Assembly (NCBI GenBank): GCA_020852275.1
Contig: JADZBE010000042.1
Location: forward strand, 62,001-126,000
Length of the DNA stretch: 64,000 nt
Source of the DNA: Phycisphaerales bacterium
Lineage (GTDB): Bacteria > Planctomycetota > Phycisphaerae > UBA1845
Reading direction: 5' to 3'
How positions within the stretch are numbered: position 1 is the first letter of the stretch; every line of letters begins with the position of its first letter. Below the pieces are notes generated by a model. It was given only the letters and a program-made list of their open reading frames with translations. It was not told where the DNA came from and ran no database searches. A program made the position numbers and the translations under genes. This document shows, in pieces, positions 1-64,000 of this stretch.

Positions 1-1
1 G

Positions 2-184
2 AAGGGGCGCGTGCTGCGGATCGGAAAACGCGAGGAGTTCGAGCAACTGCGCGACGCCGATCCGGGGACGCTGCTGGGCGACGCGGAACAGTTGCTGCAC
101 CAGTTCCTCAACGGCGCCAGCACAGGCCCGCTGACGGATCGTGACGGATTGAGTATGTTTGAGAAACTGATTATTCAAGGATAG
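2..184 (+). CDS. C-terminal end of a probable Mla-type ABC transporter ATP-binding protein (partial)
   Basis: An open frame enters from the left edge and ends at TAG 182-184, giving the last 60 residues. The tail reads LLHQFLNGASTGPL, which resembles the C-terminus of MlaF-like ATPases, where a short helix ending in QFLxGxxxGP follows the ABC core. The Walker and signature motifs lie outside the window, so the call rests on this tail and on the MCE/MlaD gene that follows 239 bp downstream. In Mla systems the ATPase, permease and MCE protein move phospholipids between the membranes of diderm bacteria. Confidence 0.6.
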   Translation, partial: KGRVLRIGKREEFEQLRDADPGTLLGDAEQLLHQFLNGASTGPLTDRDGLSMFEKLIIQG

Positions 185-210
185 CAGTCCGTGGTGAAAG
201 GCGGCGCGTC

Positions 211-236
211 TCATTCCCGCGAAGGCGGGAATCCAG
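211..236. repeat. Short palindromic repeat, ATTCCCGCG/CGGGAAT type
   Basis: This is one copy of a dispersed palindrome with core ATTCCCGCGNAGGCGGGAAT followed by CCAG. Further copies lie at 6303-6423 (four in tandem), 23158-23190 and 55351-55380, with degenerate copies at about 23086 and 38476-38520. All are intergenic. It is followed at about 249-293 by one copy of another repeat containing GTCTGGCGTACTCGCCAGGC. Confidence 0.85.
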
Positions 237-423
237 CCGCTGACTTGGGAAGCGATCGGGTGGCACGGTCTGGCGTACTCGCCAGGCCGTGGGAGATCGA
301 ACGTGGGAACGGATTCTGGCAGAACGCCGATCCGCGCTGCGAAATCATGCAACGAACCTGCAGCTTACGACACTCGTTGAGCCGCGAGTTTCCTGAACGT
401 GGAGTCCGTCGTCGGCATCGATC

Positions 424-1761
424 ATGGCCAAAGAGCGCGAACATTTCAAACTGGGGTTGACGGTCATCGTCATGCTGGGGCTGGCGGTGGCGTTTACCGT
501 CTTCATCGGCAAGGGCGCCTTGCGCGGCGGCGCGGAGCTGCTGGTCCACTTCCCGGCCGATTCGCCGCTGCCGCTGCTGAAGCCCGGCTCGGCGGTGCGT
601 TACGGCGGGCGGGACGTGGGGCGGATCACCTCCGTCGGAATCGTCGAGGGCGATGCCGCGGCGAATCGCGCGCCCGTCACGGCCGTGCGCGTGCAGGTGG
701 AGAAATCGCTGGATGTCCGGCGGGATTGCAAGGTCACGGCGGTGGGTCCGCTGCTGGGGGGACCCGGCACGCTGGAGATTCGCACGCGCGGCGCCTCCGC
801 TGAGAAGGCCACGGCAGGCACGCCGCTGGCCGGCGACGTGGGCGGGCTGACGGCGCAGTTTGCGAAGGTGGCGGGCGAACTGGATGCCGGCGTGCCCGAC
901 AGCCTGCTGGCGCGCGTCAAGACGCAGCTCGACGAGACGCGAGCGGATTCGCTCATCTCCGCGCTGCGCCAGACCGTCTTCGACCTGGCCCTGGCGATGC
1001 GCAATGTCCGCGAGCAGACGGACCCGCAGCAGCGCGACGCCCTGATGGCCCGCCTGCGGGTCACCGTCGAGCACGTCAGCGCGATCGCCGCCAACATCCG
1101 CGCGCAGACGGAAACGACGAACGACGTTTCGCTGGCGGCGCGGCTGGGGGCGGGCATCGACGAGCTGAATCTCGCGCTGTCGGAAGTGACGGGCATTCTG
1201 CAGGAAAACCGCCCGGACGTGCGCGCGACCATGGGACACGTGCGCCAGTCCACCGAGACGCTCGCGCTGCGCGTGCTCGAACCCATCGCCGGGGAGCTGA
1301 ACCGCGAGGACGGCATGAGCCTCCTGGCCGAGGTGCACCAGCTTGCCGGAAGGCTCAACGCCGCGATGGCCGACGTCGAAGTTTTGGCCGACGCCATGCG
1401 CGAGCGCGTCGTGCTTAACCGACCCAACATCGACACCACGTTGAACAATCTCCGCATCATGAGCGACCACCTGGCTCAGACGGGCAAGGACCTGAAGCGC
1501 AACCCGTGGCGCCTGCTGTACCGACCCTCCCCGGAGGCCGAGAAGGAGAGCTTTATCTTCGACGCCTCGCGCGAGTTCGCGGAGGCGTCCGGGCGGATCA
1601 ACGACGCGCTCGCGCGCGTGGAGGGACTCGTCGAGGCCGGCGCGACGGCGGCCATGCCGGACGATCCGGTGATGCAGGCCTTGCGGCAGGAATTGCAGAA
1701 GGCCTACGATCAACTGGGCGCGACGCGGAGCGCGCTGTGGGATCGACTCAGCAAGGAGTAA
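424..1761 (+). CDS. MCE/MlaD family lipid-transport protein
   Basis: This 445-residue protein has one N-terminal transmembrane segment (about residues 9-29, KLGLTVIVMLGLAVAFTVFI) and then an MCE domain at about residues 38-125. Typical MCE features are the stretch KPGSAVRYGGRDVGRITSV and a later GPLLGGPGTLEI. The remaining ~300 residues are Ala/Leu/Arg-rich and look like the long helical region that follows MCE domains in tunnel-forming family members. It probably binds lipid in the periplasm as the substrate-binding partner of the ABC transporter whose ATPase ends just upstream. No strong ribosome binding site precedes the ATG; the start was chosen because the transmembrane segment follows directly. 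Confidence 0.85.
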   Translation: MAKEREHFKLGLTVIVMLGLAVAFTVFIGKGALRGGAELLVHFPADSPLPLLKPGSAVRYGGRDVGRITSVGIVEGDAAANRAPVTAVRVQVEKSLDVRRDCKVTAVGPLLGGPGTLEIRTRGASAEKATAGTPLAGDVGGLTAQFAKVAGELDAGVPDSLLARVKTQLDETRADSLISALRQTVFDLALAMRNVREQTDPQQRDALMARLRVTVEHVSAIAANIRAQTETTNDVSLAARLGAGIDELNLALSEVTGILQENRPDVRATMGHVRQSTETLALRVLEPIAGELNREDGMSLLAEVHQLAGRLNAAMADVEVLADAMRERVVLNRPNIDTTLNNLRIMSDHLAQTGKDLKRNPWRLLYRPSPEAEKESFIFDASREFAEASGRINDALARVEGLVEAGATAAMPDDPVMQALRQELQKAYDQLGATRSALWDRLSKE

Positions 1762-1795
1762 GAGGCTGCGATGGGGAACGGGGAGAGACCCGTCG

Positions 1796-1846
1796 TGTGG
1801 CACCGGTTTCCAACCGGTGGGTGTAACACAGGTTTCCAACCTGTGG
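1796..1846. repeat. Two GGA-loop palindromes (CACCGGTT/CACAGGTT family)
   Basis: Two adjacent near-perfect hairpins of the form CACCGGTTTCCAACCGGTG and CACAGGTTTCCAACCTGTG lie in the gap after the MCE gene. Each has 8-bp arms around a TCC loop (GGA on the other strand). The same family recurs at 9105-9214, 14992-15092, 25633-25679 and 48455-48535. Confidence 0.85.
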
Positions 1847-2014
1847 AAAGATTGAGAAAACCCGCGAACCGCAGCGTGACGGCGAGTTGGCCCCGCGCGC
1901 AAGATATCCTTCGCTTCATGACGTGGCGCGCCTATCCCGTCCGCTGGTGATTCCGAGGGTCCGCGGGGAATTGGCAGTCGGCGCCGCGGATGGAGTGCGG
2001 CATCGGAGTAGCAT

Positions 2015-3130
2015 GTGTCAATGAACGCGCGCGAATATGACATGGTGATCGCCGGGGCCGGTCCGGCCGGAGCGACCGCGGCGATCAAGCTGGCGCGCGC
2101 GGGCAAGCGCGTCGCCCTCGTGGATCGCGCGGGCTTTCCGCGCGCGGCCACCGGCGCCGGCTGGCTCAACATCAAGGCCCGCCCGATGCTGGAGGAGTTG
2201 AGAGCGCCGCTGGACGACGTCCTCGCCCATCCCTTCCAGCAGGTGACGTTTCACAACGCCGAGTTGACGAAATCGTCCTCCCCGAAGCTGAAAGACTCGC
2301 TCGGCTTCCTCGTGGATCGCACGCAATTCGACAACGCGCTCGTCGATGCGGCCACGCAGGCCGGCGCCGCGCTGTGCGCCGGACACGAAATCAGCGCGAT
2401 TGAGCCGCTGGAGGACCGGGTCGTCGTGCATCGCGAGGCGGCGGAGCCGGTGGCGGGGAGGTTTCTGCTCCTGGCGGCCGGACGCGGCACCCTGTGGCTC
2501 GATCGGCTTAAGTTCTCGCGCTCCCCGGCCAGCCGGCCGGTCTGGTTGGGCACGGCTTTCTCCGGGGACGGCGCGGCCGAAGCCGGCAACGTCGGCGTGG
2601 TGCTGGGGTTGGATCGGGAGGGCAGCTTCGCGCTGCTGGTGCGCTCGCCCGCGGGTTGCGGCGTGACGCTCAACTGGTCCGGCGACAAGCCGCAGGTCCG
2701 GCCGATGTTTGTTCAGCTCTGCCGCAAGCTCTTCGAGAAGCAGCTCTTTCCGGTGGATCTTTCCGCGCCGGCCGCCTCCGCGGAGATCACCTTCTCCCCC
2801 GCTTCGTTCGCGCTGGAGATGGACACGCACGTCAGCAAGAACGCGCTGGTCGCCGGGGACGCGGGCGGGTTCGTGGCGGCGCTGAGTCACGAGGGACTGT
2901 ACCCGGCCATGTGGTCGGCGCGCATCGCCGCGGACGTGCTTTTGGAAGCGTCCGCCGCTCCGCGACCGCAGGACGTGCTCATGACGTATGAAACCCGGTG
3001 GCGCGCCGAAATGGCCACCTATCTCTCGCCGCCCAACACCGACATGCACTACCTGCTGCCGATGATCTTCTCCAACCCCGCCATGGCCGACCGCATGGCG
3101 CTGGCGTTCTTCGCCGGGGAGAATCTGTAG
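2015..3130 (+). CDS. FAD-dependent oxidoreductase, geranylgeranyl reductase/monooxygenase-like
   Basis: This 371-residue flavoprotein has an N-terminal Rossmann motif VIAGAGPAGATAA with the ribose-binding acidic end VDRAG, and a second FAD motif LVAGDAGGFVAALSHEG near residue 280. This layout is typical of the geranylgeranyl-reductase/squalene-epoxidase/halogenase group of group-A flavoproteins. The substrate cannot be told. GGAG at 2005-2008 sits 6 nt before GTG 2015, which supports that start; the in-frame ATG at 2021 is the alternative. The gene stands alone and converges on pyrE. Confidence 0.75.
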   Translation: MSMNAREYDMVIAGAGPAGATAAIKLARAGKRVALVDRAGFPRAATGAGWLNIKARPMLEELRAPLDDVLAHPFQQVTFHNAELTKSSSPKLKDSLGFLVDRTQFDNALVDAATQAGAALCAGHEISAIEPLEDRVVVHREAAEPVAGRFLLLAAGRGTLWLDRLKFSRSPASRPVWLGTAFSGDGAAEAGNVGVVLGLDREGSFALLVRSPAGCGVTLNWSGDKPQVRPMFVQLCRKLFEKQLFPVDLSAPAASAEITFSPASFALEMDTHVSKNALVAGDAGGFVAALSHEGLYPAMWSARIAADVLLEASAAPRPQDVLMTYETRWRAEMATYLSPPNTDMHYLLPMIFSNPAMADRMALAFFAGENL

Positions 3131-3252
3131 AACGCGCGATTTCCCGGGGACCGGCGAAAGAACTGTCGGCCCGACGGAATCGCGTAGTGCCGGCGAACCA
3201 CCGGTGGGCGAGCTTCGCCCGCTGCTTCATGGGGCGAATCACAACTCTGCGC

Positions 3253-3777
3253 CTACGAGCCGATCCCCAAGTCCGCCGTCGTAAACAGCGACTCGAACAC
3301 GAAGCCCGCGCCTTCGATGTTCTCCCGCGCGCCCTCCCGGCGATCAATCACCGCGACGATGCGCTCGACCTTCGCGCCGGCGCCGGCGATGACCTTCGCC
3401 GCTTCGAGCACCTGCCCGCCGGTGGTGGCGATGTCCTCGACGAGGAGCACGCGATCGCCCGCCGCCAATCGGCCTTCGAACATCTTCTGTGTGCCGTAGT
3501 CCTTCTTCGCGTTGCGGATGATGACGAACGGCTTCCGCGCCGCCATCGCCGCCGACGCCGCCAGCGCCACGCCCCCCAGCTCCGCGCCGGCGATCAGCGT
3601 CGTCGCGGGCCCGACCTGCCGCGCAAACATCTCCCCCAGCGCGGCAAGAATGTCCGGCTGCGTCTCGAACAAATACTTGTCGAGGTAATACTTGCTCTTG
3701 CGCCCGGAGCGCAGCGTGAAATCGCCCTCCAGGTACGCCGCCGCCTTGATCCGCGAGGCCAGTTCAGTCCGAGTCAT
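3253..3777 (-). CDS. pyrE: Orotate phosphoribosyltransferase
   Basis: This 174-residue type I phosphoribosyltransferase carries the PRPP-binding motif VLLVEDIATTGG at about residues 110-121. It also has the N-terminal LRSGRKSKYYLDKY segment and the flexible-loop region RNAKKDYGT that are typical of PyrE. It converts orotate and PRPP to OMP in pyrimidine synthesis. Its length matches the shorter PyrE proteins. It is followed downstream by a convergent oxidoreductase gene and preceded by a short gap and purB, so two nucleotide-synthesis genes lie side by side. Confidence 0.93.
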   Translation of the reverse strand: MTRTELASRIKAAAYLEGDFTLRSGRKSKYYLDKYLFETQPDILAALGEMFARQVGPATTLIAGAELGGVALAASAAMAARKPFVIIRNAKKDYGTQKMFEGRLAAGDRVLLVEDIATTGGQVLEAAKVIAGAGAKVERIVAVIDRREGARENIEGAGFVFESLFTTADLGIGS

Positions 3778-3820
3778 GAAACAATCCCCGATCCCGGAAA
3801 CTCATAAACACAAGAAGATC

Positions 3821-4053
3821 ATCCGCAGATTACGCAGATTTCGCAGATGAATGCAATGCATTTGGAGGATCCGGTCACACGACGTGAGCTAATTGTTCTA
3901 AACAGACCCGTCTGGAAGCTGTTCGCGGATTCGCTGCAGGCAGCCCATTCCAATCATGCATAAAACCGGAACCACCAGAAACTCATTCAACTTGTTGCAG
4001 AGATGCCGTGTCCCCCAGAGAGCCCATCTGCGAAATCTGCGAAATCTGTGGAT
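3821..4053. repeat. Inverted pair of 29-bp CGCAGATT-type repeats
   Basis: Positions 3821-3849 and 4025-4053 are inverted copies of a 29-bp sequence built from CGCAGATTT units, matching at 27 of 29 positions. They bracket about 175 bp of otherwise featureless sequence between pyrE and purB. No open frame or terminal duplication suggests a transposon. Confidence 0.75.
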
Positions 4054-4062
4054 AATTCCCTG

Positions 4063-5493
4063 TTACACATCCAGGTCCGCGCCGCGGCTCAGTGCGGACG
4101 CATACCGTTCCCGCACCGGTTGGACGAACTCCGCGATGAACTCATCCACCTGCTTCGGCGCCCGTCCGACATAGCGCGCCGGATCGAGCGCGTCGTCGAT
4201 GTTGCACTTCGCGAACGCCGCATCCCCCCGCAACCGATCCAACAGATCATTCTCCCGCCCTTCGAGTTTCACGCGCCGCGCGGCCTCCTGCGAGTGCACG
4301 CGAATTCGCTCGTGGAGTGCCTGCCGGTCCCCGCCCGCCTGCACGCCCGCCATGAGGATTTCCTCCGTGGCCATGAACGGCAACTCCGCGCGGAGGTGCG
4401 ATTCGATCACGCGCGGATACACGACCAGCCCCCGCGCCACGTTGGTGACGATGCGCAGCATCCCATCGGTCGCCAGAAAAGCCTCGGGAATGCTCAGCCG
4501 CTTGTTGGACGAATCGTCCAGCGTGCGCTCCAGCCACTGCTCGGCCGCGGTGGCGAGCGGCGACTGCGCCAGCGTGATGACGAAACGCGCCAACCCGGTC
4601 GCCCGTTCGCATCGCATGGGGTTGCGCTTGTACGCCATGGCGCTGCTGCCGACCTGCGACGTCTCAAACGGCTCCTCGATCTCCTTGAGATTGGACAAAA
4701 GCCGGACGTCGTTGGCGAACTTGTGCACGCTCGCCGCGATCCCGGCAAGAGTGGAAACCACCTCCGCGTCCACCTTGCGCGAGTACGTCTGACCGGTGAC
4801 AGGCTCGATCGTGTCAAAGCCGAACGCGCCGGCCACCTCGCGCTCCAGTGCCAACACTTTGGCATCGTCGCCGCCCAAGAGCGTCAGGAAGCTCGCCTGC
4901 GTCCCCGTCGTGCCCTTGATCCCGCGAAACCGCAGCGCCGCCAGCCGGTGCTCGATCTCGCTCAAATCCCGCACGAAATCCCAGCACCACGTGGCCGCGC
5001 GCTTGCCGACGGTCGTGACCTGCGCCGCCTGGTAGTGCGTGTAGCCCAGCGTGGGCAGCGACCGGTGCTCCATCGCAAAGCCGCCCAGCGCGTCCACCAC
5101 GTTCGCCAGCCACCCGGCCACGTGGAGCAGCGCGTCGCGCATCAGCACGAGATCGGCGTTGTCCACGATCGTCGCGCTGGTGCAGCCCAGATGGAGAATG
5201 CCGCGCGCGTCGGGCGCGACGTCGCCCCAGGCGTGCAGATGGGCCATCACGTCGTGCCGCAGCTTCTTCTCGTGCCGCGCCGCCGCGTCAAAGTCGATCT
5301 GCTCCAGCGTCGATTCAAGCCGGCGGATCTGCGCGTCGCTGACGGGGAGCCCCAGCCGCCGCTGCGCGGAAGCGATCGCCAGCCACAGCCGACGCCACGT
5401 CATGATCCGCCGCCGTGCGCCGAAAAGCTCCGCCATCTCACGCGAAGCATTCCGCGCCACCAGCGGCGATTGATATACGTCTGATTGAGACAT
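4063..5493 (-). CDS. purB: Adenylosuccinate lyase
   Basis: This 476-residue member of the fumarase/aspartase superfamily has the signature SSAMAYKRNPMRCE (about residues 287-300), which carries the catalytic flexible loop. It also has LGYTHYQAAQ and HLGCTSATI in the N-terminal half. Its order of conserved blocks and length match PurB rather than argininosuccinate lyase. It makes AMP from adenylosuccinate and also cleaves SAICAR in purine synthesis. The reading begins MSQSDVYQSPL, as in many PurB proteins. Confidence 0.95.
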   Translation of the reverse strand: MSQSDVYQSPLVARNASREMAELFGARRRIMTWRRLWLAIASAQRRLGLPVSDAQIRRLESTLEQIDFDAAARHEKKLRHDVMAHLHAWGDVAPDARGILHLGCTSATIVDNADLVLMRDALLHVAGWLANVVDALGGFAMEHRSLPTLGYTHYQAAQVTTVGKRAATWCWDFVRDLSEIEHRLAALRFRGIKGTTGTQASFLTLLGGDDAKVLALEREVAGAFGFDTIEPVTGQTYSRKVDAEVVSTLAGIAASVHKFANDVRLLSNLKEIEEPFETSQVGSSAMAYKRNPMRCERATGLARFVITLAQSPLATAAEQWLERTLDDSSNKRLSIPEAFLATDGMLRIVTNVARGLVVYPRVIESHLRAELPFMATEEILMAGVQAGGDRQALHERIRVHSQEAARRVKLEGRENDLLDRLRGDAAFAKCNIDDALDPARYVGRAPKQVDEFIAEFVQPVRERYASALSRGADLDV

Positions 5494-5701
5494 GGACGCT
5501 GCCAGGCTCCGTTGCCACAGAGTCTAGATGGAAGCTCGCTGAAGGGAAACCAGGTGGCACGGCCTGGCGTACTCGCCGTGCCGTGGCGAGCGGAGCAGGA
5601 CCATGGCCAAGGCCATGCCACCCGACATGCCACCCGCGCTCTGGGATTAATTTACAACCAACGAGAAGTCATATGGCCTCAAACGCCCCATCACGGAACT
5701 T

Positions 5702-6277
5702 TCACTCGGGCATGATGCTTTCAAGTTCCTTCAGTCTTCGAATCAGGTAATCCGCCTCTCCGGCGAAGGGCGGCGGCGGGCTGTCGCCGATCATGAGCAC
5801 CGTGCGCGTTCCGGCCTGGCGACCGGACTGAATGTCGAAGAGATAGTCGCCGATCATCCAGCTTTCCGCGGGGGCGGCGCCGAGTTGCGAGCAGAGGGCG
5901 AGCACGGGCGCGGCTGACGGCTTGATGGCGCCGTCCTCGCGCGTGCGGACGGCGTCCACCTTGATCGCGTGCTTCGTGAGCACGACATCCACCCAGCGCC
6001 GCGCGTTGCGCGTCAGGATCGCCACGGGGCAGCCGCGACCGCGCAGCCAAGCCACGACCTCGACCGCGCCTTCGTATAGGATCGACTGCTCCGCCGCCTC
6101 CCGCTCGTGCTTTTCCAGAACCTGCTCCGCCGCGGCGCGATCGCCCGGCGTCATGCAATCCAGGGCTTCGAGAATCGGCCCGGAGGCGATGCCGATCTCC
6201 CGGCGAATCTGGTCGAAGTCGAGCATGGGTCTTGTCAGGGTGCCGTCGAGATCAAAGATGATGGCGGATCGACGCAT
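5702..6277 (-). CDS. HAD-superfamily hydrolase, phosphoglycolate-phosphatase-like
   Basis: The ATG at 6277 gives a protein of about 191 residues starting MRRSAIIFDLDGTLTRP. This places the catalytic HAD motif I (DLDGT) near residue 9, as usual. Motif II is ILTRNARR, a conserved Lys follows in the AIKPSAAPV block, and motif IV is WMIGDYLFDIQSGRQAG. A longer GTG start at 6301 would add eight residues before the motif and is less likely. The cap helices resemble those of small phosphatases of the Gph/PgmB type. The substrate is unknown. Confidence 0.85.
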   Translation of the reverse strand: MRRSAIIFDLDGTLTRPMLDFDQIRREIGIASGPILEALDCMTPGDRAAAEQVLEKHEREAAEQSILYEGAVEVVAWLRGRGCPVAILTRNARRWVDVVLTKHAIKVDAVRTREDGAIKPSAAPVLALCSQLGAAPAESWMIGDYLFDIQSGRQAGTRTVLMIGDSPPPPFAGEADYLIRRLKELESIMPE

Positions 6278-6302
6278 GACACACCGTGGTGCGATAGACA
6301 CT

Positions 6303-6423
6303 CGTCATTCCCGCGCAGGCGGGAATCCAGCCTCGTCATTCCCGCGCCGGCGGGAATCCAGTCCCTTCATGCCCGCGCCGGCGGGAATCCAGTCCCGTCA
6401 TGCCCGCGCCGGCGGGAATCCAG
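6303..6423. repeat. Tandem array of four ATTCCCGCG palindromes
   Basis: Four consecutive ~28-30 bp units carry CCCGCGCAGGCGGGAATCC or a close variant, directly upstream of the HAD gene start. A related element with CCCCCGCCTGCGCGGGGGTG follows at about 6441-6470. Each unit can form a GC-rich hairpin. It is non-coding and resembles REP-type clusters. Confidence 0.85.
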
Positions 6424-6505
6424 CCGTCCAGCGGTGCACTCTGGACCCCCGCCTGCGCGGGGGTGACGACGCTCAAGTCAATGCCACCTTGGTTCGACCA
6501 GCAGC

Positions 6506-9070
6506 CTACGGCTGCATGTACAGAATCGAATGCCGGATGCCCCACTGGCTGATGAGCGCGCCGTCGTCGTAGTCGCGCATCGGCTCCGGGTCGATGCCCA
6601 GCCCGTTGTGCCCCACGAGCAGGTGGTTGACCTCGTAGGCGTGCTTGCCCGCGTCCCAGCGGAAGGCGAACACCGCGCCCTGCGGCGACAGCTCGAACGC
6701 GATCGGGCGGCGCGTCAGCGTCCACTCGTCGTACAGCATGTTGACCAGCCAGCCGTCGCGCAGCGCGCGGTTGCCGATCATCTTCGTGCGGTACATCAGC
6801 ATCCAGCCGTTGGCGTGCGCGTACCCGGTGTGGAAGATGAGCAGCTCGCCGGCGTCCGTGCAGCGCACCGTCGGGCGCGTCGAGCACGTCACGCCCCCCC
6901 CCTCGCCGCCGACCCACCGCTGCTCCACCTTCCGCCAGCTCGTCTGCGACTCCATCTCAAACCACGCCGCGCGCATCCAAAGTTTCCGCGCCGGCTCCGG
7001 CGAGGCCGACCCTACCACGACCACGCGCCCGTCCTGCGGATTCACGCAGAAATCCACGGGAACCTGCGAGGTGAAATCCAGCGACGGACCGGGCACTAGC
7101 TTGTACGTTGTCGCGCCCTTGTCATCGCGCGGCGCGTCGAGCCACCACGTGGGCAGCGTGTCGTCGTCGCGCCGACCGACGAGCAGCACGCGGTCGCCGA
7201 TGCGCCCGGCGCTCATCTCGATCGGCGGCAGCTCCGCGAAATACCGCGGCTCGTCCACCGCGTTCGCGTCGAACCGCGCGATCCACCAGCCTTCAGGCCT
7301 GCGGAACAGCAGGTATCCTGAGTCCTTCGTTCCCACGAGCACGGGGTCGAAGGTGGAGCTGCTGTTCACGACGGGCCGCGGATCCGTCCACTGCCCGTCG
7401 CCTTTGTAAGTGCGCAGGCGGATTTCCCCCTGATCCTGCGTGAGAAAGGCCAGGTGCAGCGTGTCGCCGACGCGGCACAGCGCCGGCGCGGAGCCGATCA
7501 GGTCGAGGCGGACGCGCTCGCCGCAGTTCGTCGAGCTGCCGTAGTTGATGTCGGCGGACACCGTGCCCTCGTCGAAGCGCCCGTTCTGGTTCCAGTCGAT
7601 CAGCGTCCCGCCCGCGCCGTCGTCCTTGAGGGTGAAGTGGAACGGACCGGCCGCCAGGTACTTGAGATCGTCGAAGGCGTAGGGCAGGCGCTCCGACAGC
7701 GCCGACTCGCGCAATTCCAGATCGCGGAACTTGCCCGAGGAAAACTGCACCTTGCTGCCGTCGTCTCCCAGGCTGTAGTTGAAAGCGTAGTTCATCAGCG
7801 ACGGGTACAGTGGACACCACGGCGGCGCGGAATCGCCCGTGTGGCTGAGGGCGAGTTGATGACCCAGCTCGTGCGCGAACGCCGCCCAGTTCGCCCCCGC
7901 CGCGCCGAGGTCGCCCAACTGCGACGACTGCCCGCCTCCGCCCAGACCCGTGACCATCATCCAGTGCATCAGCCCGCGCTGCCGCGCATTGAAGAACTTC
8001 GCGCCCACGTCGGGCCAGTTGCCCTGATCCGCAGGCGCGATCGGCGGGTCGAAGCGGTATTGCAGATGGATCCCCGTCGTGCCGTCGGGATTGGCGGACG
8101 GAATGCGCAGGTAGATCTTCTTCGCGTCTTCGAGGCTGACGCGCGCGGCCTGCAGATCCAGCCCCTCATACGGTCCGATGACGACGATGACATCCTGCTG
8201 ACGCGGATTCAGCGGCGTCTCCGGTCCGGCGATGCCGCGCGGCATGCCCTTCACCTCCCACCCGTCGAGCAGCCCGTCGCCGTCGGTGTCGCGGTTGAGC
8301 GGATCGGTCGCAAGCTGCCGCTCTTCCTCGTCGGTCAGCCCGTCGCTGTCCTGATCCGCGGAGCTGGGGTTCGGCGTCAGCGCGACGCGGACGAGGCGGT
8401 GTTCGTGCGGCTTGCGGCAGGTGAATACCGTCGCTTCATCCGCGAGGCCGTCCGCGTTGAAATCCGCGCGCATTCGACCAAGTACCTCAGCCGTCGGTTC
8501 ATACGGGGGCCGATCGGCGGGAGCGACGCCGGCGGGGAACCTGGTTTCCCCGACGGACGAAGCGCCGGCATCAGGATCCATGCGTTCGCGCGGCGCACGC
8601 GGCGCGTCGCTCGGCGCAGGCGGCGCGTCACCGGGCGCCGGCGGTGCGGCGGCGAGCCGATCCTCGTACTCGAACTTGCCTTCCTTCCACGCGCCGAAGA
8701 TCAGCGCGTGGTCCGGCATCAAAATGACGACCTCGCTGCCCGGTCGCGACGCGTCCACTTCCGCAACGTACATCCGCAGCGCTCCCTCCGCCTTGAGCCG
8801 ATCGGTCGCCATCGTCCACGGCGTGGCCTTCCAGCCGTTCAGGCTCAGCGAAACGCAGAGCTTGTCCCGCCCGCTGATCGTCACGACGTCGGCGAATCCG
8901 TCGCCGTTGACGTCGCCGGCGGCGAACAGCTCGCAGTCCCAGCCGGTGGTCGCCCAGTCAAACGCCGCGGCGCCCGCGTCCGCGGACTTGGGCACAATAC
9001 CCTGTGTGGGCGCCAACCCAACGCCGCCGGCCCCAACGACCACGGCCAAGACCCAACTCAGCTCAGACAT
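6506..9070 (-). CDS. Secreted metzincin-type metalloprotease with VCBS/FG-GAP and TSP3-like calcium-binding repeats
   Basis: The protein has about 854 residues from ATG 9070, where MSELSWVLAVVVGAGGVGLAP looks like a signal peptide. The region just after it contains DVNGDGFADVV, an FG-GAP/VCBS-type motif. At about residues 232-268 there are thrombospondin-3-like calcium loops (DQDSDGLTDEEE, DTDGDGLLDGWEV). Near residue 400 is the zinc motif HELGHQLALSH with a following Met-turn-like SLMNYAF, which together define a metzincin fold. The C-terminal half looks like beta-propeller or beta-sandwich sequence with no recognised family. It is probably an exported, calcium-dependent zinc protease. The frame stays open upstream to 9409, but that extension runs through intergenic palindromes and is not credible. 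Confidence 0.8.
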   Translation of the reverse strand: MSELSWVLAVVVGAGGVGLAPTQGIVPKSADAGAAAFDWATTGWDCELFAAGDVNGDGFADVVTISGRDKLCVSLSLNGWKATPWTMATDRLKAEGALRMYVAEVDASRPGSEVVILMPDHALIFGAWKEGKFEYEDRLAAAPPAPGDAPPAPSDAPRAPRERMDPDAGASSVGETRFPAGVAPADRPPYEPTAEVLGRMRADFNADGLADEATVFTCRKPHEHRLVRVALTPNPSSADQDSDGLTDEEERQLATDPLNRDTDGDGLLDGWEVKGMPRGIAGPETPLNPRQQDVIVVIGPYEGLDLQAARVSLEDAKKIYLRIPSANPDGTTGIHLQYRFDPPIAPADQGNWPDVGAKFFNARQRGLMHWMMVTGLGGGGQSSQLGDLGAAGANWAAFAHELGHQLALSHTGDSAPPWCPLYPSLMNYAFNYSLGDDGSKVQFSSGKFRDLELRESALSERLPYAFDDLKYLAAGPFHFTLKDDGAGGTLIDWNQNGRFDEGTVSADINYGSSTNCGERVRLDLIGSAPALCRVGDTLHLAFLTQDQGEIRLRTYKGDGQWTDPRPVVNSSSTFDPVLVGTKDSGYLLFRRPEGWWIARFDANAVDEPRYFAELPPIEMSAGRIGDRVLLVGRRDDDTLPTWWLDAPRDDKGATTYKLVPGPSLDFTSQVPVDFCVNPQDGRVVVVGSASPEPARKLWMRAAWFEMESQTSWRKVEQRWVGGEGGGVTCSTRPTVRCTDAGELLIFHTGYAHANGWMLMYRTKMIGNRALRDGWLVNMLYDEWTLTRRPIAFELSPQGAVFAFRWDAGKHAYEVNHLLVGHNGLGIDPEPMRDYDDGALISQWGIRHSILYMQP

Positions 9071-9104
9071 TGAGGACTCCTGGGATTTGGTTGCAAGCCT
9101 GGCA

Positions 9105-9214
9105 TGTGGCATCGGTTTCCAAACCGGTGGCTTGTAGCACAGGTTTCCAACCCGTCTTGCATGTGGCACTGGTTTCCAACCGGTGGCTGTAGCACAGGTT
9201 TCCAACCTGTGCCA
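9105..9214. repeat. Cluster of four GGA/TCC-loop palindromes
   Basis: Four head-to-tail hairpins of the CACAGGTT and CACCGGTT types, some with single mismatches, lie just upstream of the metalloprotease start. They would lie in its 5' leader or promoter region if transcription starts further upstream. Confidence 0.85.
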
Positions 9215-10004
9215 GTGTTGAAACGGTTCATCACGGCTCGAAGCCCCATCTTGATCCGAAATCGCAGGCGCTTCAATCAGCTTCGCCGCGTCGAGTCCCG
9301 CCGAGCCGACTGCTTTGTTTGGTTGCCGACGCTCGCACCGGTTGGCATGGATCCGTGTCGGATGGCACGGATCCGCGGCCGCTGCCCCGTGGCATGGGCG
9401 GATAAGCAATCAGCTTGTACCCGCCGTCTTGTTCCCCGAAGCGGAAGTGCGCGAATCGCCGGGGATGACCGTCCGTAGCCCGGACCGGTGCCCTAAACCG
9501 GTCCGGGCGTTCCTCTAGCTTTAACGCAGCAGCGAACATCGAACCTGATAACGAAAGCGGCTTGAACGAACGGGTCTACGTCGGTCTGGACTACGCGAGA
9601 GTGTGGCCCGTCGGTTTGGCGTCCGATGTCTGTGCTGCGCCCCGTCGTGCCTTGGCCCGAAGAGACCGGCCCGGAAAGCGCGCCACGCCTCCGTCGGTCC
9701 TCCGGGCTCCGGGGGACCAAATGAACGGTTTCAGGGGCGTCGTGCCTGCGGCGACCGTCGTGCCCTTGCGGGCGCAGCGCGGATGCCGGAATCCACGGCA
9801 AGCCCACCGCCCGCACGATCCGTTTGTTTCGAAGCCGATCGCGGATAGCATGGCGCGGTCGGATGGGGCGCGCCGGGCCGGCGCTCATGCGGCTTCCCAT
9901 GCTGAGAGGAGTCCACGCGCGTCGAGCGCCGTCAGGCACCGTCGCGTCGAGCGCCGACAGGCACCGTCGCGTCGAGCGATGCGACAGCGGGAGTTCGCGG
10001 GAGG
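9215..10004. other. Intergenic stretch without a convincing gene
   Basis: About 790 bp separate the metalloprotease from cysteine dioxygenase; the two are transcribed divergently. Frames here are short and have low-complexity Arg/Ala/Pro composition. The only clear structure is a direct-repeat array at its right end. Promoters for both neighbours must lie here, but no consensus box was certain. Confidence 0.6.
9919..9985. repeat. 25-bp direct repeat, 2.7 copies, upstream of cysteine dioxygenase
   Basis: Units at 9919-9943 and 9944-9968 share GCGTCGAGCGCCG followed by CAGGCACCGTC and differ at one position. A third partial unit runs to 9985. The array ends about 25 bp before the probable start codon at 10011, so it could be an operator or a leader element. 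This is a position-based inference. Confidence 0.7.
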
Positions 10005-10010
10005 ATGACC

Positions 10011-10550
10011 ATGATTCCGCCTTCAATGCAGTCCTTTTTGGGATGGATGGACGATCACGAGGCGCGCGTGCCGTTGGCCGAACTCGTCGAGGCGCTTCGA
10101 CGGCTGAAGGTCACGTATGACGACGTGCGCCACGTGGCCCGTTTCAGCCATGAGCGCTATCAGCGCAACCTGCTGCACGCCGGGCCGGGCTATCATGCGC
10201 TGATTCTCTGCTGGCGGAACGGTCAGCGCAGCCCGATCCACGATCATCGCGGCTCCTCGTGCGGCGTGCGGGTCATTCGCGGCGACGCGACGGAGACGAC
10301 ATTCGATCGCGCGCCCAACGGTCTCTACATTCCAATGCGCACGCGCACCCTGCACGAGGGGGAGGTGTGCGGATCGCAGGACAGCGACGTTCACCAGGTG
10401 TCCAATCTGCAGCCTGCGGGGAAGGACCTGGTCACGCTGCACGTGTACTCGCCGCCGCTGCTGAACATGCGGACGTATTCGCTGACCGATTCGAGCGTGG
10501 CCGAGTACGACGATCCGGTGTTCGAACTGGTGGACGGGGGCGGGATCTGA
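10011..10550 (+). CDS. Cysteine dioxygenase type I family protein
   Basis: This cupin of about 179 residues has the first metal motif SPIHDHRGSSCG, giving two His ligands and the position of the Cys of the Cys-Tyr crosslink, and a later His in SDVHQVSN. These are the three-histidine iron ligands of cysteine dioxygenase. The enzyme oxidises L-cysteine to cysteine sulfinate with O2. GGGAGG at 9999-10004 sits about 6 nt before ATG 10011, which favours that start over the in-frame ATG at 10005. A YeiH-type exporter starts 61 bp after the stop on the same strand, which suggests an operon for disposing of cysteine sulfur. Confidence 0.88.
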   Translation: MIPPSMQSFLGWMDDHEARVPLAELVEALRRLKVTYDDVRHVARFSHERYQRNLLHAGPGYHALILCWRNGQRSPIHDHRGSSCGVRVIRGDATETTFDRAPNGLYIPMRTRTLHEGEVCGSQDSDVHQVSNLQPAGKDLVTLHVYSPPLLNMRTYSLTDSSVAEYDDPVFELVDGGGI

Positions 10551-10611
10551 CGGGTCGATTTCGTTGACCGCGGCGGATCGCGGCGCGACCGTCGAAGGGC
10601 TGGAGATTGCG

Positions 10612-11862
10612 ATGAGCACGATGACGGTGGACGACTCGCGCGCCGCGCCGGCGTTGCAGCCGCTCTTTTCCTACTTCGGCGACCTGACCGACGACGCCTA
10701 CGGCGCGCTCGGCTCGATGGAGGGGGTGTATCACCGACCCGTGGTCGAGACCGTGCAGAGCGCGGCGGCGCACGGACGGCAGGCGCACTGGCCCGGATAC
10801 CTGTTCGCGGCGGCCGTGTGCGCGGTGGCGTACGGCATGCACTACCTGCCGTTTGCGCCCTTTCAGGTGGTCTCGGAGGCGGGCGTGAAGAGGCCGATCA
10901 GCACGGCCATTCTGGCGATTCTGGTGGGTCTCCTGGTGCGGAACTTCGTGTGGGCGCCGGCGTCGATTCTTGCCGGATGCAAGAGCATCGTCCGGGGCGT
11001 GATCCCGATCGCCATTGTTCTAACGGGCGCGGAGTTGAACCTTTCGTCCGTCCTGCAGGTCGGTCCCTCGGTGCTGATGATCATTGTGGTGTGCATCGCG
11101 CTGTCGATGGGCGCGGCGTATGCGTTCGGGCGGATGATGAAGCTGCCACGGCACACGGCGCTGCTCGTGGGTGCGGGGACGGGCATCTGCGGCAGCAGCG
11201 CCATCGTGGCCGTGGCCCCGCTGCTGGAGACGGAGGACGACGACCTGGCGTGGTCGATCGGGGCGATCAATGCGCTGGGCTTGATCGTGATGCTGCTGTG
11301 GCCCGTGGCGGGCAAGGCGCTGGCGCTGACGTCGTCGCAGTTCGGCGTGTGGGCGGGCACGTCGATTCATGCCGTGCCGCAGGTGGTGACTGCGGGGCTG
11401 GCATTCAGCAGCGAGGCCGGGGCGATGGCGACGCTGGTGAAGCTGGTTCGCGTGACGATGCTGGCGCCGCTGGTGTTCGCCTTGGCGCTGGCGGCGGCGC
11501 GGCGGCGGCGAGCGGGCGGCGCGGCGGGCGAGCGGATGACCGTGCACTATGGGCGGATAGTCCCGTGGTTTGTCTGGGGGTTTCTGGGATTGTCGCTGCT
11601 GTACACCGAGGGGCTGATCCCGGAGCTGAAGTTCCCGGCGAAGGGGCTGCTGGGCGGCGGTAGCGAGTCGTTTGTGCTGCCGCTGGTGCGCGTGCTGAAG
11701 GAGAGCGGATCGGCGCTGCTGGCGCTGGCGATGGCGGCGATCGGGCTGGAGCTGAGCGTCAAGAGCATGGCACGCGTGGGCAAGCCGGTGTTCCTGTGCG
11801 CGGCCGGGGCGACGGTCGTGCTTGGCGCGGCGAGCTTGCTCCTGGTCAAGCTGTCGCTGTGA
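10612..11862 (+). CDS. YeiH/UPF0324 family putative sulfate/sulfite exporter
   Basis: The protein has about 416 residues with roughly ten hydrophobic segments. Family hallmarks are the N-terminal SILAGCKSIVRGVIPIAIVL region, GTGICGSSAIVAVAP and WAGTSIHAVPQVV, all diagnostic of YeiH-like membrane proteins. Its first ~65 residues are a soluble extension (DDSRAAPALQPLFSYFGDL) not usual in the family. GGAG at 10602-10605 precedes ATG 10612 by 6 nt. Family members are thought to export sulfur oxyanions. With cysteine dioxygenase upstream, whose product decays to sulfite, a detoxifying export role is plausible. It converges on the helicase gene with only 21 bp between stops. Confidence 0.85.
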   Translation: MSTMTVDDSRAAPALQPLFSYFGDLTDDAYGALGSMEGVYHRPVVETVQSAAAHGRQAHWPGYLFAAAVCAVAYGMHYLPFAPFQVVSEAGVKRPISTAILAILVGLLVRNFVWAPASILAGCKSIVRGVIPIAIVLTGAELNLSSVLQVGPSVLMIIVVCIALSMGAAYAFGRMMKLPRHTALLVGAGTGICGSSAIVAVAPLLETEDDDLAWSIGAINALGLIVMLLWPVAGKALALTSSQFGVWAGTSIHAVPQVVTAGLAFSSEAGAMATLVKLVRVTMLAPLVFALALAAARRRRAGGAAGERMTVHYGRIVPWFVWGFLGLSLLYTEGLIPELKFPAKGLLGGGSESFVLPLVRVLKESGSALLALAMAAIGLELSVKSMARVGKPVFLCAAGATVVLGAASLLLVKLSL

Positions 11863-11883
11863 TGGGGGCGCGAGCTGCGGTCG

Positions 11884-14007
11884 TCATCCCCACAACTCCC
11901 GCATTCGTTTTCTCGGATCGGCGGGTTCGCCGGCTGCATGGGGCAGCCCGTCGCCCTGCGGCGTGGTCGTCTGCTCGAAATGAGTCAGCACGGATTTAGT
12001 GATGAATCGCGAGAGCTTTGCGAAATTATGCGCCGCGCCAAAGCGGTATTTCGCGTGATAGTACCTCAGCGGGAAATACACATATAGAAAGTCTTTTGCC
12101 CGGGTCAGGGCGACATAGAGCAGCCGGCGCTCTTCGTCCACGCCCTCGCTGTCGCCCGTGGACATGTCGCTGGGAATCATGCCGTCCGCCGCGTGGAGCA
12201 CGTGAACCACGTCCCATTCGCATCCCTTGGCGGAGTGGATCGTGCTGAGGATCAAATAATCCTCTTCCAAGTATGGGGCGCCCGCCAAGTCGGACGTGGA
12301 ATGCGGCGGGTCGAGCGTCAGGTCGGTGATGAACGCCTGGCGCGAGCGGTAGCCGGAGGCGATCTGCTCCAGTTGCTCCAGGTCTTTGAGCCTCATGCGC
12401 GCATTGTCGTGCATTCGCTCGCACAGAGGTTCATAATAACGGCGCAGGATTTCGATCTGCGTTGCAATGGGCGGCGGCGCCTGACCCCGAGTTTCGCGCG
12501 GCGGCTCGGGCTTCCTCTTGCGGACTTTTCCCGCGGCGCCGATCCCGCAACAGGCGCGCAAGGTCTGCCTTAGTTTCTCATAATGCTCCGTCGATCCCGC
12601 CGGCACGCGCGGCGCCCGCTCCAGCATGGCGAGCAGCGGCGACTGCACCGGGGTCTCCGCGCCGTGACCGTTGGTTCTGGCCGGCTCGGGCGGCGCCTGC
12701 CAGAGATCGTCCATGATCCGCCGGGCGCTCGACGGACCCACGCCCGGCAGCATCAGCAATACGCGATGCCAACTGAGCTGGTCATACGGGTTTTCGAGAA
12801 TGCGCAGCATCGCCAGCATGTCTTTGATATGCGCCGTCTCGATAAACCTCAACCCGCCGTATTTGTGGAAGGGAATCTTCCGCCGCGTCAGCTCGACCTC
12901 CAGCACCGACGAGTGATGTCCCGCGCGAAACAGCACAGCCTGCTGCCGCAGAGGAATGCCGGCCTCCAGATGCTCGAGGATGCGATGAACGACGGCTTGG
13001 CATTGATCCGGTTCGTCCCGGCAATACACAAGCGAAGGCTTGCGGGAGGACACGCGCGAAGACCAGAGTTCTTTTGTGTATCGTTCTTTCGCGTGCGCCA
13101 TGACGGCGTTGGACACGTGGAGAATCGGCTGCACGGATCGGTAATTCTGCTCCAGTGTCACAATTTCCGCGCCGGAGAACTGCTGCGGAAAATCCAGGAT
13201 GTTGCGCACGGTGGCGGCGCGGAATGAATAAATGGACTGCGCATCGTCCCCCACGACCATGATGTTGCGCTGCCGTCGCCGCAGACCCAGGAGAATCTCC
13301 GACTGCAGGAGGTTGGTGTCCTGGTATTCATCCACCAGGACGTGCTCAAAGCGGTCGCCCAGCGCGTCGCCGACGCCGGGTTCCTGCGCCAGGGCGTTGA
13401 GAAACAACAGCAGGTCGTCGTAGTCGAGCACGTTCTGCTGCTTTTTGCGATCCTGGAATTCGCGGAAGATCCGCGCGATGTCCTCCTTGTGCTCGCTGCA
13501 CCACGGGTAGAACACCTCCAGTGTGTCCGCCAGCTTTTCGCGCGCGTTGACCGATCGGGAGTAGATCGCCGCCAAGGTCTCCTTCCGCGGAAACCGCTTG
13601 TCGCCCTTGGCGAGTTCCAGCTCCGCGCGCAGCAGGTTCATCATGTCGGCGGCGTCGGACTGATCCATGATCGTGAACTCGGGCGGGAGATCGAGCGCCT
13701 GCCCATAGACCCGCAGCAGCCGGTTGGCGACCGCGTGAAACGTGCCGCCCCACACGCGCCCCACGATCGAAGCGTCCACGAGCTGCCCGGCGCGTTTGAG
13801 CATCTCGGCCGCCGCGCGCCGGGTGAACGTCAGCAGCAGGATGCGATCGGGGTCCACGCCCTTGTGGATGAGCCAGGCGACGCGGCAGGCGAGGGTCTTG
13901 GTCTTGCCGGTGCCCGCGCCGGCGATGACAAGGAGCGGTCCGTCGCCGCCGGTGACGGCGCGGCGTTGTTGCGGGTTCAAGTCGCCCAGCCAGATGGGAG
14001 TATCCAT
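11884..14007 (-). CDS. UvrD/PcrA-family ATP-dependent DNA helicase
   Basis: This 707-residue superfamily 1A helicase begins MDTPIWLGDLNPQQRRAV at ATG 14007. It has Q-motif NPQQ, Walker A GAGTGKTKT (residues 30-38), motif II LVDEYQDTN, motif III GDDAQSIYSFRAA, motif V TIHSAKGCEWDVVHV and motif VI RRLLYVALTRAKD. All catalytic motifs are present. Such 3'-5' helicases act in excision repair and removal of recombination proteins. Compared with E. coli UvrD the C-terminus is shortened (ends KRMRELWG). An upstream open stretch to 14358 has unrelated composition and was not included. Confidence 0.92.
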   Translation of the reverse strand: MDTPIWLGDLNPQQRRAVTGGDGPLLVIAGAGTGKTKTLACRVAWLIHKGVDPDRILLLTFTRRAAAEMLKRAGQLVDASIVGRVWGGTFHAVANRLLRVYGQALDLPPEFTIMDQSDAADMMNLLRAELELAKGDKRFPRKETLAAIYSRSVNAREKLADTLEVFYPWCSEHKEDIARIFREFQDRKKQQNVLDYDDLLLFLNALAQEPGVGDALGDRFEHVLVDEYQDTNLLQSEILLGLRRRQRNIMVVGDDAQSIYSFRAATVRNILDFPQQFSGAEIVTLEQNYRSVQPILHVSNAVMAHAKERYTKELWSSRVSSRKPSLVYCRDEPDQCQAVVHRILEHLEAGIPLRQQAVLFRAGHHSSVLEVELTRRKIPFHKYGGLRFIETAHIKDMLAMLRILENPYDQLSWHRVLLMLPGVGPSSARRIMDDLWQAPPEPARTNGHGAETPVQSPLLAMLERAPRVPAGSTEHYEKLRQTLRACCGIGAAGKVRKRKPEPPRETRGQAPPPIATQIEILRRYYEPLCERMHDNARMRLKDLEQLEQIASGYRSRQAFITDLTLDPPHSTSDLAGAPYLEEDYLILSTIHSAKGCEWDVVHVLHAADGMIPSDMSTGDSEGVDEERRLLYVALTRAKDFLYVYFPLRYYHAKYRFGAAHNFAKLSRFITKSVLTHFEQTTTPQGDGLPHAAGEPADPRKRMRELWG

Positions 14008-14423
14008 GCGAGTCGCGCCGATTGGACCTCTCTCTACGAGCAGGGTCAAGCGCGGCGGACAAGGCCTGGCGCGATGAGTGTGGGCAGCCGCGCCGCGGCC
14101 TCTGCGCAGTAGGGTACGGCCCGGCATGCTGGTTGGAACTTGGGGAGGGGATGAACCGCGAGCGGCGGGGCGCCGCACGCGCCCGCTGTCGCGGAGCCTT
14201 GCCGCTGCTGCGGCCTCGCGCAGTTTCCGCGATCCCAGATGCCGGTCGCGGACGATTTCACTCCCTTTTGCATCCCGGGGCATCCGATAGGACACTTCGG
14301 CGTTAGTACCTCCAGCGGGCGGTTCGGGATCGTCCGGCGGCCGGCCCGCTTTGGGCACGGGTCGAGGTCTTTTCCGTGGCCGCGGCGGGGGTCGCGCTGC
14401 TCGGCGGGTTGCATGGGTTGAGC
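14008..14423. other. Divergent promoter region between helicase and permease-SPFH genes
   Basis: These 416 bp hold no convincing gene. The frames are short and Arg-rich. Since both flanking genes point outwards, two promoters are expected here, but no consensus boxes were identified with confidence. Confidence 0.5.
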
Positions 14424-16742
14424 ATGACTGCGTTAGCCAAGGCCATCTGGTGGATTCTGTACGAGTCGAGCCTCTACCTGCTCGTGGGGTTCGCGTTGGC
14501 CGGGGTGTTCAACATGCTGTTTGCGCACTGGCGCGGCCTGGCGGAGCGGCTGAAGCGCGGGCGGATCCGGTCCGTGCTGTGGGCGACGTTGATCGGGGCG
14601 CCGCTGGACCTGTGCTCGTGCAGCGTGCTGCCGGTGGCGATGACGCTGCGGCGGCGCGGGGCCAGGCCCGGGGCGGTGTACTCATTTGTGATCTCCGTGC
14701 CCGAGGTGGACATGGTGTCCATCCTCCAGACGAATGCGCTGCTGGGGCCGGTGATGGCGGTGGTTCGCCCGGTCACGGCGCTTGTCACCGCGCTGGTCAC
14801 CGGCGTTCTGGCGAATTTCCTGGAGCCGTGGCTGGAGAAGGGGGGGGGCGGATCGGGCGGAGCGGCCGGAGCGGAAGCGGGACCTGAGGGCGCGGGCAAG
14901 GCGTCGGATTCTTGCGCGGAGGAAAGCTGCGGCTGCGCGGGCGAGGCGGCGAGTATTTCAGATTCCTGCGGGCATGAGCATGGGCCATCCTCACAGGTTG
15001 GAAACCTGTGCCACACACAGGTTGGAAACCTGTGCCACACCTCACAGGGGGGCGACTCTTGCCACAGTCACCGGTTGGAATCCGGTGCCACAGGCGGCGG
15101 TGCTGGTCTGACTGAAGGCGGCGGCTCCGCGCGGACTGATGTCCGCGGCTCGATGCCGGCTGAAGTCGGCAGCTCAGTTGCTTGGGTGCGGCGGGCGGCA
15201 CGGTTTGGGTTCGTGGAATTCTTCGACGACCTGATCGGTTCGCTGCTGCTCGGCGTCGTGCTGGGCGGATTGATCGGCGTGCTGCTGCCGAAGATCGGAC
15301 TGGATCGGTTTGCCGGCGGGTCGTTCATCGCGCTGGTGGCCATGCTCCTGCTGGCGATTCCCATGTACGTCTGTGCGACGGCGAGCACGCCGATGGCTGT
15401 GGGGATGATCGTGGGCGGCGTCAGTCCCGGCGCGGCGCTGGTGTTCCTGCTGGCCGGACCGGCGACGAACGCCGCGGGCATTCTCGTCCTGGCGCGGGAG
15501 ATGGGGCGTCGCGGCGTCCTGCTGTACCTGGCGTGCATCTTCGCCATCAGCCTGCTTGCGGGCGCCGCGCTGGATGCGGCGCTGGCGCGCGGCTGGGCGA
15601 CGATGCCCGCGCTGACGCTGGTGGTAACGACGGAAAGCGTCAGCCCGATCAAGGTCGGCGGCGCGGTGCTGATGATGGCGCTGACGCTGGCGAGTCTTCG
15701 CCGCACGCATCTTGTCCGTCGCATGGCCGCGGGTCTTGCCGCGCGGACGGGATTGCCGCTGACCGGACCGCGGCTGGCGCTTTGCATGGCGCTCGTGGCC
15801 GCGATGGCGTATGTCGGCTCCGGCTTCTTCAGCGTTCCTCCCGGCTCGCGCGGGATGGTGCTGAAGTTCGGGCGGGTCTCCGCGTCGGACCTTCCACCGG
15901 GTCTGCACTTCAACTGGCCTTACCCGCTGGGCGGGCGGCGGATCGTGGCGGTGGATCGCGTGCGTCGCGTGGAACTCGGGTTCCGCAGCACGCAGGAGGA
16001 AATGGTGCTGGTGGATCCGTCGCGCGACCCGTACCGCGACGAGTCGTGGATGCTGACGGGCAACGAGGACATCATCGACATCCGCTGGACGGTGCAGTAT
16101 CGCCCGCGCGAGGGGGCCGCGGCGCTGCAACGCTACGCGTTTGGCGTGGAGGCTGTCGGCGAGCTGGTGCGGGCGGCGGCGGAAGCGGCCATCCGCGAAG
16201 TTGTGGCCGTGCGCGGGATTGATCGGCTGCTGACGGAGGATCGCGCTGAGGTGGAGAGGCGGATCGCCGAGGATGTGCTGGGTCCGATGCTGGACCGCTG
16301 GGACGCGGGTGTGCAGATCGTGGACGTGCAGCTCGTGGACGTTCACGCACCCGCGCCGGTGCATCCGGCGTTCCGCGACGTGGCCAGCGCCTCCGAGCAG
16401 AAAATGGGCAAGATCAACGAAGCACTGGACACGGAAGGCATCACGATCAGCCGCGCGAACGCCGGCGCGACGGAGCGCGTGGAGACGGCGAAGGGACGCG
16501 CGGCGCAGATTGTCGGGCGGGCGGCCGGCGACACGGCGCTGTTCGCGGCGCAGCGCGAGGCGTTCGCAAAGCATCCGTCGGCGACGCGGCTGGAGGCGTA
16601 TCTGGCCCGGATGGAAGCGGTGCTGCCGCGGCTGAAGAAGTATGTTTCGCTGGTCGGCAAGGGCGACGCGCAGATCGACTTGTGGATGGGGGCGGCGCCG
16701 AAAGGCGCTCCCGCGCCTGTGCCGCCTTCGGAGAAGGATTGA
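14424..16742 (+). CDS. Fusion of a PF03773-type (SO_0444/ArsP-like) metal permease to an HflK-like SPFH domain
   Basis: This single 772-residue frame joins two normally separate proteins. Residues 1-137 and about 255-445 form the two halves of a PF03773 permease: APLDLCSCSVLPVAM in the first, and PMYVCATASTPM plus AGPATNAAGI in the second. Between them is a 115-residue Cys/His-rich linker (for example CAEESCGC, CGHEHG and two VGNLCHT units), as expected for a Cu/Zn-type efflux permease. Residues 452-470 form one more membrane segment. Residues 471-740 are an SPFH/HflK domain (VPPGSRGMVLKFGRV, PPGLHFNWPYPLG, then the long Ala/Glu/Arg coiled coil). HflC and another HflK follow. The linker DNA contains intergenic-type palindromes at 14992-15092. 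A start at GTG 14376 is possible but unsupported. Confidence 0.85.
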   Translation: MTALAKAIWWILYESSLYLLVGFALAGVFNMLFAHWRGLAERLKRGRIRSVLWATLIGAPLDLCSCSVLPVAMTLRRRGARPGAVYSFVISVPEVDMVSILQTNALLGPVMAVVRPVTALVTALVTGVLANFLEPWLEKGGGGSGGAAGAEAGPEGAGKASDSCAEESCGCAGEAASISDSCGHEHGPSSQVGNLCHTQVGNLCHTSQGGDSCHSHRLESGATGGGAGLTEGGGSARTDVRGSMPAEVGSSVAWVRRAARFGFVEFFDDLIGSLLLGVVLGGLIGVLLPKIGLDRFAGGSFIALVAMLLLAIPMYVCATASTPMAVGMIVGGVSPGAALVFLLAGPATNAAGILVLAREMGRRGVLLYLACIFAISLLAGAALDAALARGWATMPALTLVVTTESVSPIKVGGAVLMMALTLASLRRTHLVRRMAAGLAARTGLPLTGPRLALCMALVAAMAYVGSGFFSVPPGSRGMVLKFGRVSASDLPPGLHFNWPYPLGGRRIVAVDRVRRVELGFRSTQEEMVLVDPSRDPYRDESWMLTGNEDIIDIRWTVQYRPREGAAALQRYAFGVEAVGELVRAAAEAAIREVVAVRGIDRLLTEDRAEVERRIAEDVLGPMLDRWDAGVQIVDVQLVDVHAPAPVHPAFRDVASASEQKMGKINEALDTEGITISRANAGATERVETAKGRAAQIVGRAAGDTALFAAQREAFAKHPSATRLEAYLARMEAVLPRLKKYVSLVGKGDAQIDLWMGAAPKGAPAPVPPSEKD
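14992..15092. repeat. GGA-loop palindromes inside the permease-SPFH coding sequence
   Basis: Two perfect copies of CACAGGTTGGAAACCTGTG (14992-15010 and 15016-15034), a degenerate copy, and one CACCGGTTGGAATCCGGTG (15069-15087) lie in frame in the linker of the fusion protein, where they encode VGNLCHT-like units. Two further hairpins of a different type, with TGAT and GAAG loops, follow at about 15128-15172. The same palindromes are intergenic elsewhere in the window. Confidence 0.88.
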
Positions 16743-16805
16743 CGGGCAGCGGTCCGACGAATGCGAGGGCGAGCACGCGGGCCTCGCGGCTGGAGCAAGA
16801 CGGTC

Positions 16806-17756
16806 ATGAAGAAATGGGTTTTTCTCGCATTGCTCGCCTTGGCGCTGGCGGCGGGGTATTCAAGCGTCGTCATCGTCGATGAGACGCAGATGACCGTCAT
16901 CACGCGTTTCGGCGACCCGACGCGCACGCTCACCGATCCGGGATTGTACTTCAAAGCTCCGCTGCCCGTGGACCGCGCGTTGGCCGTGGACAAGCGTCTG
17001 CTGGTTCTCGACGTGCCCAGTCGTGAGGAGGCGCCGCGGGAGTTTCTCACGCTCGACAAGAAGAACATCGAGGTGAGCACGTACGCCTGCTGGAAAGTGA
17101 CGGACGCGCTGCAGTTCATGAAGACGCTCACGTCGCGCGAGAGCGCCGAGGCGATCCTGCGCGACGCGGTGCTTTCCGCGTGCGGCAAGACGCTCGCCAG
17201 CCACCCGCTGGGCGAGATGTTCTCGATCACCGAAGGACAGATGAAGCTGGGCGACATTCAGCGCACGATCCACGAGACCTGCGAGGCCCAGCTCGAAAAG
17301 GCGTACGGCATCGACATCGTGGACGTTCGCCTGAAGCGCATCAACCTGCCGGAAGCCAACCGCAGCAGCGTGTTCGAGCGCATGCGAAAAGAGCGGCAGC
17401 GGTTCGCGTCGCAGTACCTCAACGAAGGAGAGGAAGAGGCCGTCCGCATCCGCTCCCAGGCGAAGACGAAAGAGCAGGAGATCCTCGGACAGGCGTACGA
17501 GGAAGCCAAGCGTATCGAGGCCGAAGCGGAAGCCAAGGCGTACGCCATCTATGCGGAGGCGTACGAGCGGGATCCGGAGTTTTATGAGTTTCTGCGGAAC
17601 ATGGAATCGCTGGAGAAGACGTTGACCCAGAGCACGACGCTCTTTCTTCCGGCGGATCACCCGTACCTCAAGGGTCTGACGCCGTGGCTGGCGCTGCCCA
17701 AGCCGATCCCGACGACGGACGTGACGACGCCACCCCCCGGCACATCGGGAGAGTGA
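16806..17756 (+). CDS. hflC: HflC-like SPFH protein
   Basis: This 316-residue protein has one N-terminal membrane anchor (KKWVFLALLALALAAGYSSV) and an SPFH domain starting VIVDETQMTVITRFGDPTR. It is followed by a long charged coiled coil (EEEAVRIRSQAKTKEQEILG) and a hydrophobic C-terminal block LTQSTTLFLPADHPYL. The motif RINLPEANRSSVFERMRKER is characteristic of HflC. HflK and HflC form a large periplasmic cage around the FtsH protease and modulate its activity. ATG 16806 was chosen because the hydrophobic anchor begins there. The gap to the upstream fusion gene is 63 bp, so the two are probably co-transcribed. Confidence 0.88.
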   Translation: MKKWVFLALLALALAAGYSSVVIVDETQMTVITRFGDPTRTLTDPGLYFKAPLPVDRALAVDKRLLVLDVPSREEAPREFLTLDKKNIEVSTYACWKVTDALQFMKTLTSRESAEAILRDAVLSACGKTLASHPLGEMFSITEGQMKLGDIQRTIHETCEAQLEKAYGIDIVDVRLKRINLPEANRSSVFERMRKERQRFASQYLNEGEEEAVRIRSQAKTKEQEILGQAYEEAKRIEAEAEAKAYAIYAEAYERDPEFYEFLRNMESLEKTLTQSTTLFLPADHPYLKGLTPWLALPKPIPTTDVTTPPPGTSGE

Positions 17757-18013
17757 AACGCAGGAACGCGCAAGCAAACGGATGAACGAAGGCAGCCATC
17801 GCAGCCCGTCGCGCCAGCGGGGGCGGGGGGGCCATTGCGAATGGCGAATGGCGCATGGCGAAGGGCGAACAGCAGGCAATGCGATCAGGAGTCCTCATGC
17901 AAGTGAGGGACCGCTTGTTGAGGCATCGAATCGCAGAGATCCGGAAGCGCGGAAGCCTGAGAACGTCAATGCGTCATGAACGGCAAGAGGGGCGAGTTTG
18001 ATTGGATGCGTGA
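17757..18013. repeat. Gap with GGCGAATG-type heptanucleotide repeats
   Basis: This 257-bp gap separates the hflC-like and second hflK-like genes. About 17833-17870 is built from imperfect units of GGCGAAT/GGCGCAT, a short-period repeat seen in several other gaps of the window. No gene is visible. Confidence 0.6.
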
Positions 18014-18946
18014 ATGACCCGACCGGGGCGTAGAAAAACATGGATTCGCCGGGTGGCGCTCCTTGCGGCCACTCTCGCGGCGGGTGCGTGGGGATACAGC
18101 GGGTTCTACTCCATCGCGCCCAGCGAGCATGGCGTGGTGCTGCGCTTCGGTCGGGTCGTGGCGGACAACGTGCCGCCGGGGATGCACTACGCCTGGCCCG
18201 CCCCGATCGGGCGCGTGCTCAAAGCGCAGCTCACCGAAGTGCGCCGCATCGAAGTGGGTTACACGATGCTGGGGCGCAAGTTCACCGAGGCGCGCCGCTC
18301 CGACCTTATCACCGGCGACGAGAACATCCTCAAGATGATGCTCGTCGTGCAGTACCGCGTGGCCCCGCCGCCGACGGCGTTTCTGCTCCGCGCGGAGGAT
18401 CCGCACTGGCTGGTGGAGCGCGCGATGGAGGCGAGCCTGAGCCGGCGGGTGGCGTCGCTGCCGGTGGACGCGGTGCTGACGACGGCGCGCAGCGAGCTGC
18501 AGATTCGCGTGCTGGAGGATGCGCAGGCGCTGCTGGATTCGTATGGCGCGGGCGTGACGCTGATTGATGCGAATCTGCAGGAAGTGATGCCGCCGCTGCC
18601 GGTGAGCGACGCGTTCACCGACGTAGCCAGCGCCAAGAAGGACGCGGAGCAGCGCATCGAGCAGGCACGCGAGGCCGGCGCGCGGACGCTGGCGAATGCA
18701 CGGTCGGAGGCGCAGCGCCTGACGGAGGAGGCCCGCGGCAGGCGGGCGGAGCGAGTCTCGAAGGCGGAAGGCGACGCGCAGCGGTTCGTCCGCCTGCTCC
18801 CCGAGTACCGTCGCGCGCCGGATCTGACACGGAAGCGGCTGTACCTGGAGGCGATGGAGAGAATCCTGTCGCGCGCGAAGATCTATGTGATTGAGCCGGG
18901 CGCAGGCGAGACGCGCCCGCGCATCACGGTGCTGGAGGATCGCTGA
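18014..18946 (+). CDS. hflK: HflK-like SPFH protein (second copy)
   Basis: This 310-residue protein has a membrane anchor (VALLAATLAAGAWGYSGFYSI) followed by the HflK-type SPFH start IAPSEHGVVLRFGRVVADNVPPG. Other HflK features are DLITGDENILKMMLVVQYRV, INAxLQEVMPP-like DANLQEVMPPLPV, and an Ala/Glu/Arg coiled coil. It is closely related in plan to the SPFH half of the fusion protein upstream (compare the two stretches PSEHGVVLRFGRV and PPGSRGMVLKFGRV). The cluster therefore encodes two HflK-type subunits and one HflC. One may replace the classical HflK, or the two may form mixed assemblies. Confidence 0.87.
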   Translation: MTRPGRRKTWIRRVALLAATLAAGAWGYSGFYSIAPSEHGVVLRFGRVVADNVPPGMHYAWPAPIGRVLKAQLTEVRRIEVGYTMLGRKFTEARRSDLITGDENILKMMLVVQYRVAPPPTAFLLRAEDPHWLVERAMEASLSRRVASLPVDAVLTTARSELQIRVLEDAQALLDSYGAGVTLIDANLQEVMPPLPVSDAFTDVASAKKDAEQRIEQAREAGARTLANARSEAQRLTEEARGRRAERVSKAEGDAQRFVRLLPEYRRAPDLTRKRLYLEAMERILSRAKIYVIEPGAGETRPRITVLEDR

Positions 18947-19270
18947 GCAGGAACGCAACAGGTCTTCCAGTTGCCCTGCGCGGGGCCTATAGCCGGCAAG
19001 GCTCCGAGCCGGGCACTCCAAGGACTGTTTCAGAAACGAGCACAGACAAGGTCGGCTTCAGCCGACCGGCCCCTGCCACCGCCTCAGGGCGGTGGCAAGA
19101 ACTGTCTGGCTGAAGCCGGCCCACGAACGCCCATGACCGCCTGGGAGGGCGCGCGACGCCCCAACGCAAGACACGTGGCCAACGCGAAACACGTCTCGGT
19201 GTACGTTCGGTTGCAATCCGAAACTTCGGTTCGCGGCCGTTGGCGCAGCAGGGCGGAAGATTCCGCGGTC
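18947..19270. terminator. Gap between convergent genes with strong hairpins, possible terminators
   Basis: Two perfect hairpins lie here. One at 19050-19067 has 7-bp arms and a TTCA loop. The other at 19074-19097 has 10-bp arms and a TCAG loop. They sit between the end of hflK (plus) and the end of the glycosyltransferase gene (minus). Neither is followed by a T tract, so they may be dispersed palindromes rather than classical terminators. Confidence 0.45.
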
Positions 19271-21181
19271 CTACTCGTTTTGCGGTTCGACGCCGCGGCT
19301 CCACGTCACGCGCACGGGCTTGTTCGCCCAACTGATCGGAGTGGCATGAAGCCCTTCGAAGGTTTGCGATCCCGGCGTCGGGCCGGGCGAGTCGTCGAGG
19401 CGGTCGAGAACCTCGATCAGCACCGACGGACGGCGCGCGGCGTCGCGCTGCCACGAGGCCTTGTCGGTGTAGAGGACAAGCGGATACCTCGAAAAGTCCA
19501 CCGGCGGGCAGGCGTATGGCGCGGGCGCGCGAAGCACGGCGATCGTCGGAGAGCGCGGCGCCTCGTCCGCCAGGTCGTCGCGCAACACGGCGGCGGCGAT
19601 CCACCGGGTGTTCGCCGCGCCTTCATCCCTGTGGAAGTTGAGGAGATAGGCGATGCCCCCGCGTGCGGTTCCCGCGACGAGGATCGTCGTCAGCGCCAGG
19701 ACGGCGATTCGCACGGCGGACCGACCCCGCGACGCATGATTCAGCCACGCGCGATCCAGCCGCGTGATGACGCAGCCCGCGCCGATCGCCAGCGCCGCGT
19801 CGCTGAATACGCCGAACCGGCCGTACTCCGCCGGCTTGCCCGCGCCGAGCAGCGTGAACTGCGCCAGCAGCACGCCCGCGACTGCAAGCAGCGGCGCCGC
19901 CTCCGTCCGCTGATTCCGCAGCCACAGGATCCACCCCGCGATTCCCACGAGCGCGATCGGCAGCCCCGCGCCCTCCGCCGTCAGTTCGGCCACGCGCAGG
20001 AAGCCCTCGCCGATGCGCGAGATTTCGTACATCGCCAGCGAGTTGCCGAAATTGCTCGCGAGCACCGGGCGGTTGATGAAGAGGTTGATCGCGATGTAGG
20101 GGTTCGTCAGCAGATAAGCAAGCATCGCGACCAGCCCGCCCCGCGCGCAGGTCGCCAGCCAGCGCGCGGCGGGCAGCGGCACGGCGTCGCGCGACAGGCT
20201 CGGCTGCAAGCCGTTCCGCGGCGAAGCTCCGCGCAAACGCAGGTATGCCGCCAGCGGGATCAGCACGCACACCGGAGCTGACGAGAGCACCATGCCCACG
20301 GCCGCGCCGCAGGTGGCGGACAGCAGCCACCACGCCCGCGCGTTCGCCCGCGACTCGCGGCGGGCGTTCGCCGCACGGGCATCTGAATCGTCCGCGCGAT
20401 CCTCTTGCGTGTGCTGCGTGCAGCGCATCGCCAGCCACACCGCAGTCAGCATCAGCGCCGCGCCCGGCAGGTGCGGCTTCCCCTCGTGCGCCATGCAGAT
20501 TGTCACGGGCATGAGCACGACCAGCGCCGCCGCCGTCAGCCCCGCCGCGTCCCCGGCGAGGCGCCGCGCGACGGCGAACGCGGCCAGCGACAACGCAAGC
20601 CCCCACGCCGCGGAGTACGCGCGCGCAACGACGTAGAACTTGCCGAACTCGTCGGGATGATCGAGATAGAACGCTACGTCGCCGCGGACGTCGATCAGCC
20701 CGACGGCGCCGCAGAGCTTCAGCAGCGCGCCGACGGGATAGATGAACAGCCCGCCGTACTGATAGAGCCGCGGGTCGAGCCGGAGCTGCGACGGATTCAT
20801 GCCGCCCAGGGCGCGCATGACGATCATCTCGTCCGGCTGGTGGGTGTAAAGGCGGTAGCGCAGGTAGAGACGCGCCTGGTCGGCCTCGGTGGCGTTGAGG
20901 GGGGTTGGAATATTCGCCGCGAGTCCATGGCGCCGGCTGGTGGACGTGTCGAGCGGATCGACATCGACGTCTGCCCCGACGGTCGAGTCCGCCCAGGCGC
21001 CGCCCGCCAGTTGCAGGATGCGCGATCCTTCCCACGGCGGGGCGTCGCCGAAGAGGCAGGCATCCCATCGCCCCGTGGGCAGCCCCCAGCGAATGCCGAG
21101 CACGCTGGCGACGACGTGCGTCGTCAGGATGAGCAGGAGCAAGGCTCTAACACGCTTCGACAAGGGTGACTCCCACGTCAT
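19271..21181 (-). CDS. GT39-like membrane glycosyltransferase
   Basis: The protein has about 636 residues from ATG 21181 (MTWESPLSKRVRALLLLIL) and around ten hydrophobic segments. The first extracytoplasmic loop carries HQPDEMIVMRALGGMNP, matching the Asp-Glu catalytic motif of polyprenyl-phosphate-dependent glycosyltransferases of the GT39/ArnT type. A later block reads YGGLFIYPVGALLKL, also typical. Such enzymes transfer sugars from lipid carriers outside the membrane; the acceptor is unknown. The C-terminal ~100 residues look soluble (DLADEAPRSPTIAVLRAPAPYA). The frame is open upstream to 21895, but that part overlaps repeats and tilS on the same strand and is rejected. Confidence 0.78.
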   Translation of the reverse strand: MTWESPLSKRVRALLLLILTTHVVASVLGIRWGLPTGRWDACLFGDAPPWEGSRILQLAGGAWADSTVGADVDVDPLDTSTSRRHGLAANIPTPLNATEADQARLYLRYRLYTHQPDEMIVMRALGGMNPSQLRLDPRLYQYGGLFIYPVGALLKLCGAVGLIDVRGDVAFYLDHPDEFGKFYVVARAYSAAWGLALSLAAFAVARRLAGDAAGLTAAALVVLMPVTICMAHEGKPHLPGAALMLTAVWLAMRCTQHTQEDRADDSDARAANARRESRANARAWWLLSATCGAAVGMVLSSAPVCVLIPLAAYLRLRGASPRNGLQPSLSRDAVPLPAARWLATCARGGLVAMLAYLLTNPYIAINLFINRPVLASNFGNSLAMYEISRIGEGFLRVAELTAEGAGLPIALVGIAGWILWLRNQRTEAAPLLAVAGVLLAQFTLLGAGKPAEYGRFGVFSDAALAIGAGCVITRLDRAWLNHASRGRSAVRIAVLALTTILVAGTARGGIAYLLNFHRDEGAANTRWIAAAVLRDDLADEAPRSPTIAVLRAPAPYACPPVDFSRYPLVLYTDKASWQRDAARRPSVLIEVLDRLDDSPGPTPGSQTFEGLHATPISWANKPVRVTWSRGVEPQNE

Positions 21182-21555
21182 CAAGTTCGGCGAATTCCGT
21201 TGCACGGCGCCGCCGCCTCGTGACGACCGCATTCTATGCTGACAAGCCGATCGGGGGACATGCGCCCGCGTCGGATGATGCCGACCTGCATCGGATGAGA
21301 TGGGCCCGCGTCGGATGCAACCCGTCAGCAGCGGGGGATCCCTGGAGCCTGCGAGGCAAGCGGGTTCTTCTCCAGCCACCACGGCCTGGCGAGTACGCCA
21401 GACCGTGCCACCCGCTTGCGGGCTGCGGACCGCTTCCTCACGGGCGCGGCTCTGTGCGGCGCGGCTCTGTACGGCACGCTTGTGCAAGCCCACGCGCGGG
21501 TTCAATCCCACGCGCGGCTTCAATCCCACGCACGGGCTGAATCCCACGCGCCGAT
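21182..21555. other. Intergenic gap between tilS and the glycosyltransferase
   Basis: These 374 bp have no gene. They contain a GCCTGGCGAGTACGCCAGAC repeat at about 21383-21413 (inverse of the copy at 249-293). A GC-rich segment with CGCTTCCTCACGGGCGCGGC follows at about 21429; it recurs at about 30595 and 39609. Confidence 0.6.
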
Positions 21556-21560
21556 TCACT
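21489..21560. repeat. Four tandem 18-bp repeats at the end of tilS
   Basis: Units at 21489-21506, 21507-21524, 21525-21542 and 21543-21560 follow CCCACGCGCGGGTTCAAT with a few substitutions. The last unit contains the tilS stop codon, so the array begins exactly at the gene end. Confidence 0.8.
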
Positions 21561-22989
21561 CCACCGACCGAGTGTGCAGGTGGAGGATGCGCTTCGTGTG
21601 CGAGGTCAGCTTGACGCGCTCGTCGATGCGCTGACCGATGACCCAGATGGGCCCGAGCTGGTCGCACAGCACCGCGACGCGCTCCCGCTCCCGCGGATCG
21701 ACCTTGGCGTCGATCAGGAAATCCGCCACTTTCTTGGTCCCCGGCGCGCCCAGAGGCCAGAAGCGGTCGCCGGGTTTGCGCGAGCGCACGATCAACGGGG
21801 GGCGCACGGCATCGAGCGAAAGGTACTCCTCGAACTCGGTGGCCTGGCGGCGCAGCGTCTCCCACTCGCCCGGCGCGGCGTCCCGCATCTGGCACTCGAT
21901 CTCGAAACCGCGCAGCGGCAGGCGCGTGCGCCCCGGCAGGTGGATGGCGATTTCCGGCGCGATCTCCTCGCGCGCTTCATCCGCCGGAAGCGAGAAGATC
22001 AGCCGGTGATACGACTTCGTCACCTCCATGCCCTGCGGAAGCTGGACATGCTTGCCGCTGCCAGGCTCGGCGACAAGGTCCAGCACGGCCACGAGGTTGG
22101 CGAACGCCAGGTCCTGCTCTCCCAAGCCGAAGGAGATGTACGCCAGGCGGATCAGCTCGGTCTGCACGAGGCGGCTCTTGCGCGCGAGGGCTTCGACGTT
22201 GAGCTCGAGCTGTTGATCGGTGCGCGAGATGATGAGCGTCTCGAACGTGCGCTGCACGGTTTCGGTCAGGTACTCGCCCAGCCAGGCGGCCTGCTCGCCC
22301 AGGCGCGTCAGCGCCTCGCGGACCTGGGGGTTGACGCGATCTTCGACGAGCGGGAGGACTTCGTGGCGCAGGCGGTTGCGCATGATTTCGTTGGACTGGT
22401 TGGTGCGATCCTCGCGCCAGGCGATGCCGTTGTCCTTCAGATAATGGACCAACTGCTCCTTGGAGAACCGCAGGAGCGGCCGGATCAGCCGGACGGGGGA
22501 GCCGGCGCGGATGGGGCGCACATGCGGGATGCCCGCCAGTCCCCGAAGCCCCGTGCCGCGCAGGATGCGGTGCAGGATGGTCTCGGCGTTATCGTCATAT
22601 TGGTGGCCCACGGCGACGAACCTCGCCCCCTGCTGCTGGGCGACGCGCTCGAAGAAGCGGTATCGCGCTCCGCGCCCCGCTTCCTCGATGCTCGATCCCT
22701 GCGATGCGGCAAGCGCCGCCACGTCCAGCGTTTCAATCGAGCAGGGCAATTCAAGATGGTCGGCCAGCGCCTGCACAAACCCCGCGTCGCGCTCACCCTC
22801 TTCGGCGCGGAGGCCGTGATTGAGGTGCGCCACGTGCGGCCGCAGCATCCAATCCTGCTGTCGGTTCAAGTCGAGCAGCAGGTGAAGCAGCGCCGTCGAG
22901 TCCGGCCCGCCGGAGACGCCGACGATGAGCAGCTCGTCACTGGCGAGAAGCCCGTCGGCTGCGAGCTGGTTGGAGAGAATGCGGAGCAT
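21556..22989 (-). CDS. tilS: tRNA(Ile)-lysidine synthase
   Basis: This 477-residue protein has the PP-loop ATPase motif SGGPDS at residues 26-31 (GVSGGPDSTALL). It also has HLNHGLR, the catalytic-domain motif GHQYDDNAETILHRILRG, and SNEIMRNRLRHEVLP, all diagnostic of TilS. The C-terminal ~150 residues carry the TilS substrate-binding region (KPGDRFWPLGAPGTKKVADFL). It modifies C34 of tRNA-Ile(CAU) to lysidine and is essential for reading AUA. It is transcribed in the same direction as the dehydrogenase operon upstream, but a 348-bp repeat-rich gap separates them. Confidence 0.95.
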   Translation of the reverse strand: MLRILSNQLAADGLLASDELLIVGVSGGPDSTALLHLLLDLNRQQDWMLRPHVAHLNHGLRAEEGERDAGFVQALADHLELPCSIETLDVAALAASQGSSIEEAGRGARYRFFERVAQQQGARFVAVGHQYDDNAETILHRILRGTGLRGLAGIPHVRPIRAGSPVRLIRPLLRFSKEQLVHYLKDNGIAWREDRTNQSNEIMRNRLRHEVLPLVEDRVNPQVREALTRLGEQAAWLGEYLTETVQRTFETLIISRTDQQLELNVEALARKSRLVQTELIRLAYISFGLGEQDLAFANLVAVLDLVAEPGSGKHVQLPQGMEVTKSYHRLIFSLPADEAREEIAPEIAIHLPGRTRLPLRGFEIECQMRDAAPGEWETLRRQATEFEEYLSLDAVRPPLIVRSRKPGDRFWPLGAPGTKKVADFLIDAKVDPRERERVAVLCDQLGPIWVIGQRIDERVKLTSHTKRILHLHTRSVE

Positions 22990-23337
22990 CGGTTTATTGA
23001 ATGTCGAATGCAGAATGCAGAATGCTGAGTGCAGAAGCGGTAACGCTTAACAGGCCGTGGCGAAACTCGATACCAGTCCTGGCACCCATCACTCCCGCCC
23101 AGGCGGGGTCCAGTCTGCCCGGGAAAACCGCTGGAATCGCGGCGACTCGCCCAAAGGGCTGGATTCCCGCCTTCGCGGGAATGACGCGCGGCGACTTTCT
23201 CCACGGACTGTTAGCGACGGACTTCCAAGTGCGAACCTGCACAACCCCCAAAGCTCCCAGCCTCGACTATTCTACCGCGCACGCGCTGCGTCGACCATGA
23301 TTCGCATTCAGCATTCAGCATTCAGCATTTCCCCATT
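22990..23337. repeat. Gap rich in palindromes and heptanucleotide repeats
   Basis: Non-coding sequence between tilS and lpd. It contains GAATGCA/GAATGCT units at about 23003-23032, ATTCCCGCG-type palindromes at about 23086 and 23158-23190, and CATTCAG units in tandem at about 23302-23328. No gene or clear promoter was seen. Confidence 0.7.
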
Positions 23338-24729
23338 TCATCCCACCATCCCCGCCGCGTCGCCGATCATCTCCGACAGCGTCGGGTGCGGGTGGATTGT
23401 GGTCATCAGGTCGTAAGCCGTCGCGCCCATTTCTATCGCCAGCACGCCCTCGGCGATCATCTCCCCGGCGTGCGGGCCGGTGATGCCCAGACCCAGCACG
23501 CGGTGCGTTGCCTTGTCGCAGATGAGCTTGGTCAGCCCGTCGGTCCGCCCGATCGCCACCGCACGGCCGGACGCGCCCCACGGGATCTTCTTGATGAGCA
23601 CGTCCAACCCTTTGTCCTTCGCCTCGGCCTCGGTCACGCCGGTCCAGGCGATCTCTGGATCGGTGAAGACGACCGCGGGAATGGAGCGGGCGTCGAAGAC
23701 TTCGTTCTTGCCGGCGAGGATGTCGGCGACGACGCGCCCTTCGTGCAGCGCCTTGTGCGCCAGCATGGGGTTGCCGATGCAGTCGCCGATGGCGTGGATC
23801 TTCGGATCGCCCGTGCGGAACTGCGCGTCCACGGCGATGAAGCCCTTCGCGTCGAGCTGCACCTTGGTTTTCTCCAGGCCGAGGTCCTGCGTGTTGGGCT
23901 TGCGGCCGATGGAAACGAGCACTTTCTCAAAGGTCTTCGTCTTGGGCAGGTTCTTGCCGTCGAACCCAACTTCGACGCCGCCCTTGGTCTCTTTCAGCGC
24001 GGTCACCTTGGTCTCCACGCAGATTTCCTCGAAAAGCTCGCCGAGGCGGCGCTGCAGAGGCCGGGCAAGGTCCGCGTCCACGCCCGCCAGAATCGCGGGC
24101 AGCATCTCGACGACGGTGACCTTGGAGCCGAGCGCGGCGTAGACGGAGCCAAGCTCCAGCCCGATGTACCCGCCGCCGATGACGAGGAGCGTCTTGGGCA
24201 CGTCCTCGAGCATCAGTGCGCCGCGGGAGTTCATCACGCGCTTGCTGTCGATCGCCAGCGCCGGCGGCAGGGGAATCGCTTTCGATCCGACGGCAATGAT
24301 GCAGCGACGAAACTTGATGCGCGAGACGGTTCCGCCTTCGAGGACGACGGTCTTCGAGTCCTCGAACCTGGCCGTCGCCGTGACCTTGTCCACCTTGAAC
24401 TTCTTGCACTGGCTGTCGAGCCCGGCGGAGAGCTTCTCAATGACGCCTTGTTTCCAGGCGCGCAGGGCGTCAAGGTCCACCTTCGGCTTGCCGAAGTTCA
24501 GCCCCATCTGCGTCGCGGAAGCGGCGGCATGCATCAGCTCCGTGGCCGCGAGCAGCGTCTTGGACGGAATGCACCCGCGATGCAGGCACACGCCGCCCAG
24601 CGCCGGCAGACGATCCACGAGGGTGGTCTGGATGCCGTGCTCGGCGGCGCGGAACGCCGCGTGATACCCGCCCGGTCCGCCGCCGAGGATGAGGAGGTCC
24701 GTTTCCTGAGTGAATTCACCGACGACCAT
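23338..24729 (-). CDS. lpdA: Dihydrolipoamide dehydrogenase (E3)
   Basis: This protein of about 463 residues starts MVVGEFTQETDLLILGGGPGGYHAA. It has the FAD motif GGGPGG, the redox-active disulfide in CLHRGCIPSK, the NAD motif VIGGGYIGLELGSVYAALG, and the C-terminal HPHPTLSE that supplies the catalytic His-Glu pair. The disulfide context differs slightly from the usual CLNVGCIPSK. It reoxidises dihydrolipoamide on the E2 subunit encoded just upstream. It is the last gene of a minus-strand operon with E1alpha, E1beta and E2. Confidence 0.95.
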   Translation of the reverse strand: MVVGEFTQETDLLILGGGPGGYHAAFRAAEHGIQTTLVDRLPALGGVCLHRGCIPSKTLLAATELMHAAASATQMGLNFGKPKVDLDALRAWKQGVIEKLSAGLDSQCKKFKVDKVTATARFEDSKTVVLEGGTVSRIKFRRCIIAVGSKAIPLPPALAIDSKRVMNSRGALMLEDVPKTLLVIGGGYIGLELGSVYAALGSKVTVVEMLPAILAGVDADLARPLQRRLGELFEEICVETKVTALKETKGGVEVGFDGKNLPKTKTFEKVLVSIGRKPNTQDLGLEKTKVQLDAKGFIAVDAQFRTGDPKIHAIGDCIGNPMLAHKALHEGRVVADILAGKNEVFDARSIPAVVFTDPEIAWTGVTEAEAKDKGLDVLIKKIPWGASGRAVAIGRTDGLTKLICDKATHRVLGLGITGPHAGEMIAEGVLAIEMGATAYDLMTTIHPHPTLSEMIGDAAGMVG

Positions 24730-24864
24730 AAGTGAAATCCAATGATGAATGGCGAATGCCAAATGCTGAATGCTGAATGCTGAAAGGAACCTGCCTCAAT
24801 GGGTTGGGCGGATGGAACGGCCCAGCGCTCTTTCAGCATTCGTCATTCAGCATTCCGCATTCCT
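24730..24864. repeat. Heptanucleotide GAATGCT repeats between E2 and E3 genes
   Basis: This 135-bp gap contains runs of GAATGCC/GAATGCT near 24753-24784 and the inverse CATTCAG/CATTCGT near 24835-24860. The inverted arrangement could fold into a long imperfect hairpin in the operon transcript. Confidence 0.6.
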
Positions 24865-26265
24865 CTAATAGAGCAACAACAACTGCGGCTTCTCCAGCAT
24901 GGTTACGACCTCGCGCGTGAACTTCGCCGCGGTGACGCCGTCGATGGCGCGGTGGTCGAAGGAGATGTACACCGGCAGGATCGTGGCGGCCTTGACGACG
25001 TCCCCGGCGCCGAACACGGGCATGCGGCGCGACCGGCCCAGGCCGAGGATGGCCACCTCCGGGTGGTTGATGATCGGCGTGGCGAAGGTGCCGCCCATGG
25101 GTCCGACATTGGTGATGGTGAACGTGCCGCCGCGCAGCTCGTCGATGGTGAACTGATTGGCTCGCGCCTTGTTGGCCAGCGCGACCAGCGCCTCGCCCGC
25201 GCCGACCACGCTGAGCCGGTCGGCATTGCGGATGTTGGGCACGACCAGGCCGCGGTCGGTGTCCACCGCGATGCCCATGTTCACGTATTCCTTGTAGATG
25301 ATCGCGCCGCCTTCGTCGTCGAACGTGCTGTTGAGGATCGGGAACTTCTTCAGCGCCACGCAAAGGGCGCGGACCAGCAGCGCCATCAGCGTAAGCTTGA
25401 CCCCGCCGGCGGCGCTGAGTTCCTTGCGCAGCCGCTCCAGCTCGGTGATGTCGGCCTCGTCGCCGTGCGTGACGTGTGGGATCGTGAAGGCGGACTTGGC
25501 CATCTGCTTGGCGATGGTCTTGCGGATCTGCGTGAGCGGGGCGGTGCGAATCGGTCCCCAGTTGTCCCTGCCTGGGTTGCCCGGCGGGGGGGTGCTGGGC
25601 ATGGCAGCGACCATGGACGTCGTGGGAGCTTTCGGCAGGTCGGAGACCTGCCGGACCGGAGGCAGCTCGGAGAGCTGCCCCACCCTTGCAGGCTGACCCG
25701 CAGGGGGAGCGGACGCCGGCGCGGATGCGAGGACCGACGAGCTGCCTGATGGGCGCGCGAGCAGGTCTTCACGGGTGACGCGACCGCCTGGACCGCTGCC
25801 TTTCAGCGTGTCGATGTCCACGCCCATCTCTCGCGCCAGCTTCCGCACGGCCGGCGCGGCGGGCGTCGTCGTCTTGCCGAATGACTGTGCAGGCGCGGCT
25901 GCCGCTGTTGAACCTCTCGCGCCGGCCACATCGGCCGTGGTTGCGGGCGCCAGCACCGCTGGGGACGCAGCGACCGTCGACCTGCCGTCGGTCCGGCTCG
26001 GCGCAGCCATCGGCGCGGAGGCGCTGCCGGCGTCGTCGAAGGAGACGATCACGTCGCCCACGTGGATCGTCTGGGATTCCTTGACGTTCACCGCGCTGAC
26101 CCGACCGCCGAAGGGAGAGGGAATCTCCACCGCGGCCTTGTCGGTCTCGACCTCCATCAGCGGCTGGTCTTCCTTGATCACGTCGCCGGTCTTGACCAGG
26201 ACGCGAACGACCTGGGCTTCGTGAATGCCTTCGCCGAGATCGGGCAGTTTGAAGTCACGTGGCAT
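24865..26265 (-). CDS. Dihydrolipoamide acyltransferase (E2 of a 2-oxoacid dehydrogenase complex)
   Basis: The protein has about 466 residues. Residues 1-78 form a single lipoyl domain with the lipoylated Lys in EVETDKAAVEI (K43). Residues 137-170 form the peripheral subunit-binding domain (VRKLAREMGVDIDTLKGSGP). Residues 235-465 are the acyltransferase core with the catalytic motif ISFDHRAIDG. Between the binding domain and the core is an Ala/Pro-rich linker that includes VGQLSELPPVRQVSDLP, encoded by two palindromes. AGGAG precedes ATG 26265. The neighbouring E1 and E3 genes show it serves a pyruvate or branched-chain 2-oxoacid dehydrogenase; sequence alone does not settle which. Confidence 0.93.
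   Translation of the reverse strand: MPRDFKLPDLGEGIHEAQVVRVLVKTGDVIKEDQPLMEVETDKAAVEIPSPFGGRVSAVNVKESQTIHVGDVIVSFDDAGSASAPMAAPSRTDGRSTVAASPAVLAPATTADVAGARGSTAAAAPAQSFGKTTTPAAPAVRKLAREMGVDIDTLKGSGPGGRVTREDLLARPSGSSSVLASAPASAPPAGQPARVGQLSELPPVRQVSDLPKAPTTSMVAAMPSTPPPGNPGRDNWGPIRTAPLTQIRKTIAKQMAKSAFTIPHVTHGDEADITELERLRKELSAAGGVKLTLMALLVRALCVALKKFPILNSTFDDEGGAIIYKEYVNMGIAVDTDRGLVVPNIRNADRLSVVGAGEALVALANKARANQFTIDELRGGTFTITNVGPMGGTFATPIINHPEVAILGLGRSRRMPVFGAGDVVKAATILPVYISFDHRAIDGVTAAKFTREVVTMLEKPQLLLLY
25633..25679. repeat. Two GGA-loop palindromes inside the E2 coding sequence
   Basis: GGCAGGTCGGAGACCTGCC (25634-25652, extended by one C-G pair) and GGCAGCTCGGAGAGCTGCC (25661-25679) are perfect hairpins with 8-bp arms around GGA. 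They have the same architecture as the CACAGGTT palindromes elsewhere. They are in frame and encode part of the flexible linker of E2. Confidence 0.88.
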
Positions 26266-26645
26266 AGGAGAGCACTCCTTGTCGAATTGCGAATTGCAAA
26301 TGGCGAATAGCGAATGAAGAAATGCAGGCAGATGCAAACGCGCTGCGGGGCCAACTCCTCCCACCCGCCAAATCATCTGATCGCACCCTTTCAATCTCCA
26401 TTTGTTGCCCGCCGCTTGTCTTTTCTTTTCATCCGCTGCCTGTTATTCTGCGCTTCGCCATGCGCCTCATGCCATCGGCTATGGGCTATTGGCAATTGCT
26501 CGCTTGCTCTCGCCGGCGATACGGCTCCTGATGCGCCTTTGGACGATCGCACGTAAGGCTCCTCACCTGCGTAAGGGGTTCTGATCGCATCGCTTGCTGT
26601 TCGCTATTTGATATTTGCCATTCGCCATTCGCCATTCGCCATTTC
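26266..26645. repeat. Gap with CATTCGC-type heptanucleotide arrays
   Basis: This 380-bp gap separates the E1beta and E2 genes. Imperfect GCGAATT/GCAAATG/GCGAATA units lie at 26283-26316, and the inverse array of CATTCGC units lies at 26605-26643. The opposed arrays could pair over about 300 bp. No gene is seen. Confidence 0.65.
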
Positions 26646-27629
26646 CTAGAACGCCAACACTTCCTTCGCCGCGTTCTTCACGCGGTCCGCATTGATGAGG
26701 TACGGCGCCTCGCGCGAGAAGTAGGGGAAGATGATGTCGTACCCCGTGACGCGCTTGATCGGCGCCTCCAGGTGCATCATCGACTCTTCCACGATTCTTG
26801 CCACCACCTCCGCGCCGATGCCGCAGCGCCGGTGTCCTTCATGGATCACCACCACGCGCCCCGTCTTCGCCGCGGACGCCGCGATCGTTTCCGTGTCCAG
26901 CGGCGCCACCGTCAGCAGGTCGATCACCTCGGCCTCAACGCCCTCATCCTCCTTCAAATCCCGCGCGGCCTCCAGCGTGGGGCGCATCGTGGCCCCGTAC
27001 GATATCAGCGTAAGGTCCTTGCCCTCGCGCGCCACGCGGGCCTTGCCGAGGGGCAGGTATTCCGGCTCGTCCGGCACGTCCTCTTTGAACGCGCGATACA
27101 GCAGCTTCGGTTCGAAGAAGATGACCGGGTCCGGGTATTTCAAGATCGACGTCAGCAGCAGCGCGCGGGCGCTGCGCGGACCGGAGGGGATGACCATCGT
27201 CAGCCCCGGCGTGTGCGCGTAGATGGCCTCGCGGCTTTCGCTGTGATGCTCGACGGCGCGGATGCCGCCGCCGTAGGGCATGCGGATGACCATGTTCATG
27301 GGGACGCGCCCGCGCGTGCGGTTGCGCATCCGCGCGACGTGGTTCTCGACCTGGTGATACGCCTGGTAGAAGAACCCGGAGAACTGCATCTCGGGCACGG
27401 GCTTCAGGCCGTACGCCGCCATGCCCACCGCGCCCCCGATGATGGCCGCCTCGGCGAGCGGCGTGTCGATGACGCGGCTGGGACCGTGCTTCTTGAGCAG
27501 ACCTTCGGTGACGCGGAACACGCCTTCGTCCTGACCGATGTCCTGCCCGAGCAGAACGACCGTGTCGTCGAGGGACAGCGCCTCGTCGAGCGCCTTGTTG
27601 ACGGCTTTAACCAGCGTTAGCTCAGGCAT
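26646..27629 (-). CDS. 2-oxoacid dehydrogenase E1 component, beta subunit
   Basis: This 327-residue protein has VVLLGQDIGQDEGVFRVTEGL near the N-terminus, TPLAEAAIIGGAVGMA, and the RMPYGGGIRAVEHHSES loop that contacts thiamine diphosphate and lipoyl substrate. The C-terminal transketolase fold reads VIDLLTVAPLDTETI and VVIHEGHRRCGIGAE. It pairs with the alpha subunit encoded upstream to decarboxylate a 2-oxoacid and acylate E2. The sequence resembles PdhB/BkdA2 of Gram-positive bacteria. Confidence 0.93.
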   Translation of the reverse strand: MPELTLVKAVNKALDEALSLDDTVVLLGQDIGQDEGVFRVTEGLLKKHGPSRVIDTPLAEAAIIGGAVGMAAYGLKPVPEMQFSGFFYQAYHQVENHVARMRNRTRGRVPMNMVIRMPYGGGIRAVEHHSESREAIYAHTPGLTMVIPSGPRSARALLLTSILKYPDPVIFFEPKLLYRAFKEDVPDEPEYLPLGKARVAREGKDLTLISYGATMRPTLEAARDLKEDEGVEAEVIDLLTVAPLDTETIAASAAKTGRVVVIHEGHRRCGIGAEVVARIVEESMMHLEAPIKRVTGYDIIFPYFSREAPYLINADRVKNAAKEVLAF

Positions 27630-27723
27630 GGTGTTCTCGCCAGAATATCATCGTCCGATCAGTGCCCAACGCAGCGTCGAGGTTGTCGCCGCTGGCAAGC
27701 CGCCAAAACACGCCACCCCGCAG

Positions 27724-27972
27724 TTACTTCCGTTTCCGCTTTGAAGCACCATGGCGATGTCCGTTCACGGGTTCGATCGCCGCCACGAGTAAAATGTCAA
27801 TGGCCTTGAACCGGTCATTCGGGGCGGCAACGAAGACGGTCCGCGGACGGTTCGGATAATATGCCAAGCACTCAGGATGCCGTATTTCCACGTTCTGCCC
27901 GTCAGCCAATTGCAACAGAAACGGATGAAACGGCCTTGCCTGGTGATATTCCTTCAAGGTGCCAATGGTCAT
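27724..27972 (-). CDS. Small conserved protein between the E1 subunit genes
   Basis: This 82-residue protein (MTIGTLKEYHQARPFHPFLL) starts 3 nt after the E1alpha stop, so translational coupling is likely. Its pattern, an N-terminal ARPFxPFxxxLADGxxxEIRHPE, a central TVFVAA strand and a hydrophobic IDILLVAAIEPV, resembles small hypothetical proteins I associate with Planctomycetes genomes. The tail is basic (GASKRKRK). No catalytic residues are evident. Its place inside a dehydrogenase operon does not by itself prove a role in the complex. Confidence 0.75.
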   Translation of the reverse strand: MTIGTLKEYHQARPFHPFLLQLADGQNVEIRHPECLAYYPNRPRTVFVAAPNDRFKAIDILLVAAIEPVNGHRHGASKRKRK

Positions 27973-27975
27973 GGG

Positions 27976-29073
27976 CTACTCCTTCAGCACGCCCTCCTGC
28001 ACGAGGCACCTCCGATACTCGGCGCGCTGCGCGACCAGCTCCGCCGGAAGCTCGGCGTGCATGTGGTCGAAGACGGTGGACGGGTCCACGTTGCGGCAGT
28101 GGGCCTCGTACCGCTCGACGGCGGCCTTCACCTCGCCTTGCACCTCGTTCTCGATCTGCTGCTCCAAGGCTTCATTAAGGATCCGCCGCTTGCGCAGGTA
28201 CTTGCCGTAGCGATGAATCGGGTCGCGCTGTTCCCACGTCTTCACCTCGGCTTCGGAGCGGTACTTCGTCGGGTCGTCGGCGGTGGTGTGAACGCTCATG
28301 CGGTACGTCACGGCCTCGATCAGCGTCGGTCCTCCGCCCTTGCGGGCTTTCTCCGCGGCCTCCTGCGTGGCTACGTAAACCGCGAGCGGGTCGTTGCCGT
28401 CCACCTGAATGCCGTCGAAACCGTAGGCGACGCACTTGTGGGCGATGGTCTCCGACGCGGTCTGGTTGTGCACGGGGATGGAGATGGCCCAGTGGTTGTT
28501 CTGCACGAAGAAGATGACCGGCAGCTTGTACACGCCGGCGAAGTTCATCGACTCGTGGAAGTCGCCCTCGCTGGTGGCGCCGTCGCCGAGATAGACGAGG
28601 GCGCAGTGCGGATCGTTCCGCAGCTTCATCGCCCAGCCCAGCCCCATCCCGTGCGGAACCTGCGAGGCGATGGGCACGCAGAGCGGCAGGTCTTTGACCC
28701 CGTTGGGCACGCGGCAGCCGTCCTCGAAACCGCCCCAGAAGAGCATCGCGTGCTCGACGGGCCAGCCCCGATGAATGGCCGTGCCCGGCTCGCGGAAGGC
28801 GTACACGACCCAGTCGTCCGGCTCCATGACGATGCCGGAAGCGCAGTGGGCAGCCTCCTGCCCACGGCACGGGCCATAGGTTCCGATCCGCCCCTGCCGC
28901 TGGAGGTTGATACAGCGCTCGTCCATGCGGCGGGCGAGGAGCATGAGCCGGTAGAGATATAAGCTCTTGTCGCCTTTTAGTTTAGGGTCAAGCGCGGCGT
29001 CGGGGACGCCTTGCTCGTCGAGGATGGACAGGTACTCGACCTTCGTCTTGACGGGTAACTTCTTCCGCGGCAC
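27976..29073 (-). CDS. 2-oxoacid dehydrogenase E1 component, alpha subunit
   Basis: GTG 29073 gives 365 residues starting VPRKKLPVKTKVEYL. GGAAGGAA ends 5 nt upstream, which decides this start over an ATG at 29181. The thiamine diphosphate motif runs from GDGATSEGDFHESMNFA to QNNHWAIS. The phosphorylation-loop region reads YRMSVHTTADDPTKYR. GTYGPCRGQEA and WVVYAFREPGTAIHRGW are typical of Bacillus-type PdhA/BkdA1. It is the first gene of the operon E1alpha, small protein, E1beta, E2, E3. Confidence 0.93.
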   Translation of the reverse strand: MPRKKLPVKTKVEYLSILDEQGVPDAALDPKLKGDKSLYLYRLMLLARRMDERCINLQRQGRIGTYGPCRGQEAAHCASGIVMEPDDWVVYAFREPGTAIHRGWPVEHAMLFWGGFEDGCRVPNGVKDLPLCVPIASQVPHGMGLGWAMKLRNDPHCALVYLGDGATSEGDFHESMNFAGVYKLPVIFFVQNNHWAISIPVHNQTASETIAHKCVAYGFDGIQVDGNDPLAVYVATQEAAEKARKGGGPTLIEAVTYRMSVHTTADDPTKYRSEAEVKTWEQRDPIHRYGKYLRKRRILNEALEQQIENEVQGEVKAAVERYEAHCRNVDPSTVFDHMHAELPAELVAQRAEYRRCLVQEGVLKE

Positions 29074-29995
29074 GAGCGTTCCTTCCTCGCTTCGATCTGC
29101 CCGACGATTCCGACCGCGCGGACCGCTTAACCTCGGCGGCATCCGACAGTCGACGCGCGGCCCGATCGCCTGGTCCGTCATGCTTGACCTGCTTGCGCGA
29201 CGTCATCCGCGCTCCCCCGCGCCCGCATGGAGGTGCCCGAGCGGCAGGACCGGGGAATGTAAGAGCATGAACGGGGCAGGGTCAAGACGGAGCCGAACTC
29301 GGCGATACCAGGGTTGCAAGTCCGGGTGACAGTCCTTCCCGGTCGGAACGCCGGCTTTCCAGGCGGTGCTTCGCCGCGACATTGCAGGGGTTCACGAGCC
29401 GGCAATTTTTTTCCTCGGACTTTTGCGGCCGGCTGCGACGGCAACCGCTTCCTGAGCGCTGCCGGACCGGCGAACCCTCCGACCCGCCAATCCCCCGATC
29501 CATGGATTCCCTGACCGGCGACTCACCCAGCCTGCGCGTTGGAATCGTCCGCGGCACCGGATCCGCGTGACACCGCATGGTTCGGGGACTGACGCGCATG
29601 CGGCGGCTCCGTGCGGCGGGCGAACGCGCGTCTCGCTCCGCCTGGGATGGAGCTGTCCGGCGCCGTCTTCCTCCGCCGGCTTATCGGGCGGAGCGATTGC
29701 AGACGATGGCCGGCGCGCGTCCTCACATGAGTTTGTTTCTCGTCCGATCAGATTCTATGATCGAATGAGACGCGACCGGTCGGCTCTGATTTTCAGGCGC
29801 CGATCCTCGTCGCATGAAGTCTCATGGAGCGCGGTGCGTCGCGGGTTCGAGAGGACCCCCTCCGCCGCGCAGGCACACGACCCTCGCCGGCTTCCGGGCG
29901 GCGATGTTGCGGGCTTGCGTCCAACGTCGAGCGCGAGCCTGGCGGAATCGGGGGGACGCGCCGCTTCGCCGCGGCGCGTCCGGGGAACATGGCGC
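29074..29995. other. Intergenic region between divergent genes
   Basis: About 920 bp lie between the E1alpha start (minus) and a plus-strand hypothetical gene. Frames are short, Arg/Ser-rich and not conserved-looking. The promoter of the dehydrogenase operon must lie near its left end. No strong repeat or RNA structure was recognised. Confidence 0.55.
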
Positions 29996-30541
29996 ATGAG
30001 ACCCGCGATTCGCAGCGATCATCCCATTCGAGGGTTGTTCTCCGGTCTCGTGGAGAACGCCTTCTTCACCGAGCTGGGCTTTTGCGAGCCGCGGCTGACG
30101 GCGTACCTCTGCGACCTGATGGTGGACTTTCTGCACGTCGATCGCCTTGACGTGCTGCGCAGCGCCTTCGGGCGGTCGCTGGAGCAGATGGCCGCGATCT
30201 TGGCGCTCAAGCATGACGCGGCGCCCCTGAGCCTCGAGCAGCGCGACCGGCTCATGTACCGGCACATCGGCGACTTCGCGCTGTTCTGGACGGGCATCTT
30301 CCCGGAGCATCTCCGCAGCCGGCGCAGCGGGGACCTGCTCTGCGCGTACGTCGAGCAGGGCAAGCGCTCATACGCCGCGTGCGCGCGGCTGTCGCAGGAT
30401 CAGGACGTGCCTCCGCCCACACTGCTGAACTCGCTCAGCGAGGAGTTCGAGACGTGCGTGCACGGCTTGGGGCTGGTGCGCCGAAGCTGGCAGCGGACCG
30501 GCGGCGCGGCGAGCGCGGGGCCCAAGGACATTCTGCTCTGA
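29996..30541 (+). CDS. Hypothetical protein, mostly helical
   Basis: This 181-residue protein starts MRPAIRSDHPIRGLFSGLVE. It looks all-helical (LTAYLCDLMVDFLHVDRLDVLRS, LEQMAAILALKHDAAPLSLE) and ends with a low-complexity Gly/Ala tail. No signal peptide, membrane segment or known catalytic motif is seen. The ATG at 29996 is the first after which composition looks protein-like; the same frame extends to 29567 but with Arg/Ser-rich sequence. I do not recognise the family. Confidence 0.65.
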   Translation: MRPAIRSDHPIRGLFSGLVENAFFTELGFCEPRLTAYLCDLMVDFLHVDRLDVLRSAFGRSLEQMAAILALKHDAAPLSLEQRDRLMYRHIGDFALFWTGIFPEHLRSRRSGDLLCAYVEQGKRSYAACARLSQDQDVPPPTLLNSLSEEFETCVHGLGLVRRSWQRTGGAASAGPKDILL

Positions 30542-30654
30542 ACTCCGGGGTTCACCGCTTCCAGACGTGCGCGACTCGGTCATGCGAGAGGGGCGCTTCC
30601 TGACGGGCGCGGCTCTGCTGGCGCGGCTCAGTCGGCGCGGTTCGGTCACCGCGG

Positions 30655-32055
30655 CTACAAATCCCCCACCCGCACGGTCTTGAGCACCTTGACGCGCGCG
30701 TCACCGCGCAGCTCTTCGACCTTCTCGGCCACGATGCGCATGCCGGGGTACACGCCGGAAAGCACTTCGATGGTTTTGTCGGTTCGCGCGCCGACCTTGA
30801 CGGGCACGGCGACCGCCCGATCTTTCACCACGGTGAACACCTCCGCCTCGTCGCTGCCGGGCGGCGCCTTCACGCAGGACAGCGGCAGCCACAACGACGC
30901 CGGCTTGGCCGGGGTCGTCGACGTCCGCTCGACGGGATCCAGAAACTCCACCTTCGCGGATCCTTCCACACGGAACTGCGGACCCGGCTCGAGGATGCGG
31001 ACTTTCACCTGCACGGTGGCCTTGGCGTAGTTCCCCACGGGATCGATCCACATGACCTTGCCGGCGAAAGCGCGCTCGCGGTCCGCGTCCGGCGTGATGC
31101 GCGCGGGCTGATCGGCGCTGAGCCTTCCAACGTCGCGCTCGCTGACGTCGATCTCCACGCGCAGCAGCGTCATGTCGGCGATGGACACAAGCTGGGCATT
31201 GGCGTTGGCGCCGCGCCCGCCCTCGGCCGCGAGGAAGTCGCCGACCTGCGCGTTGCGCTGGAGGATGACGCCGCTGATCGGCGCGCGGATCGCGCAGTCG
31301 TCCACGCGCTTCTGCAGCAGGCGCAGCACCGCCTCCGACGCCGTCAGCTCGGCCTGCGCCAGCTCGACGGCCGCCGCGGCGGACTTCGCGGCGGCGGCGG
31401 CGGCGTCATGGGCGGCCTGCGCGGCTTCGTAACGATTGCGCGTGTTGTTGAACTCGAACTCGCTGGCTTGGCCGCTCTCGATCAGACCTTTGACGCGCTC
31501 GTAGTTGCGCTGCTCAAACTCGAACTCGGCGCGGAGCTGAAGCACGGTGGCGCGCGCCCTGGATTCCTCCGTGCGGGCGCGGGCGATGGCGTGCTGATTG
31601 CGTGCCACGTTGGCGGCGGCTTCGTCGCGCTGCGCGCGATAGACGACGTCCTCGACGCGCGCCAGCACCTGTCCTTCGACGACGGTGTCGCCCTGCTCTA
31701 CGTCCAGCTCGACGATCTGCCCGGACACTTTGGTGGCGACGTTGACCTGCCGATCGCTGACAATGCGCCCGCTGCCGACCAGCGCGATGCGCGCCGCGTC
31801 GCCGCCCGACGCTCCTCCACCGAGGTCCGGAATCTCCATCAGGGTGACTTCGACCGGACGATCCACGAAGGTGTCGAGCACGTTGCGTCCCGTCGTGTCG
31901 GACCACCACCAGACGGCGCCGGCGGCGATCACGCCGACCACGGCGATGATGCTCAGCAGCAGCCACCGGCCGCGCGCCAGTCCCGTGGGGCGGCGATCGC
32001 GGGCGATGCTGAGCTTGTTCAGCGCGGCGGATCTGGGTTCAGCGATGTCGTTCAT
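30655..32055 (-). CDS. Efflux periplasmic adaptor subunit (HlyD/MacA-like)
   Basis: The protein has about 466 residues from ATG 32055 (MNDIAEPRSAALNKL). A short cytoplasmic N-terminus is followed by one membrane segment (WLLLSIIAVVGVIAAGAVWW). Then come the lipoyl half-motifs VATKVSGQIVELDVEQGDTV and DDCAIRAPISGVILQRNAQVGD, with a long coiled-coil hairpin between them (residues ~155-265). The beta-barrel and membrane-proximal domains follow. It links an inner-membrane transporter to an outer-membrane channel. Two FtsX/MacB-like permease genes lie immediately upstream on the same strand. Confidence 0.9.
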   Translation of the reverse strand: MNDIAEPRSAALNKLSIARDRRPTGLARGRWLLLSIIAVVGVIAAGAVWWWSDTTGRNVLDTFVDRPVEVTLMEIPDLGGGASGGDAARIALVGSGRIVSDRQVNVATKVSGQIVELDVEQGDTVVEGQVLARVEDVVYRAQRDEAAANVARNQHAIARARTEESRARATVLQLRAEFEFEQRNYERVKGLIESGQASEFEFNNTRNRYEAAQAAHDAAAAAAKSAAAAVELAQAELTASEAVLRLLQKRVDDCAIRAPISGVILQRNAQVGDFLAAEGGRGANANAQLVSIADMTLLRVEIDVSERDVGRLSADQPARITPDADRERAFAGKVMWIDPVGNYAKATVQVKVRILEPGPQFRVEGSAKVEFLDPVERTSTTPAKPASLWLPLSCVKAPPGSDEAEVFTVVKDRAVAVPVKVGARTDKTIEVLSGVYPGMRIVAEKVEELRGDARVKVLKTVRVGDL

Positions 32056-32078
32056 GTCGAGAAGGAATGCCCCTGACC

Positions 32079-33251
32079 TCAGGACTCCCGCAGCGCGTCG
32101 GTCACCTTCATCTTCGCCGCCCGCCACGAGGGGAACAGCGAGCCGATCAACCCGATCGCCGCCGCCACCGCCAGCGACGTGCCGATGATCTTGGGCGTGA
32201 TCTGAAGCTGATAGCTCACGGTGGTGAACGTCGCGGGCAGGATGCTCTTGCGCATGCCGTGAAACACCAGGCTCAGCACGCAGCCCGTCGCGCCGCCGAA
32301 AATCGACAGCACCATCCCTTCCAGCACGAACGCCGTCAGGATGTTCACCCGCGCAAAGCCGATGGCGCGCAACATGCCAATCTCGCGCGTGCGCCCGGCG
32401 ACCGCGGCGTACATCGTGTTGGCCACGGCAAAGGCGGCGGCGATGCCCATGATGACGATCATGGCGATGCTGAGCACCTGCGTGGCGTTCTGGTTGGTGT
32501 TCAGGTCGCGGAAGTAGGCGCGCTCCGTCTTCCCGTCCAGCTCGACCTGCGGACCCTTGATGTGCTCGATCAGCCGCGCCGCGCCGGCCTCGTCCTCCGC
32601 CAGCATCCGCGCCGACGAGTACCCGACGCGTCCATACACGTCGCGCAGCGTCTCCACGTCGCCCCAGATTTCGCTGTCCGCCGCCGTCCCGTCCGTGGTG
32701 AACACGCCCACGATGGTGAAGGACTGCAGCGCGCGCGTGCCCATCTGGATCTTGTCGCCGATCTCGTAATTCACGTACAGCCGGTTGGCTTCCGCGCCGA
32801 CGACGACTTCCTCCACGCCCGGCTGGAACGCGCGCCCGCGCATGAGGCGGACGCGGTCATGCCGCACGGCGCACGCCGACTCCCACTCCACGCCGCGCAC
32901 CGCCGCGTTGAGCTTCATGTCGCTGCTCTCATGCGTGTACGCGCTGCTGATCGCCACCATCTCCGGGCTGATGATGGGACGATCGCCGCGGCGCACCGCG
33001 TCCGGCGCGGACTCCAGCTTGTTGATCTGGTCCTTCCCCAGGCCGGAAACGGTCTCGCTCTCGGCCGAGGGATTCAGCACGATGATCGTGGTCGGATCGC
33101 CGGTGGCGGACATCGTGGAGAACGCGCTGTCTGTAACGGCCTGGAGATAAGCAAAGGCGGCGATGACCACGGCGATCAGCGCGATGGACGACGCCGTGCT
33201 CGTGGGACGGGCGAAGAGGCTCAACACGTTGTAACGAAAAGGCAAAGCCAT
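32079..33251 (-). CDS. FtsX/MacB-like ABC transporter permease
   Basis: The 390 residues include an N-terminal membrane segment (ASSIALIAVVIAAFAYLQAV), a large extracytoplasmic MacB_PCD-type domain at about residues 50-260, and three C-terminal membrane segments. The typical FtsX motif TREIGMLRAIGFARVNILTAF follows the second membrane segment. The stop of the partner permease is 3 nt upstream, so translation is probably coupled. It probably acts with the adjacent adaptor in tripartite export of a lipid or small molecule. Confidence 0.88.
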   Translation of the reverse strand: MALPFRYNVLSLFARPTSTASSIALIAVVIAAFAYLQAVTDSAFSTMSATGDPTTIIVLNPSAESETVSGLGKDQINKLESAPDAVRRGDRPIISPEMVAISSAYTHESSDMKLNAAVRGVEWESACAVRHDRVRLMRGRAFQPGVEEVVVGAEANRLYVNYEIGDKIQMGTRALQSFTIVGVFTTDGTAADSEIWGDVETLRDVYGRVGYSSARMLAEDEAGAARLIEHIKGPQVELDGKTERAYFRDLNTNQNATQVLSIAMIVIMGIAAAFAVANTMYAAVAGRTREIGMLRAIGFARVNILTAFVLEGMVLSIFGGATGCVLSLVFHGMRKSILPATFTTVSYQLQITPKIIGTSLAVAAAIGLIGSLFPSWRAAKMKVTDALRES

Positions 33252-33254
33252 GCG

Positions 33255-34412
33255 TCAGACCACCTTCCGCAGCGCGGTGGCGACGCGCAGCCGCCCGGCC
33301 ATCACCGCGGGCGCCAGCGCCGCCAGCACTCCGCAGACCAGCGCCGCGCCCAGCGCCATTGCCATCGTCGTGTGCGCGATCAGCACCGGAATGGGAACGT
33401 CCGGCAATCGAATCGTGCTCACGTGCGTCAAGCCATACAGAGGCAGCACTCCGACAGCCCCGCCGATCAGCCCCAGCACGACGCCCTCCATCAGCACCAT
33501 GCGCACGACGTAGCCCCCCGAAAAGCCCAGCGCCCGCATCACGGCGAGCTCGCGCGTCCGCTCGCGGAAGGCCTGGCTGATGGTGTTGAACGCCACCGCC
33601 ACCGCCACGAGGACGATCAGTCTCCCCACGGTCCACACCAGCCCGACCCAGTCGCCGCCGCTGCGCATGAACGAAGCGATGAAGGTGGATTCCATTTCCG
33701 TGCGCGTTTCGTGGTCTGTGTTGGAGAATTGTTTGTCGATCGCCTCGAGCGCCCACGCGCGTGCCTGAGGCGAGCCGCACTTGACCCAGAAGTTGTTGAC
33801 GCCGACCGGCTCGCCCGTCGCAGCTTGAACGATTTCGTTGTAATAATCAAAGGCGAAGCACAGCATGTCGCGGTCCATTTTCGCGGGGATGGCGACGATC
33901 AGGAACTCGGCCTTGGGAAAGGGCGGCACGCCGCCCGTGAGCGTCACGCGGTCGCCGACCTTCCAGTTGAGCTTCTTGGCAAGCGCCGGACCGACCACCG
34001 CCCCCCGCCGCTCGCGGTTAAACGCTTCGATCTCCTCCGGCGTCATGTCCCATTCGGAATACGTCTCCGGAAACGTGTCGCGGTCGAACCCGAGACTGGC
34101 GAAACGCACCTGCGACCCTTCGAGCTTTCCGCCGAACCACGCCGCCCGACAGACCGCCGTCAGATAGCCCGGCGGAGCAATCGTCTCGATGTCCTCGCGC
34201 ATGCGCTGCGGCAGCCACGTGGTGAACGTCAGCTTCTGGTGAACCGCGACGCGCAGGTTGTTGTCGCTCGCCTGCAGGAAGCGGTTGTATCCGTCCACGA
34301 ACGAACGCGCCAAGGTGAACGCCAGCATCGGCAGCGCGATGCCCGCGACTGTGAGCAGGCTGCGGAGGCGGTTGCGTCCGAGGTTCTTAAGTGTCAGCGT
34401 GGCGGTGGTCAT
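33255..34412 (-). CDS. FtsX/MacB-like ABC transporter permease (first of pair)
   Basis: The 385-residue protein has the same layout as its neighbour. It starts MTTATLTLKNLGRNRLRSLL, followed by a membrane segment, then a periplasmic domain (residues ~45-250), and three C-terminal membrane segments with TRELAVMRALGFSGGYVVRMV. The two permeases would form a heterodimer. The ATP-binding subunit that such transporters need is not encoded within the flanking sequence: upstream there is only a 100-bp gap and the acylphosphatase gene. Confidence 0.88.
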   Translation of the reverse strand: MTTATLTLKNLGRNRLRSLLTVAGIALPMLAFTLARSFVDGYNRFLQASDNNLRVAVHQKLTFTTWLPQRMREDIETIAPPGYLTAVCRAAWFGGKLEGSQVRFASLGFDRDTFPETYSEWDMTPEEIEAFNRERRGAVVGPALAKKLNWKVGDRVTLTGGVPPFPKAEFLIVAIPAKMDRDMLCFAFDYYNEIVQAATGEPVGVNNFWVKCGSPQARAWALEAIDKQFSNTDHETRTEMESTFIASFMRSGGDWVGLVWTVGRLIVLVAVAVAFNTISQAFRERTRELAVMRALGFSGGYVVRMVLMEGVVLGLIGGAVGVLPLYGLTHVSTIRLPDVPIPVLIAHTTMAMALGAALVCGVLAALAPAVMAGRLRVATALRKVV

Positions 34413-34514
34413 CGTGATTCCTGATTCGCGCTTCGGTCATCGTGCTCCGCACATCGTGCATCGTTCATCGTGCTTGGCGCCGCCGGCTGTTGACCGCCCG
34501 GCCGCGGGTCGGCG
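34413..34514. repeat. ATCGTGC short repeat upstream of the permease genes
   Basis: About 34437-34473 consists of imperfect units of ATCGTGC/ATCGTTC. It is the reverse complement of the GCACGAT heptamer that forms the long array at 38913-39067. Confidence 0.6.
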
Positions 34515-34799
34515 TCAGTAGCGGATACGGAAACCAGCGAACTCTCCCGTCGCGGCGGACTCCGAGCTCGTCACCTCTCGGAGGTCCCCGGCGAACCTCC
34601 GAACGATCCGCTCTCGCAGCGCGTTCAAATCGGCGGGCGTCCCCTCGGCCATGACCTCCACGCGCCCATCCGGCAGGTTCATTGCGTAGCCTGATAGCAG
34701 CAGTTCGCGTGCCAGCGACACCGTCGTGGCACGAAACCCGACCCCCTGAACCCGCCCTGAAAAAAGCAGGGTCCGTCGAACGAATCCGGACTCCTCCAT
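34515..34799 (-). CDS. acyP: Acylphosphatase
   Basis: The ATG at 34799 gives 94 residues, the usual size. The phosphate-binding loop reads [12 protein letters not shown] with the catalytic Arg, and the second signature [11 protein letters not shown] carries the catalytic Asn. It hydrolyses acyl phosphates such as carbamoyl and 1,3-bisphosphoglycerate. An upstream extension to 34877 lacks family similarity and is not included. Confidence 0.93.
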
Positions 34800-35019
34800 G
34801 CCCGCCTGATAGCCGCAAAAGCAGGGTTTGGCAAGTTTTCGCGTCCGAAGCGCGACCCCCCCATGGGCCACCCGCATGAGAGTGCAAGGCTGATCCAGCT
34901 CGACGCTTCCGGAGCATGAGAGCCGGCGTGATCAGCTTTCCCGTTTGTTGTACGTCGCGTTGATTCAAAACTCTTGAAAACCAGCGCCTCGCGCCTCCGC
35001 CGGCGGCGCCCGCGATACC

Positions 35020-35997
35020 ATGCCTTGCATGTCAGATGCACCATTGCACGTGGTCACCGGAGCGCTGGGTTACACGGGCAAGGCCGTGACCGAGCGGCTG
35101 CTTGCACGCGGCGCACGCGTGCGCACGCTCACGAACTCCCCGTCCCGCGCGAACCCGTTCGGCGCCCGGCTCGAAATCCACCCGCTCGCGTTCGATGCCC
35201 CCGCCGCGCTGGAGGATGCGATGCGCGGCGCGGACGTGCTGTACAATACGTATTGGGTGCGCTTCAATCACCGGCTTTTTACGTTCGATCAGGCGGTGGC
35301 GAACACGAAGCGGCTCTTCGAGGCCGCGCGTCTTGCCGGCGTCCGCCGCATCGTGCACGTGAGCATCCTTCACGCCGACGAAGCGGATGACCTGGGTTAT
35401 TACCGCGGCAAGCACGCGCTGGAGGATGCGCTGCGCGCCACGGGCGTTCCCCACGGCATCCTCCGCCCCGGCGTGCTCTTCGGACGCGGCGACATCCTCA
35501 TCAACAACATCGCGTGGACCCTCCGCAGGCTGCGGTTCGCGGGCGTCTTCGGCAACGGTCAGTACGCGCTTCGGCCGCTCCACGTGGACGACATGGCCGA
35601 CTTGATTCTGGAACATGCTTTCGCCCGTGGAGGCAATCCGCTGGAAATCCGCCGCGAGAACTCGCAGGCGGACGCCGTCGGACCGGAACGCTTCACGTAC
35701 CGCGAGCTGCTGGCGTCGCTGACGGACATCCTCGGTCTGCGCCGTTGCGTCGTGCGCGTACCGCCCCGCATCGGCTGGCTGGTCTCCAAGGTGATCAATC
35801 CGCTCGTCGGCGATGTCGTGATCACCTGGGAGGAGATTGTCGGCATGATGCGGAACCTCCTCGATTCCGACGCGCCGCCGGCCGGCATGAGACGGCTTAC
35901 GGACTGGGCGCGGGAACACCGGGAATCACTGGGCCACCGCTACGCCAGCGAAGTGGGCCGGCGCGTAAGGCGCGATGCGGCGTATGAGCTGATCTGA
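35020..35997 (+). CDS. NAD(P)-binding epimerase/NmrA-like short-chain dehydrogenase family protein
   Basis: This 325-residue extended-SDR or NDUFA9-like protein has a Rossmann start LHVVTGALGYTGKAVTERLL. This is a TGxxGxTG variant of the usual GxxGxxG. The second conserved region reads RIVHVSILHADEADDLGYYRGK. The active-site YxxxK is present as YYRGK, and HVDDMADLI follows. Its substrate is unknown. It might act on a nucleotide sugar or quinone or be a complex I assembly-type factor. ATG 35020 and 35029 are both possible starts. Confidence 0.75.
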   Translation: MPCMSDAPLHVVTGALGYTGKAVTERLLARGARVRTLTNSPSRANPFGARLEIHPLAFDAPAALEDAMRGADVLYNTYWVRFNHRLFTFDQAVANTKRLFEAARLAGVRRIVHVSILHADEADDLGYYRGKHALEDALRATGVPHGILRPGVLFGRGDILINNIAWTLRRLRFAGVFGNGQYALRPLHVDDMADLILEHAFARGGNPLEIRRENSQADAVGPERFTYRELLASLTDILGLRRCVVRVPPRIGWLVSKVINPLVGDVVITWEEIVGMMRNLLDSDAPPAGMRRLTDWAREHRESLGHRYASEVGRRVRRDAAYELI

Positions 35998-36076
35998 CCC
36001 CGCCCCCATGTCGCCCAGTCCGGCGGTTCCGCGAGGCAAGCCCCTCGGGCGCTCCTCGCCGCGCGCAAACATGTTC

Positions 36077-36105
36077 TTCCTTCAGCGGAAGGGCATTTGT
36101 ATAAT
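36077..36105 (+). promoter_or_regulatory. Candidate promoter for the LamG protein gene
   Basis: A perfect -10 box TATAAT lies at 36100-36105. The region 17 bp upstream (36077-36082) only weakly resembles a -35 box. The predicted transcript would have a leader of about 90 nt that includes a small hairpin with CCGGG/CCCGG arms near 36150, then GGGAG 36189-36193 before ATG 36203. Confidence 0.45.
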
Positions 36106-36202
36106 GGCGCGTCGGCGGATGGCTCTTGAGCGAGGCTCGAGTGGGGACGGCGCCGGGTAGCCCCGGACCATCGCTACAAGCCTGTTTTCGGGAGACTCGA
36201 GT

Positions 36203-37489
36203 ATGAAGTTACGCAGCAAGATCGCCAGCTTTCTGTTGTCCGGATCATGTGCCGCGGCAGTGTGCGCGCAAGACTTGGAGAGTCTGCGAATCGAAGGCCC
36301 GGCGGAGGTCGTGGAGAACGCGCAAGCCGTGTTCGTCGTCTATGCACTCTTTGACAACGGCTTGGAGTACAATGTTACGCTGTTCTCATCCCTTTCACTG
36401 GCGCCCGGTGATCACGCCGTCATCGATCCGTTCGGCGTCTTTACCGCTTTCGAAGTGAGCGAGGACGCCACCGAGGTGCTCGCCGCCAAGTTCACTTTTG
36501 GCGATCAGACCCGGCAGGCGACCCAGCCGGTCCGCATCAGGGACATCGGCCCGGCGCGCCACGGCTTGCTGTTCGACGCGGACCTGGACCGGGTCCACGT
36601 TGAGGCGGATTTGCTGAACCACCTTCCGTTGACACTGGAGGCATGGGTGAGGCTGGACTCCCTGTGGACGGACCACATGACGGTGATTTCCAATAACCGC
36701 CCTTTCTACTGGGGTCACGGCATCCAGATCAATCGCAGCGGCCATCTCGGCGTGATGGGGCATGATTTTCAGGAATACTCCAATGCGGCGCTCACCGTGG
36801 GGGCTTGGCATCACGTGGCCGTCGTGTATGACGTGGGTCTGTATCGGTTGTACCTGGATGCGCGGGAAGTCAAGACGCGCACCTACTCGCAGCAGCAACC
36901 TGACGCGCGCCCCTATTTCTGGATCGGCAAGAACACGGCCGACGACGGGAACACGCGAGAACGCGATTTTCCTGGGATCATTGACGAGGTCCGCGTCTGG
37001 CACCTCGCGTTGGAGGAGGACGACCTCCTTTGTGCCATGACGAAACGCCTTGACGGAGACGAGCCGGGGCTTGTCGCCTACTACCGCTTCGACGACGCTG
37101 CGGGGCAGCACACCGTCGATGCCACTCCTTTCGGACATGACGGGTTTCTGGGCGGCAACGACAATCCCGATGGCGATCGCGCCGATCCAACGTGGGTCAT
37201 CTCCCTGGCTCCGCTCACGAACGACACGCCGGATGAATGCGGTTTCGATTCCTGTGAAGCAATGGTCCGGCTGAAAGTACGATGCGTCGATTTCAAGCTG
37301 ATCGCCAAGTTGCAGACGTTGCTGCCGCCCGGCGCCGAGTTGACCCTGGACAACGAAGGCAAGCGGCGACAGGTCGTCATCGACGAGCGTGGACGAGGCA
37401 AGGCGACCTGGCGGGAGCAGTTCGGACTGCACACGGTGTACATCGTGGGCTGCGAGGATTTCGTGGATGCGGCCAATTGCGGCCCGTGA
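36203..37489 (+). CDS. Secreted LamG/concanavalin-A-like domain protein
   Basis: The 428-residue protein starts with a signal peptide (MKLRSKIASFLLSGSCAAAV, cleavage probably near CAQ). Residues ~25-115 look like an Ig-like or cadherin-like beta domain. Residues ~120-300 form a LamG-type jelly roll with HLPLTLEAWVRLDS, VGAWHHVAVVYD, LYLDAREV and FPGIIDEVRVWHLAL, which are family hallmarks. The last ~80 residues contain several Cys. It is probably exported and binds a carbohydrate or surface ligand. Codon usage and context show no sign of transfer. Confidence 0.88.
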   Translation: MKLRSKIASFLLSGSCAAAVCAQDLESLRIEGPAEVVENAQAVFVVYALFDNGLEYNVTLFSSLSLAPGDHAVIDPFGVFTAFEVSEDATEVLAAKFTFGDQTRQATQPVRIRDIGPARHGLLFDADLDRVHVEADLLNHLPLTLEAWVRLDSLWTDHMTVISNNRPFYWGHGIQINRSGHLGVMGHDFQEYSNAALTVGAWHHVAVVYDVGLYRLYLDAREVKTRTYSQQQPDARPYFWIGKNTADDGNTRERDFPGIIDEVRVWHLALEEDDLLCAMTKRLDGDEPGLVAYYRFDDAAGQHTVDATPFGHDGFLGGNDNPDGDRADPTWVISLAPLTNDTPDECGFDSCEAMVRLKVRCVDFKLIAKLQTLLPPGAELTLDNEGKRRQVVIDERGRGKATWREQFGLHTVYIVGCEDFVDAANCGP

Positions 37490-37716
37490 ATTGACGTGGG
37501 TCGCCGCGCTTCCGGCTGTTCGATCGGCTCCGTGCTGGCATGACGAAGCTGCATCTGCTAGAAACATCCGGGACGGCGTGGATGCGCCGGTAGGAACTCG
37601 GGCGCGGCGGCGGATTTCGGCTGGGGCGGGTTCCAGCCGCAGCGGGTTGCGGCTGCGTCCGCGGTTCATGGAACTACCGGCTTGCGCTGCGCGAACCTGT
37701 CAGGAATCTGCAAGCC

Positions 37717-38433
37717 ATGAATGAACGTTTTTCCGATCGGGCGCGTCACGCGCTCGCGCTCGCCAACCAGGAGGCCGGGAAGCTCAAGCACAACAACCTC
37801 GCGCCCGGGCACCTGATGCTCGGGCTGATCGCCGAGGGCAAGTCGGTGGCCACCGAGGCGCTGCGGCTGCTCGACGTGGACCTCGAGAAGGTCCGCGCGC
37901 AGGTCCGCACCGAGATGGGCGAGGGTGAGCGCGCCTCCTCCGCCGTCACCGTCCGCGCCCAGACGCAGGAGACCAAGGACGTCATCGCCCGCGCCATCGC
38001 CGAGGCCCGCAAGATCGGGCACAAGTACGTCGGCACGGAGCACCTCATCCTCGGACTCCTCGGGCAGGAAGACAGCCTGCCCGCGCGCATCCTCAAGGCG
38101 CAGGGCGTGCGCATCGACGCGCTCCGCGAAAAGACACTGGCCACGCTTCGCTCCGACCTGGACCCGTCGCACGATCTGGCGCACTCCCGCCACGGACACT
38201 TCGAGTGGATGCACCAGGCGGAACTCGCCAAGGCCTTCCGCAGCCCGAAGTTCTGGCACACCCTCATCATGGCCGTCGATTCCGCCAACCGCCTCGGCGC
38301 CGGCGAGATCGAGCACATCCACCTCCTGCTGGCGCTGCTGCGCGACGAGGAGTCGCCGGTGGGCAAGCTGCTGCGCGAAAAGGGCGTCACCGCCGACTGG
38401 GTGCGCGAGCGGCTGCCGGGGAATTCGGTCTAG
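37717..38433 (+). CDS. Stand-alone Clp N-terminal (Clp_N) domain protein
   Basis: The 238 residues contain three Clp_N-type repeats. The first is FSDRARHALALANQEAGKLKHNNLAPGHLMLGLI, quoted here only in outline (residues 5-38). The second includes IGHKYVGTEHLILGLLG, and the third IEHIHLLLALLRDEESPVGK. In ClpA/ClpC this domain binds adaptors and substrates ahead of two AAA+ modules, which are absent here; the frame ends normally at 38433. It could be an adaptor or decoy for a Clp protease. It is a complete protein, not a truncated clpC, since the sequence after the stop is repeats. Confidence 0.85.
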   Translation: MNERFSDRARHALALANQEAGKLKHNNLAPGHLMLGLIAEGKSVATEALRLLDVDLEKVRAQVRTEMGEGERASSAVTVRAQTQETKDVIARAIAEARKIGHKYVGTEHLILGLLGQEDSLPARILKAQGVRIDALREKTLATLRSDLDPSHDLAHSRHGHFEWMHQAELAKAFRSPKFWHTLIMAVDSANRLGAGEIEHIHLLLALLRDEESPVGKLLREKGVTADWVRERLPGNSV

Positions 38434-38517
38434 CCGCCCGCGGCGTAAGGGCTCGCGGTGAAAGGTGACGTTCGTCATTTCCCCGGAAGCGGGAATCAAG
38501 CCTCGTCATTCCCGCGG

Positions 38518-38720
38518 CGCGTGGCAGGGTCTGCGGTACTCCGCCGGCCACGGTCTTGCCCCGATCGCGAAGGCGAGTGGGTGGCATGGTCTACGGTACT
38601 CCGTTGACCATGCTCTTGCTCCGATCTCCACGGCGGGTGGCATGGCCTGCGGTACTCCGCTGGCCATGTCTTCGCCTCGTTCGCCACGGCCAAGCGAGTA
38701 CGCCAGATCGTGCCCCCCAG
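38518..38720. repeat. Three imperfect ~60-bp repeats with GGTACTCC core
   Basis: Three units begin GTGGCAGGGTCTGCGGTACT, or a variant with GTGGCATGG, at about 38520, 38581 and 38637. Each continues through a CCATG/CCACG half-palindrome and a CTTGC or CTTCG block. They are related to the single copies at 249-293, 5550-5640 and 21383-21413. They are non-coding. Confidence 0.7.
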
Positions 38721-38912
38721 TCTCTCTTCAGCAAGCTTCGATGGGTTCCGGGTTGATGCCGCGGGACCGGCGTGTTGCGGCTTGATGTCGCCGCGCGGGC
38801 GTGGTTCAATGCTTTCCTCAATGCCCTTTCGCCCGTGCGGGCGCCGTCGGGGGGCATGGGTCCGGACAAATGGACGTGTTCGGGTTCTGTTGCAAAGTCA
38901 CGATGACGGCAA

Positions 38913-39067
38913 GGCACGCACGATGCACGCACGCACGGACGCACGGACGCACGACGCACGACGCACGATGCACGATGCACGATGCACGATCCACGATGCA
39001 CGACGCACGATGCACGATGCACGACGCACGACGCACGACGCACGATGCACGATGCACGATGCACGTT
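38913..39067. repeat. Heptanucleotide GCACGAT/GCACGAC tandem array
   Basis: About 22 units of a 7-bp repeat, GCACGAT or GCACGAC with a few GCACGGAC variants, run without spacers. Period 7 keeps no reading frame, and all frames read as His/Arg/Ala-rich nonsense. It is a microsatellite-like array, prone to slippage. Confidence 0.9.
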
Positions 39068-39150
39068 GCCCAAAGTCTCTCATATCTCAATCGGCAGAGC
39101 TGGCGGCGCGTTCATGAGTCTGGTCCGCGCCGCACTTCGACGGGTTCAAG

Positions 39151-39400
39151 GTGACCCATGGGCGCGCGGACGGCAGCGGCGACGACAAGGACAGGGGTGG
39201 AGGACTGCCCATGAAGAGCAATGCGACGTTTCAGACGTGCACGTTTGATTCCAACAAGGCCAAACTCGGCGGCGGAATGTACGCCGTCGGCGTGCCGATC
39301 TTGGATGATTGCACGTTCACCAACAAAGACGCCGACGACGGCCACGGCGACGCTGCGCGCGTGTTCCGGCGGACGGACGCAAGTGTGCATCGAAGGCTGC
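39151..39400 (+). pseudogene. Remnant of a right-handed beta-helix (PMP-like) repeat protein
   Basis: The frame encodes two recognisable repeat units, FQTCTFDSNKAKLGGGMY and a following ILDDCTFTNKDAD, preceded by GGGLPMKSN. This is the GGGMY...CTFxxN pattern of polymorphic-outer-membrane and choice-of-anchor beta-helix proteins. There is no signal peptide and no usual multi-repeat length, and the sequence after about 39360 loses similarity. A decayed gene fragment is the best explanation. Confidence 0.6.
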
Positions 39401-39454
39401 GGCGAGTCGCTTTGCCGCGGAGTGGAATGCCCGTAGGAAAGCTGGAAGTCGAAA

Positions 39455-39542
39455 GCTGAAACGGCGAAACGTCGAAAGCTGAAACGACGAAACGTCGAGA
39501 GCTGAAATGGCGAAACGTCGAGAGCTGAAACGTCGAAACGCG
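39455..39542. repeat. 23-bp tandem repeat, 3.7 copies
   Basis: Units begin GCTGAAACGGCGAAACGTCG at 39455, 39478, 39501 and 39524, with single-base differences. They are non-coding, between the beta-helix remnant and the next gene. Confidence 0.8.
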
Positions 39543-39717
39543 GAGACGCATCACTGCGGACGCGGCTCGGTTTAGACGTGCCACGACCAAGGCGCGGTGC
39601 GATTCGGGGGGGTCGCTTCCTCACGGGCGCGGCTCTGATGGGGCGCGGCTCGGTTCAGGCGCGCGACGCCCAAGGCGCGCTACGACCCAGGCGCGCTACT
39701 CCCCGGGCGCGCCGCGA

Positions 39718-42660
39718 TCAGGGCGTGGTGCGCTCGAGGACGATGCGAGCGCGCAGGCCCTGCTCCTCAAAGTCCAGCCCCGCGTTGCAGCGGCGGAACG
39801 CTTTGAGCATCGGCGGCACGGGCGGACCGGGCTTCGGTGAGGCCGGGTGGCCGTACACCGTGGACTCCATCGTCTTCCATTCCTCGTTCCACACGTAGCT
39901 TCCGCCGCCGGGGCAGATGAGGCGCGTCTGCCACAACGACTCGTGCACCTGCACCGGATCGCGGTCCGGGTAGAGGCGTTTCCACTCGTTGAGCACGGGG
40001 ATGTTGCCCCACGCGCGGAGCATCATGGTCACCTGGTAGTGGTCGCCGGTGAGGCTGCCGACGAGATCGAGGAACTTCTGCTCCATCTGCAGGCAGAGGC
40101 TCGTCCCCAGCCAGGGGCGATCGTCGGTCTGAGTGGCCGTGCCTACCGCGCCCTGAGTTGGCGCGCCCCCCAAGCCCTGACTTGGCGCGCCCCCCGCGCT
40201 CGGAGTTGGCGCGCTCCCCTCCCCCTGAGTCGGCGCGTTTCCGGCGCCCGGGTTCGGCGCGCCGCCGGCGCTTGGACGCGGCGAGGCGGCCGCGCGGCGT
40301 GCGATGTCGCGGTCCAGCGCGTCTTTCATCACCTGTTCGTTGAGCGTGATGATCAGCGCATCGGGCAGCGCGGCGTAGCAAAGCCATGCTCGAGGTTCAT
40401 CCGACAACGCATCGCCCGGGGCCGGGCCGGCGCCGATCCGCACGAAGCTGCGCTCTCCATGCGTCACCGTTTCCCACGCGTTCAGTCCCGACGTGGTCTG
40501 GTCCATGTAGGCCCGCATGGCGGTGAGGAACAGCGTGAGCTTCAGCGAATCACTTACCTCAACGCGCAGCGCGACAGGCAGCCGGAAGTACTCGCTCGCG
40601 AGGAACTGCTGCCGATCGTCCCAGTCGCGCTGCGCCAGCTCCTGCCAGAAGGGCCCGTCGTCGGCGTAGATGGAGACAGAGGACCCCATCCAGCCCAGCG
40701 GGTTGAATTCCAGCTTGGGCGTCATGAACTTCGCGAAGTCGCTGAGCTGGCGCATGGGCGGGGACTGGAGGTTGACAGCCAAGGCGAGGTGGAACAGCGC
40801 GTCGTGCCGATCGCCGGCGTTGGGGGCAATGGCCGCCCCGCGCGCCAGCGCGATTTCGTCGCGATACTCCGAGCCGGCGATAAGCGGCATGACGGAGACG
40901 TCGGCCGCGAGGCGGTCGCGCTGCGTGGTGAAGCGCACGGCGATGGGGTCAAAGAAGTCGCGCCAGTTGCGCTGGTACGATTCGCGCCACCGCGCATAAG
41001 CGTCCGCCTCCTCGCGCGTCACGCGGGTCAGCGGAACCTCCGCGATGGGGGTAAGGAACTCCAGGCTGCCGTGCACGGACGACGTGACGCCCGAGGTGGT
41101 GAGCCGCAGGTCGCCCACGTCGGCGATCGGTCGCTCCATGTGGATCGGGCCTTCGGCAACCGAGTGTGCCGCGAGTGCGTCGAGATTCGCGGCCGTCAGC
41201 TCGGCCATCAGCGCCGAAGCGCGCGTGCGGCGCGAGGTGGCGATGCGCCATCGGGGCCCGCACCAGCGGCGGATCGCGGCGTCGCTGAGGAAGAGGAAAG
41301 CGGACTCGTCCGCATCGGCCAGCGGGTAGCGTTGGCGGAAGTAGGTGTACTCCGGAAGCGAGGCGATGGAGGCGCCGCCCTTGTGCACCTCCGCCAGTCG
41401 CCGCAACTGCGCCGGCGAATTCGTCACCACTACCGTGCGATCGAGCACCGCAAGATACGAGCACACGCGTCGATCCGGCGAAATCAGGGCCGAGTAGGAC
41501 AAACCCTCGACCTCGCCGCTGGTGCTCCTGGCATTCGGGACGCCCTGCGCGGTGAGGGCGATCTGCGCCGCCAGCAGCCCCCGCAGAACCTCTGGGTTTT
41601 CCGCTTCAAACAGAAGGGCCACGTCCGTCCCGGTGCGGTAATACGGATCGGAGCCGGTCAGCGCGACGCTGCGCACGACGTGCGGTCCGAGCAGCCGTCC
41701 CAGCCCGGTCAGCGACAGCCCCAACTGCCGCTCGTAGCGCGCCTTCGTCCGGGCGTCTTCGCTGCGAACATCCACCAGCCGCAGCACCGGAATGCCCTGC
41801 GCGGCCGCTTCGTCCGTCACCGCGACCAGGGCGTCGAACGTGGGGAAGAAGACGGCGTGCTGATCCGCGGGGACCAGCGCGGCGAGCGCGTCTTTCTTGG
41901 GAGTCATGCCGGCCGTCAGCGCGGTCCAGTTCAGCTCGCGCACGGAAATGCCGGTGAGGGAGTCGATGTCCACTGTGGGCGTGTCCGGCTTGAACTCCGG
42001 CAGCACGCGGTCGAGCTGGAGGTTCTCGCTCATCGCCCGCCCGCCGGAGAAGATCGCATAGGTCTCTTCCAGCGATTCGGCGGGGATGACGGTGCCGCGC
42101 GTGGGCGAGATGGACATCGCGTCGTTCGCGTCATCCGCCGAGTCGCCCGTGGTGCGAAGTTGATGCCGGAACCACGCCGCGCCGGGCAGGCCGCGGCTGA
42201 GCAGATTGCGGTAGTGTTCCCGCCGCGCGTGCTCCCAGGGCTTCTGCGCATCGGCGGCGGCCGCGGTGGCGGGCAGCGCGAACCGCACGGACGACATGCT
42301 TGTCCAGTCCGGCCGCGGGATGACGACGTGCCCGGCGAGGTCCGCGCCGCGCGGCGCTTTGACCAGCAGCGTCGATCGCTCCACGGAATCCTGCGGGGTG
42401 GCCCAGCCGAACAGGGTCTCCGCGTCCGCGACCTCGACGAAAGCTTCGCCCTCGCCGTCGAGAATTGCATAGGGCTGCATCACGCTCGACATGCGGTAAT
42501 AGCGCGACGCGGGCACCGGCTCGTGTACGGGCCAGGAGCCTTGCGTCAGTTGCAGTTGCGGCAAGGGGACGCGGTAGTAGGCGTCGTCGGCAAGGGCCGC
42601 CCCGGCGAGGCTGAGGCAGGCACATCCAACCAACGTGCAAAGCAAGCGAGTGGCTCTCAT
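39718..42660 (-). CDS. Large secreted protein of unknown function with a Gly/Ala/Pro/Thr repeat tract
   Basis: The protein has about 980 residues from ATG 42660, placed 7 nt after AAAGGAG. The N-terminus is a signal peptide (MRATRLLCTLVGCACLSLAG, AxA before DDAYY). The body alternates predicted alpha and beta regions and has no catalytic motif I recognise, although SAFLFLSDAAIRRWCGPRW looks conserved-like. Near residues 790-850 there is a tandem tract of units such as GGAPTQG and GSAPTPSA, encoded by imperfect 24-30 bp repeats at about 40140-40280. It is probably an exported envelope protein. The zinc-ribbon membrane gene lies just upstream on the same strand, and the two may form an operon. 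Confidence 0.75.
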   Translation of the reverse strand: MRATRLLCTLVGCACLSLAGAALADDAYYRVPLPQLQLTQGSWPVHEPVPASRYYRMSSVMQPYAILDGEGEAFVEVADAETLFGWATPQDSVERSTLLVKAPRGADLAGHVVIPRPDWTSMSSVRFALPATAAAADAQKPWEHARREHYRNLLSRGLPGAAWFRHQLRTTGDSADDANDAMSISPTRGTVIPAESLEETYAIFSGGRAMSENLQLDRVLPEFKPDTPTVDIDSLTGISVRELNWTALTAGMTPKKDALAALVPADQHAVFFPTFDALVAVTDEAAAQGIPVLRLVDVRSEDARTKARYERQLGLSLTGLGRLLGPHVVRSVALTGSDPYYRTGTDVALLFEAENPEVLRGLLAAQIALTAQGVPNARSTSGEVEGLSYSALISPDRRVCSYLAVLDRTVVVTNSPAQLRRLAEVHKGGASIASLPEYTYFRQRYPLADADESAFLFLSDAAIRRWCGPRWRIATSRRTRASALMAELTAANLDALAAHSVAEGPIHMERPIADVGDLRLTTSGVTSSVHGSLEFLTPIAEVPLTRVTREEADAYARWRESYQRNWRDFFDPIAVRFTTQRDRLAADVSVMPLIAGSEYRDEIALARGAAIAPNAGDRHDALFHLALAVNLQSPPMRQLSDFAKFMTPKLEFNPLGWMGSSVSIYADDGPFWQELAQRDWDDRQQFLASEYFRLPVALRVEVSDSLKLTLFLTAMRAYMDQTTSGLNAWETVTHGERSFVRIGAGPAPGDALSDEPRAWLCYAALPDALIITLNEQVMKDALDRDIARRAAASPRPSAGGAPNPGAGNAPTQGEGSAPTPSAGGAPSQGLGGAPTQGAVGTATQTDDRPWLGTSLCLQMEQKFLDLVGSLTGDHYQVTMMLRAWGNIPVLNEWKRLYPDRDPVQVHESLWQTRLICPGGGSYVWNEEWKTMESTVYGHPASPKPGPPVPPMLKAFRRCNAGLDFEEQGLRARIVLERTTP

Positions 42661-42688
42661 GGCAATGCTCCTTTCCAAAGGACTTGGA

Positions 42689-44128
42689 TTACTCCTCGTC
42701 CGACGTGTCTTTCACTTTGACGTCCTCGATGCGGATTTCGCCATCCCAGATCTTGAAAACATCCATGGTCTCGCGGGCGAGTTCCTTGTCCGATCGAAGG
42801 ATGACATCCACCGTGCCGTCTTCCGGAACTTTGAAGCCTGTTCCGTCGTAGGAGCGACTGCTGCCCCCGCCCGGCCCAAGCCCCATGGTTCCATCGCGAT
42901 GTTCCGTGCCGTCATCCAGCACCACGATGACCTGGAATGCACACGTAACGGGGACTGAGCCGTTGCGCGAGGGGCCACTGAACCAGTCCACGCCGATTCG
43001 ATAGCGCCCGGCGCCGTCAGCGTTGGGTTCGCGACGACGACCCCGATCCTCCTCAACGATCGCGAAGGCGGTGCGAGAGACTGAAGCCCTCACCTTGGCG
43101 TCCACTTCGGGGGATGACACCCCCTCCACCGGATCGGGGGCGTCTTTCGGGAGAACGTCCACTTCCGCAGCCAGCAGAATCTCCTTGGAGGCTGCGATTG
43201 CAGACTCACCGCTCCAGGTCATGGAAGAGTCCTCGGGTTGAAGCGCGACTCGGCCGGCGATGCGGAGCGGTTGTTTGCCTGGAGACGCTTCAAGGCGCAG
43301 CGTAGAGGACATTCCGCTCTCCTCCAGCCGATCGGGATCTCGACCCTGCCAACTCCAGTCTGTATTCAGGAAGAGTGTTCGCCCAAACTCATCGGAGGAC
43401 TCGACGCCCTTCACGCCACCCAGCGCGGCCTCCGTGATTTCGAACAGGTAGCTGTACGGCAGCACCTCGGACGTCCGGTTCTTGTAGTACACCTCGTACA
43501 CCACCGGATCCCCCTGCCGGATGGGGGAGCGGGCTTTCAACTCGAAGATGAACAGTTGCGTGTAGAACTGCTCCGCCTGCGCCGGTGTCAGGAGCTTGCG
43601 CTGTTCGATCTTCGCGAGCGTGTCGCACCACTCAGCCCAGCGCGAGGGCGCGGGGGACAGGCCGTGCTTGACGAGCGCCGCCTCGGCAAGCTGCCGCAAG
43701 GCGCCGTCGGAGAGCGTGTTGTTGTTGAGCCGTGCAAGCAGCTCACTGAAGGCGTCATCGCTTCCCGCGGCGGCAGACCCGATGAGCCATGAAGCGGGAA
43801 GGTAGGGATCGAGCTTGATCTGGGTGCCCGCGAGGTACAGCATTCCGCCGCCACCCAACAGCGTCGGGGCCAGGAGAATCGCGCCGCTGGCCATCATCAC
43901 GGGCCGGCGACGACGCTCGCCCGTCTGCACGTGCTCCGCAAGCAGGTCCAGCCCGCACTCCGGACACGTTCCCGAGGTGACGCCGATGAGATTGTACTGA
44001 CATCGTCGGCATCGCGGCCCGCCGCCCAGCAGCCGCCCCCGCCAGCCCAGGAAGATCAGGACGATCGCCAGCGTCAGGGAAGAGCCTAGCGCGAAGGGGA
44101 TCAGAAAGGAAAGAGCCTGCGCGTTCAT
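42689..44128 (-). CDS. Zinc-ribbon membrane protein of unknown function
   Basis: The protein has about 479 residues from ATG 44128 (MNAQALSFLIPFALGSSLTL). The first membrane segment is at residues 8-32. It is followed by a rubredoxin-like zinc ribbon, CRRCQYNL and CPECG, of the kind common next to membrane segments in Planctomycetes proteins. A second membrane segment lies near residues 85-105 (SGAILLAPTLLGGGGMLYLAG). The remaining ~370 residues look extracytoplasmic and beta-rich, ending in an acidic DTSDEE tail. No enzymatic motif is seen. It ends 28 bp before the start of the 980-residue secreted protein, which suggests co-expression. Confidence 0.78.
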   Translation of the reverse strand: MNAQALSFLIPFALGSSLTLAIVLIFLGWRGRLLGGGPRCRRCQYNLIGVTSGTCPECGLDLLAEHVQTGERRRRPVMMASGAILLAPTLLGGGGMLYLAGTQIKLDPYLPASWLIGSAAAGSDDAFSELLARLNNNTLSDGALRQLAEAALVKHGLSPAPSRWAEWCDTLAKIEQRKLLTPAQAEQFYTQLFIFELKARSPIRQGDPVVYEVYYKNRTSEVLPYSYLFEITEAALGGVKGVESSDEFGRTLFLNTDWSWQGRDPDRLEESGMSSTLRLEASPGKQPLRIAGRVALQPEDSSMTWSGESAIAASKEILLAAEVDVLPKDAPDPVEGVSSPEVDAKVRASVSRTAFAIVEEDRGRRREPNADGAGRYRIGVDWFSGPSRNGSVPVTCAFQVIVVLDDGTEHRDGTMGLGPGGGSSRSYDGTGFKVPEDGTVDVILRSDKELARETMDVFKIWDGEIRIEDVKVKDTSDEE

Positions 44129-44719
44129 GCCGCACCTCATCGGGCAGAGAAGATGTTACTCCAGACGGGCCTCAACCGCACGCCGGGATCCGTGCACGGG
44201 TCGCTATCGGGTCCGTGACGGGATCGGCGGCCCCATCGGGGACGACGGCTGTAGCCACGGGAGCGGAATCCGTGGTCACGGTGGGCGTCGGACCCCGGCC
44301 CCGGAAGGCATCGCGTGCTTCGGCTTACGATGGGCCTTGGCAGCGGCCTACGCGGGGATCCCCGGTTCATCTGCGAGAGCCGACGCCATGGGGGTCGGAG
44401 ACATCGATCCCACCCCTTTCTCGGCCTCCACCCTTACGCCCGGTTCCCAACCTCGAAGGGCTTGCATCTTCCAACCTCGAAGGGGTTGCGTCCTCCAGCC
44501 CAGGGTTGGTCGCCGCAGGCGAGCAACCCTGGGTCACCGAGCCCGGTCCCCGTCGCTAACCCCATTGGGGTTGAATCATGCTCGGCCATCGTTGACCCAG
44601 GGTAGACCTCTCCGCGGTGAACCCTGGGCTGGAGGCCGCGACCCAGTTGGGGTCGAAGGCCGCGACCTCGTTGGGGTTGCACCATTGGCTCCCGTGCGCG
44701 CACCGGAATCGCGGCAGAC

Positions 44720-44812
44720 GTACAACCCCTTTCGGGGTTGGGTCACCCCGCGCTCGAGAGGCCGTGGGCTGCGCCCACGGCTACCCATGTGGATCCCCTG
44801 CGGGGATCAAGC
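44720..44812. repeat. Triple-hairpin repeat element
   Basis: Three successive stems lie here: AACCCCTTTCGGGGTT, then GCCGTGGGCTGCGCCCACGGC in outline (arms GCCGTGGGC/GCCCACGGC), then ATCCCCTGCGGGGAT. A sister copy with the same order occurs at about 52115-52202, and both are followed directly by short tandem repeats. Confidence 0.75.
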
Positions 44813-44828
44813 TGACGATGCTGCGGAA

Positions 44829-44945
44829 ATCGAGCTGAGTCGGCGTCGGATATCGACTGACTCGGCTGCGGTAATCGAGCTGACTCGGCGTCGGATATCG
44901 ACTGACTCGGGTTCGGAGATCGATGGACTCGGCTTCGGAGATCGA
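44829..44945. repeat. 22-23 bp tandem repeats, five copies
   Basis: Units starting ATCGAGCTGAGTCGGCGTCGG or ATCGACTGACTCGG in shortened form occur at 44829, 44852, 44874, 44897 and 44919, each ending GGAT, GGTA or GGAG. The alternation of 22 and 23 bp shows it is not coding. Confidence 0.8.
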
Positions 44946-45825
44946 GTCCACTTGACCTTGGAGAATGGGTCGAGCCTCGCTGGACGAAATCGGAATCGGG
45001 CGCGGCTAGAGCGGAACTGCCAAAATCCGTGACCAGAACCAGTGCACCCAGGGCAACCGCACTCTATCGCAAGCCCTTTGTTGAGCATCGAACGTACCCA
45101 CAATTATGCGCGATTTCCGGCTGGAATCGAAGGTGTCACACGCGACTCGACTTCGAATGCGGATGCCCTGCCCGGTGCACCCAAGGCCTGAAATCTTGTC
45201 TTGACGCCTCGGCCGCGGTTCGCTAGTCTCCGGTTCTCCGAAGACCCTTCACCGGGCAGCTTCGGTTGAAGTGCGGGAACCAGATTGGGGCAGCGTCGCC
45301 GGGGACCGGGAACGGTTCTGGGCGGTCGATGGGCGTCGGCATTCGCGGCGGTACGCTCAGGCTTCGGTTTCCCGGCGGCCGCGATCCTTCCACGTGGAAG
45401 CTCACGCCGCTTTTTTTCGGGTTACGGGCCAGGGGTCTCGGATCGCGGGATCGGGGAATCCGGTCACGGGACCGCGAGGTCTGTTCGGCGATCCGGACGC
45501 GTCTGTACGGCGGCCCGCCAGGTCTCCTCGGCGAACCGGCGGGTCTGCTTGGCGATCTGGCTGATCGGTTTGGCCGTCCGGGGGGTAGCCTTGTGCCTCG
45601 ATGGGGCAGTGAACCCTCCGGGACGGCGTCTTGTCGAGCGCGAACGGCAGGCGGATCTCGGCATGGGCGGGGTGGCGAACCCGGTGCGGGTTTGGCCGGC
45701 ATGGTGGGGCGCCATCGCCAGTCCCGCGTCAGTGCGTCGTTGATGAGTGACGAAAACAAGGGTTCGACCGGCGGCGGGAAGCGGGTCGCGAGCGGCTCGG
45801 CCAGCAGCGAGCAGGCAGCTTCTTC

Positions 45826-45897
45826 TGCCCGGTGGTGTAATCGGTAACACACCAGGTTTTGGTCCTGGTATTCCTGGTTCGAGTCCAGGCCGGGTAG
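45826..45897 (+). tRNA. tRNA-Gln (anticodon TTG)
   Basis: A complete cloverleaf can be drawn. The acceptor stem is TGCCCGG (45826-45832) with CCGGGTA (45890-45896), seven pairs including one G-T. The D arm is GTGT...ACAC. The anticodon stem CCAGG/CCTGG encloses the loop TTTTGGT, giving anticodon TTG. The T stem CCTGG/CCAGG encloses TTCGAGT. The discriminator base is G45897 and CCA is not encoded. It lies 87 bp before prs, a common place for tRNA-Gln in the prs-rplY-pth cluster of several phyla. Confidence 0.95.
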
Positions 45898-45984
45898 GTG
45901 CGGCGATCAAGGGACGGGCTTCGTAGGCGCGTTTGTGTGGGTGTTCGTGTTCAGGCGTGACCGTGTGGAACGGGAGCGTTGAAG

Positions 45985-46977
45985 ATGGCAGGTCATTGCA
46001 ACAACCATGTGCCGGTGGGCGATCTGAAGATCTTCTCTGGCACGGCCTGCGCGGACCTTGCGTCGCGCATCTGCCGCTATCTCGACGTGCCGCACGGCGG
46101 GGCGCAGGTCGAGCGGTTCCCGGACGGCGAGACGATCGTCAAGCTGGAGGACGACGTGCGCGGGCGCGACTGCTTCGTCGTGCAGAGCACGCGGCCCCCG
46201 GTGAACGACAACCTGATGGAGCTGCTGATCTTCATCGACTGCCTGCGTCGCGCGTCGGCGAATCGGATCACGGCGGTCATGCCCTACTTCGGCTACGCCC
46301 GTCAGGACCGCAAGTCCGAGGGTCGCACGCCGATCACGGCCAAGCTCGTCGCCAACCTGATCGTCGAGGCGGGGGCGCAGCGCGTGCTGACCATGAACCT
46401 CCACGCCGATCAGATTCAGGGCTTTTTCGACATTCCCGTGGACCACCTCTCCGCCGCCCCCGTGCTGACGCAGCACTTTCACACGCTCACGCTGGACAAC
46501 CCGGTGGTCGCGTCGCCGGACGTGGGCAACATCAAGTTCGGCAGCGATTTCGCCTCGCGCCTCGGGGCGGACCTGGCGGTGATTGACAAGCGCCGCCTCG
46601 GGGCCGATCGCACGCGCGCTAATCGCGTCGTCGGAAACGTCGAGGGCGCCAGCGTCATGATGTTCGACGACATGATCACCACCGCCGGCACGGTCTGCGA
46701 GGCCGCGAAGCTGCTTCGGGAATACGGCGCCAAGGAGATTCACGTCGCCGCGACGCACGCCGTCTTCGCCGGGCCCGCCGTTTCGCGCCTCACCGAGGCC
46801 GGCTTCAAGCAGATCGTCGTGAGCGACACGATCCCCGTCAGCGATGAGGTGCGGCAGAAACTGACGAACCTGCGGGTGCTCAGCGTCGCGGGTCTGATCG
46901 GCGAAGCCATCCGGCGCATTCACGAGCACCGCTCGATCAGCGAGCTGTTTCACTGGGATCGAGGCAAGCGGGAGTAG
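45985..46977 (+). CDS. prs: Ribose-phosphate pyrophosphokinase
   Basis: The ATG at 45985 lies 8 nt after GGGAG and gives 330 residues. The class I PRPP synthetase motifs are complete: the N-terminal LKIFSGTACADLASRI, ERFPDGE, the ATP-binding ARQDRKSEGRTPITAKL, LHADQIQGFFDIPVDHL, and the PRPP loop MMFDDMITTAGTV. It makes PRPP for nucleotide, His and Trp synthesis, including the PyrE reaction encoded earlier in the window. It heads the order prs-rplY-pth seen in many bacteria. Confidence 0.96.
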   Translation: MAGHCNNHVPVGDLKIFSGTACADLASRICRYLDVPHGGAQVERFPDGETIVKLEDDVRGRDCFVVQSTRPPVNDNLMELLIFIDCLRRASANRITAVMPYFGYARQDRKSEGRTPITAKLVANLIVEAGAQRVLTMNLHADQIQGFFDIPVDHLSAAPVLTQHFHTLTLDNPVVASPDVGNIKFGSDFASRLGADLAVIDKRRLGADRTRANRVVGNVEGASVMMFDDMITTAGTVCEAAKLLREYGAKEIHVAATHAVFAGPAVSRLTEAGFKQIVVSDTIPVSDEVRQKLTNLRVLSVAGLIGEAIRRIHEHRSISELFHWDRGKRE

Positions 46978-47188
46978 GGGAAGGCAACAGGCAACAGGCA
47001 ATCGGGAATAGGCAAAAAGAAGCGGACGGTGTTGCGGTGTTCCGCAGGCAGTATGCAGCGGGTAGCGGGTAGCGAGTAGCAAGTGGCGAGTAGCGAGTAG
47101 CGAGTAGCGAGCAGCAGACGGCCGGCGCGCCGGCCGAGCATGGTAATCGACAAGCGATTCTTGTTGTGGATAGGAGTTCAAGAGGCAG

Positions 47189-47872
47189 ATGGAAACGGTA
47201 ACACTTATGGCGCGGCGGCGCGGCAGCGTCGGGACGCGGGAAGCCCGCAAAGTCCGCGATTCGGGCCTGTTGCCCGCGGTGATCTACGGGCACGGCGAGG
47301 CGCCGGAAAGCGTGTCGCTGGATGAGCACGACTTCGTCGTGGCCATCGGGCACGGCGCACGCACCATGGCGCTCAACGTCGAAGGCAAGGACACGCAGTG
47401 CCTCATCAAGGAGGTGCAGTACAACTACTTGGGCAAGCGCCCGATCCACGTGGATTTCATGCGCGTGGACCTGACCGAGAAGGTCCGCGTCAAGGTCGGA
47501 ATCGCGCTGCGCGGCGTGCCCATCGGCGTCACCCACGGCGGGGTGCTTGAGCATCCGCTCGTGGAGATCGAAGTCGAGTGCCTGGCCATGTCCATTCCCG
47601 GCACCCTGCACCCGGTGGTCAAGGACCTTGACGTCGGCCAGACGCTCTACGTGCGCGACCTCGTCGTGCCGGAGGGCGTCAAGGTTCTCAACGACCCGAA
47701 CGAAATCGTCGCCAGCGTGCGCGTGCTGGCGGAGGAAGTCGTCGCCGAGGCCGCCGAACCCGCCGCCGAGGCGCAGGTTCCGGAGCGCATCGGTCGCGTG
47801 CGGCCTGAGGAGGGCGCCGAGGGCGAAGCCAAGGACAAGGACAAGGACAAGGAAAAGGAAAAGAAGAAGTAG
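47189..47872 (+). CDS. rplY: Large ribosomal subunit protein bL25 (CTC family)
   Basis: The 227-residue long form has an N-terminal 5S rRNA-binding domain (ARRRGSVGTREARKVRDSGLLPAVIYG) and a CTC beta domain. The latter includes KRPIHVDFMRVD and HGGVLEHPLVEIEVECL. The C-terminal tail is low-complexity and ends in alternating Lys/Asp/Glu (KDKDKDKEKEKKK). It binds 5S rRNA in the central protuberance. The stop is followed within 2 nt by the pth start, so coupled translation is likely. Confidence 0.95.
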   Translation: METVTLMARRRGSVGTREARKVRDSGLLPAVIYGHGEAPESVSLDEHDFVVAIGHGARTMALNVEGKDTQCLIKEVQYNYLGKRPIHVDFMRVDLTEKVRVKVGIALRGVPIGVTHGGVLEHPLVEIEVECLAMSIPGTLHPVVKDLDVGQTLYVRDLVVPEGVKVLNDPNEIVASVRVLAEEVVAEAAEPAAEAQVPERIGRVRPEEGAEGEAKDKDKDKEKEKKK

Positions 47873-47874
47873 CC

Positions 47875-48453
47875 GTGAAGCTGGTCGTGGGTCTGGGGAA
47901 CCCGGGTCCGAAGTACGTCGGCACGCGGCATAACGTCGGGTTCGAGGTGGTGGACCGGCTGGCCCGCCGCTGGGGAGCGGACCTTTCGGGGGAGCGCTTT
48001 CACGGCTGGTTCGGTCAAGCGGACGTGCCGACGCCGGGCAGCGCCGCCGGAGACGTCGAGCGCGTCGCGCTGCTGAAGCCGACGACGTTTATGAATCGCA
48101 GCGGGCAGGCGGTCAGCGCGGCCGCGCGGTTCTACAAGCTGGCGGCGTCGGATTTGATGGTGGTCGTGGACGATCTGGCGCTGATGCCGGGCAAACTGCG
48201 CATCCGTGCGGACGGCTCGGCCGGCAGCCACAACGGGCTGCAGGACATCATCGACCGGCTGGGAAGTCAGGACTGGCCGAGGATGCGGCTGGGGATCGGC
48301 GACGCCGTGGGCATCCCGGCACAGTACGTTTTGGGTCGGTTCTCGGAGGACGACTTGGCGCTGATGAACGGCGCGTACGATCGTGCAACAGACGCCGTGG
48401 CGTGCTGGGTGAAGGAAGGGCTGGCGGCGGCGATGAACAAATTCAACGGATGA
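47875..48453 (+). CDS. pth: Peptidyl-tRNA hydrolase
   Basis: The 192 residues start MKLVVGLGNPGPKYVGTRHNVGF with the catalytic His in RHNVGF. The other active-site parts are KPTTFMNRSG (Asn) and VVVDDLALMPGKLRIR (Asp), followed by GSAGSHNGLQDI. The start codon is GTG 47875, overlapping nothing and 2 nt after the rplY stop. It releases tRNA from abortive peptidyl-tRNA. Confidence 0.95.
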   Translation: MKLVVGLGNPGPKYVGTRHNVGFEVVDRLARRWGADLSGERFHGWFGQADVPTPGSAAGDVERVALLKPTTFMNRSGQAVSAAARFYKLAASDLMVVVDDLALMPGKLRIRADGSAGSHNGLQDIIDRLGSQDWPRMRLGIGDAVGIPAQYVLGRFSEDDLALMNGAYDRATDAVACWVKEGLAAAMNKFNG

Positions 48454-48454
48454 A

Positions 48455-48535
48455 GTGTGGCACCGGTTTGTAACCGGTGGACTGTGGCACCGGTTTGTAA
48501 CCGGTGGAGTGGAGCCCAGGTTTTCCAACCTGGGG
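48455..48535. repeat. Three palindromes after pth
   Basis: Two copies of CACCGGTTTGTAACCGGTG and one CCCAGGTT/AACCTGGG hairpin with a TTCC loop follow the pth stop directly. They belong to the dispersed palindrome family but have TGT loops here. They lie between pth and rpsF and could attenuate or stabilise the transcript. Confidence 0.8.
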
Positions 48536-48638
48536 ATGCGCGGGACAGTTTCCACGCGAGACGGCTTGAGATGAACGGGATTTGAGTCATGCACCGCCCC
48601 GACGTGGGGCGGCGCGAGTTTGAACGCGGTGTGAAAAC

Positions 48639-49142
48639 ATGGGCATGTTAAACCAGTACGAGACGATGATGCTGTTTGATCCGACGTTCGCCGCCAATGA
48701 GCAGGCGGTCCATGAGGAGATCAAGCGGTTGATGGATCGCGCGGAGGCGCAGGACGTGGTCACCGCCCGGTGGGACGAACGCCGGCTGGCGTACAAGGTC
48801 AAGGGTCGCAAGCGCGCGGCCTATTACCTCACGTACTTCAAGGCGCCGGGCGGGAAGATCGCGGGTCTGGAGCGGGACTTCCAGCTTTCGGAGCACATCC
48901 TGCGGGCGCTGGTGGTGTGCGCGGACCATGTGACGCCCGAGCGGATGCAGGAAGCGCTCAAGGGCGCGCCCAAGGAAGCGCCGCGCGATCCCTTCGGCGG
49001 GGACTCCTTCGGCGGCGGCGGGCGATTTGGATCGCGCGATCGGTTCGACCGAGGTGATCGCGGTGACCGAGGAGATCGCGGTGATCGCGGTGACCGGGGT
49101 GATCGCAGCGAGAGCGTTCCCGTTCCGGCATTGGACCCGTGA
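48639..49142 (+). CDS. rpsF: Small ribosomal subunit protein bS6
   Basis: The 167 residues start MGMLNQYETMMLFDPTFA. The S6 fold reads YETMMLFDP, DERRLAYKVKGRKRAAYYL, FKAPGGKIAGLERDFQLSEHILRALVV. After residue ~105 there is an unusual tail with Gly/Phe-rich sequence and six Arg-Gly-Asp triplets, encoded by a 9-bp tandem repeat at about 49040-49110. Typical S6 is about 100-135 residues, so the tail is an addition. S6 normally pairs with S18 (rpsR), which is not present in this cluster. Confidence 0.93.
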   Translation: MGMLNQYETMMLFDPTFAANEQAVHEEIKRLMDRAEAQDVVTARWDERRLAYKVKGRKRAAYYLTYFKAPGGKIAGLERDFQLSEHILRALVVCADHVTPERMQEALKGAPKEAPRDPFGGDSFGGGGRFGSRDRFDRGDRGDRGDRGDRGDRGDRSESVPVPALDP

Positions 49143-49333
49143 CGGGGGACTGAGCTTGCCCGCCAAGATCTGACAGGGCACTCACAGGGGCCGAGAGCAG
49201 GTCCGGCGATTCCGCTTGGAATCAGCCGGGGGACAGGCCATAATGGCGTGCGTCGTGTGCGGCGAGGACCGTCCCGGGGCGAACTCGACGAAGCGTCGCT
49301 CCAGCGCATTCAATTTCCGAGGAGAGCCGAGGA

Positions 49334-49876
49334 ATGGCCAGCTACAACCGGATCATCTTGGTGGGAAACCTGACGCGCGACCCGCAGCTCAGCTATCTGC
49401 CGAGCCAGACGCCGGTGTGCGAATTCGGCATCGCCACGAATGAGCGATGGCGCGACAAAGACGGCAACCAGCGCGAGGACGTTTGTTTTGTCGACTGCAA
49501 GCTGTTCGGCAAGGGCGCCGAGGTCTTCTGCCAATACATGGCCAAGGGCAGATCCGTCCTCGTCGAGGGGAAACTGAAGTTCGAGCAGTGGTCTACGCCC
49601 GAGGGTGAGAAGAAGTCCAAGTATCGGGTTCATGTGGAGAACTTCACCTTCCTGGGCAGCCCCGGCGGCGGCGGCGGAAACCAGGGCGACGCGGCATCCG
49701 CGCCGCGCGGGCAGACGGCCGCGCCCCGCAGCGCGCCGGCGCCGCAGCGCGGTGGCGGATACAGGCAGCCGGCTCCCGCCGCGGCGAACGCAAATTACGG
49801 CGGCGCGCCCATGGAGGAGCCGCCCTACGAAGAGGCGCCGGCCATGGGAGCGCCCGGCGAGGAACCGCCGTTCTAA
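49334..49876 (+). CDS. ssb: Single-stranded DNA-binding protein
   Basis: The 180 residues begin MASYNRIILVGNLTRDPQL, the usual OB-fold start, and continue with FGIATNERWRDKDGNQREDVCFVDCKLFG and RSVLVEGKLKFEQW. The C-terminal third is Gly/Pro/Ala-rich and the protein ends GAPGEEPPF. That acidic PPF tail recruits replication and repair partners. A GAGGAGAGCCGAGGA purine-rich ribosome-binding region precedes ATG 49334. Confidence 0.96.
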   Translation: MASYNRIILVGNLTRDPQLSYLPSQTPVCEFGIATNERWRDKDGNQREDVCFVDCKLFGKGAEVFCQYMAKGRSVLVEGKLKFEQWSTPEGEKKSKYRVHVENFTFLGSPGGGGGNQGDAASAPRGQTAAPRSAPAPQRGGGYRQPAPAAANANYGGAPMEEPPYEEAPAMGAPGEEPPF

Positions 49877-50084
49877 GTGCGGCGCGGTATGAGCAGAGGA
49901 GACAGGTGCCACTGCTCCGTGAGCAGTGTCCGCCCAGCGCAATGCTGTCGCACGCCAAGGGAAAAGGGGAAAGAGCAGACACTCCGTCCGAATCTCCTGA
50001 GGAGAGCGGCGAGTGGGGAGCTTCCAGTCGGGGATCGGCAGGGAACGGACGTAGGATCAACGAAGAAAGAACGGATCGAGCATC

Positions 50085-50609
50085 ATGAAAGTTTTGCTTC
50101 GCAAAGACGTGGAACCGTTGGGCATCGTGGGCGACGTGGTGGACGTGACTACGGGTTACGCCCGCAACTTCCTTTTCCCACAAGGTCTGGCCATGACGCC
50201 CAACAAGGGCAACATGCGCGCCCTGACCAAGGAGCGCGCCGCGGCCGAGCAGCGCCGCAAGCTGGCGCATGAGCAGATGCAGCGCGCCGCCGAGAAGCTG
50301 GCGGACGTTGAGGTGACCATCATTGCTGCGGCCAACGAGGAAGGCGTGCTGTACGGCTCGGTCGGTCCCAAGGAGATCGCCCACGCGCTGGCGGAAGAAG
50401 GTCACCCGGTCCGTCCTGAGCATGTGCGTCTGCCCGCGCCGATCCGCCACCTGGACAAGACGCACGTGGACATCCGATTCACGCAGGGCATCACCGCGCA
50501 AGTAAAGGTGTGGGTGGTGCGCGAGCGCAAGGAAGGCGAGACGGAGGAAGGCGCCGCCCCGGAGGGTCAACCCACGGAGGGGACCGCCCATGAGCCAAGC
50601 GACGGCTGA
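50085..50609 (+). CDS. rplI: Large ribosomal subunit protein bL9
   Basis: The 174 residues start MKVLLRKDVEPLGIVGDVVDV, with VTTGYARNFLFPQGLAM as the rRNA-binding signature. A long connecting helix (RALTKERAAAEQRRKLAHEQ) and a C-terminal domain (LYGSVGPKEIAHALAEEGHPV) follow. The 25-residue acidic extension at the end is longer than usual. The stop overlaps the dnaB start by 20 bp, so translation is probably coupled. Confidence 0.96.
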   Translation: MKVLLRKDVEPLGIVGDVVDVTTGYARNFLFPQGLAMTPNKGNMRALTKERAAAEQRRKLAHEQMQRAAEKLADVEVTIIAAANEEGVLYGSVGPKEIAHALAEEGHPVRPEHVRLPAPIRHLDKTHVDIRFTQGITAQVKVWVVRERKEGETEEGAAPEGQPTEGTAHEPSDG

Positions 50610-52008
50610 GCGTCCGCCGGCAGCGCCCAGGCTTCCCGCCGGGTCCGGGGCGGATCGCCTTCCGCCGCAGGACCTGGATGCGGAGATGGCCTGCCTCGGC
50701 GCGATGCTGATGAACCGCGAGACGGTCGGCGACGTCTTGCAGGTCATCCTGCAAAATGAAAGCCGCTGGTTCTATCACCCTCGCCACCAGAAACTGTTCG
50801 AGGTCTTGATCGACCTGTACGACCGCAACCTCCCGATCGACCTGATGGTCGTGGCGGAGGATCTGCGCCGGCGCGGTCTGCTCGAGGAGCTGGGCGGGCA
50901 CGAGAGCCTGCTGCAACTGGCCGACAGCTTCGCCGATCTCGCCAACGCGCCGCACTACGCCCGCATCGTGCGCGACAAGGGCATGTTGCGCGACCTGATC
51001 CGCTGCACGCAGGAGATCGCCGACAACGCCTACTCCGCCTCGCAGGAAGCCAAGGACATTCTTGACGACGCCGAGCGCCGTCTCTTCGGGGTCACGGAGC
51101 GCCGCGTCAGCGCGCACGCCGCGCCCATCGGCGACATGCTCGCTCGGCTCGCCTCGCGCATCGAGCTGCGCGACGGGGGGCTGCTCACCGGCACACCCAC
51201 CGGCTTCGCCGATCTCGACGAGCACACCAGCGGCTTCCAGGCGGGCGACCTCGTCATCGTCGCCGGGCGCCCCTCGATGGGGAAAACCGCGCTGGGGCTG
51301 ACCATGGCCGAGGAAATGGCCGTCAAGCGCAATATCCCCGTGATCTTCTTCTCGATGGAGATGAGCAACGAGCAGGTGGCGCAGCGCCTGTTGTGCAGCC
51401 ACACGCGCTTCGACTCGCACAAGCTGCGCCGGCGGCTCATCTCGGAGCAGGAGCTGCACCAGCTTCTGGAGGCCTGCGACTCGCTGTCGCACGCGCCGCT
51501 CTACGTGGACGACACGCCGGGCATGACCATCCTCGAGCTGCGCTCCAAGGCGCGGCGCATGGCGATGCAGCACCAGGTGCAGGCCGTCTTTGTCGATTAC
51601 CTTCAGCTCATGCACGCGCCGGGCAGCGAGTCGCGTCAGACGGAAGTGGCCACCATCAGCCGCGGACTCAAGGCGCTGGGGCGCGAGCTGAACATCCCGA
51701 TCATTGTCATGGCGCAGCTCAACCGCCAATCCGAGGAGCGGCAGGGCAACGAGCCGCGCATGAGCGACCTGCGCGAGAGCGGCGCCATCGAGCAGGACGC
51801 CGACGTGGTGCTGCTGATCCACCGCCCGGAGTACTACAAGCCCGAGGATGAATCCCTGAAAGGCATGGCCAAGCTCATCATCGCCAAGCAGCGCAACGGT
51901 CCGGTGGGCACGGTGGAGCTGACCTACCACAACCGCTACACACGATTCGACAACCGCAAGCGCTTCGGCGAGTCGCCCGAAAGCTACCGCGAGCCGTCGC
52001 CGTTCTGA
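50590..52008 (+). CDS. dnaB: Replicative DNA helicase
   Basis: The 472 residues hold the N-terminal DnaB domain (PPQDLDAEMACLGAMLMNRE), the linker, and the RecA-like helicase. The Walker A is VIVAGRPSMGKTALGL (about residues 221-236). The Walker B is AVFVDYLQLMH, and the later motif LRESGAIEQDADVVLLIHR is typical. There is no intein; the length is normal. It unwinds the parental duplex at the fork. The order ssb-rplI-dnaB is widely conserved, and the gene overlaps rplI. Confidence 0.97.
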   Translation: MSQATAERPPAAPRLPAGSGADRLPPQDLDAEMACLGAMLMNRETVGDVLQVILQNESRWFYHPRHQKLFEVLIDLYDRNLPIDLMVVAEDLRRRGLLEELGGHESLLQLADSFADLANAPHYARIVRDKGMLRDLIRCTQEIADNAYSASQEAKDILDDAERRLFGVTERRVSAHAAPIGDMLARLASRIELRDGGLLTGTPTGFADLDEHTSGFQAGDLVIVAGRPSMGKTALGLTMAEEMAVKRNIPVIFFSMEMSNEQVAQRLLCSHTRFDSHKLRRRLISEQELHQLLEACDSLSHAPLYVDDTPGMTILELRSKARRMAMQHQVQAVFVDYLQLMHAPGSESRQTEVATISRGLKALGRELNIPIIVMAQLNRQSEERQGNEPRMSDLRESGAIEQDADVVLLIHRPEYYKPEDESLKGMAKLIIAKQRNGPVGTVELTYHNRYTRFDNRKRFGESPESYREPSPF

Positions 52009-52535
52009 TGCGTCGGCGTTCCGAGGCGTCGCCGCAAGGCGGCATCGCCTCAGAGAGGCGTCGCCTCAAGCGGGCATGGCCTCAACCGCTCGGGGCGGAA
52101 CTCTGAACTGGAGAGGTGCGACCCCTTCGGAGTCGAATCGCCGAGGGCGCGATTCCCGCGGGCTGCGCCCGCGGCTATTCACGTATTTCCCCTTCGGGGA
52201 TCAAGACGATCAGCGCCTTTACAAATCGATCGACGCCTTCACGAATCGATCGGCACCTTCACCAGTAGATCGGCGCCTTCACGAATTGACCGGCGCCTCC
52301 ACCGATGCTTTCGGGCGTGCCGATCGTTGTGAAAACGCTTTCTTGTAGCCGGGCCCGCGGTCCAATCCTGCTGAAGCCCCATTCCGATCGCTTCCTCAAA
52401 ATTCTTGCTTGCATTCCTTCCGGGGGCGGCGTGCCAAAAAGAACGGCCAGACCCGCTGGAATCCAAAGCGGGGCACGCAAGCCGACTTAGCGTGCGGTGG
52501 CCTTGCGATCGGGTCTGCCCCCATTGCTTTGCCGT
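52009..52535. other. Non-coding gap with triple-hairpin element and tandem repeats
   Basis: From the dnaB stop, short GAGGCGTCGCC/AAGGCGGCATCGCC units run to about 52085. A hairpin element with GCGGGCTGCGCCCGCGGC and CCCCTTCGGGG stems follows at about 52115-52202, then a 20-bp array at 52208-52307. No gene is seen. Confidence 0.7.
52208..52307. repeat. Five tandem 20-bp repeats
   Basis: Units starting GATCGGCGCCTTCACGAATC, or close variants, lie at 52208, 52228, 52248, 52268 and 52288. They directly follow a hairpin element, the same arrangement as at 44720-44945. Confidence 0.85.
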
Positions 52536-52536
52536 T

Positions 52537-52564
52537 TTGCCAATTCCCGTGCATCTGGGATAAT
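52537..52564 (+). promoter_or_regulatory. Probable sigma-70-type promoter of ribH
   Basis: The -35 box TTGCCA (52537-52542) matches TTGACA at five of six positions. It is separated by 16 bp from a -10 box GATAAT (52559-52564). A start near 52571 would give a leader of about 26 nt. It probably drives ribH, nusB and ftsY. Confidence 0.6.
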
Positions 52565-52596
52565 GACCCGTTCGCGGGGCAGCGGAGGTTGTCTGG

Positions 52597-53073
52597 ATGG
52601 CACGAGAGATACAAGGGCAGCTCAAGGCCGAAGGTCGGCGTTTCGCGCTGGCGGTCAGCCGGTTCAACGGTTTCATTACGGACCACTTGGTGGTCGGCGC
52701 GGAGGACGCGCTGAAGCGCCACGGCTGCCGTGACGCGGACATCACGCGGGTGTACGTGCCGGGCGCCTTCGAGCTGCCCGCGGCGGCGCGCAAGCTGGCG
52801 GAGTCCGGCAAGTTCAGCGCGGTGATCGCGCTGGGCTGCGTCATCCGCGGGCAGACGCCGCACTTTGAATATGTCGCCGGCGAAGCCGTCCGCGGACTGG
52901 GCTGGGTCGCGCTGCACACCGGCGTGCCGACCGCGATGGGGGTGCTGACCTGCGACACGCTGGAGCAGGCGATCGACCGCGCCGGCGGCAAGGCGGGCAA
53001 CAAGGGCGCCGACGCGGCCATGTGCGCCCTGGAAATGATCAGCGTGTTTGAGCAGATCGGCCGCGCGGAGTGA
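52597..53073 (+). CDS. ribH: 6,7-dimethyl-8-ribityllumazine synthase
   Basis: The 158 residues include the conserved blocks [56 protein letters not shown] with the catalytic His, and [16 protein letters not shown]. It makes the riboflavin precursor lumazine from ribityl-diamino-uracil and 3,4-dihydroxybutanone phosphate and assembles into 60-mers or pentamers. GCGGAGG precedes ATG 52597. No FMN riboswitch was seen upstream. It is followed by nusB, the usual order ribH-nusB. Confidence 0.96.
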
Positions 53074-53122
53074 TGGCCCTCGCAATGAGACTCGCCGCAG
53101 GCGCGTGGACGCCGCTGATTAG

Positions 53123-53602
53123 ATGATTGACAACTCGCCATCACCTTCCGAGAGCCTTCCGCCGGTCGAATCCCTGCGCCGCAAGCGCCGCCAGTCGCGC
53201 GTGCTTGCCTTGCAGATGCTCTGCCAGTTGCATGTGCAGGGCGACGAGGCGCTGGACGATCTTCCGGCTTTTTTCGCGGAATCCGGCGCGTCCGGCGACG
53301 TGTTCGAGTACGCTGCCCGGCTCGTCCGAAGGACGTGGGCGCAGCGCGAGACGCTCGATGCCCGGCTGGCAGCGGCCTCCCCGCTGTGGAAGCCCGAGCG
53401 CATGTCCACCGTCGAGCACGGCATCCTGCGCATCGCCGTGCTGGAGATGCTGGGCGACGAGGTTCCGGCCGCGGTGGTGATGGATGAAGCGATCGAGATC
53501 GCCAAGGAGTACGGCGGTGCCGAGACGCCGCGTTTCGTCAACGGCGTGCTCGACGCCGTGTACCGCAGGATTCGGGAGGAGACGGGCGCGATGCCGGATT
53601 GA
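53123..53602 (+). CDS. nusB: Transcription antitermination factor NusB
   Basis: The 159 residues start MIDNSPSPSESLPP, then the helical NusB domain begins at RRKRRQSRVLALQMLCQLHVQ. The second half carries MSTVEHGILRIAVLEMLGDEVPAAVVMDEAIEIAKEYG and GAETPRFVNGVLDAVYRRI, shown here as successive motifs and strongly diagnostic. NusB binds boxA RNA with S10 and supports rRNA antitermination. Confidence 0.95.
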   Translation: MIDNSPSPSESLPPVESLRRKRRQSRVLALQMLCQLHVQGDEALDDLPAFFAESGASGDVFEYAARLVRRTWAQRETLDARLAAASPLWKPERMSTVEHGILRIAVLEMLGDEVPAAVVMDEAIEIAKEYGGAETPRFVNGVLDAVYRRIREETGAMPD

Positions 53603-53675
53603 CGGCGGGCGTGACGACGCTGAGTGTGGCGACGGCGCTGCGGCGAGCTGCAAGGCGTGATCGAGGGGAGCGAAC

Positions 53676-54593
53676 GTGGGGTTGTTGGATCGTTTCAAGC
53701 AGGGGCTGAGCAAGACGCGGGAGAAGCTCGCCGGCGGGTTTCGCGCCGTGCTGCGCATCGGGCAGAAGATCGACCAGGCCACCCTCACGCGCCTCGAAGA
53801 GCAGATGCTGCTGGCGGATTTCGGTCCGGGCACGACGAAAACGTTGATCCAGCTCGCCACCGACGGCTGGAAACGCGGCGAGATCAAGGAGGAGCAGGAG
53901 GTCATCGACTACCTCAAGGGGCAGATCGTGGCCAAGTGGCCCGAAACGGACCGGCGCCTGAAGCAGGCGCCGTCGGGCCCGACCGTGATCCTCATGACGG
54001 GCATCAACGGCTCGGGCAAGACGACCAGCGTCGCCAAGCTGGCGCAGTGGCTGACCGGGCAGGGCAAGAAAGTCATCCTCGGCGCGTGCGACACCTACCG
54101 CGCGGCCGCGGTCGAGCAGTTGTCCATCTGGGCGCAGCGCACGGGCGTGCAGATCGTCAAGCACGACCAGGGGGCGGACCCCGGCGCCGTGGCGTTTGAC
54201 GCCTGCGACGCCGCGCTGTCGCGCAGCGCGGACGTGCTGCTGATCGACACCGCGGGGCGGCTGCACACGCAGGACCACCTGATGCGCGAGCTGGGCAAGA
54301 TCCAGCGCGTCATCGAGCGGAAAATCCCCGGCGCGCCGCATGAAGTCCTCATCGTCCTCGACGCCACCATAGGGCAGAACGCCGTCCAGCAGGCAAAGAT
54401 GTTCTCCGAGCACGTGCGCATCACCGGCATCTTCCTCGCCAAGCTCGACGGCAGCGCCAAGGGCGGCATCGTCGTGGGCATCAAGGACCTGCTCGATGTT
54501 CCCGTGAAGTTCGTCGGTCTCGGTGAGAAGCCCACGGATGTCGAACCCTTCGAGCCGGCCACGTTTGTGGAGGCGCTGTTCGCGGCGGGATAA
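53676..54593 (+). CDS. ftsY: Signal recognition particle receptor FtsY
   Basis: The 305-residue NG-domain GTPase starts at GTG 53676 ([21 protein letters not shown]). The G1 loop is [16 protein letters not shown] (about residues 108-123). [32 protein letters not shown] and [18 protein letters not shown] follow, the last with Ala for the usual Thr before KLDG. The N-terminal acidic A domain of E. coli FtsY is missing, as in many bacteria. It receives ribosome-SRP complexes at the membrane. Confidence 0.96.
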
Positions 54594-54778
54594 AACATGA
54601 CGAAGCTCCGCCGGTCAGGAAGCGGTTCCGCGCGTAGGACCGAGCCACGCCTGTCAGGAAGGGTCGCCAGCGGCGCCGTGGGACATGCGCTCCCTTACGG
54701 TCGCGGCTCGGTCCTACGCGCGCAACGGCGCGTTGGACGGACGCGTCGAACCAGGGGAATGCGGAGACGTGCAACCCG
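54594..54778. repeat. Gap with CGGCTCGGTCCTAC / GTAGGACCGAGCC inverted repeat
   Basis: GCGCGTAGGACCGAGCC near 54635 and GGCTCGGTCCTACGCGC near 54707 are inverted copies about 55 bp apart, capable of a 17-bp stem. A TCAGGAAGCGG/TCAGGAAGGG element is repeated in between. It lies after ftsY and could end its transcript. Confidence 0.6.
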
Positions 54779-55303
54779 ATGAGCACCGTGCAGTTCAGAC
54801 ATTCAACCTCGGATGCGAAGCTCGAAGTCCGCGTCGAGCAAGGGGCCAGCGCGGGGGCGTACCAGGTCCACCTCAACACCGGTGCCTCGCACGAGGTCGA
54901 GCTGCACGCCCGCGGTCCGGGCGAGGGCTGGCTCCACCTCCACGGGCGCGTCGTGCCCTACTACGTCGTGCATCGCCCCTCGGAGGTGGAGGTCTGGATC
55001 GACGGTCGCCGGCATGTGCTGGAGAAAGTTCTGGCAGGCACGCGCCGCGGAGCCGGACATGCCGCGGCGTCCCCCGACATTAAGGCGCCCATGCCCGGAA
55101 CCGTGCTTAAACTCCTCGTCAGCCCGGGCGACGACGTGAAGCAGCATCAACCGCTGGTCATCATGGAATCCATGAAGATGGAGCTGACGCTTTCGGCCAA
55201 CGGCGAGGGTCGGGTGGCGGAAGTCCGCTGCCGCGAGGGCGAACTCGTGCCCATGGGCGAGATTCTGGTACGATTCGAGGAGAGTGCGACCGAAGCCGTC
55301 TGA
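54779..55303 (+). CDS. Biotin carboxyl carrier/biotinyl-binding protein
   Basis: This 174-residue protein has a C-terminal biotinyl domain, APMPGTVLKLLVSPGDDVKQ, and the biotinylation site MESMKMELTL (Lys about residue 136). The N-terminal ~90 residues form a beta-rich domain without a clear name. The layout resembles the carrier of propionyl-, methylcrotonyl- or oxaloacetate-type carboxylases more than fatty-acid AccB, which has a Pro/Ala hinge. No carboxylase subunits are encoded here. HMG-CoA lyase follows 247 bp on, which favours a leucine-degradation role. Confidence 0.87.
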   Translation: MSTVQFRHSTSDAKLEVRVEQGASAGAYQVHLNTGASHEVELHARGPGEGWLHLHGRVVPYYVVHRPSEVEVWIDGRRHVLEKVLAGTRRGAGHAAASPDIKAPMPGTVLKLLVSPGDDVKQHQPLVIMESMKMELTLSANGEGRVAEVRCREGELVPMGEILVRFEESATEAV

Positions 55304-55350
55304 GCCGGCGGAGGCGCCCGGCACAACAGCGCGCATGGACAGCCGGGACA

Positions 55351-55380
55351 GGTCATTCCCGCGCAGGCGGGAATCCAGCC
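55351..55380. repeat. ATTCCCGCG palindrome before HMG-CoA lyase
   Basis: One copy of the dispersed palindrome lies here, followed at about 55430-55458 by the related CTCCCGCTTGGGCGGGGGTG element. The same pair of elements occurs in the same order after 6303. Confidence 0.8.
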
Positions 55381-55550
55381 GGTCGGTCGCCAAGAGGCAT
55401 GGAACCGGCGATTTTCATGGGACGCTCGGACTCCCGCTTGGGCGGGGGTGACGACGCGAATGGCCAGAACCCGGTTTTGCTGCAGCCTGACAAGGTGGAT
55501 GTCCCGCCGCGGCGTCAGCGGCACGGCACTTGCTCCAGAATCCGTAAGTT

Positions 55551-56468
55551 ATGAGATTCGACATTCCATCCCGTGTCACCGTCGTTGAGGTCGGCCCGCG
55601 CGACGGGTTGCAGAATGAGAAAATCCCCGTCCCGACCGCGGACAAGGCCGCGTTCATTACCGCGCTCGCCGACGCGGGGTTGACGCAGATCGAGACCTCC
55701 TCCTTCGTGCATCCCCAAGCCGTGCCGCAGCTTGCAGATGCCGCTGAAGTGCTCGCCTCCCTGCCCGCGCGCCCGGGCGTGACTTACTCCGCGCTGGTTC
55801 CGAATACGAAAGGCTACGAGCGCGCCAAGGAGGCGGGGATTAAGCGGATCGCGGTGTTCACCGCCGCGTCCGAGACGTTCGCCAAGCGCAACATCAACAT
55901 GACGGTGGCCGAGTCGCTGGAGGCGTTTGCGCCGGTGGTGCGTGCGGCGCGTGCAGACGGCGTCAGCGTGCGCGGCTATCTCTCGACGTGCTTCGTGTGC
56001 CCGTTCGAGGGCGACATCAACAAGCGCCGCGTGCTCGAAGTTGCACAGGCGTTGCTCGACCTCGGCGTGCAGGAAGTGGCCATCAGCGACACGATCGGGG
56101 CGGCCGTGCCGAGCGACGTGGTGGAGACGGTCGGCTTCCTGCTTCAGTCGATCCCACGGGAGCGGATCGCCCTGCACTTTCATGACACCTACGGCACGGC
56201 GCTGGCGAACGTGGCGATCGGGCTTCAACTGGGCATCACGACGTTCGATGCCTCGGCGGGCGGATTGGGCGGTTGCCCGTTCGCGCCGGGCGCGGCGGGC
56301 AACCTCGCCACCGAGGACCTCGTGTACATGCTGGACCGCATGGGCATCCACACGGGCGTCAACGTCGCCAAGGTGACGGCGGCGGCGGAGCGCATGCAGT
56401 CGCTGCTGGGAAGACGCCTGCCCAGCCGCCAGTTGCAACGCCTGCACCGCGTGGCTGAGTCCACATAG
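55551..56468 (+). CDS. mvaB: Hydroxymethylglutaryl-CoA lyase
   Basis: The 305-residue TIM-barrel enzyme starts MRFDIPSRVTVVEVGPRDGLQNE, with the metal and catalytic motif VEVGPRDGLQNE. ISDTIGAAVPSDV and FHDTYGTALAN supply further metal-site residues, and GGLGGCPFAPGAAGNLATED carries the catalytic Cys loop, which separates it from isopropylmalate and homocitrate synthases. It cleaves HMG-CoA to acetoacetate and acetyl-CoA, the last step of leucine breakdown. Confidence 0.94.
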   Translation: MRFDIPSRVTVVEVGPRDGLQNEKIPVPTADKAAFITALADAGLTQIETSSFVHPQAVPQLADAAEVLASLPARPGVTYSALVPNTKGYERAKEAGIKRIAVFTAASETFAKRNINMTVAESLEAFAPVVRAARADGVSVRGYLSTCFVCPFEGDINKRRVLEVAQALLDLGVQEVAISDTIGAAVPSDVVETVGFLLQSIPRERIALHFHDTYGTALANVAIGLQLGITTFDASAGGLGGCPFAPGAAGNLATEDLVYMLDRMGIHTGVNVAKVTAAAERMQSLLGRRLPSRQLQRLHRVAEST

Positions 56469-56850
56469 GGCCGGATCCCGGGCCATCGGGTTCCGCGACC
56501 GGCCGGGCGCGCGGCATGCTTACACCCCCGGCGTACCACGGATTCGCAACAGCGGATGCGTGACTCGCGCGGCTTCCAGCACATGTGCGTCGCCGGGTCT
56601 ACTGTTGAACAATAACGTGCGTGGATCGCCATGCCGCGTGGACCCTCACCTGCGTGAGGGGTTCTGATCGCTGCATTCGGCATTCGGCATTCAGCATTCG
56701 GCATTCAGTATTCGACACCGCGCTCGCCCTCGCTGGCGCTACGAGTTCTGATTTCGGCGTTTCGCGCGGGGTTGTCATTCGCGCGAGGTTGTCACTCACG
56801 CGCTGCAGGGTATGCTTGCGATCGTCCCATGATGAAAGGTGGACCAAGAC
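56469..56850. repeat. Gap with CATTCGG/CATTCAG heptanucleotide array
   Basis: These 382 bp hold no gene. Near 56674-56720 is an array of CATTCGG, CATTCAG and CATTCAGT units of period 7. GCGCGAGGTTGTCACTC is found near 56785. Confidence 0.65.
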
Positions 56851-58464
56851 ATGCCCTTCCTGCGATTTGTGGACGGCGGCGGACAGGAGCGGACCTTGGA
56901 GCTGACGGCGGAGGCGGCCACGATCGGCCGCTCGCCGACGTGCCAGGTGGTGCTCGACCATGAGCTGATCTCCCGCGAGCACGCGCGCATCCAGCGCCTC
57001 GACGGCGGGCGCTTCGCCCTGCGCGACCTCGGCAGCCGCAACAAGACCTTCGTCAACGGGCAGGCCATCACCGAGGTCACGCTCGTTCCCGGCGACATGC
57101 TCCGCGTCGGCGAATTCGTCCTCGAGTACATCGACGAGAAATCGCGCCCGCAGGCCGGCGAGCTGGACTTCCTCACCCCCGACCGCACGGAGCCGGGCGA
57201 CTGCGAGTGGCTCAAGGCCAAGTCGCCGTTGTCGCTCTCCGCGCAGCAGATCGAGCAGCTCGCGCAGCTCGGGGCGGTGACGCGCATCGCCCATCGCCCG
57301 GAGGACATCGCCGACCAGGCGCTCGCGCAGCTCATGCTCGACGTCGCCGCGGAGCGCGGCTTCATCGCCCTGCGCGGCGAGGGCAAGCGCGACCTCAAGC
57401 TCGTCACCCAGCGCGGGCTTCGCCGCGCCGCCGGCGGCTCGCTCATCCCCGTCAGCCAGTCCTTCGTTTACGCAGGCATCCTTCAGCATGTGGCCGGGCG
57501 ATATCCGGAAAGCAGCAGCAACATCGATCTCGACTGCGGCTACGCTTCGACGGCGGTGGCCGCGCCGCTGACCTTCAACGGCGAAGTCGTCGGGGTCGTT
57601 TACGTGGACCGCCCCGCCGACAAGAAACGGGTCTTCACGCCCGCCTCACTCCTGTACGTCGCGGCGGCAGGGGCGCACATCGGTTCCCTGATGGGCCATG
57701 CTGCTCGGCGACTCGCACAGACGGCCGCACGAGAGGAAGCTGCATGGGTGGCGACGCTGCGCCGGCTGCAGACGAGCCTGTTGCACGAGCTGAAGGGCAA
57801 CGACGTTTTCGCCTGCTCCGTGTCGCGGCTGCCCGGTCGCTGCCGCGGCGGCGACCTCTGCGACTTTCACGTCATCGACGAGCACCGCGCCTACGCCCTC
57901 ATGCTCGACGGCGGCGGATCGGGCATCCTGGGTTTGGCGCAGGCGGCGGCGATCCGCGCGGCCGTTCGCACCAGCATGGGCGCGAATGAGGAATTCCTGC
58001 TCGATCCAGCGCCGGTGATGGACGCGGTCAATCGCCTGCTCGCCGCCGCGCACGAGCGGCAGGGCGTCACGTGCGCCTACGTGGGGCTGGACATCACAAC
58101 CGGACGCCTGGCGTACATCAACGCGGGAGGCATGGCCCCGCTGCTCGCCGCCGCGCCGGGCCGGCTCATCACGCTTGAGCAGTCCTCGCTCGTGCTGGGC
58201 GCGGACGCGAACTACAGTTACGAAGTGACGGTCATCGACCTGCCCGAGACGTTCCGCCTCATCTGCTCCAGCGACGGCGTGACCGAGGCGGCGCTCACCG
58301 GCGAGGCCTTCGGCGACCAGCGCCTGCACGACCTGCTCATGACGCAGGAGGCCTTCTCCGACGGCGAAAACGTCACCGCCCGCATCCTCGACGGCGTCCG
58401 CGCCCACCTCGGCGGCAGCAACGGCGACGACGACGCCACCGTGCTGGCCATCGCGCGGAAGTGA
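56851..58464 (+). CDS. FHA-GAF-PP2C (SpoIIE-type) serine phosphatase
   Basis: The 537 residues combine three domains. An FHA domain (residues ~20-90) has GRSPTCQVVLD, SREHA and NKTFVNGQ, which bind phosphothreonine. A GAF-like domain follows (residues ~125-290, ERGFIAL, STAVAAPLTF, GVVYVDRPAD). The C-terminal PP2C/SpoIIE domain has GGDLCDFHVIDEHRAYALML, LICSSDGVTEA and DDDATVLAIAR, retaining the metal-binding Asp residues. AAAGGTGG lies 8 nt before ATG 56851, which decides the start over GTG 56839. It probably dephosphorylates a partner such as an anti-sigma antagonist in response to a bound signal. No partner is encoded nearby. Confidence 0.9.
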   Translation: MPFLRFVDGGGQERTLELTAEAATIGRSPTCQVVLDHELISREHARIQRLDGGRFALRDLGSRNKTFVNGQAITEVTLVPGDMLRVGEFVLEYIDEKSRPQAGELDFLTPDRTEPGDCEWLKAKSPLSLSAQQIEQLAQLGAVTRIAHRPEDIADQALAQLMLDVAAERGFIALRGEGKRDLKLVTQRGLRRAAGGSLIPVSQSFVYAGILQHVAGRYPESSSNIDLDCGYASTAVAAPLTFNGEVVGVVYVDRPADKKRVFTPASLLYVAAAGAHIGSLMGHAARRLAQTAAREEAAWVATLRRLQTSLLHELKGNDVFACSVSRLPGRCRGGDLCDFHVIDEHRAYALMLDGGGSGILGLAQAAAIRAAVRTSMGANEEFLLDPAPVMDAVNRLLAAAHERQGVTCAYVGLDITTGRLAYINAGGMAPLLAAAPGRLITLEQSSLVLGADANYSYEVTVIDLPETFRLICSSDGVTEAALTGEAFGDQRLHDLLMTQEAFSDGENVTARILDGVRAHLGGSNGDDDATVLAIARK

Positions 58465-58946
58465 CGATCGTCGCGCGCAATCGGTTATCCCCCGGAGGAT
58501 GTGGCGATCGAACCGTCCCCGCCCTCGCGCGTCACCCCGCGACCGGACACAGGCCGGGCCGTGGACGTGACGAACCGGCGGCTGAGCATGCCGACCCAAG
58601 GCGCGAGCTCCGTGCGTCCGCGCCCCCTGTATTCAGGCTAGCTCGCGCCAGGCGGGTCGTGAAGCAGGAAGGCTTCACTTGGAGTGCCACAACCGTGGCA
58701 CTTAGACACTATTGTACAACTGAGCCGCGACCGTCAGGGAGCGAGGGTTTCCCCCGAATCCGCGGGTTCTGCAACAGTGTGTTAAAGCCGGCACGCCGGG
58801 CTTGTTTCGGTCGGGGCGGCAAAGTCCCGCTCGCTGGAACGCCGGAATGGGCGCCTCTCAGTCCGCATGACAGCGCGCCGCGGGACTTCCGGGATACGCA
58901 CGGGCGGCGTCCCGGTCGGCGCGAAGCCGCGCCTCACCGACGCGGG
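58465..58946. other. Non-coding gap with hairpin and a dispersed repeat
   Basis: The 482 bp contain a perfect hairpin at about 58683-58702 (AGTGCCAC/GTGGCACT around AACC) that may terminate the phosphatase gene. GAGCCGCGACCGTCAGGGAG is found at 58722-58741, a repeat that recurs at 63511-63530 and that I associate with Planctomycetes genomes. No gene is seen. Confidence 0.6.
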
Positions 58947-59348
58947 TCAGGCGCCGCTCGTTTCAGAGCACCGCACGTTCGCGGTCAGCCACGCCTCGAT
59001 CCGATCCACGGACCATGTCTCGTTCTCGGCGGAGAGGCACATGTGGATGACCTGGTCGGGGCGCGCGATGATCGACCCCAGGTCGTTCGCGTTCAGGAAC
59101 CAGCCAAGGGTCGTGAAAGCCGTGCGCTTGTTGCCTTGCGCGAACCCGTAATTCATCAACACGCCTTGGAACAAGTACGCCGCCTGGCGCAGACCGCAGG
59201 CCTGCTCGTACTGAGACGCCTGCCGGGGCCGCGCCAAGGCGGACTGGAGCAGCCCCTCGTTGAGGACGCCGTAGTAGGTCTCGTGCATGATGTCGCGCAT
59301 GAGATGCACGTGCAGAGCGAGGAGCGTTGGGCAATCGAGATAGGTCAT
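58947..59348 (-). CDS. Doc/Fic-family toxin with altered active site
   Basis: The 133-residue protein starts MTYLDCPTLLALHVHLM and has the Doc pattern: ETYYGVLNEGLLQSALARP, QAAYLFQGVLM and a C-terminal helix. The Fic loop reads YGFAQGNKRT (residues 67-76), whereas active Doc/Fic proteins have His-x-Phe and Asp/Glu before GNKR. Here the His position is Tyr and the acidic residue is Gln. It lies 6 nt after the antitoxin gene. Doc toxins phosphorylate EF-Tu, but this one may be inactive or have other chemistry. Confidence 0.83.
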   Translation of the reverse strand: MTYLDCPTLLALHVHLMRDIMHETYYGVLNEGLLQSALARPRQASQYEQACGLRQAAYLFQGVLMNYGFAQGNKRTAFTTLGWFLNANDLGSIIARPDQVIHMCLSAENETWSVDRIEAWLTANVRCSETSGA

Positions 59349-59354
59349 CTCGAG

Positions 59355-59588
59355 CTACTCAGCCAGCGCCTTAAAGACCTGCTCGTGCTTGCGGTAGAAC
59401 TCGTCGAGCCAAGCCTTGTCCGCGGGTGGAAGGGTGGGAATCATCTGGACCGGGCGAATCGAGATGCAGCCGTTTTCGACGCTGACATCCGCGAAGGCGC
59501 CAACGGATAGACCGACGGCCTCGGTGACCTCCCGCGGCAGAACGATGGCCTGGCTGTTTCCGTATTTGACGATCTTCTTCACCATCAT
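59355..59588 (-). CDS. AbrB/MazE-family antitoxin
   Basis: This protein of about 77 residues starts MMVKKIVKYGNSQAIVLPRE, the swapped-hairpin AbrB DNA-binding motif with KYGNSQAIVLPRE, followed by VSVENGCISIRPV. The C-terminal ~30 residues (PPADKAWLDEFYRKHEQVF) are probably the toxin-binding tail. The extended frame to 59612 lacks a reason to be translated. It lies directly upstream of the Doc-type toxin and its promoter region contains a duplicated 25-bp element, so autoregulation is likely. Confidence 0.87.
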   Translation of the reverse strand: MMVKKIVKYGNSQAIVLPREVTEAVGLSVGAFADVSVENGCISIRPVQMIPTLPPADKAWLDEFYRKHEQVFKALAE

Positions 59589-59621
59589 CCGCAACCCTGT
59601 ATCCAGAAACACCTTGCCCTA

Positions 59622-59681
59622 ACAGTTTGACTGTATTACTGTATCGACAGTTTGACTGTATTACTGTATCGACAGTTTGAC
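59622..59681. promoter_or_regulatory. Direct repeats, probable operator of the antitoxin-toxin operon
   Basis: Two perfect 25-bp copies of ACAGTTTGACTGTATTACTG extended by TATCG occupy 59622-59646 and 59647-59671; a third copy begins at 59672 and continues for 10 nt. Each contains an ACAGT-TTG-ACTGT inverted repeat. The array lies about 35 bp upstream of the antitoxin start and also before the divergent GIY-YIG gene. It is most simply an AbrB/Doc operator. Confidence 0.75.
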
Positions 59682-59784
59682 GGTGAGTCAAGCCGTCTGG
59701 ATTGCCAGGCGAAGGCGGCGATTGCCCGCAGCAGGTGAATGCCGACGAATCGCCCCATAACTATGACGAGGAGGCTCAGGTGCG

Positions 59785-60522
59785 ATGGCCAGATTCTCAG
59801 GAACACTCGCCCGGAAACTGCGATATTACGTTTACCTGTACGTCGATCCGCGCGACAACACACCGTTCTACGTGGGCAAGGGGCGCGGGAATCGTTGTTA
59901 CGCGCACTCCGAAGGTCATGCGCACGCGGCTACGCAGCAACGTCTGGTTGAACCTCGCAAATTGGGCCTGCAGCCACGAATTGAATTCCTTCGGCATGGG
60001 CTTGAAGAAAGCGAAGCGCTCATCGTGGAAGCCGCGGCGATCGACTTGCTCGGCTTGGAGTCATTGAGCAACCGGGTGCGGGGTCATGGGATCCGGCAGG
60101 GGGGGCGGGCGAGCGTCGATTCGGTCGCGGCGATCCTTAGCGAAAAGCAAGCGAAGATCCGTGAACCCGCGATGCTCATCAACATCCGTCGCGCCTTCCG
60201 GCATGACATGAGCCTTCAGGAGATCTACGACGCGACCCGTGCGGCCTGGAAAGTCGGTTGGAAACGCGACCGAGCGCGATATGCCTTAAGCGTCTTCGGC
60301 GGCATCGTGCGCGAGGTGTTCGAGATCGCTCACTGGCTTCCGGCCGGCAGCACCATGCGCGCCCACGACAAGGACGGGCGGCCCCGTCTACCGCGCGACC
60401 GCTGGGAGTTCGTCGGCCGCGCCGCTGATGAACTGCTTCGGAAACGCTACGTAAACCACTCGGTGCGGCACTCCCTCCCCCAAGGCGCGCAGAACCCGAT
60501 CATGTACGTGAACTGCGACTGA
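59785..60522 (+). CDS. GIY-YIG nuclease family protein (LEM-3-like)
   Basis: The 245 residues start MARFSGTLARKLRYYVYLYV. The GIY-YIG nuclease module lies at residues ~14-95, with VYLYVDPRDNTPFYVGKG as the two strand motifs and RGNRCYAH carrying the conserved Arg. A Glu in SEALIVEAAAIDLLG is the likely metal ligand. This layout matches LEM-3-like and phage-defence associated GIY-YIG proteins. The C-terminal ~140 residues are uncharacterised. GAGGAGG lies 10 nt before ATG 59785. It is divergent from the toxin-antitoxin pair and may be a mobile or defence gene. Confidence 0.82.
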   Translation: MARFSGTLARKLRYYVYLYVDPRDNTPFYVGKGRGNRCYAHSEGHAHAATQQRLVEPRKLGLQPRIEFLRHGLEESEALIVEAAAIDLLGLESLSNRVRGHGIRQGGRASVDSVAAILSEKQAKIREPAMLINIRRAFRHDMSLQEIYDATRAAWKVGWKRDRARYALSVFGGIVREVFEIAHWLPAGSTMRAHDKDGRPRLPRDRWEFVGRAADELLRKRYVNHSVRHSLPQGAQNPIMYVNCD

Positions 60523-60635
60523 GGCCCGGTACCCGGCGGAATTTGAAGGCGGTTCGGGCCGCCGCAGGAGCATTCCACCGCTGTCTGACCCAGTTTCCCG
60601 GCCGCGCGCCAGCCGCAGGCACCCTACCATCAAAC

Positions 60636-60665
60636 CGGCCGCGTGATCGGAGGATCACGCGGCCG
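60636..60665. terminator. Bidirectional terminator between GIY-YIG gene and hppA
   Basis: A perfect hairpin with 13-bp arms (CGGCCGCGTGATC and GATCACGCGGCCG) and a GGAG loop sits between the stops of two convergent genes. It lacks a long T tract on either side. Position and stability still favour a shared terminator. Confidence 0.75.
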
Positions 60666-60738
60666 TTGGGATCTGTTGCGATTATGACGTTACGTCACCC
60701 ACGACGCTGCGCCCGCGCGCGTCGTCGTGCAGGCGATC

Positions 60739-63408
60739 TCAGTGCGCCATCGCGCGCTTGCCCGCGCCGCCTTCCTTCGGAATCCGCATCGAGTAGAACG
60801 AGCGCCACACGAACGTCAGCGCGATCAGCAGCATCACCGCGCCGATGTACGCCGTATAGTCCATGCCCTTGCCCTCGTGGGCGGCCTCTTTCATCTTGAC
60901 CGCGATCTCCACCGCCAGCAGTCCGAACAGCGTCGAGAACTTGATGATCGGGTTCATCGCCACCGAGCTGGTGTCCTTGAACGGGTCGCCCACCGTGTCG
61001 CCCACGACCGTGGCCGCGTGCACCGGCGTGTTCTTCTCCTTGAAGTCCACCTCGACGAGCTTCTTGGCGTTGTCCCACGCGCCGCCGGCGTTGGCCATGT
61101 AAATCGCTTGGAACAGGCCGAACACGGCGATGGACACCAGGTACGCCACGAAGAAATTCGGGTCGAAGAAGGCGAACGCGAGCGTGATGGACATCAGCGC
61201 GATGAAGATGTTCCACATGCCCTTCTGCGCGTACTGGGTGCAGATGCGGACGACGGTGATGGAGTCGTTCATGTCCGCCTCCTTCTTGTCGAGGTTCATG
61301 TTCTTCTTGATGAACTCAACGGCGCGATAGGCGCCGGTGGTCACGGCCTGCATCGACGCGCCCGCGAACCAGAAGATCACCGCGCCGCCGCAGATGAAGC
61401 CCAGCAGCACCGGCGCGTCCGTCAGGCTCAGCGCCAGAAGCCCCGCTTTCTCCAGCAGCAGGATGATCGAGAAGATCATCGTCGTCGCGCCGACCACGGC
61501 CGTGCCGATGAGCACCGGTTTGGCCGTCGCCTTAAAGGTGTTGCCGGCCGAGTCGTTGGACTCCAGATAGTGCTTGCCCATCTCGAAGTCCGGCGTGAAG
61601 CCGAAGTCGCGCTTGATCTCGTCCTTGATGCCCGGAATGCTCTCGGTCTGCGCCAGCTCGAAGACGGACTGGGCGTTGTCGGTCACCGGCCCGTAGCTGT
61701 CCACGGCGATGGTCACCGGTCCCATGCACAGGAAGCCGAACGCCACCAGGCCGAAAGCGAAGATCGACGCATGCGCGCCCATCACGTTGCCCAGCTCGTG
61801 CAGGCTGACGAAAAAGGCGCCGGACATCAGCCCCATGATCAACATGCCCATCCAGAACGCGCTGAAGTTGCCCGCCACGATGCCGGACAGAATCGTCAGC
61901 GACGAGCCGCCTTCGCGCGACGCGGTGACGACCTCGTGAACGTGCTTGGAGTGCGAGCTGGTGAAGATTTTCGTGAACTCGGGGATGAGCACGGCCGCCA
62001 GCGTGCCGCAACTGATGATCGTCGCAAGCTGCCACCACAGCGTCGGCAGCGTCTTGACCGTCTCGTGCCCGTTCTCCATCACCGTCACCGACAAGTCGCT
62101 GATGAGCAGCTTGCTCATGCCGAATGACGTAGAGATGCACATGATCGCGGCAATCCAGATCAGGCGCGTCAGCGGCGCCTCGAAGTTGAACTCCTTCATG
62201 CCGCGGTACTTGGCCTTGGAGATGGCCTGGTTGATGAAGTAGGAAATGCCCGACATGCAGTCCATCAGGAACCGCATGGCGAAGATCCACACAATGAGCT
62301 TGGCCTGAAGATCGAGGTAGTTGGTCGTGTGCGTCGTGGAGTCGTGCACATTGAACGCGGTGTTCTCGCCCAGCCCGAAGATTCCACGAATAACGTTTTC
62401 AGTCAGCGCCAGGGTGATGAACGAGATCAGCGCCACGCCCGTCACGCCGTATGTTTCGAAGCCGTCCGCCGTCGGTCCGACCGAGTCGCCGGCGTTGTCA
62501 CCGGTGCAGTCGGCGATGACGCCCGGGTTGCGTGGATCGTCCTCCTTGACCTTGAAGACGATCTTCATCAGGTCCGAGCCGATGTCCGCGATCTTGGTGA
62601 AGATGCCGCCCGCGATGCGCAGCGCCGAGGCGCCCAGCGACTCGCCAATGGCGAACCCGAGGAAGCAGTAGCCGACGATCTCGCGCGGCACGGCCAGCAG
62701 GATGAACACCATCATCACCAGTTCGAGCGAGATCAGGAACAACCCGACCGACATGCCCGCGCGCAGCGGGATGTTCACCACGTCCCACGGCTCGCCGCGC
62801 AGGGCGGCGAAAGCGGTCCGGCAGTTCGCGTAGGTGTTCACGCGGATGCCGTACCACGCCACGATATAGGAGCCTCCCATGCCCACGATGGAAAAGAAGA
62901 GCACCAGCGCGGCTGTGCCGGCGGTCTCCCCTTGCAGCCCGACGAAGTAGTAGGTCATGGCGCACGCCATGATGGCGAACAGCATCAGCAGGAACTTGCC
63001 CTGCTGAATCAGGTAGGTCTTGCAGGTCTGGAAGATGACCTCCGCCACGTTCAGCATGGACTTGTGCGCGGGGAGCTTGTGAATCTGCCGCCGCAGGTAG
63101 AGGCTGAACCCGCACGTGATGAAGATGATGAACCCGCCCCAGAACAGCAGCCACCAGGCGCTGATCGTCGACCCGAAGATCGAGAACTTGCCCGCGTGGA
63201 GGTCGGGGATCGCCAAGTCCGCCTCGCTCGCGCTGGCGGTCGTGGCGGTCAGGACCAGCGCCAAGCAGGCGAGCAGGATGGCCCGCAGCCCAACCTTGGC
63301 GGTGCCCCACGCTCCCGGTGAATCTACGGCGGAGGCCTTTGCTCCGTCACTTCGTGTACGTTCAATCCTGGACGTTTTGTAAATCATCACTGTAATTCCA
63401 TCTGCCAT
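60739..63408 (-). CDS. hppA: Membrane-bound proton- or sodium-translocating pyrophosphatase
   Basis: The protein has about 889 residues and roughly 16 hydrophobic segments. Substrate-site motifs are KVKEDDPRNPGVIADCTGDN with DSVGPTADGFE, DNAQSVFELAQTE, and GDTVGDPFKDTSSVAMNP. At the position that separates classes, the sequence is AGNTFKATAK; a Lys there is associated with K+-independent enzymes, so this is probably of that type. The N-terminal ~55 residues are extra: a basic stretch then AILLACLALVLTATTASAS, signal-peptide-like. It couples pyrophosphate hydrolysis to ion pumping. ATG 63408 was chosen; ATG 63387 and 63477 are alternatives. Confidence 0.93.
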   Translation of the reverse strand: MADGITVMIYKTSRIERTRSDGAKASAVDSPGAWGTAKVGLRAILLACLALVLTATTASASEADLAIPDLHAGKFSIFGSTISAWWLLFWGGFIIFITCGFSLYLRRQIHKLPAHKSMLNVAEVIFQTCKTYLIQQGKFLLMLFAIMACAMTYYFVGLQGETAGTAALVLFFSIVGMGGSYIVAWYGIRVNTYANCRTAFAALRGEPWDVVNIPLRAGMSVGLFLISLELVMMVFILLAVPREIVGYCFLGFAIGESLGASALRIAGGIFTKIADIGSDLMKIVFKVKEDDPRNPGVIADCTGDNAGDSVGPTADGFETYGVTGVALISFITLALTENVIRGIFGLGENTAFNVHDSTTHTTNYLDLQAKLIVWIFAMRFLMDCMSGISYFINQAISKAKYRGMKEFNFEAPLTRLIWIAAIMCISTSFGMSKLLISDLSVTVMENGHETVKTLPTLWWQLATIISCGTLAAVLIPEFTKIFTSSHSKHVHEVVTASREGGSSLTILSGIVAGNFSAFWMGMLIMGLMSGAFFVSLHELGNVMGAHASIFAFGLVAFGFLCMGPVTIAVDSYGPVTDNAQSVFELAQTESIPGIKDEIKRDFGFTPDFEMGKHYLESNDSAGNTFKATAKPVLIGTAVVGATTMIFSIILLLEKAGLLALSLTDAPVLLGFICGGAVIFWFAGASMQAVTTGAYRAVEFIKKNMNLDKKEADMNDSITVVRICTQYAQKGMWNIFIALMSITLAFAFFDPNFFVAYLVSIAVFGLFQAIYMANAGGAWDNAKKLVEVDFKEKNTPVHAATVVGDTVGDPFKDTSSVAMNPIIKFSTLFGLLAVEIAVKMKEAAHEGKGMDYTAYIGAVMLLIALTFVWRSFYSMRIPKEGGAGKRAMAH

Positions 63409-64000
63409 GCTCAAAGAAAGCGGTTCGCTGCTGCCCCAGTCAGGCACGCGCCAAGGAGGGGTAGCTGAGTAAGTCAACTGCCGCTTGTCAAGCGGTTGCT
63501 CTGAATCATCGAGCCGCGACCGTCAGGAGGCGCGCCAGCGTCATGCAGTACGCGGGAAAAGCCCCCTTGCATTCGCGCGCGGCTGATACCGATCGAGCCC
63601 CTTGAGATCCCCACCCGGTGGACCAGTCTCCAAGGTCTGCCCAGCTCGGCAAAGCCGGATCAACCCCTGCAACCTCAACCTCTTGTGCAACTGCACTAAC
63701 GTCATAATGCTTTTGCTCCACGATTACAAGGCCGATGATTCAGTATTCGGTCCCTGGCGGACCGGCTCGGTGATGGGCGCCTGGCGATGAGGGGTCGCCC
63801 ATCGCTTTGCGGCGGGCGCTAACCCCGCGGAGGTCGTCGAGTCTTGTTCTTAAGTCGCGTGCGGAGAGGTTCAATCACCTTGCCGCAGCGGGCCGCGAGG
63901 ATTAGCGTGCGCGTGGGTCGCACCGGGTCGCGTCCGCCGGCCGCAGCCGCCCGGGATTTCAATCATGAAAGGCGTTCGAATGCATCATCACGTGAAATGG
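63409..64000. other. Right-edge intergenic region
   Basis: No gene is clear. GAGCCGCGACCGTCAGGAGG at 63511-63530 is the same dispersed repeat as at 58722. The frames at 63506-63790 are short and unlike protein. At 63965 an ATG opens a frame MKGVRMHHHVKW that runs off the edge; it may or may not be the start of a gene. Confidence 0.5.

Follow-up and report, generated by a model that had tools for sequence, protein, structure and literature searches.

An SO_0444-type permease fused to an HflK-type SPFH domain and followed by hflC and hflK: a candidate exporter-bearing SPFH cage

Introduction

Why would a complete membrane permease share one reading frame with a subunit of a membrane cage? Such a gene lies on the forward strand of the window, the 64,000-nt stretch of a Phycisphaerales contig analysed here (JADZBE010000042.1, assembly GCA_020852275.1), and genes for HflC and for a second, unfused HflK follow it. 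The HflKC cage is built of 12 + 12 subunits that surround FtsH and regulate it (PMC12005517). In humans, stomatin forms domes around AQP1 and UT-B, and a preprint proposes for SPFH proteins a "membrane-encapsulin" role whose consequences are open (PMC12407830). How the membrane cargo of SPFH cages is chosen and controlled is an open question, the cargos of stomatin and HflKC being non-covalent and hard to define.

Architecture of the fusion gene

The fusion gene (14424..16742, + strand) encodes 772 residues, assigned from HMM matches, relatives and an AlphaFold2 (AF2) model to an SO_0444-type permease, a transmembrane (TM) helix, an HflK-type SPFH domain and a coiled coil. Its single open frame begins at 14376 (GTG) or 14424 (ATG) and is uninterrupted from the ATG to the stop at 16742. 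In an alignment of 11 relatives the first residues of the homologues coincide with this ATG, and conservation extends on either side of the permease-SPFH junction and through the HflK membrane helix. G+C3 stays high over the junction, as in coding sequence, and its sole dip falls in the linker between the permease halves. Of the 298 genomes examined in the class, 11, our own included, have the full-length frame, and a 12th copy is truncated by a contig end. A sigma-70 promoter scan found none.

Pfam places ArsP_1 (PF03773) at residues 27-398 (4e-30) and Band_7 at residues 486-683 (2e-14) in a 788-residue numbering. Against NCBIfam, the product scores 293.6 bits for the SO_0444 Cu/Zn efflux family (NF033936), just below the curated cut-off of 300 that several other fusions pass (for example L067, from Bradyrhizobium, with 373.3 bits and L092 with 363.2 bits). 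For hflK (TIGR01933) it reaches 138.1 bits, below the cut-off of 159.4, and is thus labelled HflK-type rather than HflK; in relatives the scores of the fused SPFH domains lie between 113 and 221 bits, some of them above that cut-off.

The first permease half (14427..14819, + strand; residues 2-132) holds the CSC motif at residues 64-66 (14613-14621), in which C64, S65 and C66 are invariant across 42 fusions; the second (15174..15587, + strand; residues 251-388) holds the PxYxCA..STP and GPATN motifs. The SO_0444 motifs of both halves (CSC, YxCA..STP, GPATN) are thus invariant or nearly so in the 42 fusions, and both halves are ordered in the model; a sequence comparison of the permease half with solved structures gave no match. 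Between the halves runs a linker (14847..15161, + strand; residues 142-246) that is predicted to be disordered from a pLDDT below 50; in most relatives it is His/Cys-rich. A genome-wide palindromic repeat has been inserted into it in frame (14994..15091, + strand; two exact copies and one copy with 3 mismatches). The selenocysteine tRNA that ARAGORN calls at 14927-15018, within the fusion gene, is a false match in this insert with no Rfam call. A Sec-containing protein of the SO_0444 family has been listed (PMC13188914); the window's permease has Cys at the CSC motif, and we rejected a selenoprotein reading.

The C-terminal part opens with an HflK-type transmembrane helix (15765..15818, + strand; residues 448-465) behind a short Arg/Lys-rich segment, as judged from the AF2 model and Lys/Arg counts. 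The SPFH (Band_7) domain (15831..16424, + strand), delimited by Pfam, conservation and structure matches, bears the signature HAPxxVHxAFRDVASA, and a long modelled coiled-coil helix (16359..16571, + strand; residues 646-716) follows. The AF2 monomer, computed with 42 aligned fusions (mean pLDDT 75.5, pTM 0.61), shows the two ordered permease halves, the helix, SPFH1/2 and the coiled coil in these places. E. coli HflK of the HflKC cage is the top PDB match both by sequence (HMMER) and by fold (Foldseek). Lys and Arg average 5.6 ahead of the HflK helix as against 2.4 behind it, a difference in keeping with a permease C-terminus in the cytoplasm and an SPFH domain in the periplasm; the segment preceding the helix is probably cytoplasmic. 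Hydropathy gives 8 segments in the window's fusion protein, a count that makes this topology tentative in its details.

The trio as a conserved unit

Two genes complete the trio on the same strand. The first, hflC (16806..17756, + strand), more likely starts at 16806 (MKKWVF) than at the alternative 16761; its product, in a conserved place, scores 171.9 bits against TIGR01932, above the curated cut-off of 134.4. The unfused hflK (18014..18946, + strand), also in a conserved place, scores 207.5 bits against TIGR01933, above the curated cut-off of 159.4. The preliminary description had read here a single frame of 772 codons for a complete PF03773-type permease of metal-efflux type, a membrane anchor and an SPFH domain, with HflC and a second HflK behind it on the same strand; the homologues' starts at ATG 14424, the Pfam matches, the SO_0444 family match and motifs, the AF2 model and the curated cut-offs passed by both downstream products all agree with that reading.

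Across the 44 permease-SPFH fusions among 53 named loci the order fusion-hflC-hflK on one strand is nearly invariant, and the genes usually abut or overlap; the 257 bp between hflC and hflK in the window compare with abutting or overlapping genes in most relatives. The four parts have diverged together, as seen over 38 loci in correlations of r = 0.89-0.92 between the pairwise distances for the permease half, for the fused SPFH domain, for HflC and for HflK; shared species history contributes to these values. In a tree of 153 SPFH domains built by a "quick" method, with weak deep branches and one fusion origin not separable from two, the permease-fused domains form a single clade (SH-aLRT 93), and a second (95) holds 11 of the 12 ATPase-fused domains; HflKs from the downstream genes cluster with canonical HflK (95), and the HflCs stand separate (100). 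Judged by gene order and divergence, the trio is inherited as a whole and is a conserved, real unit, so that the earlier proposal of one unit made of fusion, HflC and HflK is borne out.

What other HflK genes accompany this unit differs among genomes. In 15 of 20 other trio-bearing genomes a strong match to HflK also stands apart from the trio, unfused and mostly with HflC adjoining, and in our own genome and four relatives HflK matches above the cut-off lie solely within the trio. The single-copy ftsH of our genome sits on another contig (G000:C24), and ftsH does not adjoin the trio in the genomes checked; we found no hint of an FtsH link to the trio beyond HflK/HflC homology. Neighbours in the window encode UvrD, a YeiH-like exporter and a cysteine dioxygenase, and Pfam finds no metal gene in the flanks.

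Distribution and interchangeable exporters

The 53 loci come from one pass over 84,980 named species genomes with a pattern taken from the fused SPFH domain, so that the counts hold for that type and are no census. According to HMMs and gene calls, 44 of them carry a one-frame permease-SPFH fusion, and these span Planctomycetota, Pseudomonadota (including cultivated Bradyrhizobium isolates), Myxococcota, Binatota, Gemmatimonadota, Eiseniibacteriota, Tectimicrobiota and Latescibacterota. Further fused frames of 740-960 aa, with SPFH in frame and another SPFH gene after them, occur in our own phylum (G395:C221, G352:C362, G312:C109, G430:C14, G330:C287, G478:C136 and G466:C457). A search for other such fusions, which the preliminary description had proposed, has thus found them in relatives and in seven further phyla. 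Plasmid and phage sequences yielded separate HflK or permease matches and no fused copy. One Chloroflexota locus (L086) was considered as an unfused state and rejected, its next gene being VanW-like and not a transporter.

In 5 of the 53 loci (three from Acidobacteriota, one from a record titled Aminicenantes and one from Lentisphaerota) the place of the permease is taken by a P1B-ATPase. In each of these five fusions, 930-1105 aa long, E1-E2 ATPase and HAD domains precede an HflK-type SPFH domain; they keep the CPC motif, DKTGT and VACPCA are present, and so are the A and P/N domains. The four that were scanned (L087, L093, L095, L107) score 531-566 bits against TIGR01525, past its cut-off of 346. 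Genes for HflC and/or HflK lie downstream here too, one locus (L093) stopping at a contig edge. Within an Acidobacteriota sample, about 11 of 199 genomes hold a full-length ATPase-HflK fusion, and in one ATPase-fusion lineage the linker that joins ATPase and HflK is strikingly rich in His. An AlphaFold model of an ATPase fusion (pLDDT 52.6, from too few sequences) was discarded. A third type, EamA-HflK, appears in the second trio of one genome titled Gemmatimonadetes, within a phylum sample of two genomes. Taking both principal exporter types together, exporter-HflK fusion units, as recognised from genome sequences, occur in at least ten phyla.

The Lentisphaerota genome has two further trios, in which a long multi-TM HflK stands beside a standalone P1B-ATPase and an ABC ATPase.

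Metal context

What might the exporter carry? Pfam scans and clustering of neighbouring genes place ZIP or Znu-type importers next to the trio in 15 of the 53 loci: ZIP zinc transporters adjoin eight trios, upstream in five cases and downstream in three, and components of the Znu system (ZnuA, ZnuB or ZnuC) adjoin seven. The importer-bearing trios belong to Planctomycetota, Gemmatimonadota, Myxococcota and Binatota, and further neighbours include DtxR-type regulators, SCO1, CobW and MerC. As a control, whole genomes were searched for ZIP, which showed at most two distinct genes per genome and zero in 6 of 20; in 5 of the 8 ZIP-bearing cases the genome's only ZIP gene sits at the trio. By our own estimate, with a ZIP gene in roughly every 4 Mb, the probability that one lies within 3 kb of the trio by chance is about 0.15% per genome, as against 8 of 53 observed. 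For our own genome, whose flanks hold no metal gene, the zinc link is drawn from relatives and other phyla.

SO_0444 owes its Cu/Zn efflux annotation to the fitness of Shewanella mutants and to complementation, the protein being required when cells are stressed by Zn or Cu (PMC3219624). In Nitratiruptor, Cd and Cu induce a relative (PMC10092412). The substrate of the trio's exporter is probably zinc or similar ions, with Zn2+ the most likely and Cu or Cd possible.

Discussion

We propose that the products of the trio build a periplasmic SPFH cage of the HflKC type, where subunits with a heavy-metal exporter at the N-terminus take some of the HflK positions, a reading from homology and gene context to which we give a probability of roughly 0.6. 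The exporter's C-terminus would lie in the cytoplasm, the HflK helix would cross the membrane, and the SPFH dome would stand in the periplasm. Fused HflK, HflC and unfused HflK would co-assemble into a dome of the HflKC type, fixing the exporter in a fenced membrane patch with metal discharged under or beside the dome. The cage may localise, protect or gate the exporter, and the unfused HflK may fill ring places that have no room for another transporter. Almost no complete locus lacks this unfused HflK, so that probably only some of the HflK places carry an exporter.

A broader formulation can be offered only tentatively, and we consider it possible rather than probable: the fusions could represent a general system in which cargo is held covalently in the SPFH wall, with interchangeable exporters (an SO_0444 permease, a P1B-ATPase and, in a single case, an EamA-type transporter) that would pump metal into a periplasmic compartment enclosed by the dome and coupled to ZIP/Znu uptake.

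The same HflK part could instead serve mainly quality control, as the preliminary description had supposed, tying the exporter's stability to FtsH: the cage would recruit FtsH, and FtsH would remove the exporter during metal shortage or once it is damaged. Enclosure and regulation of FtsH by HflKC (PMC12005517) favour this idea, as does the observation that the trio may be the main HflKC of our genome and its four relatives, where it holds the only HflK above the cut-off. We nevertheless regard it as unlikely, because 15 of 20 other genomes have a separate standalone HflK, making the trio an extra, dedicated set there, and because ftsH is not beside the trio in the genomes checked.

Still less likely, in our judgement, is that there is no exporter cage and that the SPFH part acts mainly as a periplasmic metal-binding or metal-sensing domain that takes metal from the exporter. 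A His at the SPFH2/coiled-coil junction, uncommon there in downstream and canonical HflK, is found in 45 of 47 permease fusions and 12 of 12 ATPase fusions, and many fusions have His/Cys-rich linkers; however, the scan pattern contained this His motif, so that its conservation is partly selected, and the near-constant company of hflC and hflK would be superfluous for a mere binding domain. Finally, an assembly error or frameshift, which the preliminary description had named as what would undo the fusion, or a chance read-through of two adjacent genes has a negligible probability and was rejected: the identical frame recurs in independent assemblies of eight phyla, Bradyrhizobium isolate genomes among them, it is intact in the class and at most named loci as counted above, and the codon-position signal is unbroken over the permease-SPFH junction.

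If the fusions of many phyla, with no fewer than two unrelated exporters, do fix their cargo in the cage wall, cutting the fusion makes it testable how caging affects transport. Metal homeostasis would furthermore become a probable role of HflK/HflC-type proteins, and a large set of undescribed fusions would gain a testable function.

Comparison with known systems

The preliminary description had held that the permease-HflK combination is not known as an established system. In keeping with this, our literature search, with most subscription journals outside its coverage, found no paper on a permease- or ATPase-HflK fusion or operon, and a survey of SPFH proteins in 497 prokaryotic genomes records HflK/C (SPFH3) in no planctomycete and leaves permease and ATPase fusions unmentioned (PMC2636767).

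Among known systems, the stomatin dome and the E. coli HflK-HflC-FtsH cage come nearest. With the latter (PDB 7VHP, 7WI3, 9CZ1, 9CZ2) the trio shares adjacent HflK- and HflC-type genes, a TM helix, SPFH1/2 and a coiled coil; it differs in that a second HflK-type subunit bears a complete N-terminal transporter, no ftsH lies nearby and zinc importers often adjoin. On the transporter side, the SO_0444 family (NF033936, PF03773) shares with the fusion protein a complete permease in which Cys, Thr-Asn and GPAT motifs are conserved; in the trio this permease is fused to HflK. The P1B heavy-metal ATPases (TIGR01525) share the CPC motif with the versions that occupy the permease's place, which differ in having a C-terminal HflK domain and, in some, a His-rich linker. 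Among other SPFH assemblies, the QmcA-YbbJ SPFH-NfeD complex (8Z5G) is likewise a bacterial SPFH cage with a membrane partner, although that partner is NfeD, not a transporter, and is unfused. The stomatin dome (PMC12407830) resembles the arrangement proposed for the trio in that an SPFH dome keeps transporters within a patch of membrane; it differs in being non-covalent, eukaryotic and homo-oligomeric, with water and urea cargo. By this analogy, the bacterial fusions resemble an SPFH dome whose enclosed transporter has been hard-wired. The parts are known; their covalent, recurrent combination with interchangeable exporters appears to be new.

An inserted repeat in the fusion-gene linker

The linker between the two permease halves of the fusion protein harbors a palindromic repeat, CAGGTTGGAAACCTGTGCCAC, inserted in frame at window positions 14994-15091, and the insert gives the linker additional Cys/His-containing repeats. 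At a threshold of no more than two mismatches, the genome holds 187 copies of the repeat (109 forward and 78 reverse), including window sites at 1797-1843 and 9134-9209; its reversed control gave 0 matches in the genome at the same threshold. A tRNA-Sec call inside the fusion gene is false and stems from the same insert.

Variant and neighboring gene arrangements

Two Binatota loci (L108 and L109) encode a second, divergent permease-HflK trio, located ~10 kb from the first on the opposite strand; its linker is His-rich, and it comes with a Peripla_BP_6 protein. In L108, Znu-type genes sit between the two trios. In three Bradyrhizobium loci (L064, L065 and L067), an extra HflC-type gene and a gene for an acetamidase/formamidase-family protein lie upstream of the fusion, forming a five-gene same-strand unit.

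A parallel trio was observed in the window's own genome (L052, contig C7, 357.7-361.3 kb) and at L111, L112 and L113, in which a multi-TM protein of 650-770 aa with a C-terminal HflK domain is followed by HflC, HflK and then ABC-type ATPase and permease genes. The TM part of this first protein has no Pfam match, and at L111 and L112 (Lentisphaerota genome) a standalone P1B-ATPase gene intervenes between the trio and the ABC-type genes. There is a single example of an EamA-type transporter fused to an HflK domain (L110, 7427-9811, minus strand). HflC and HflK come next, and elsewhere the genome has a permease trio accompanied by a ZIP gene.

Among loci whose HflK is fused to a P1B heavy-metal ATPase, a related gene of 157-163 aa lies immediately 3' of hflK (L087, 8588-9061; L097, 8893-9366; L107, 8223-8714), the L087 copy of which has no Pfam match.

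Histidines of the fused SPFH domains

Fused domains carry His at the SPFH2/coiled-coil junction, corresponding to residues 641 and 647 of the window protein. Junction His is found in 45 of 47 permease-type fusions, and the first His in all 12 ATPase-type fusions, counts that were partly selected by the scan pattern. In HflK, His is uncommon at this junction position.
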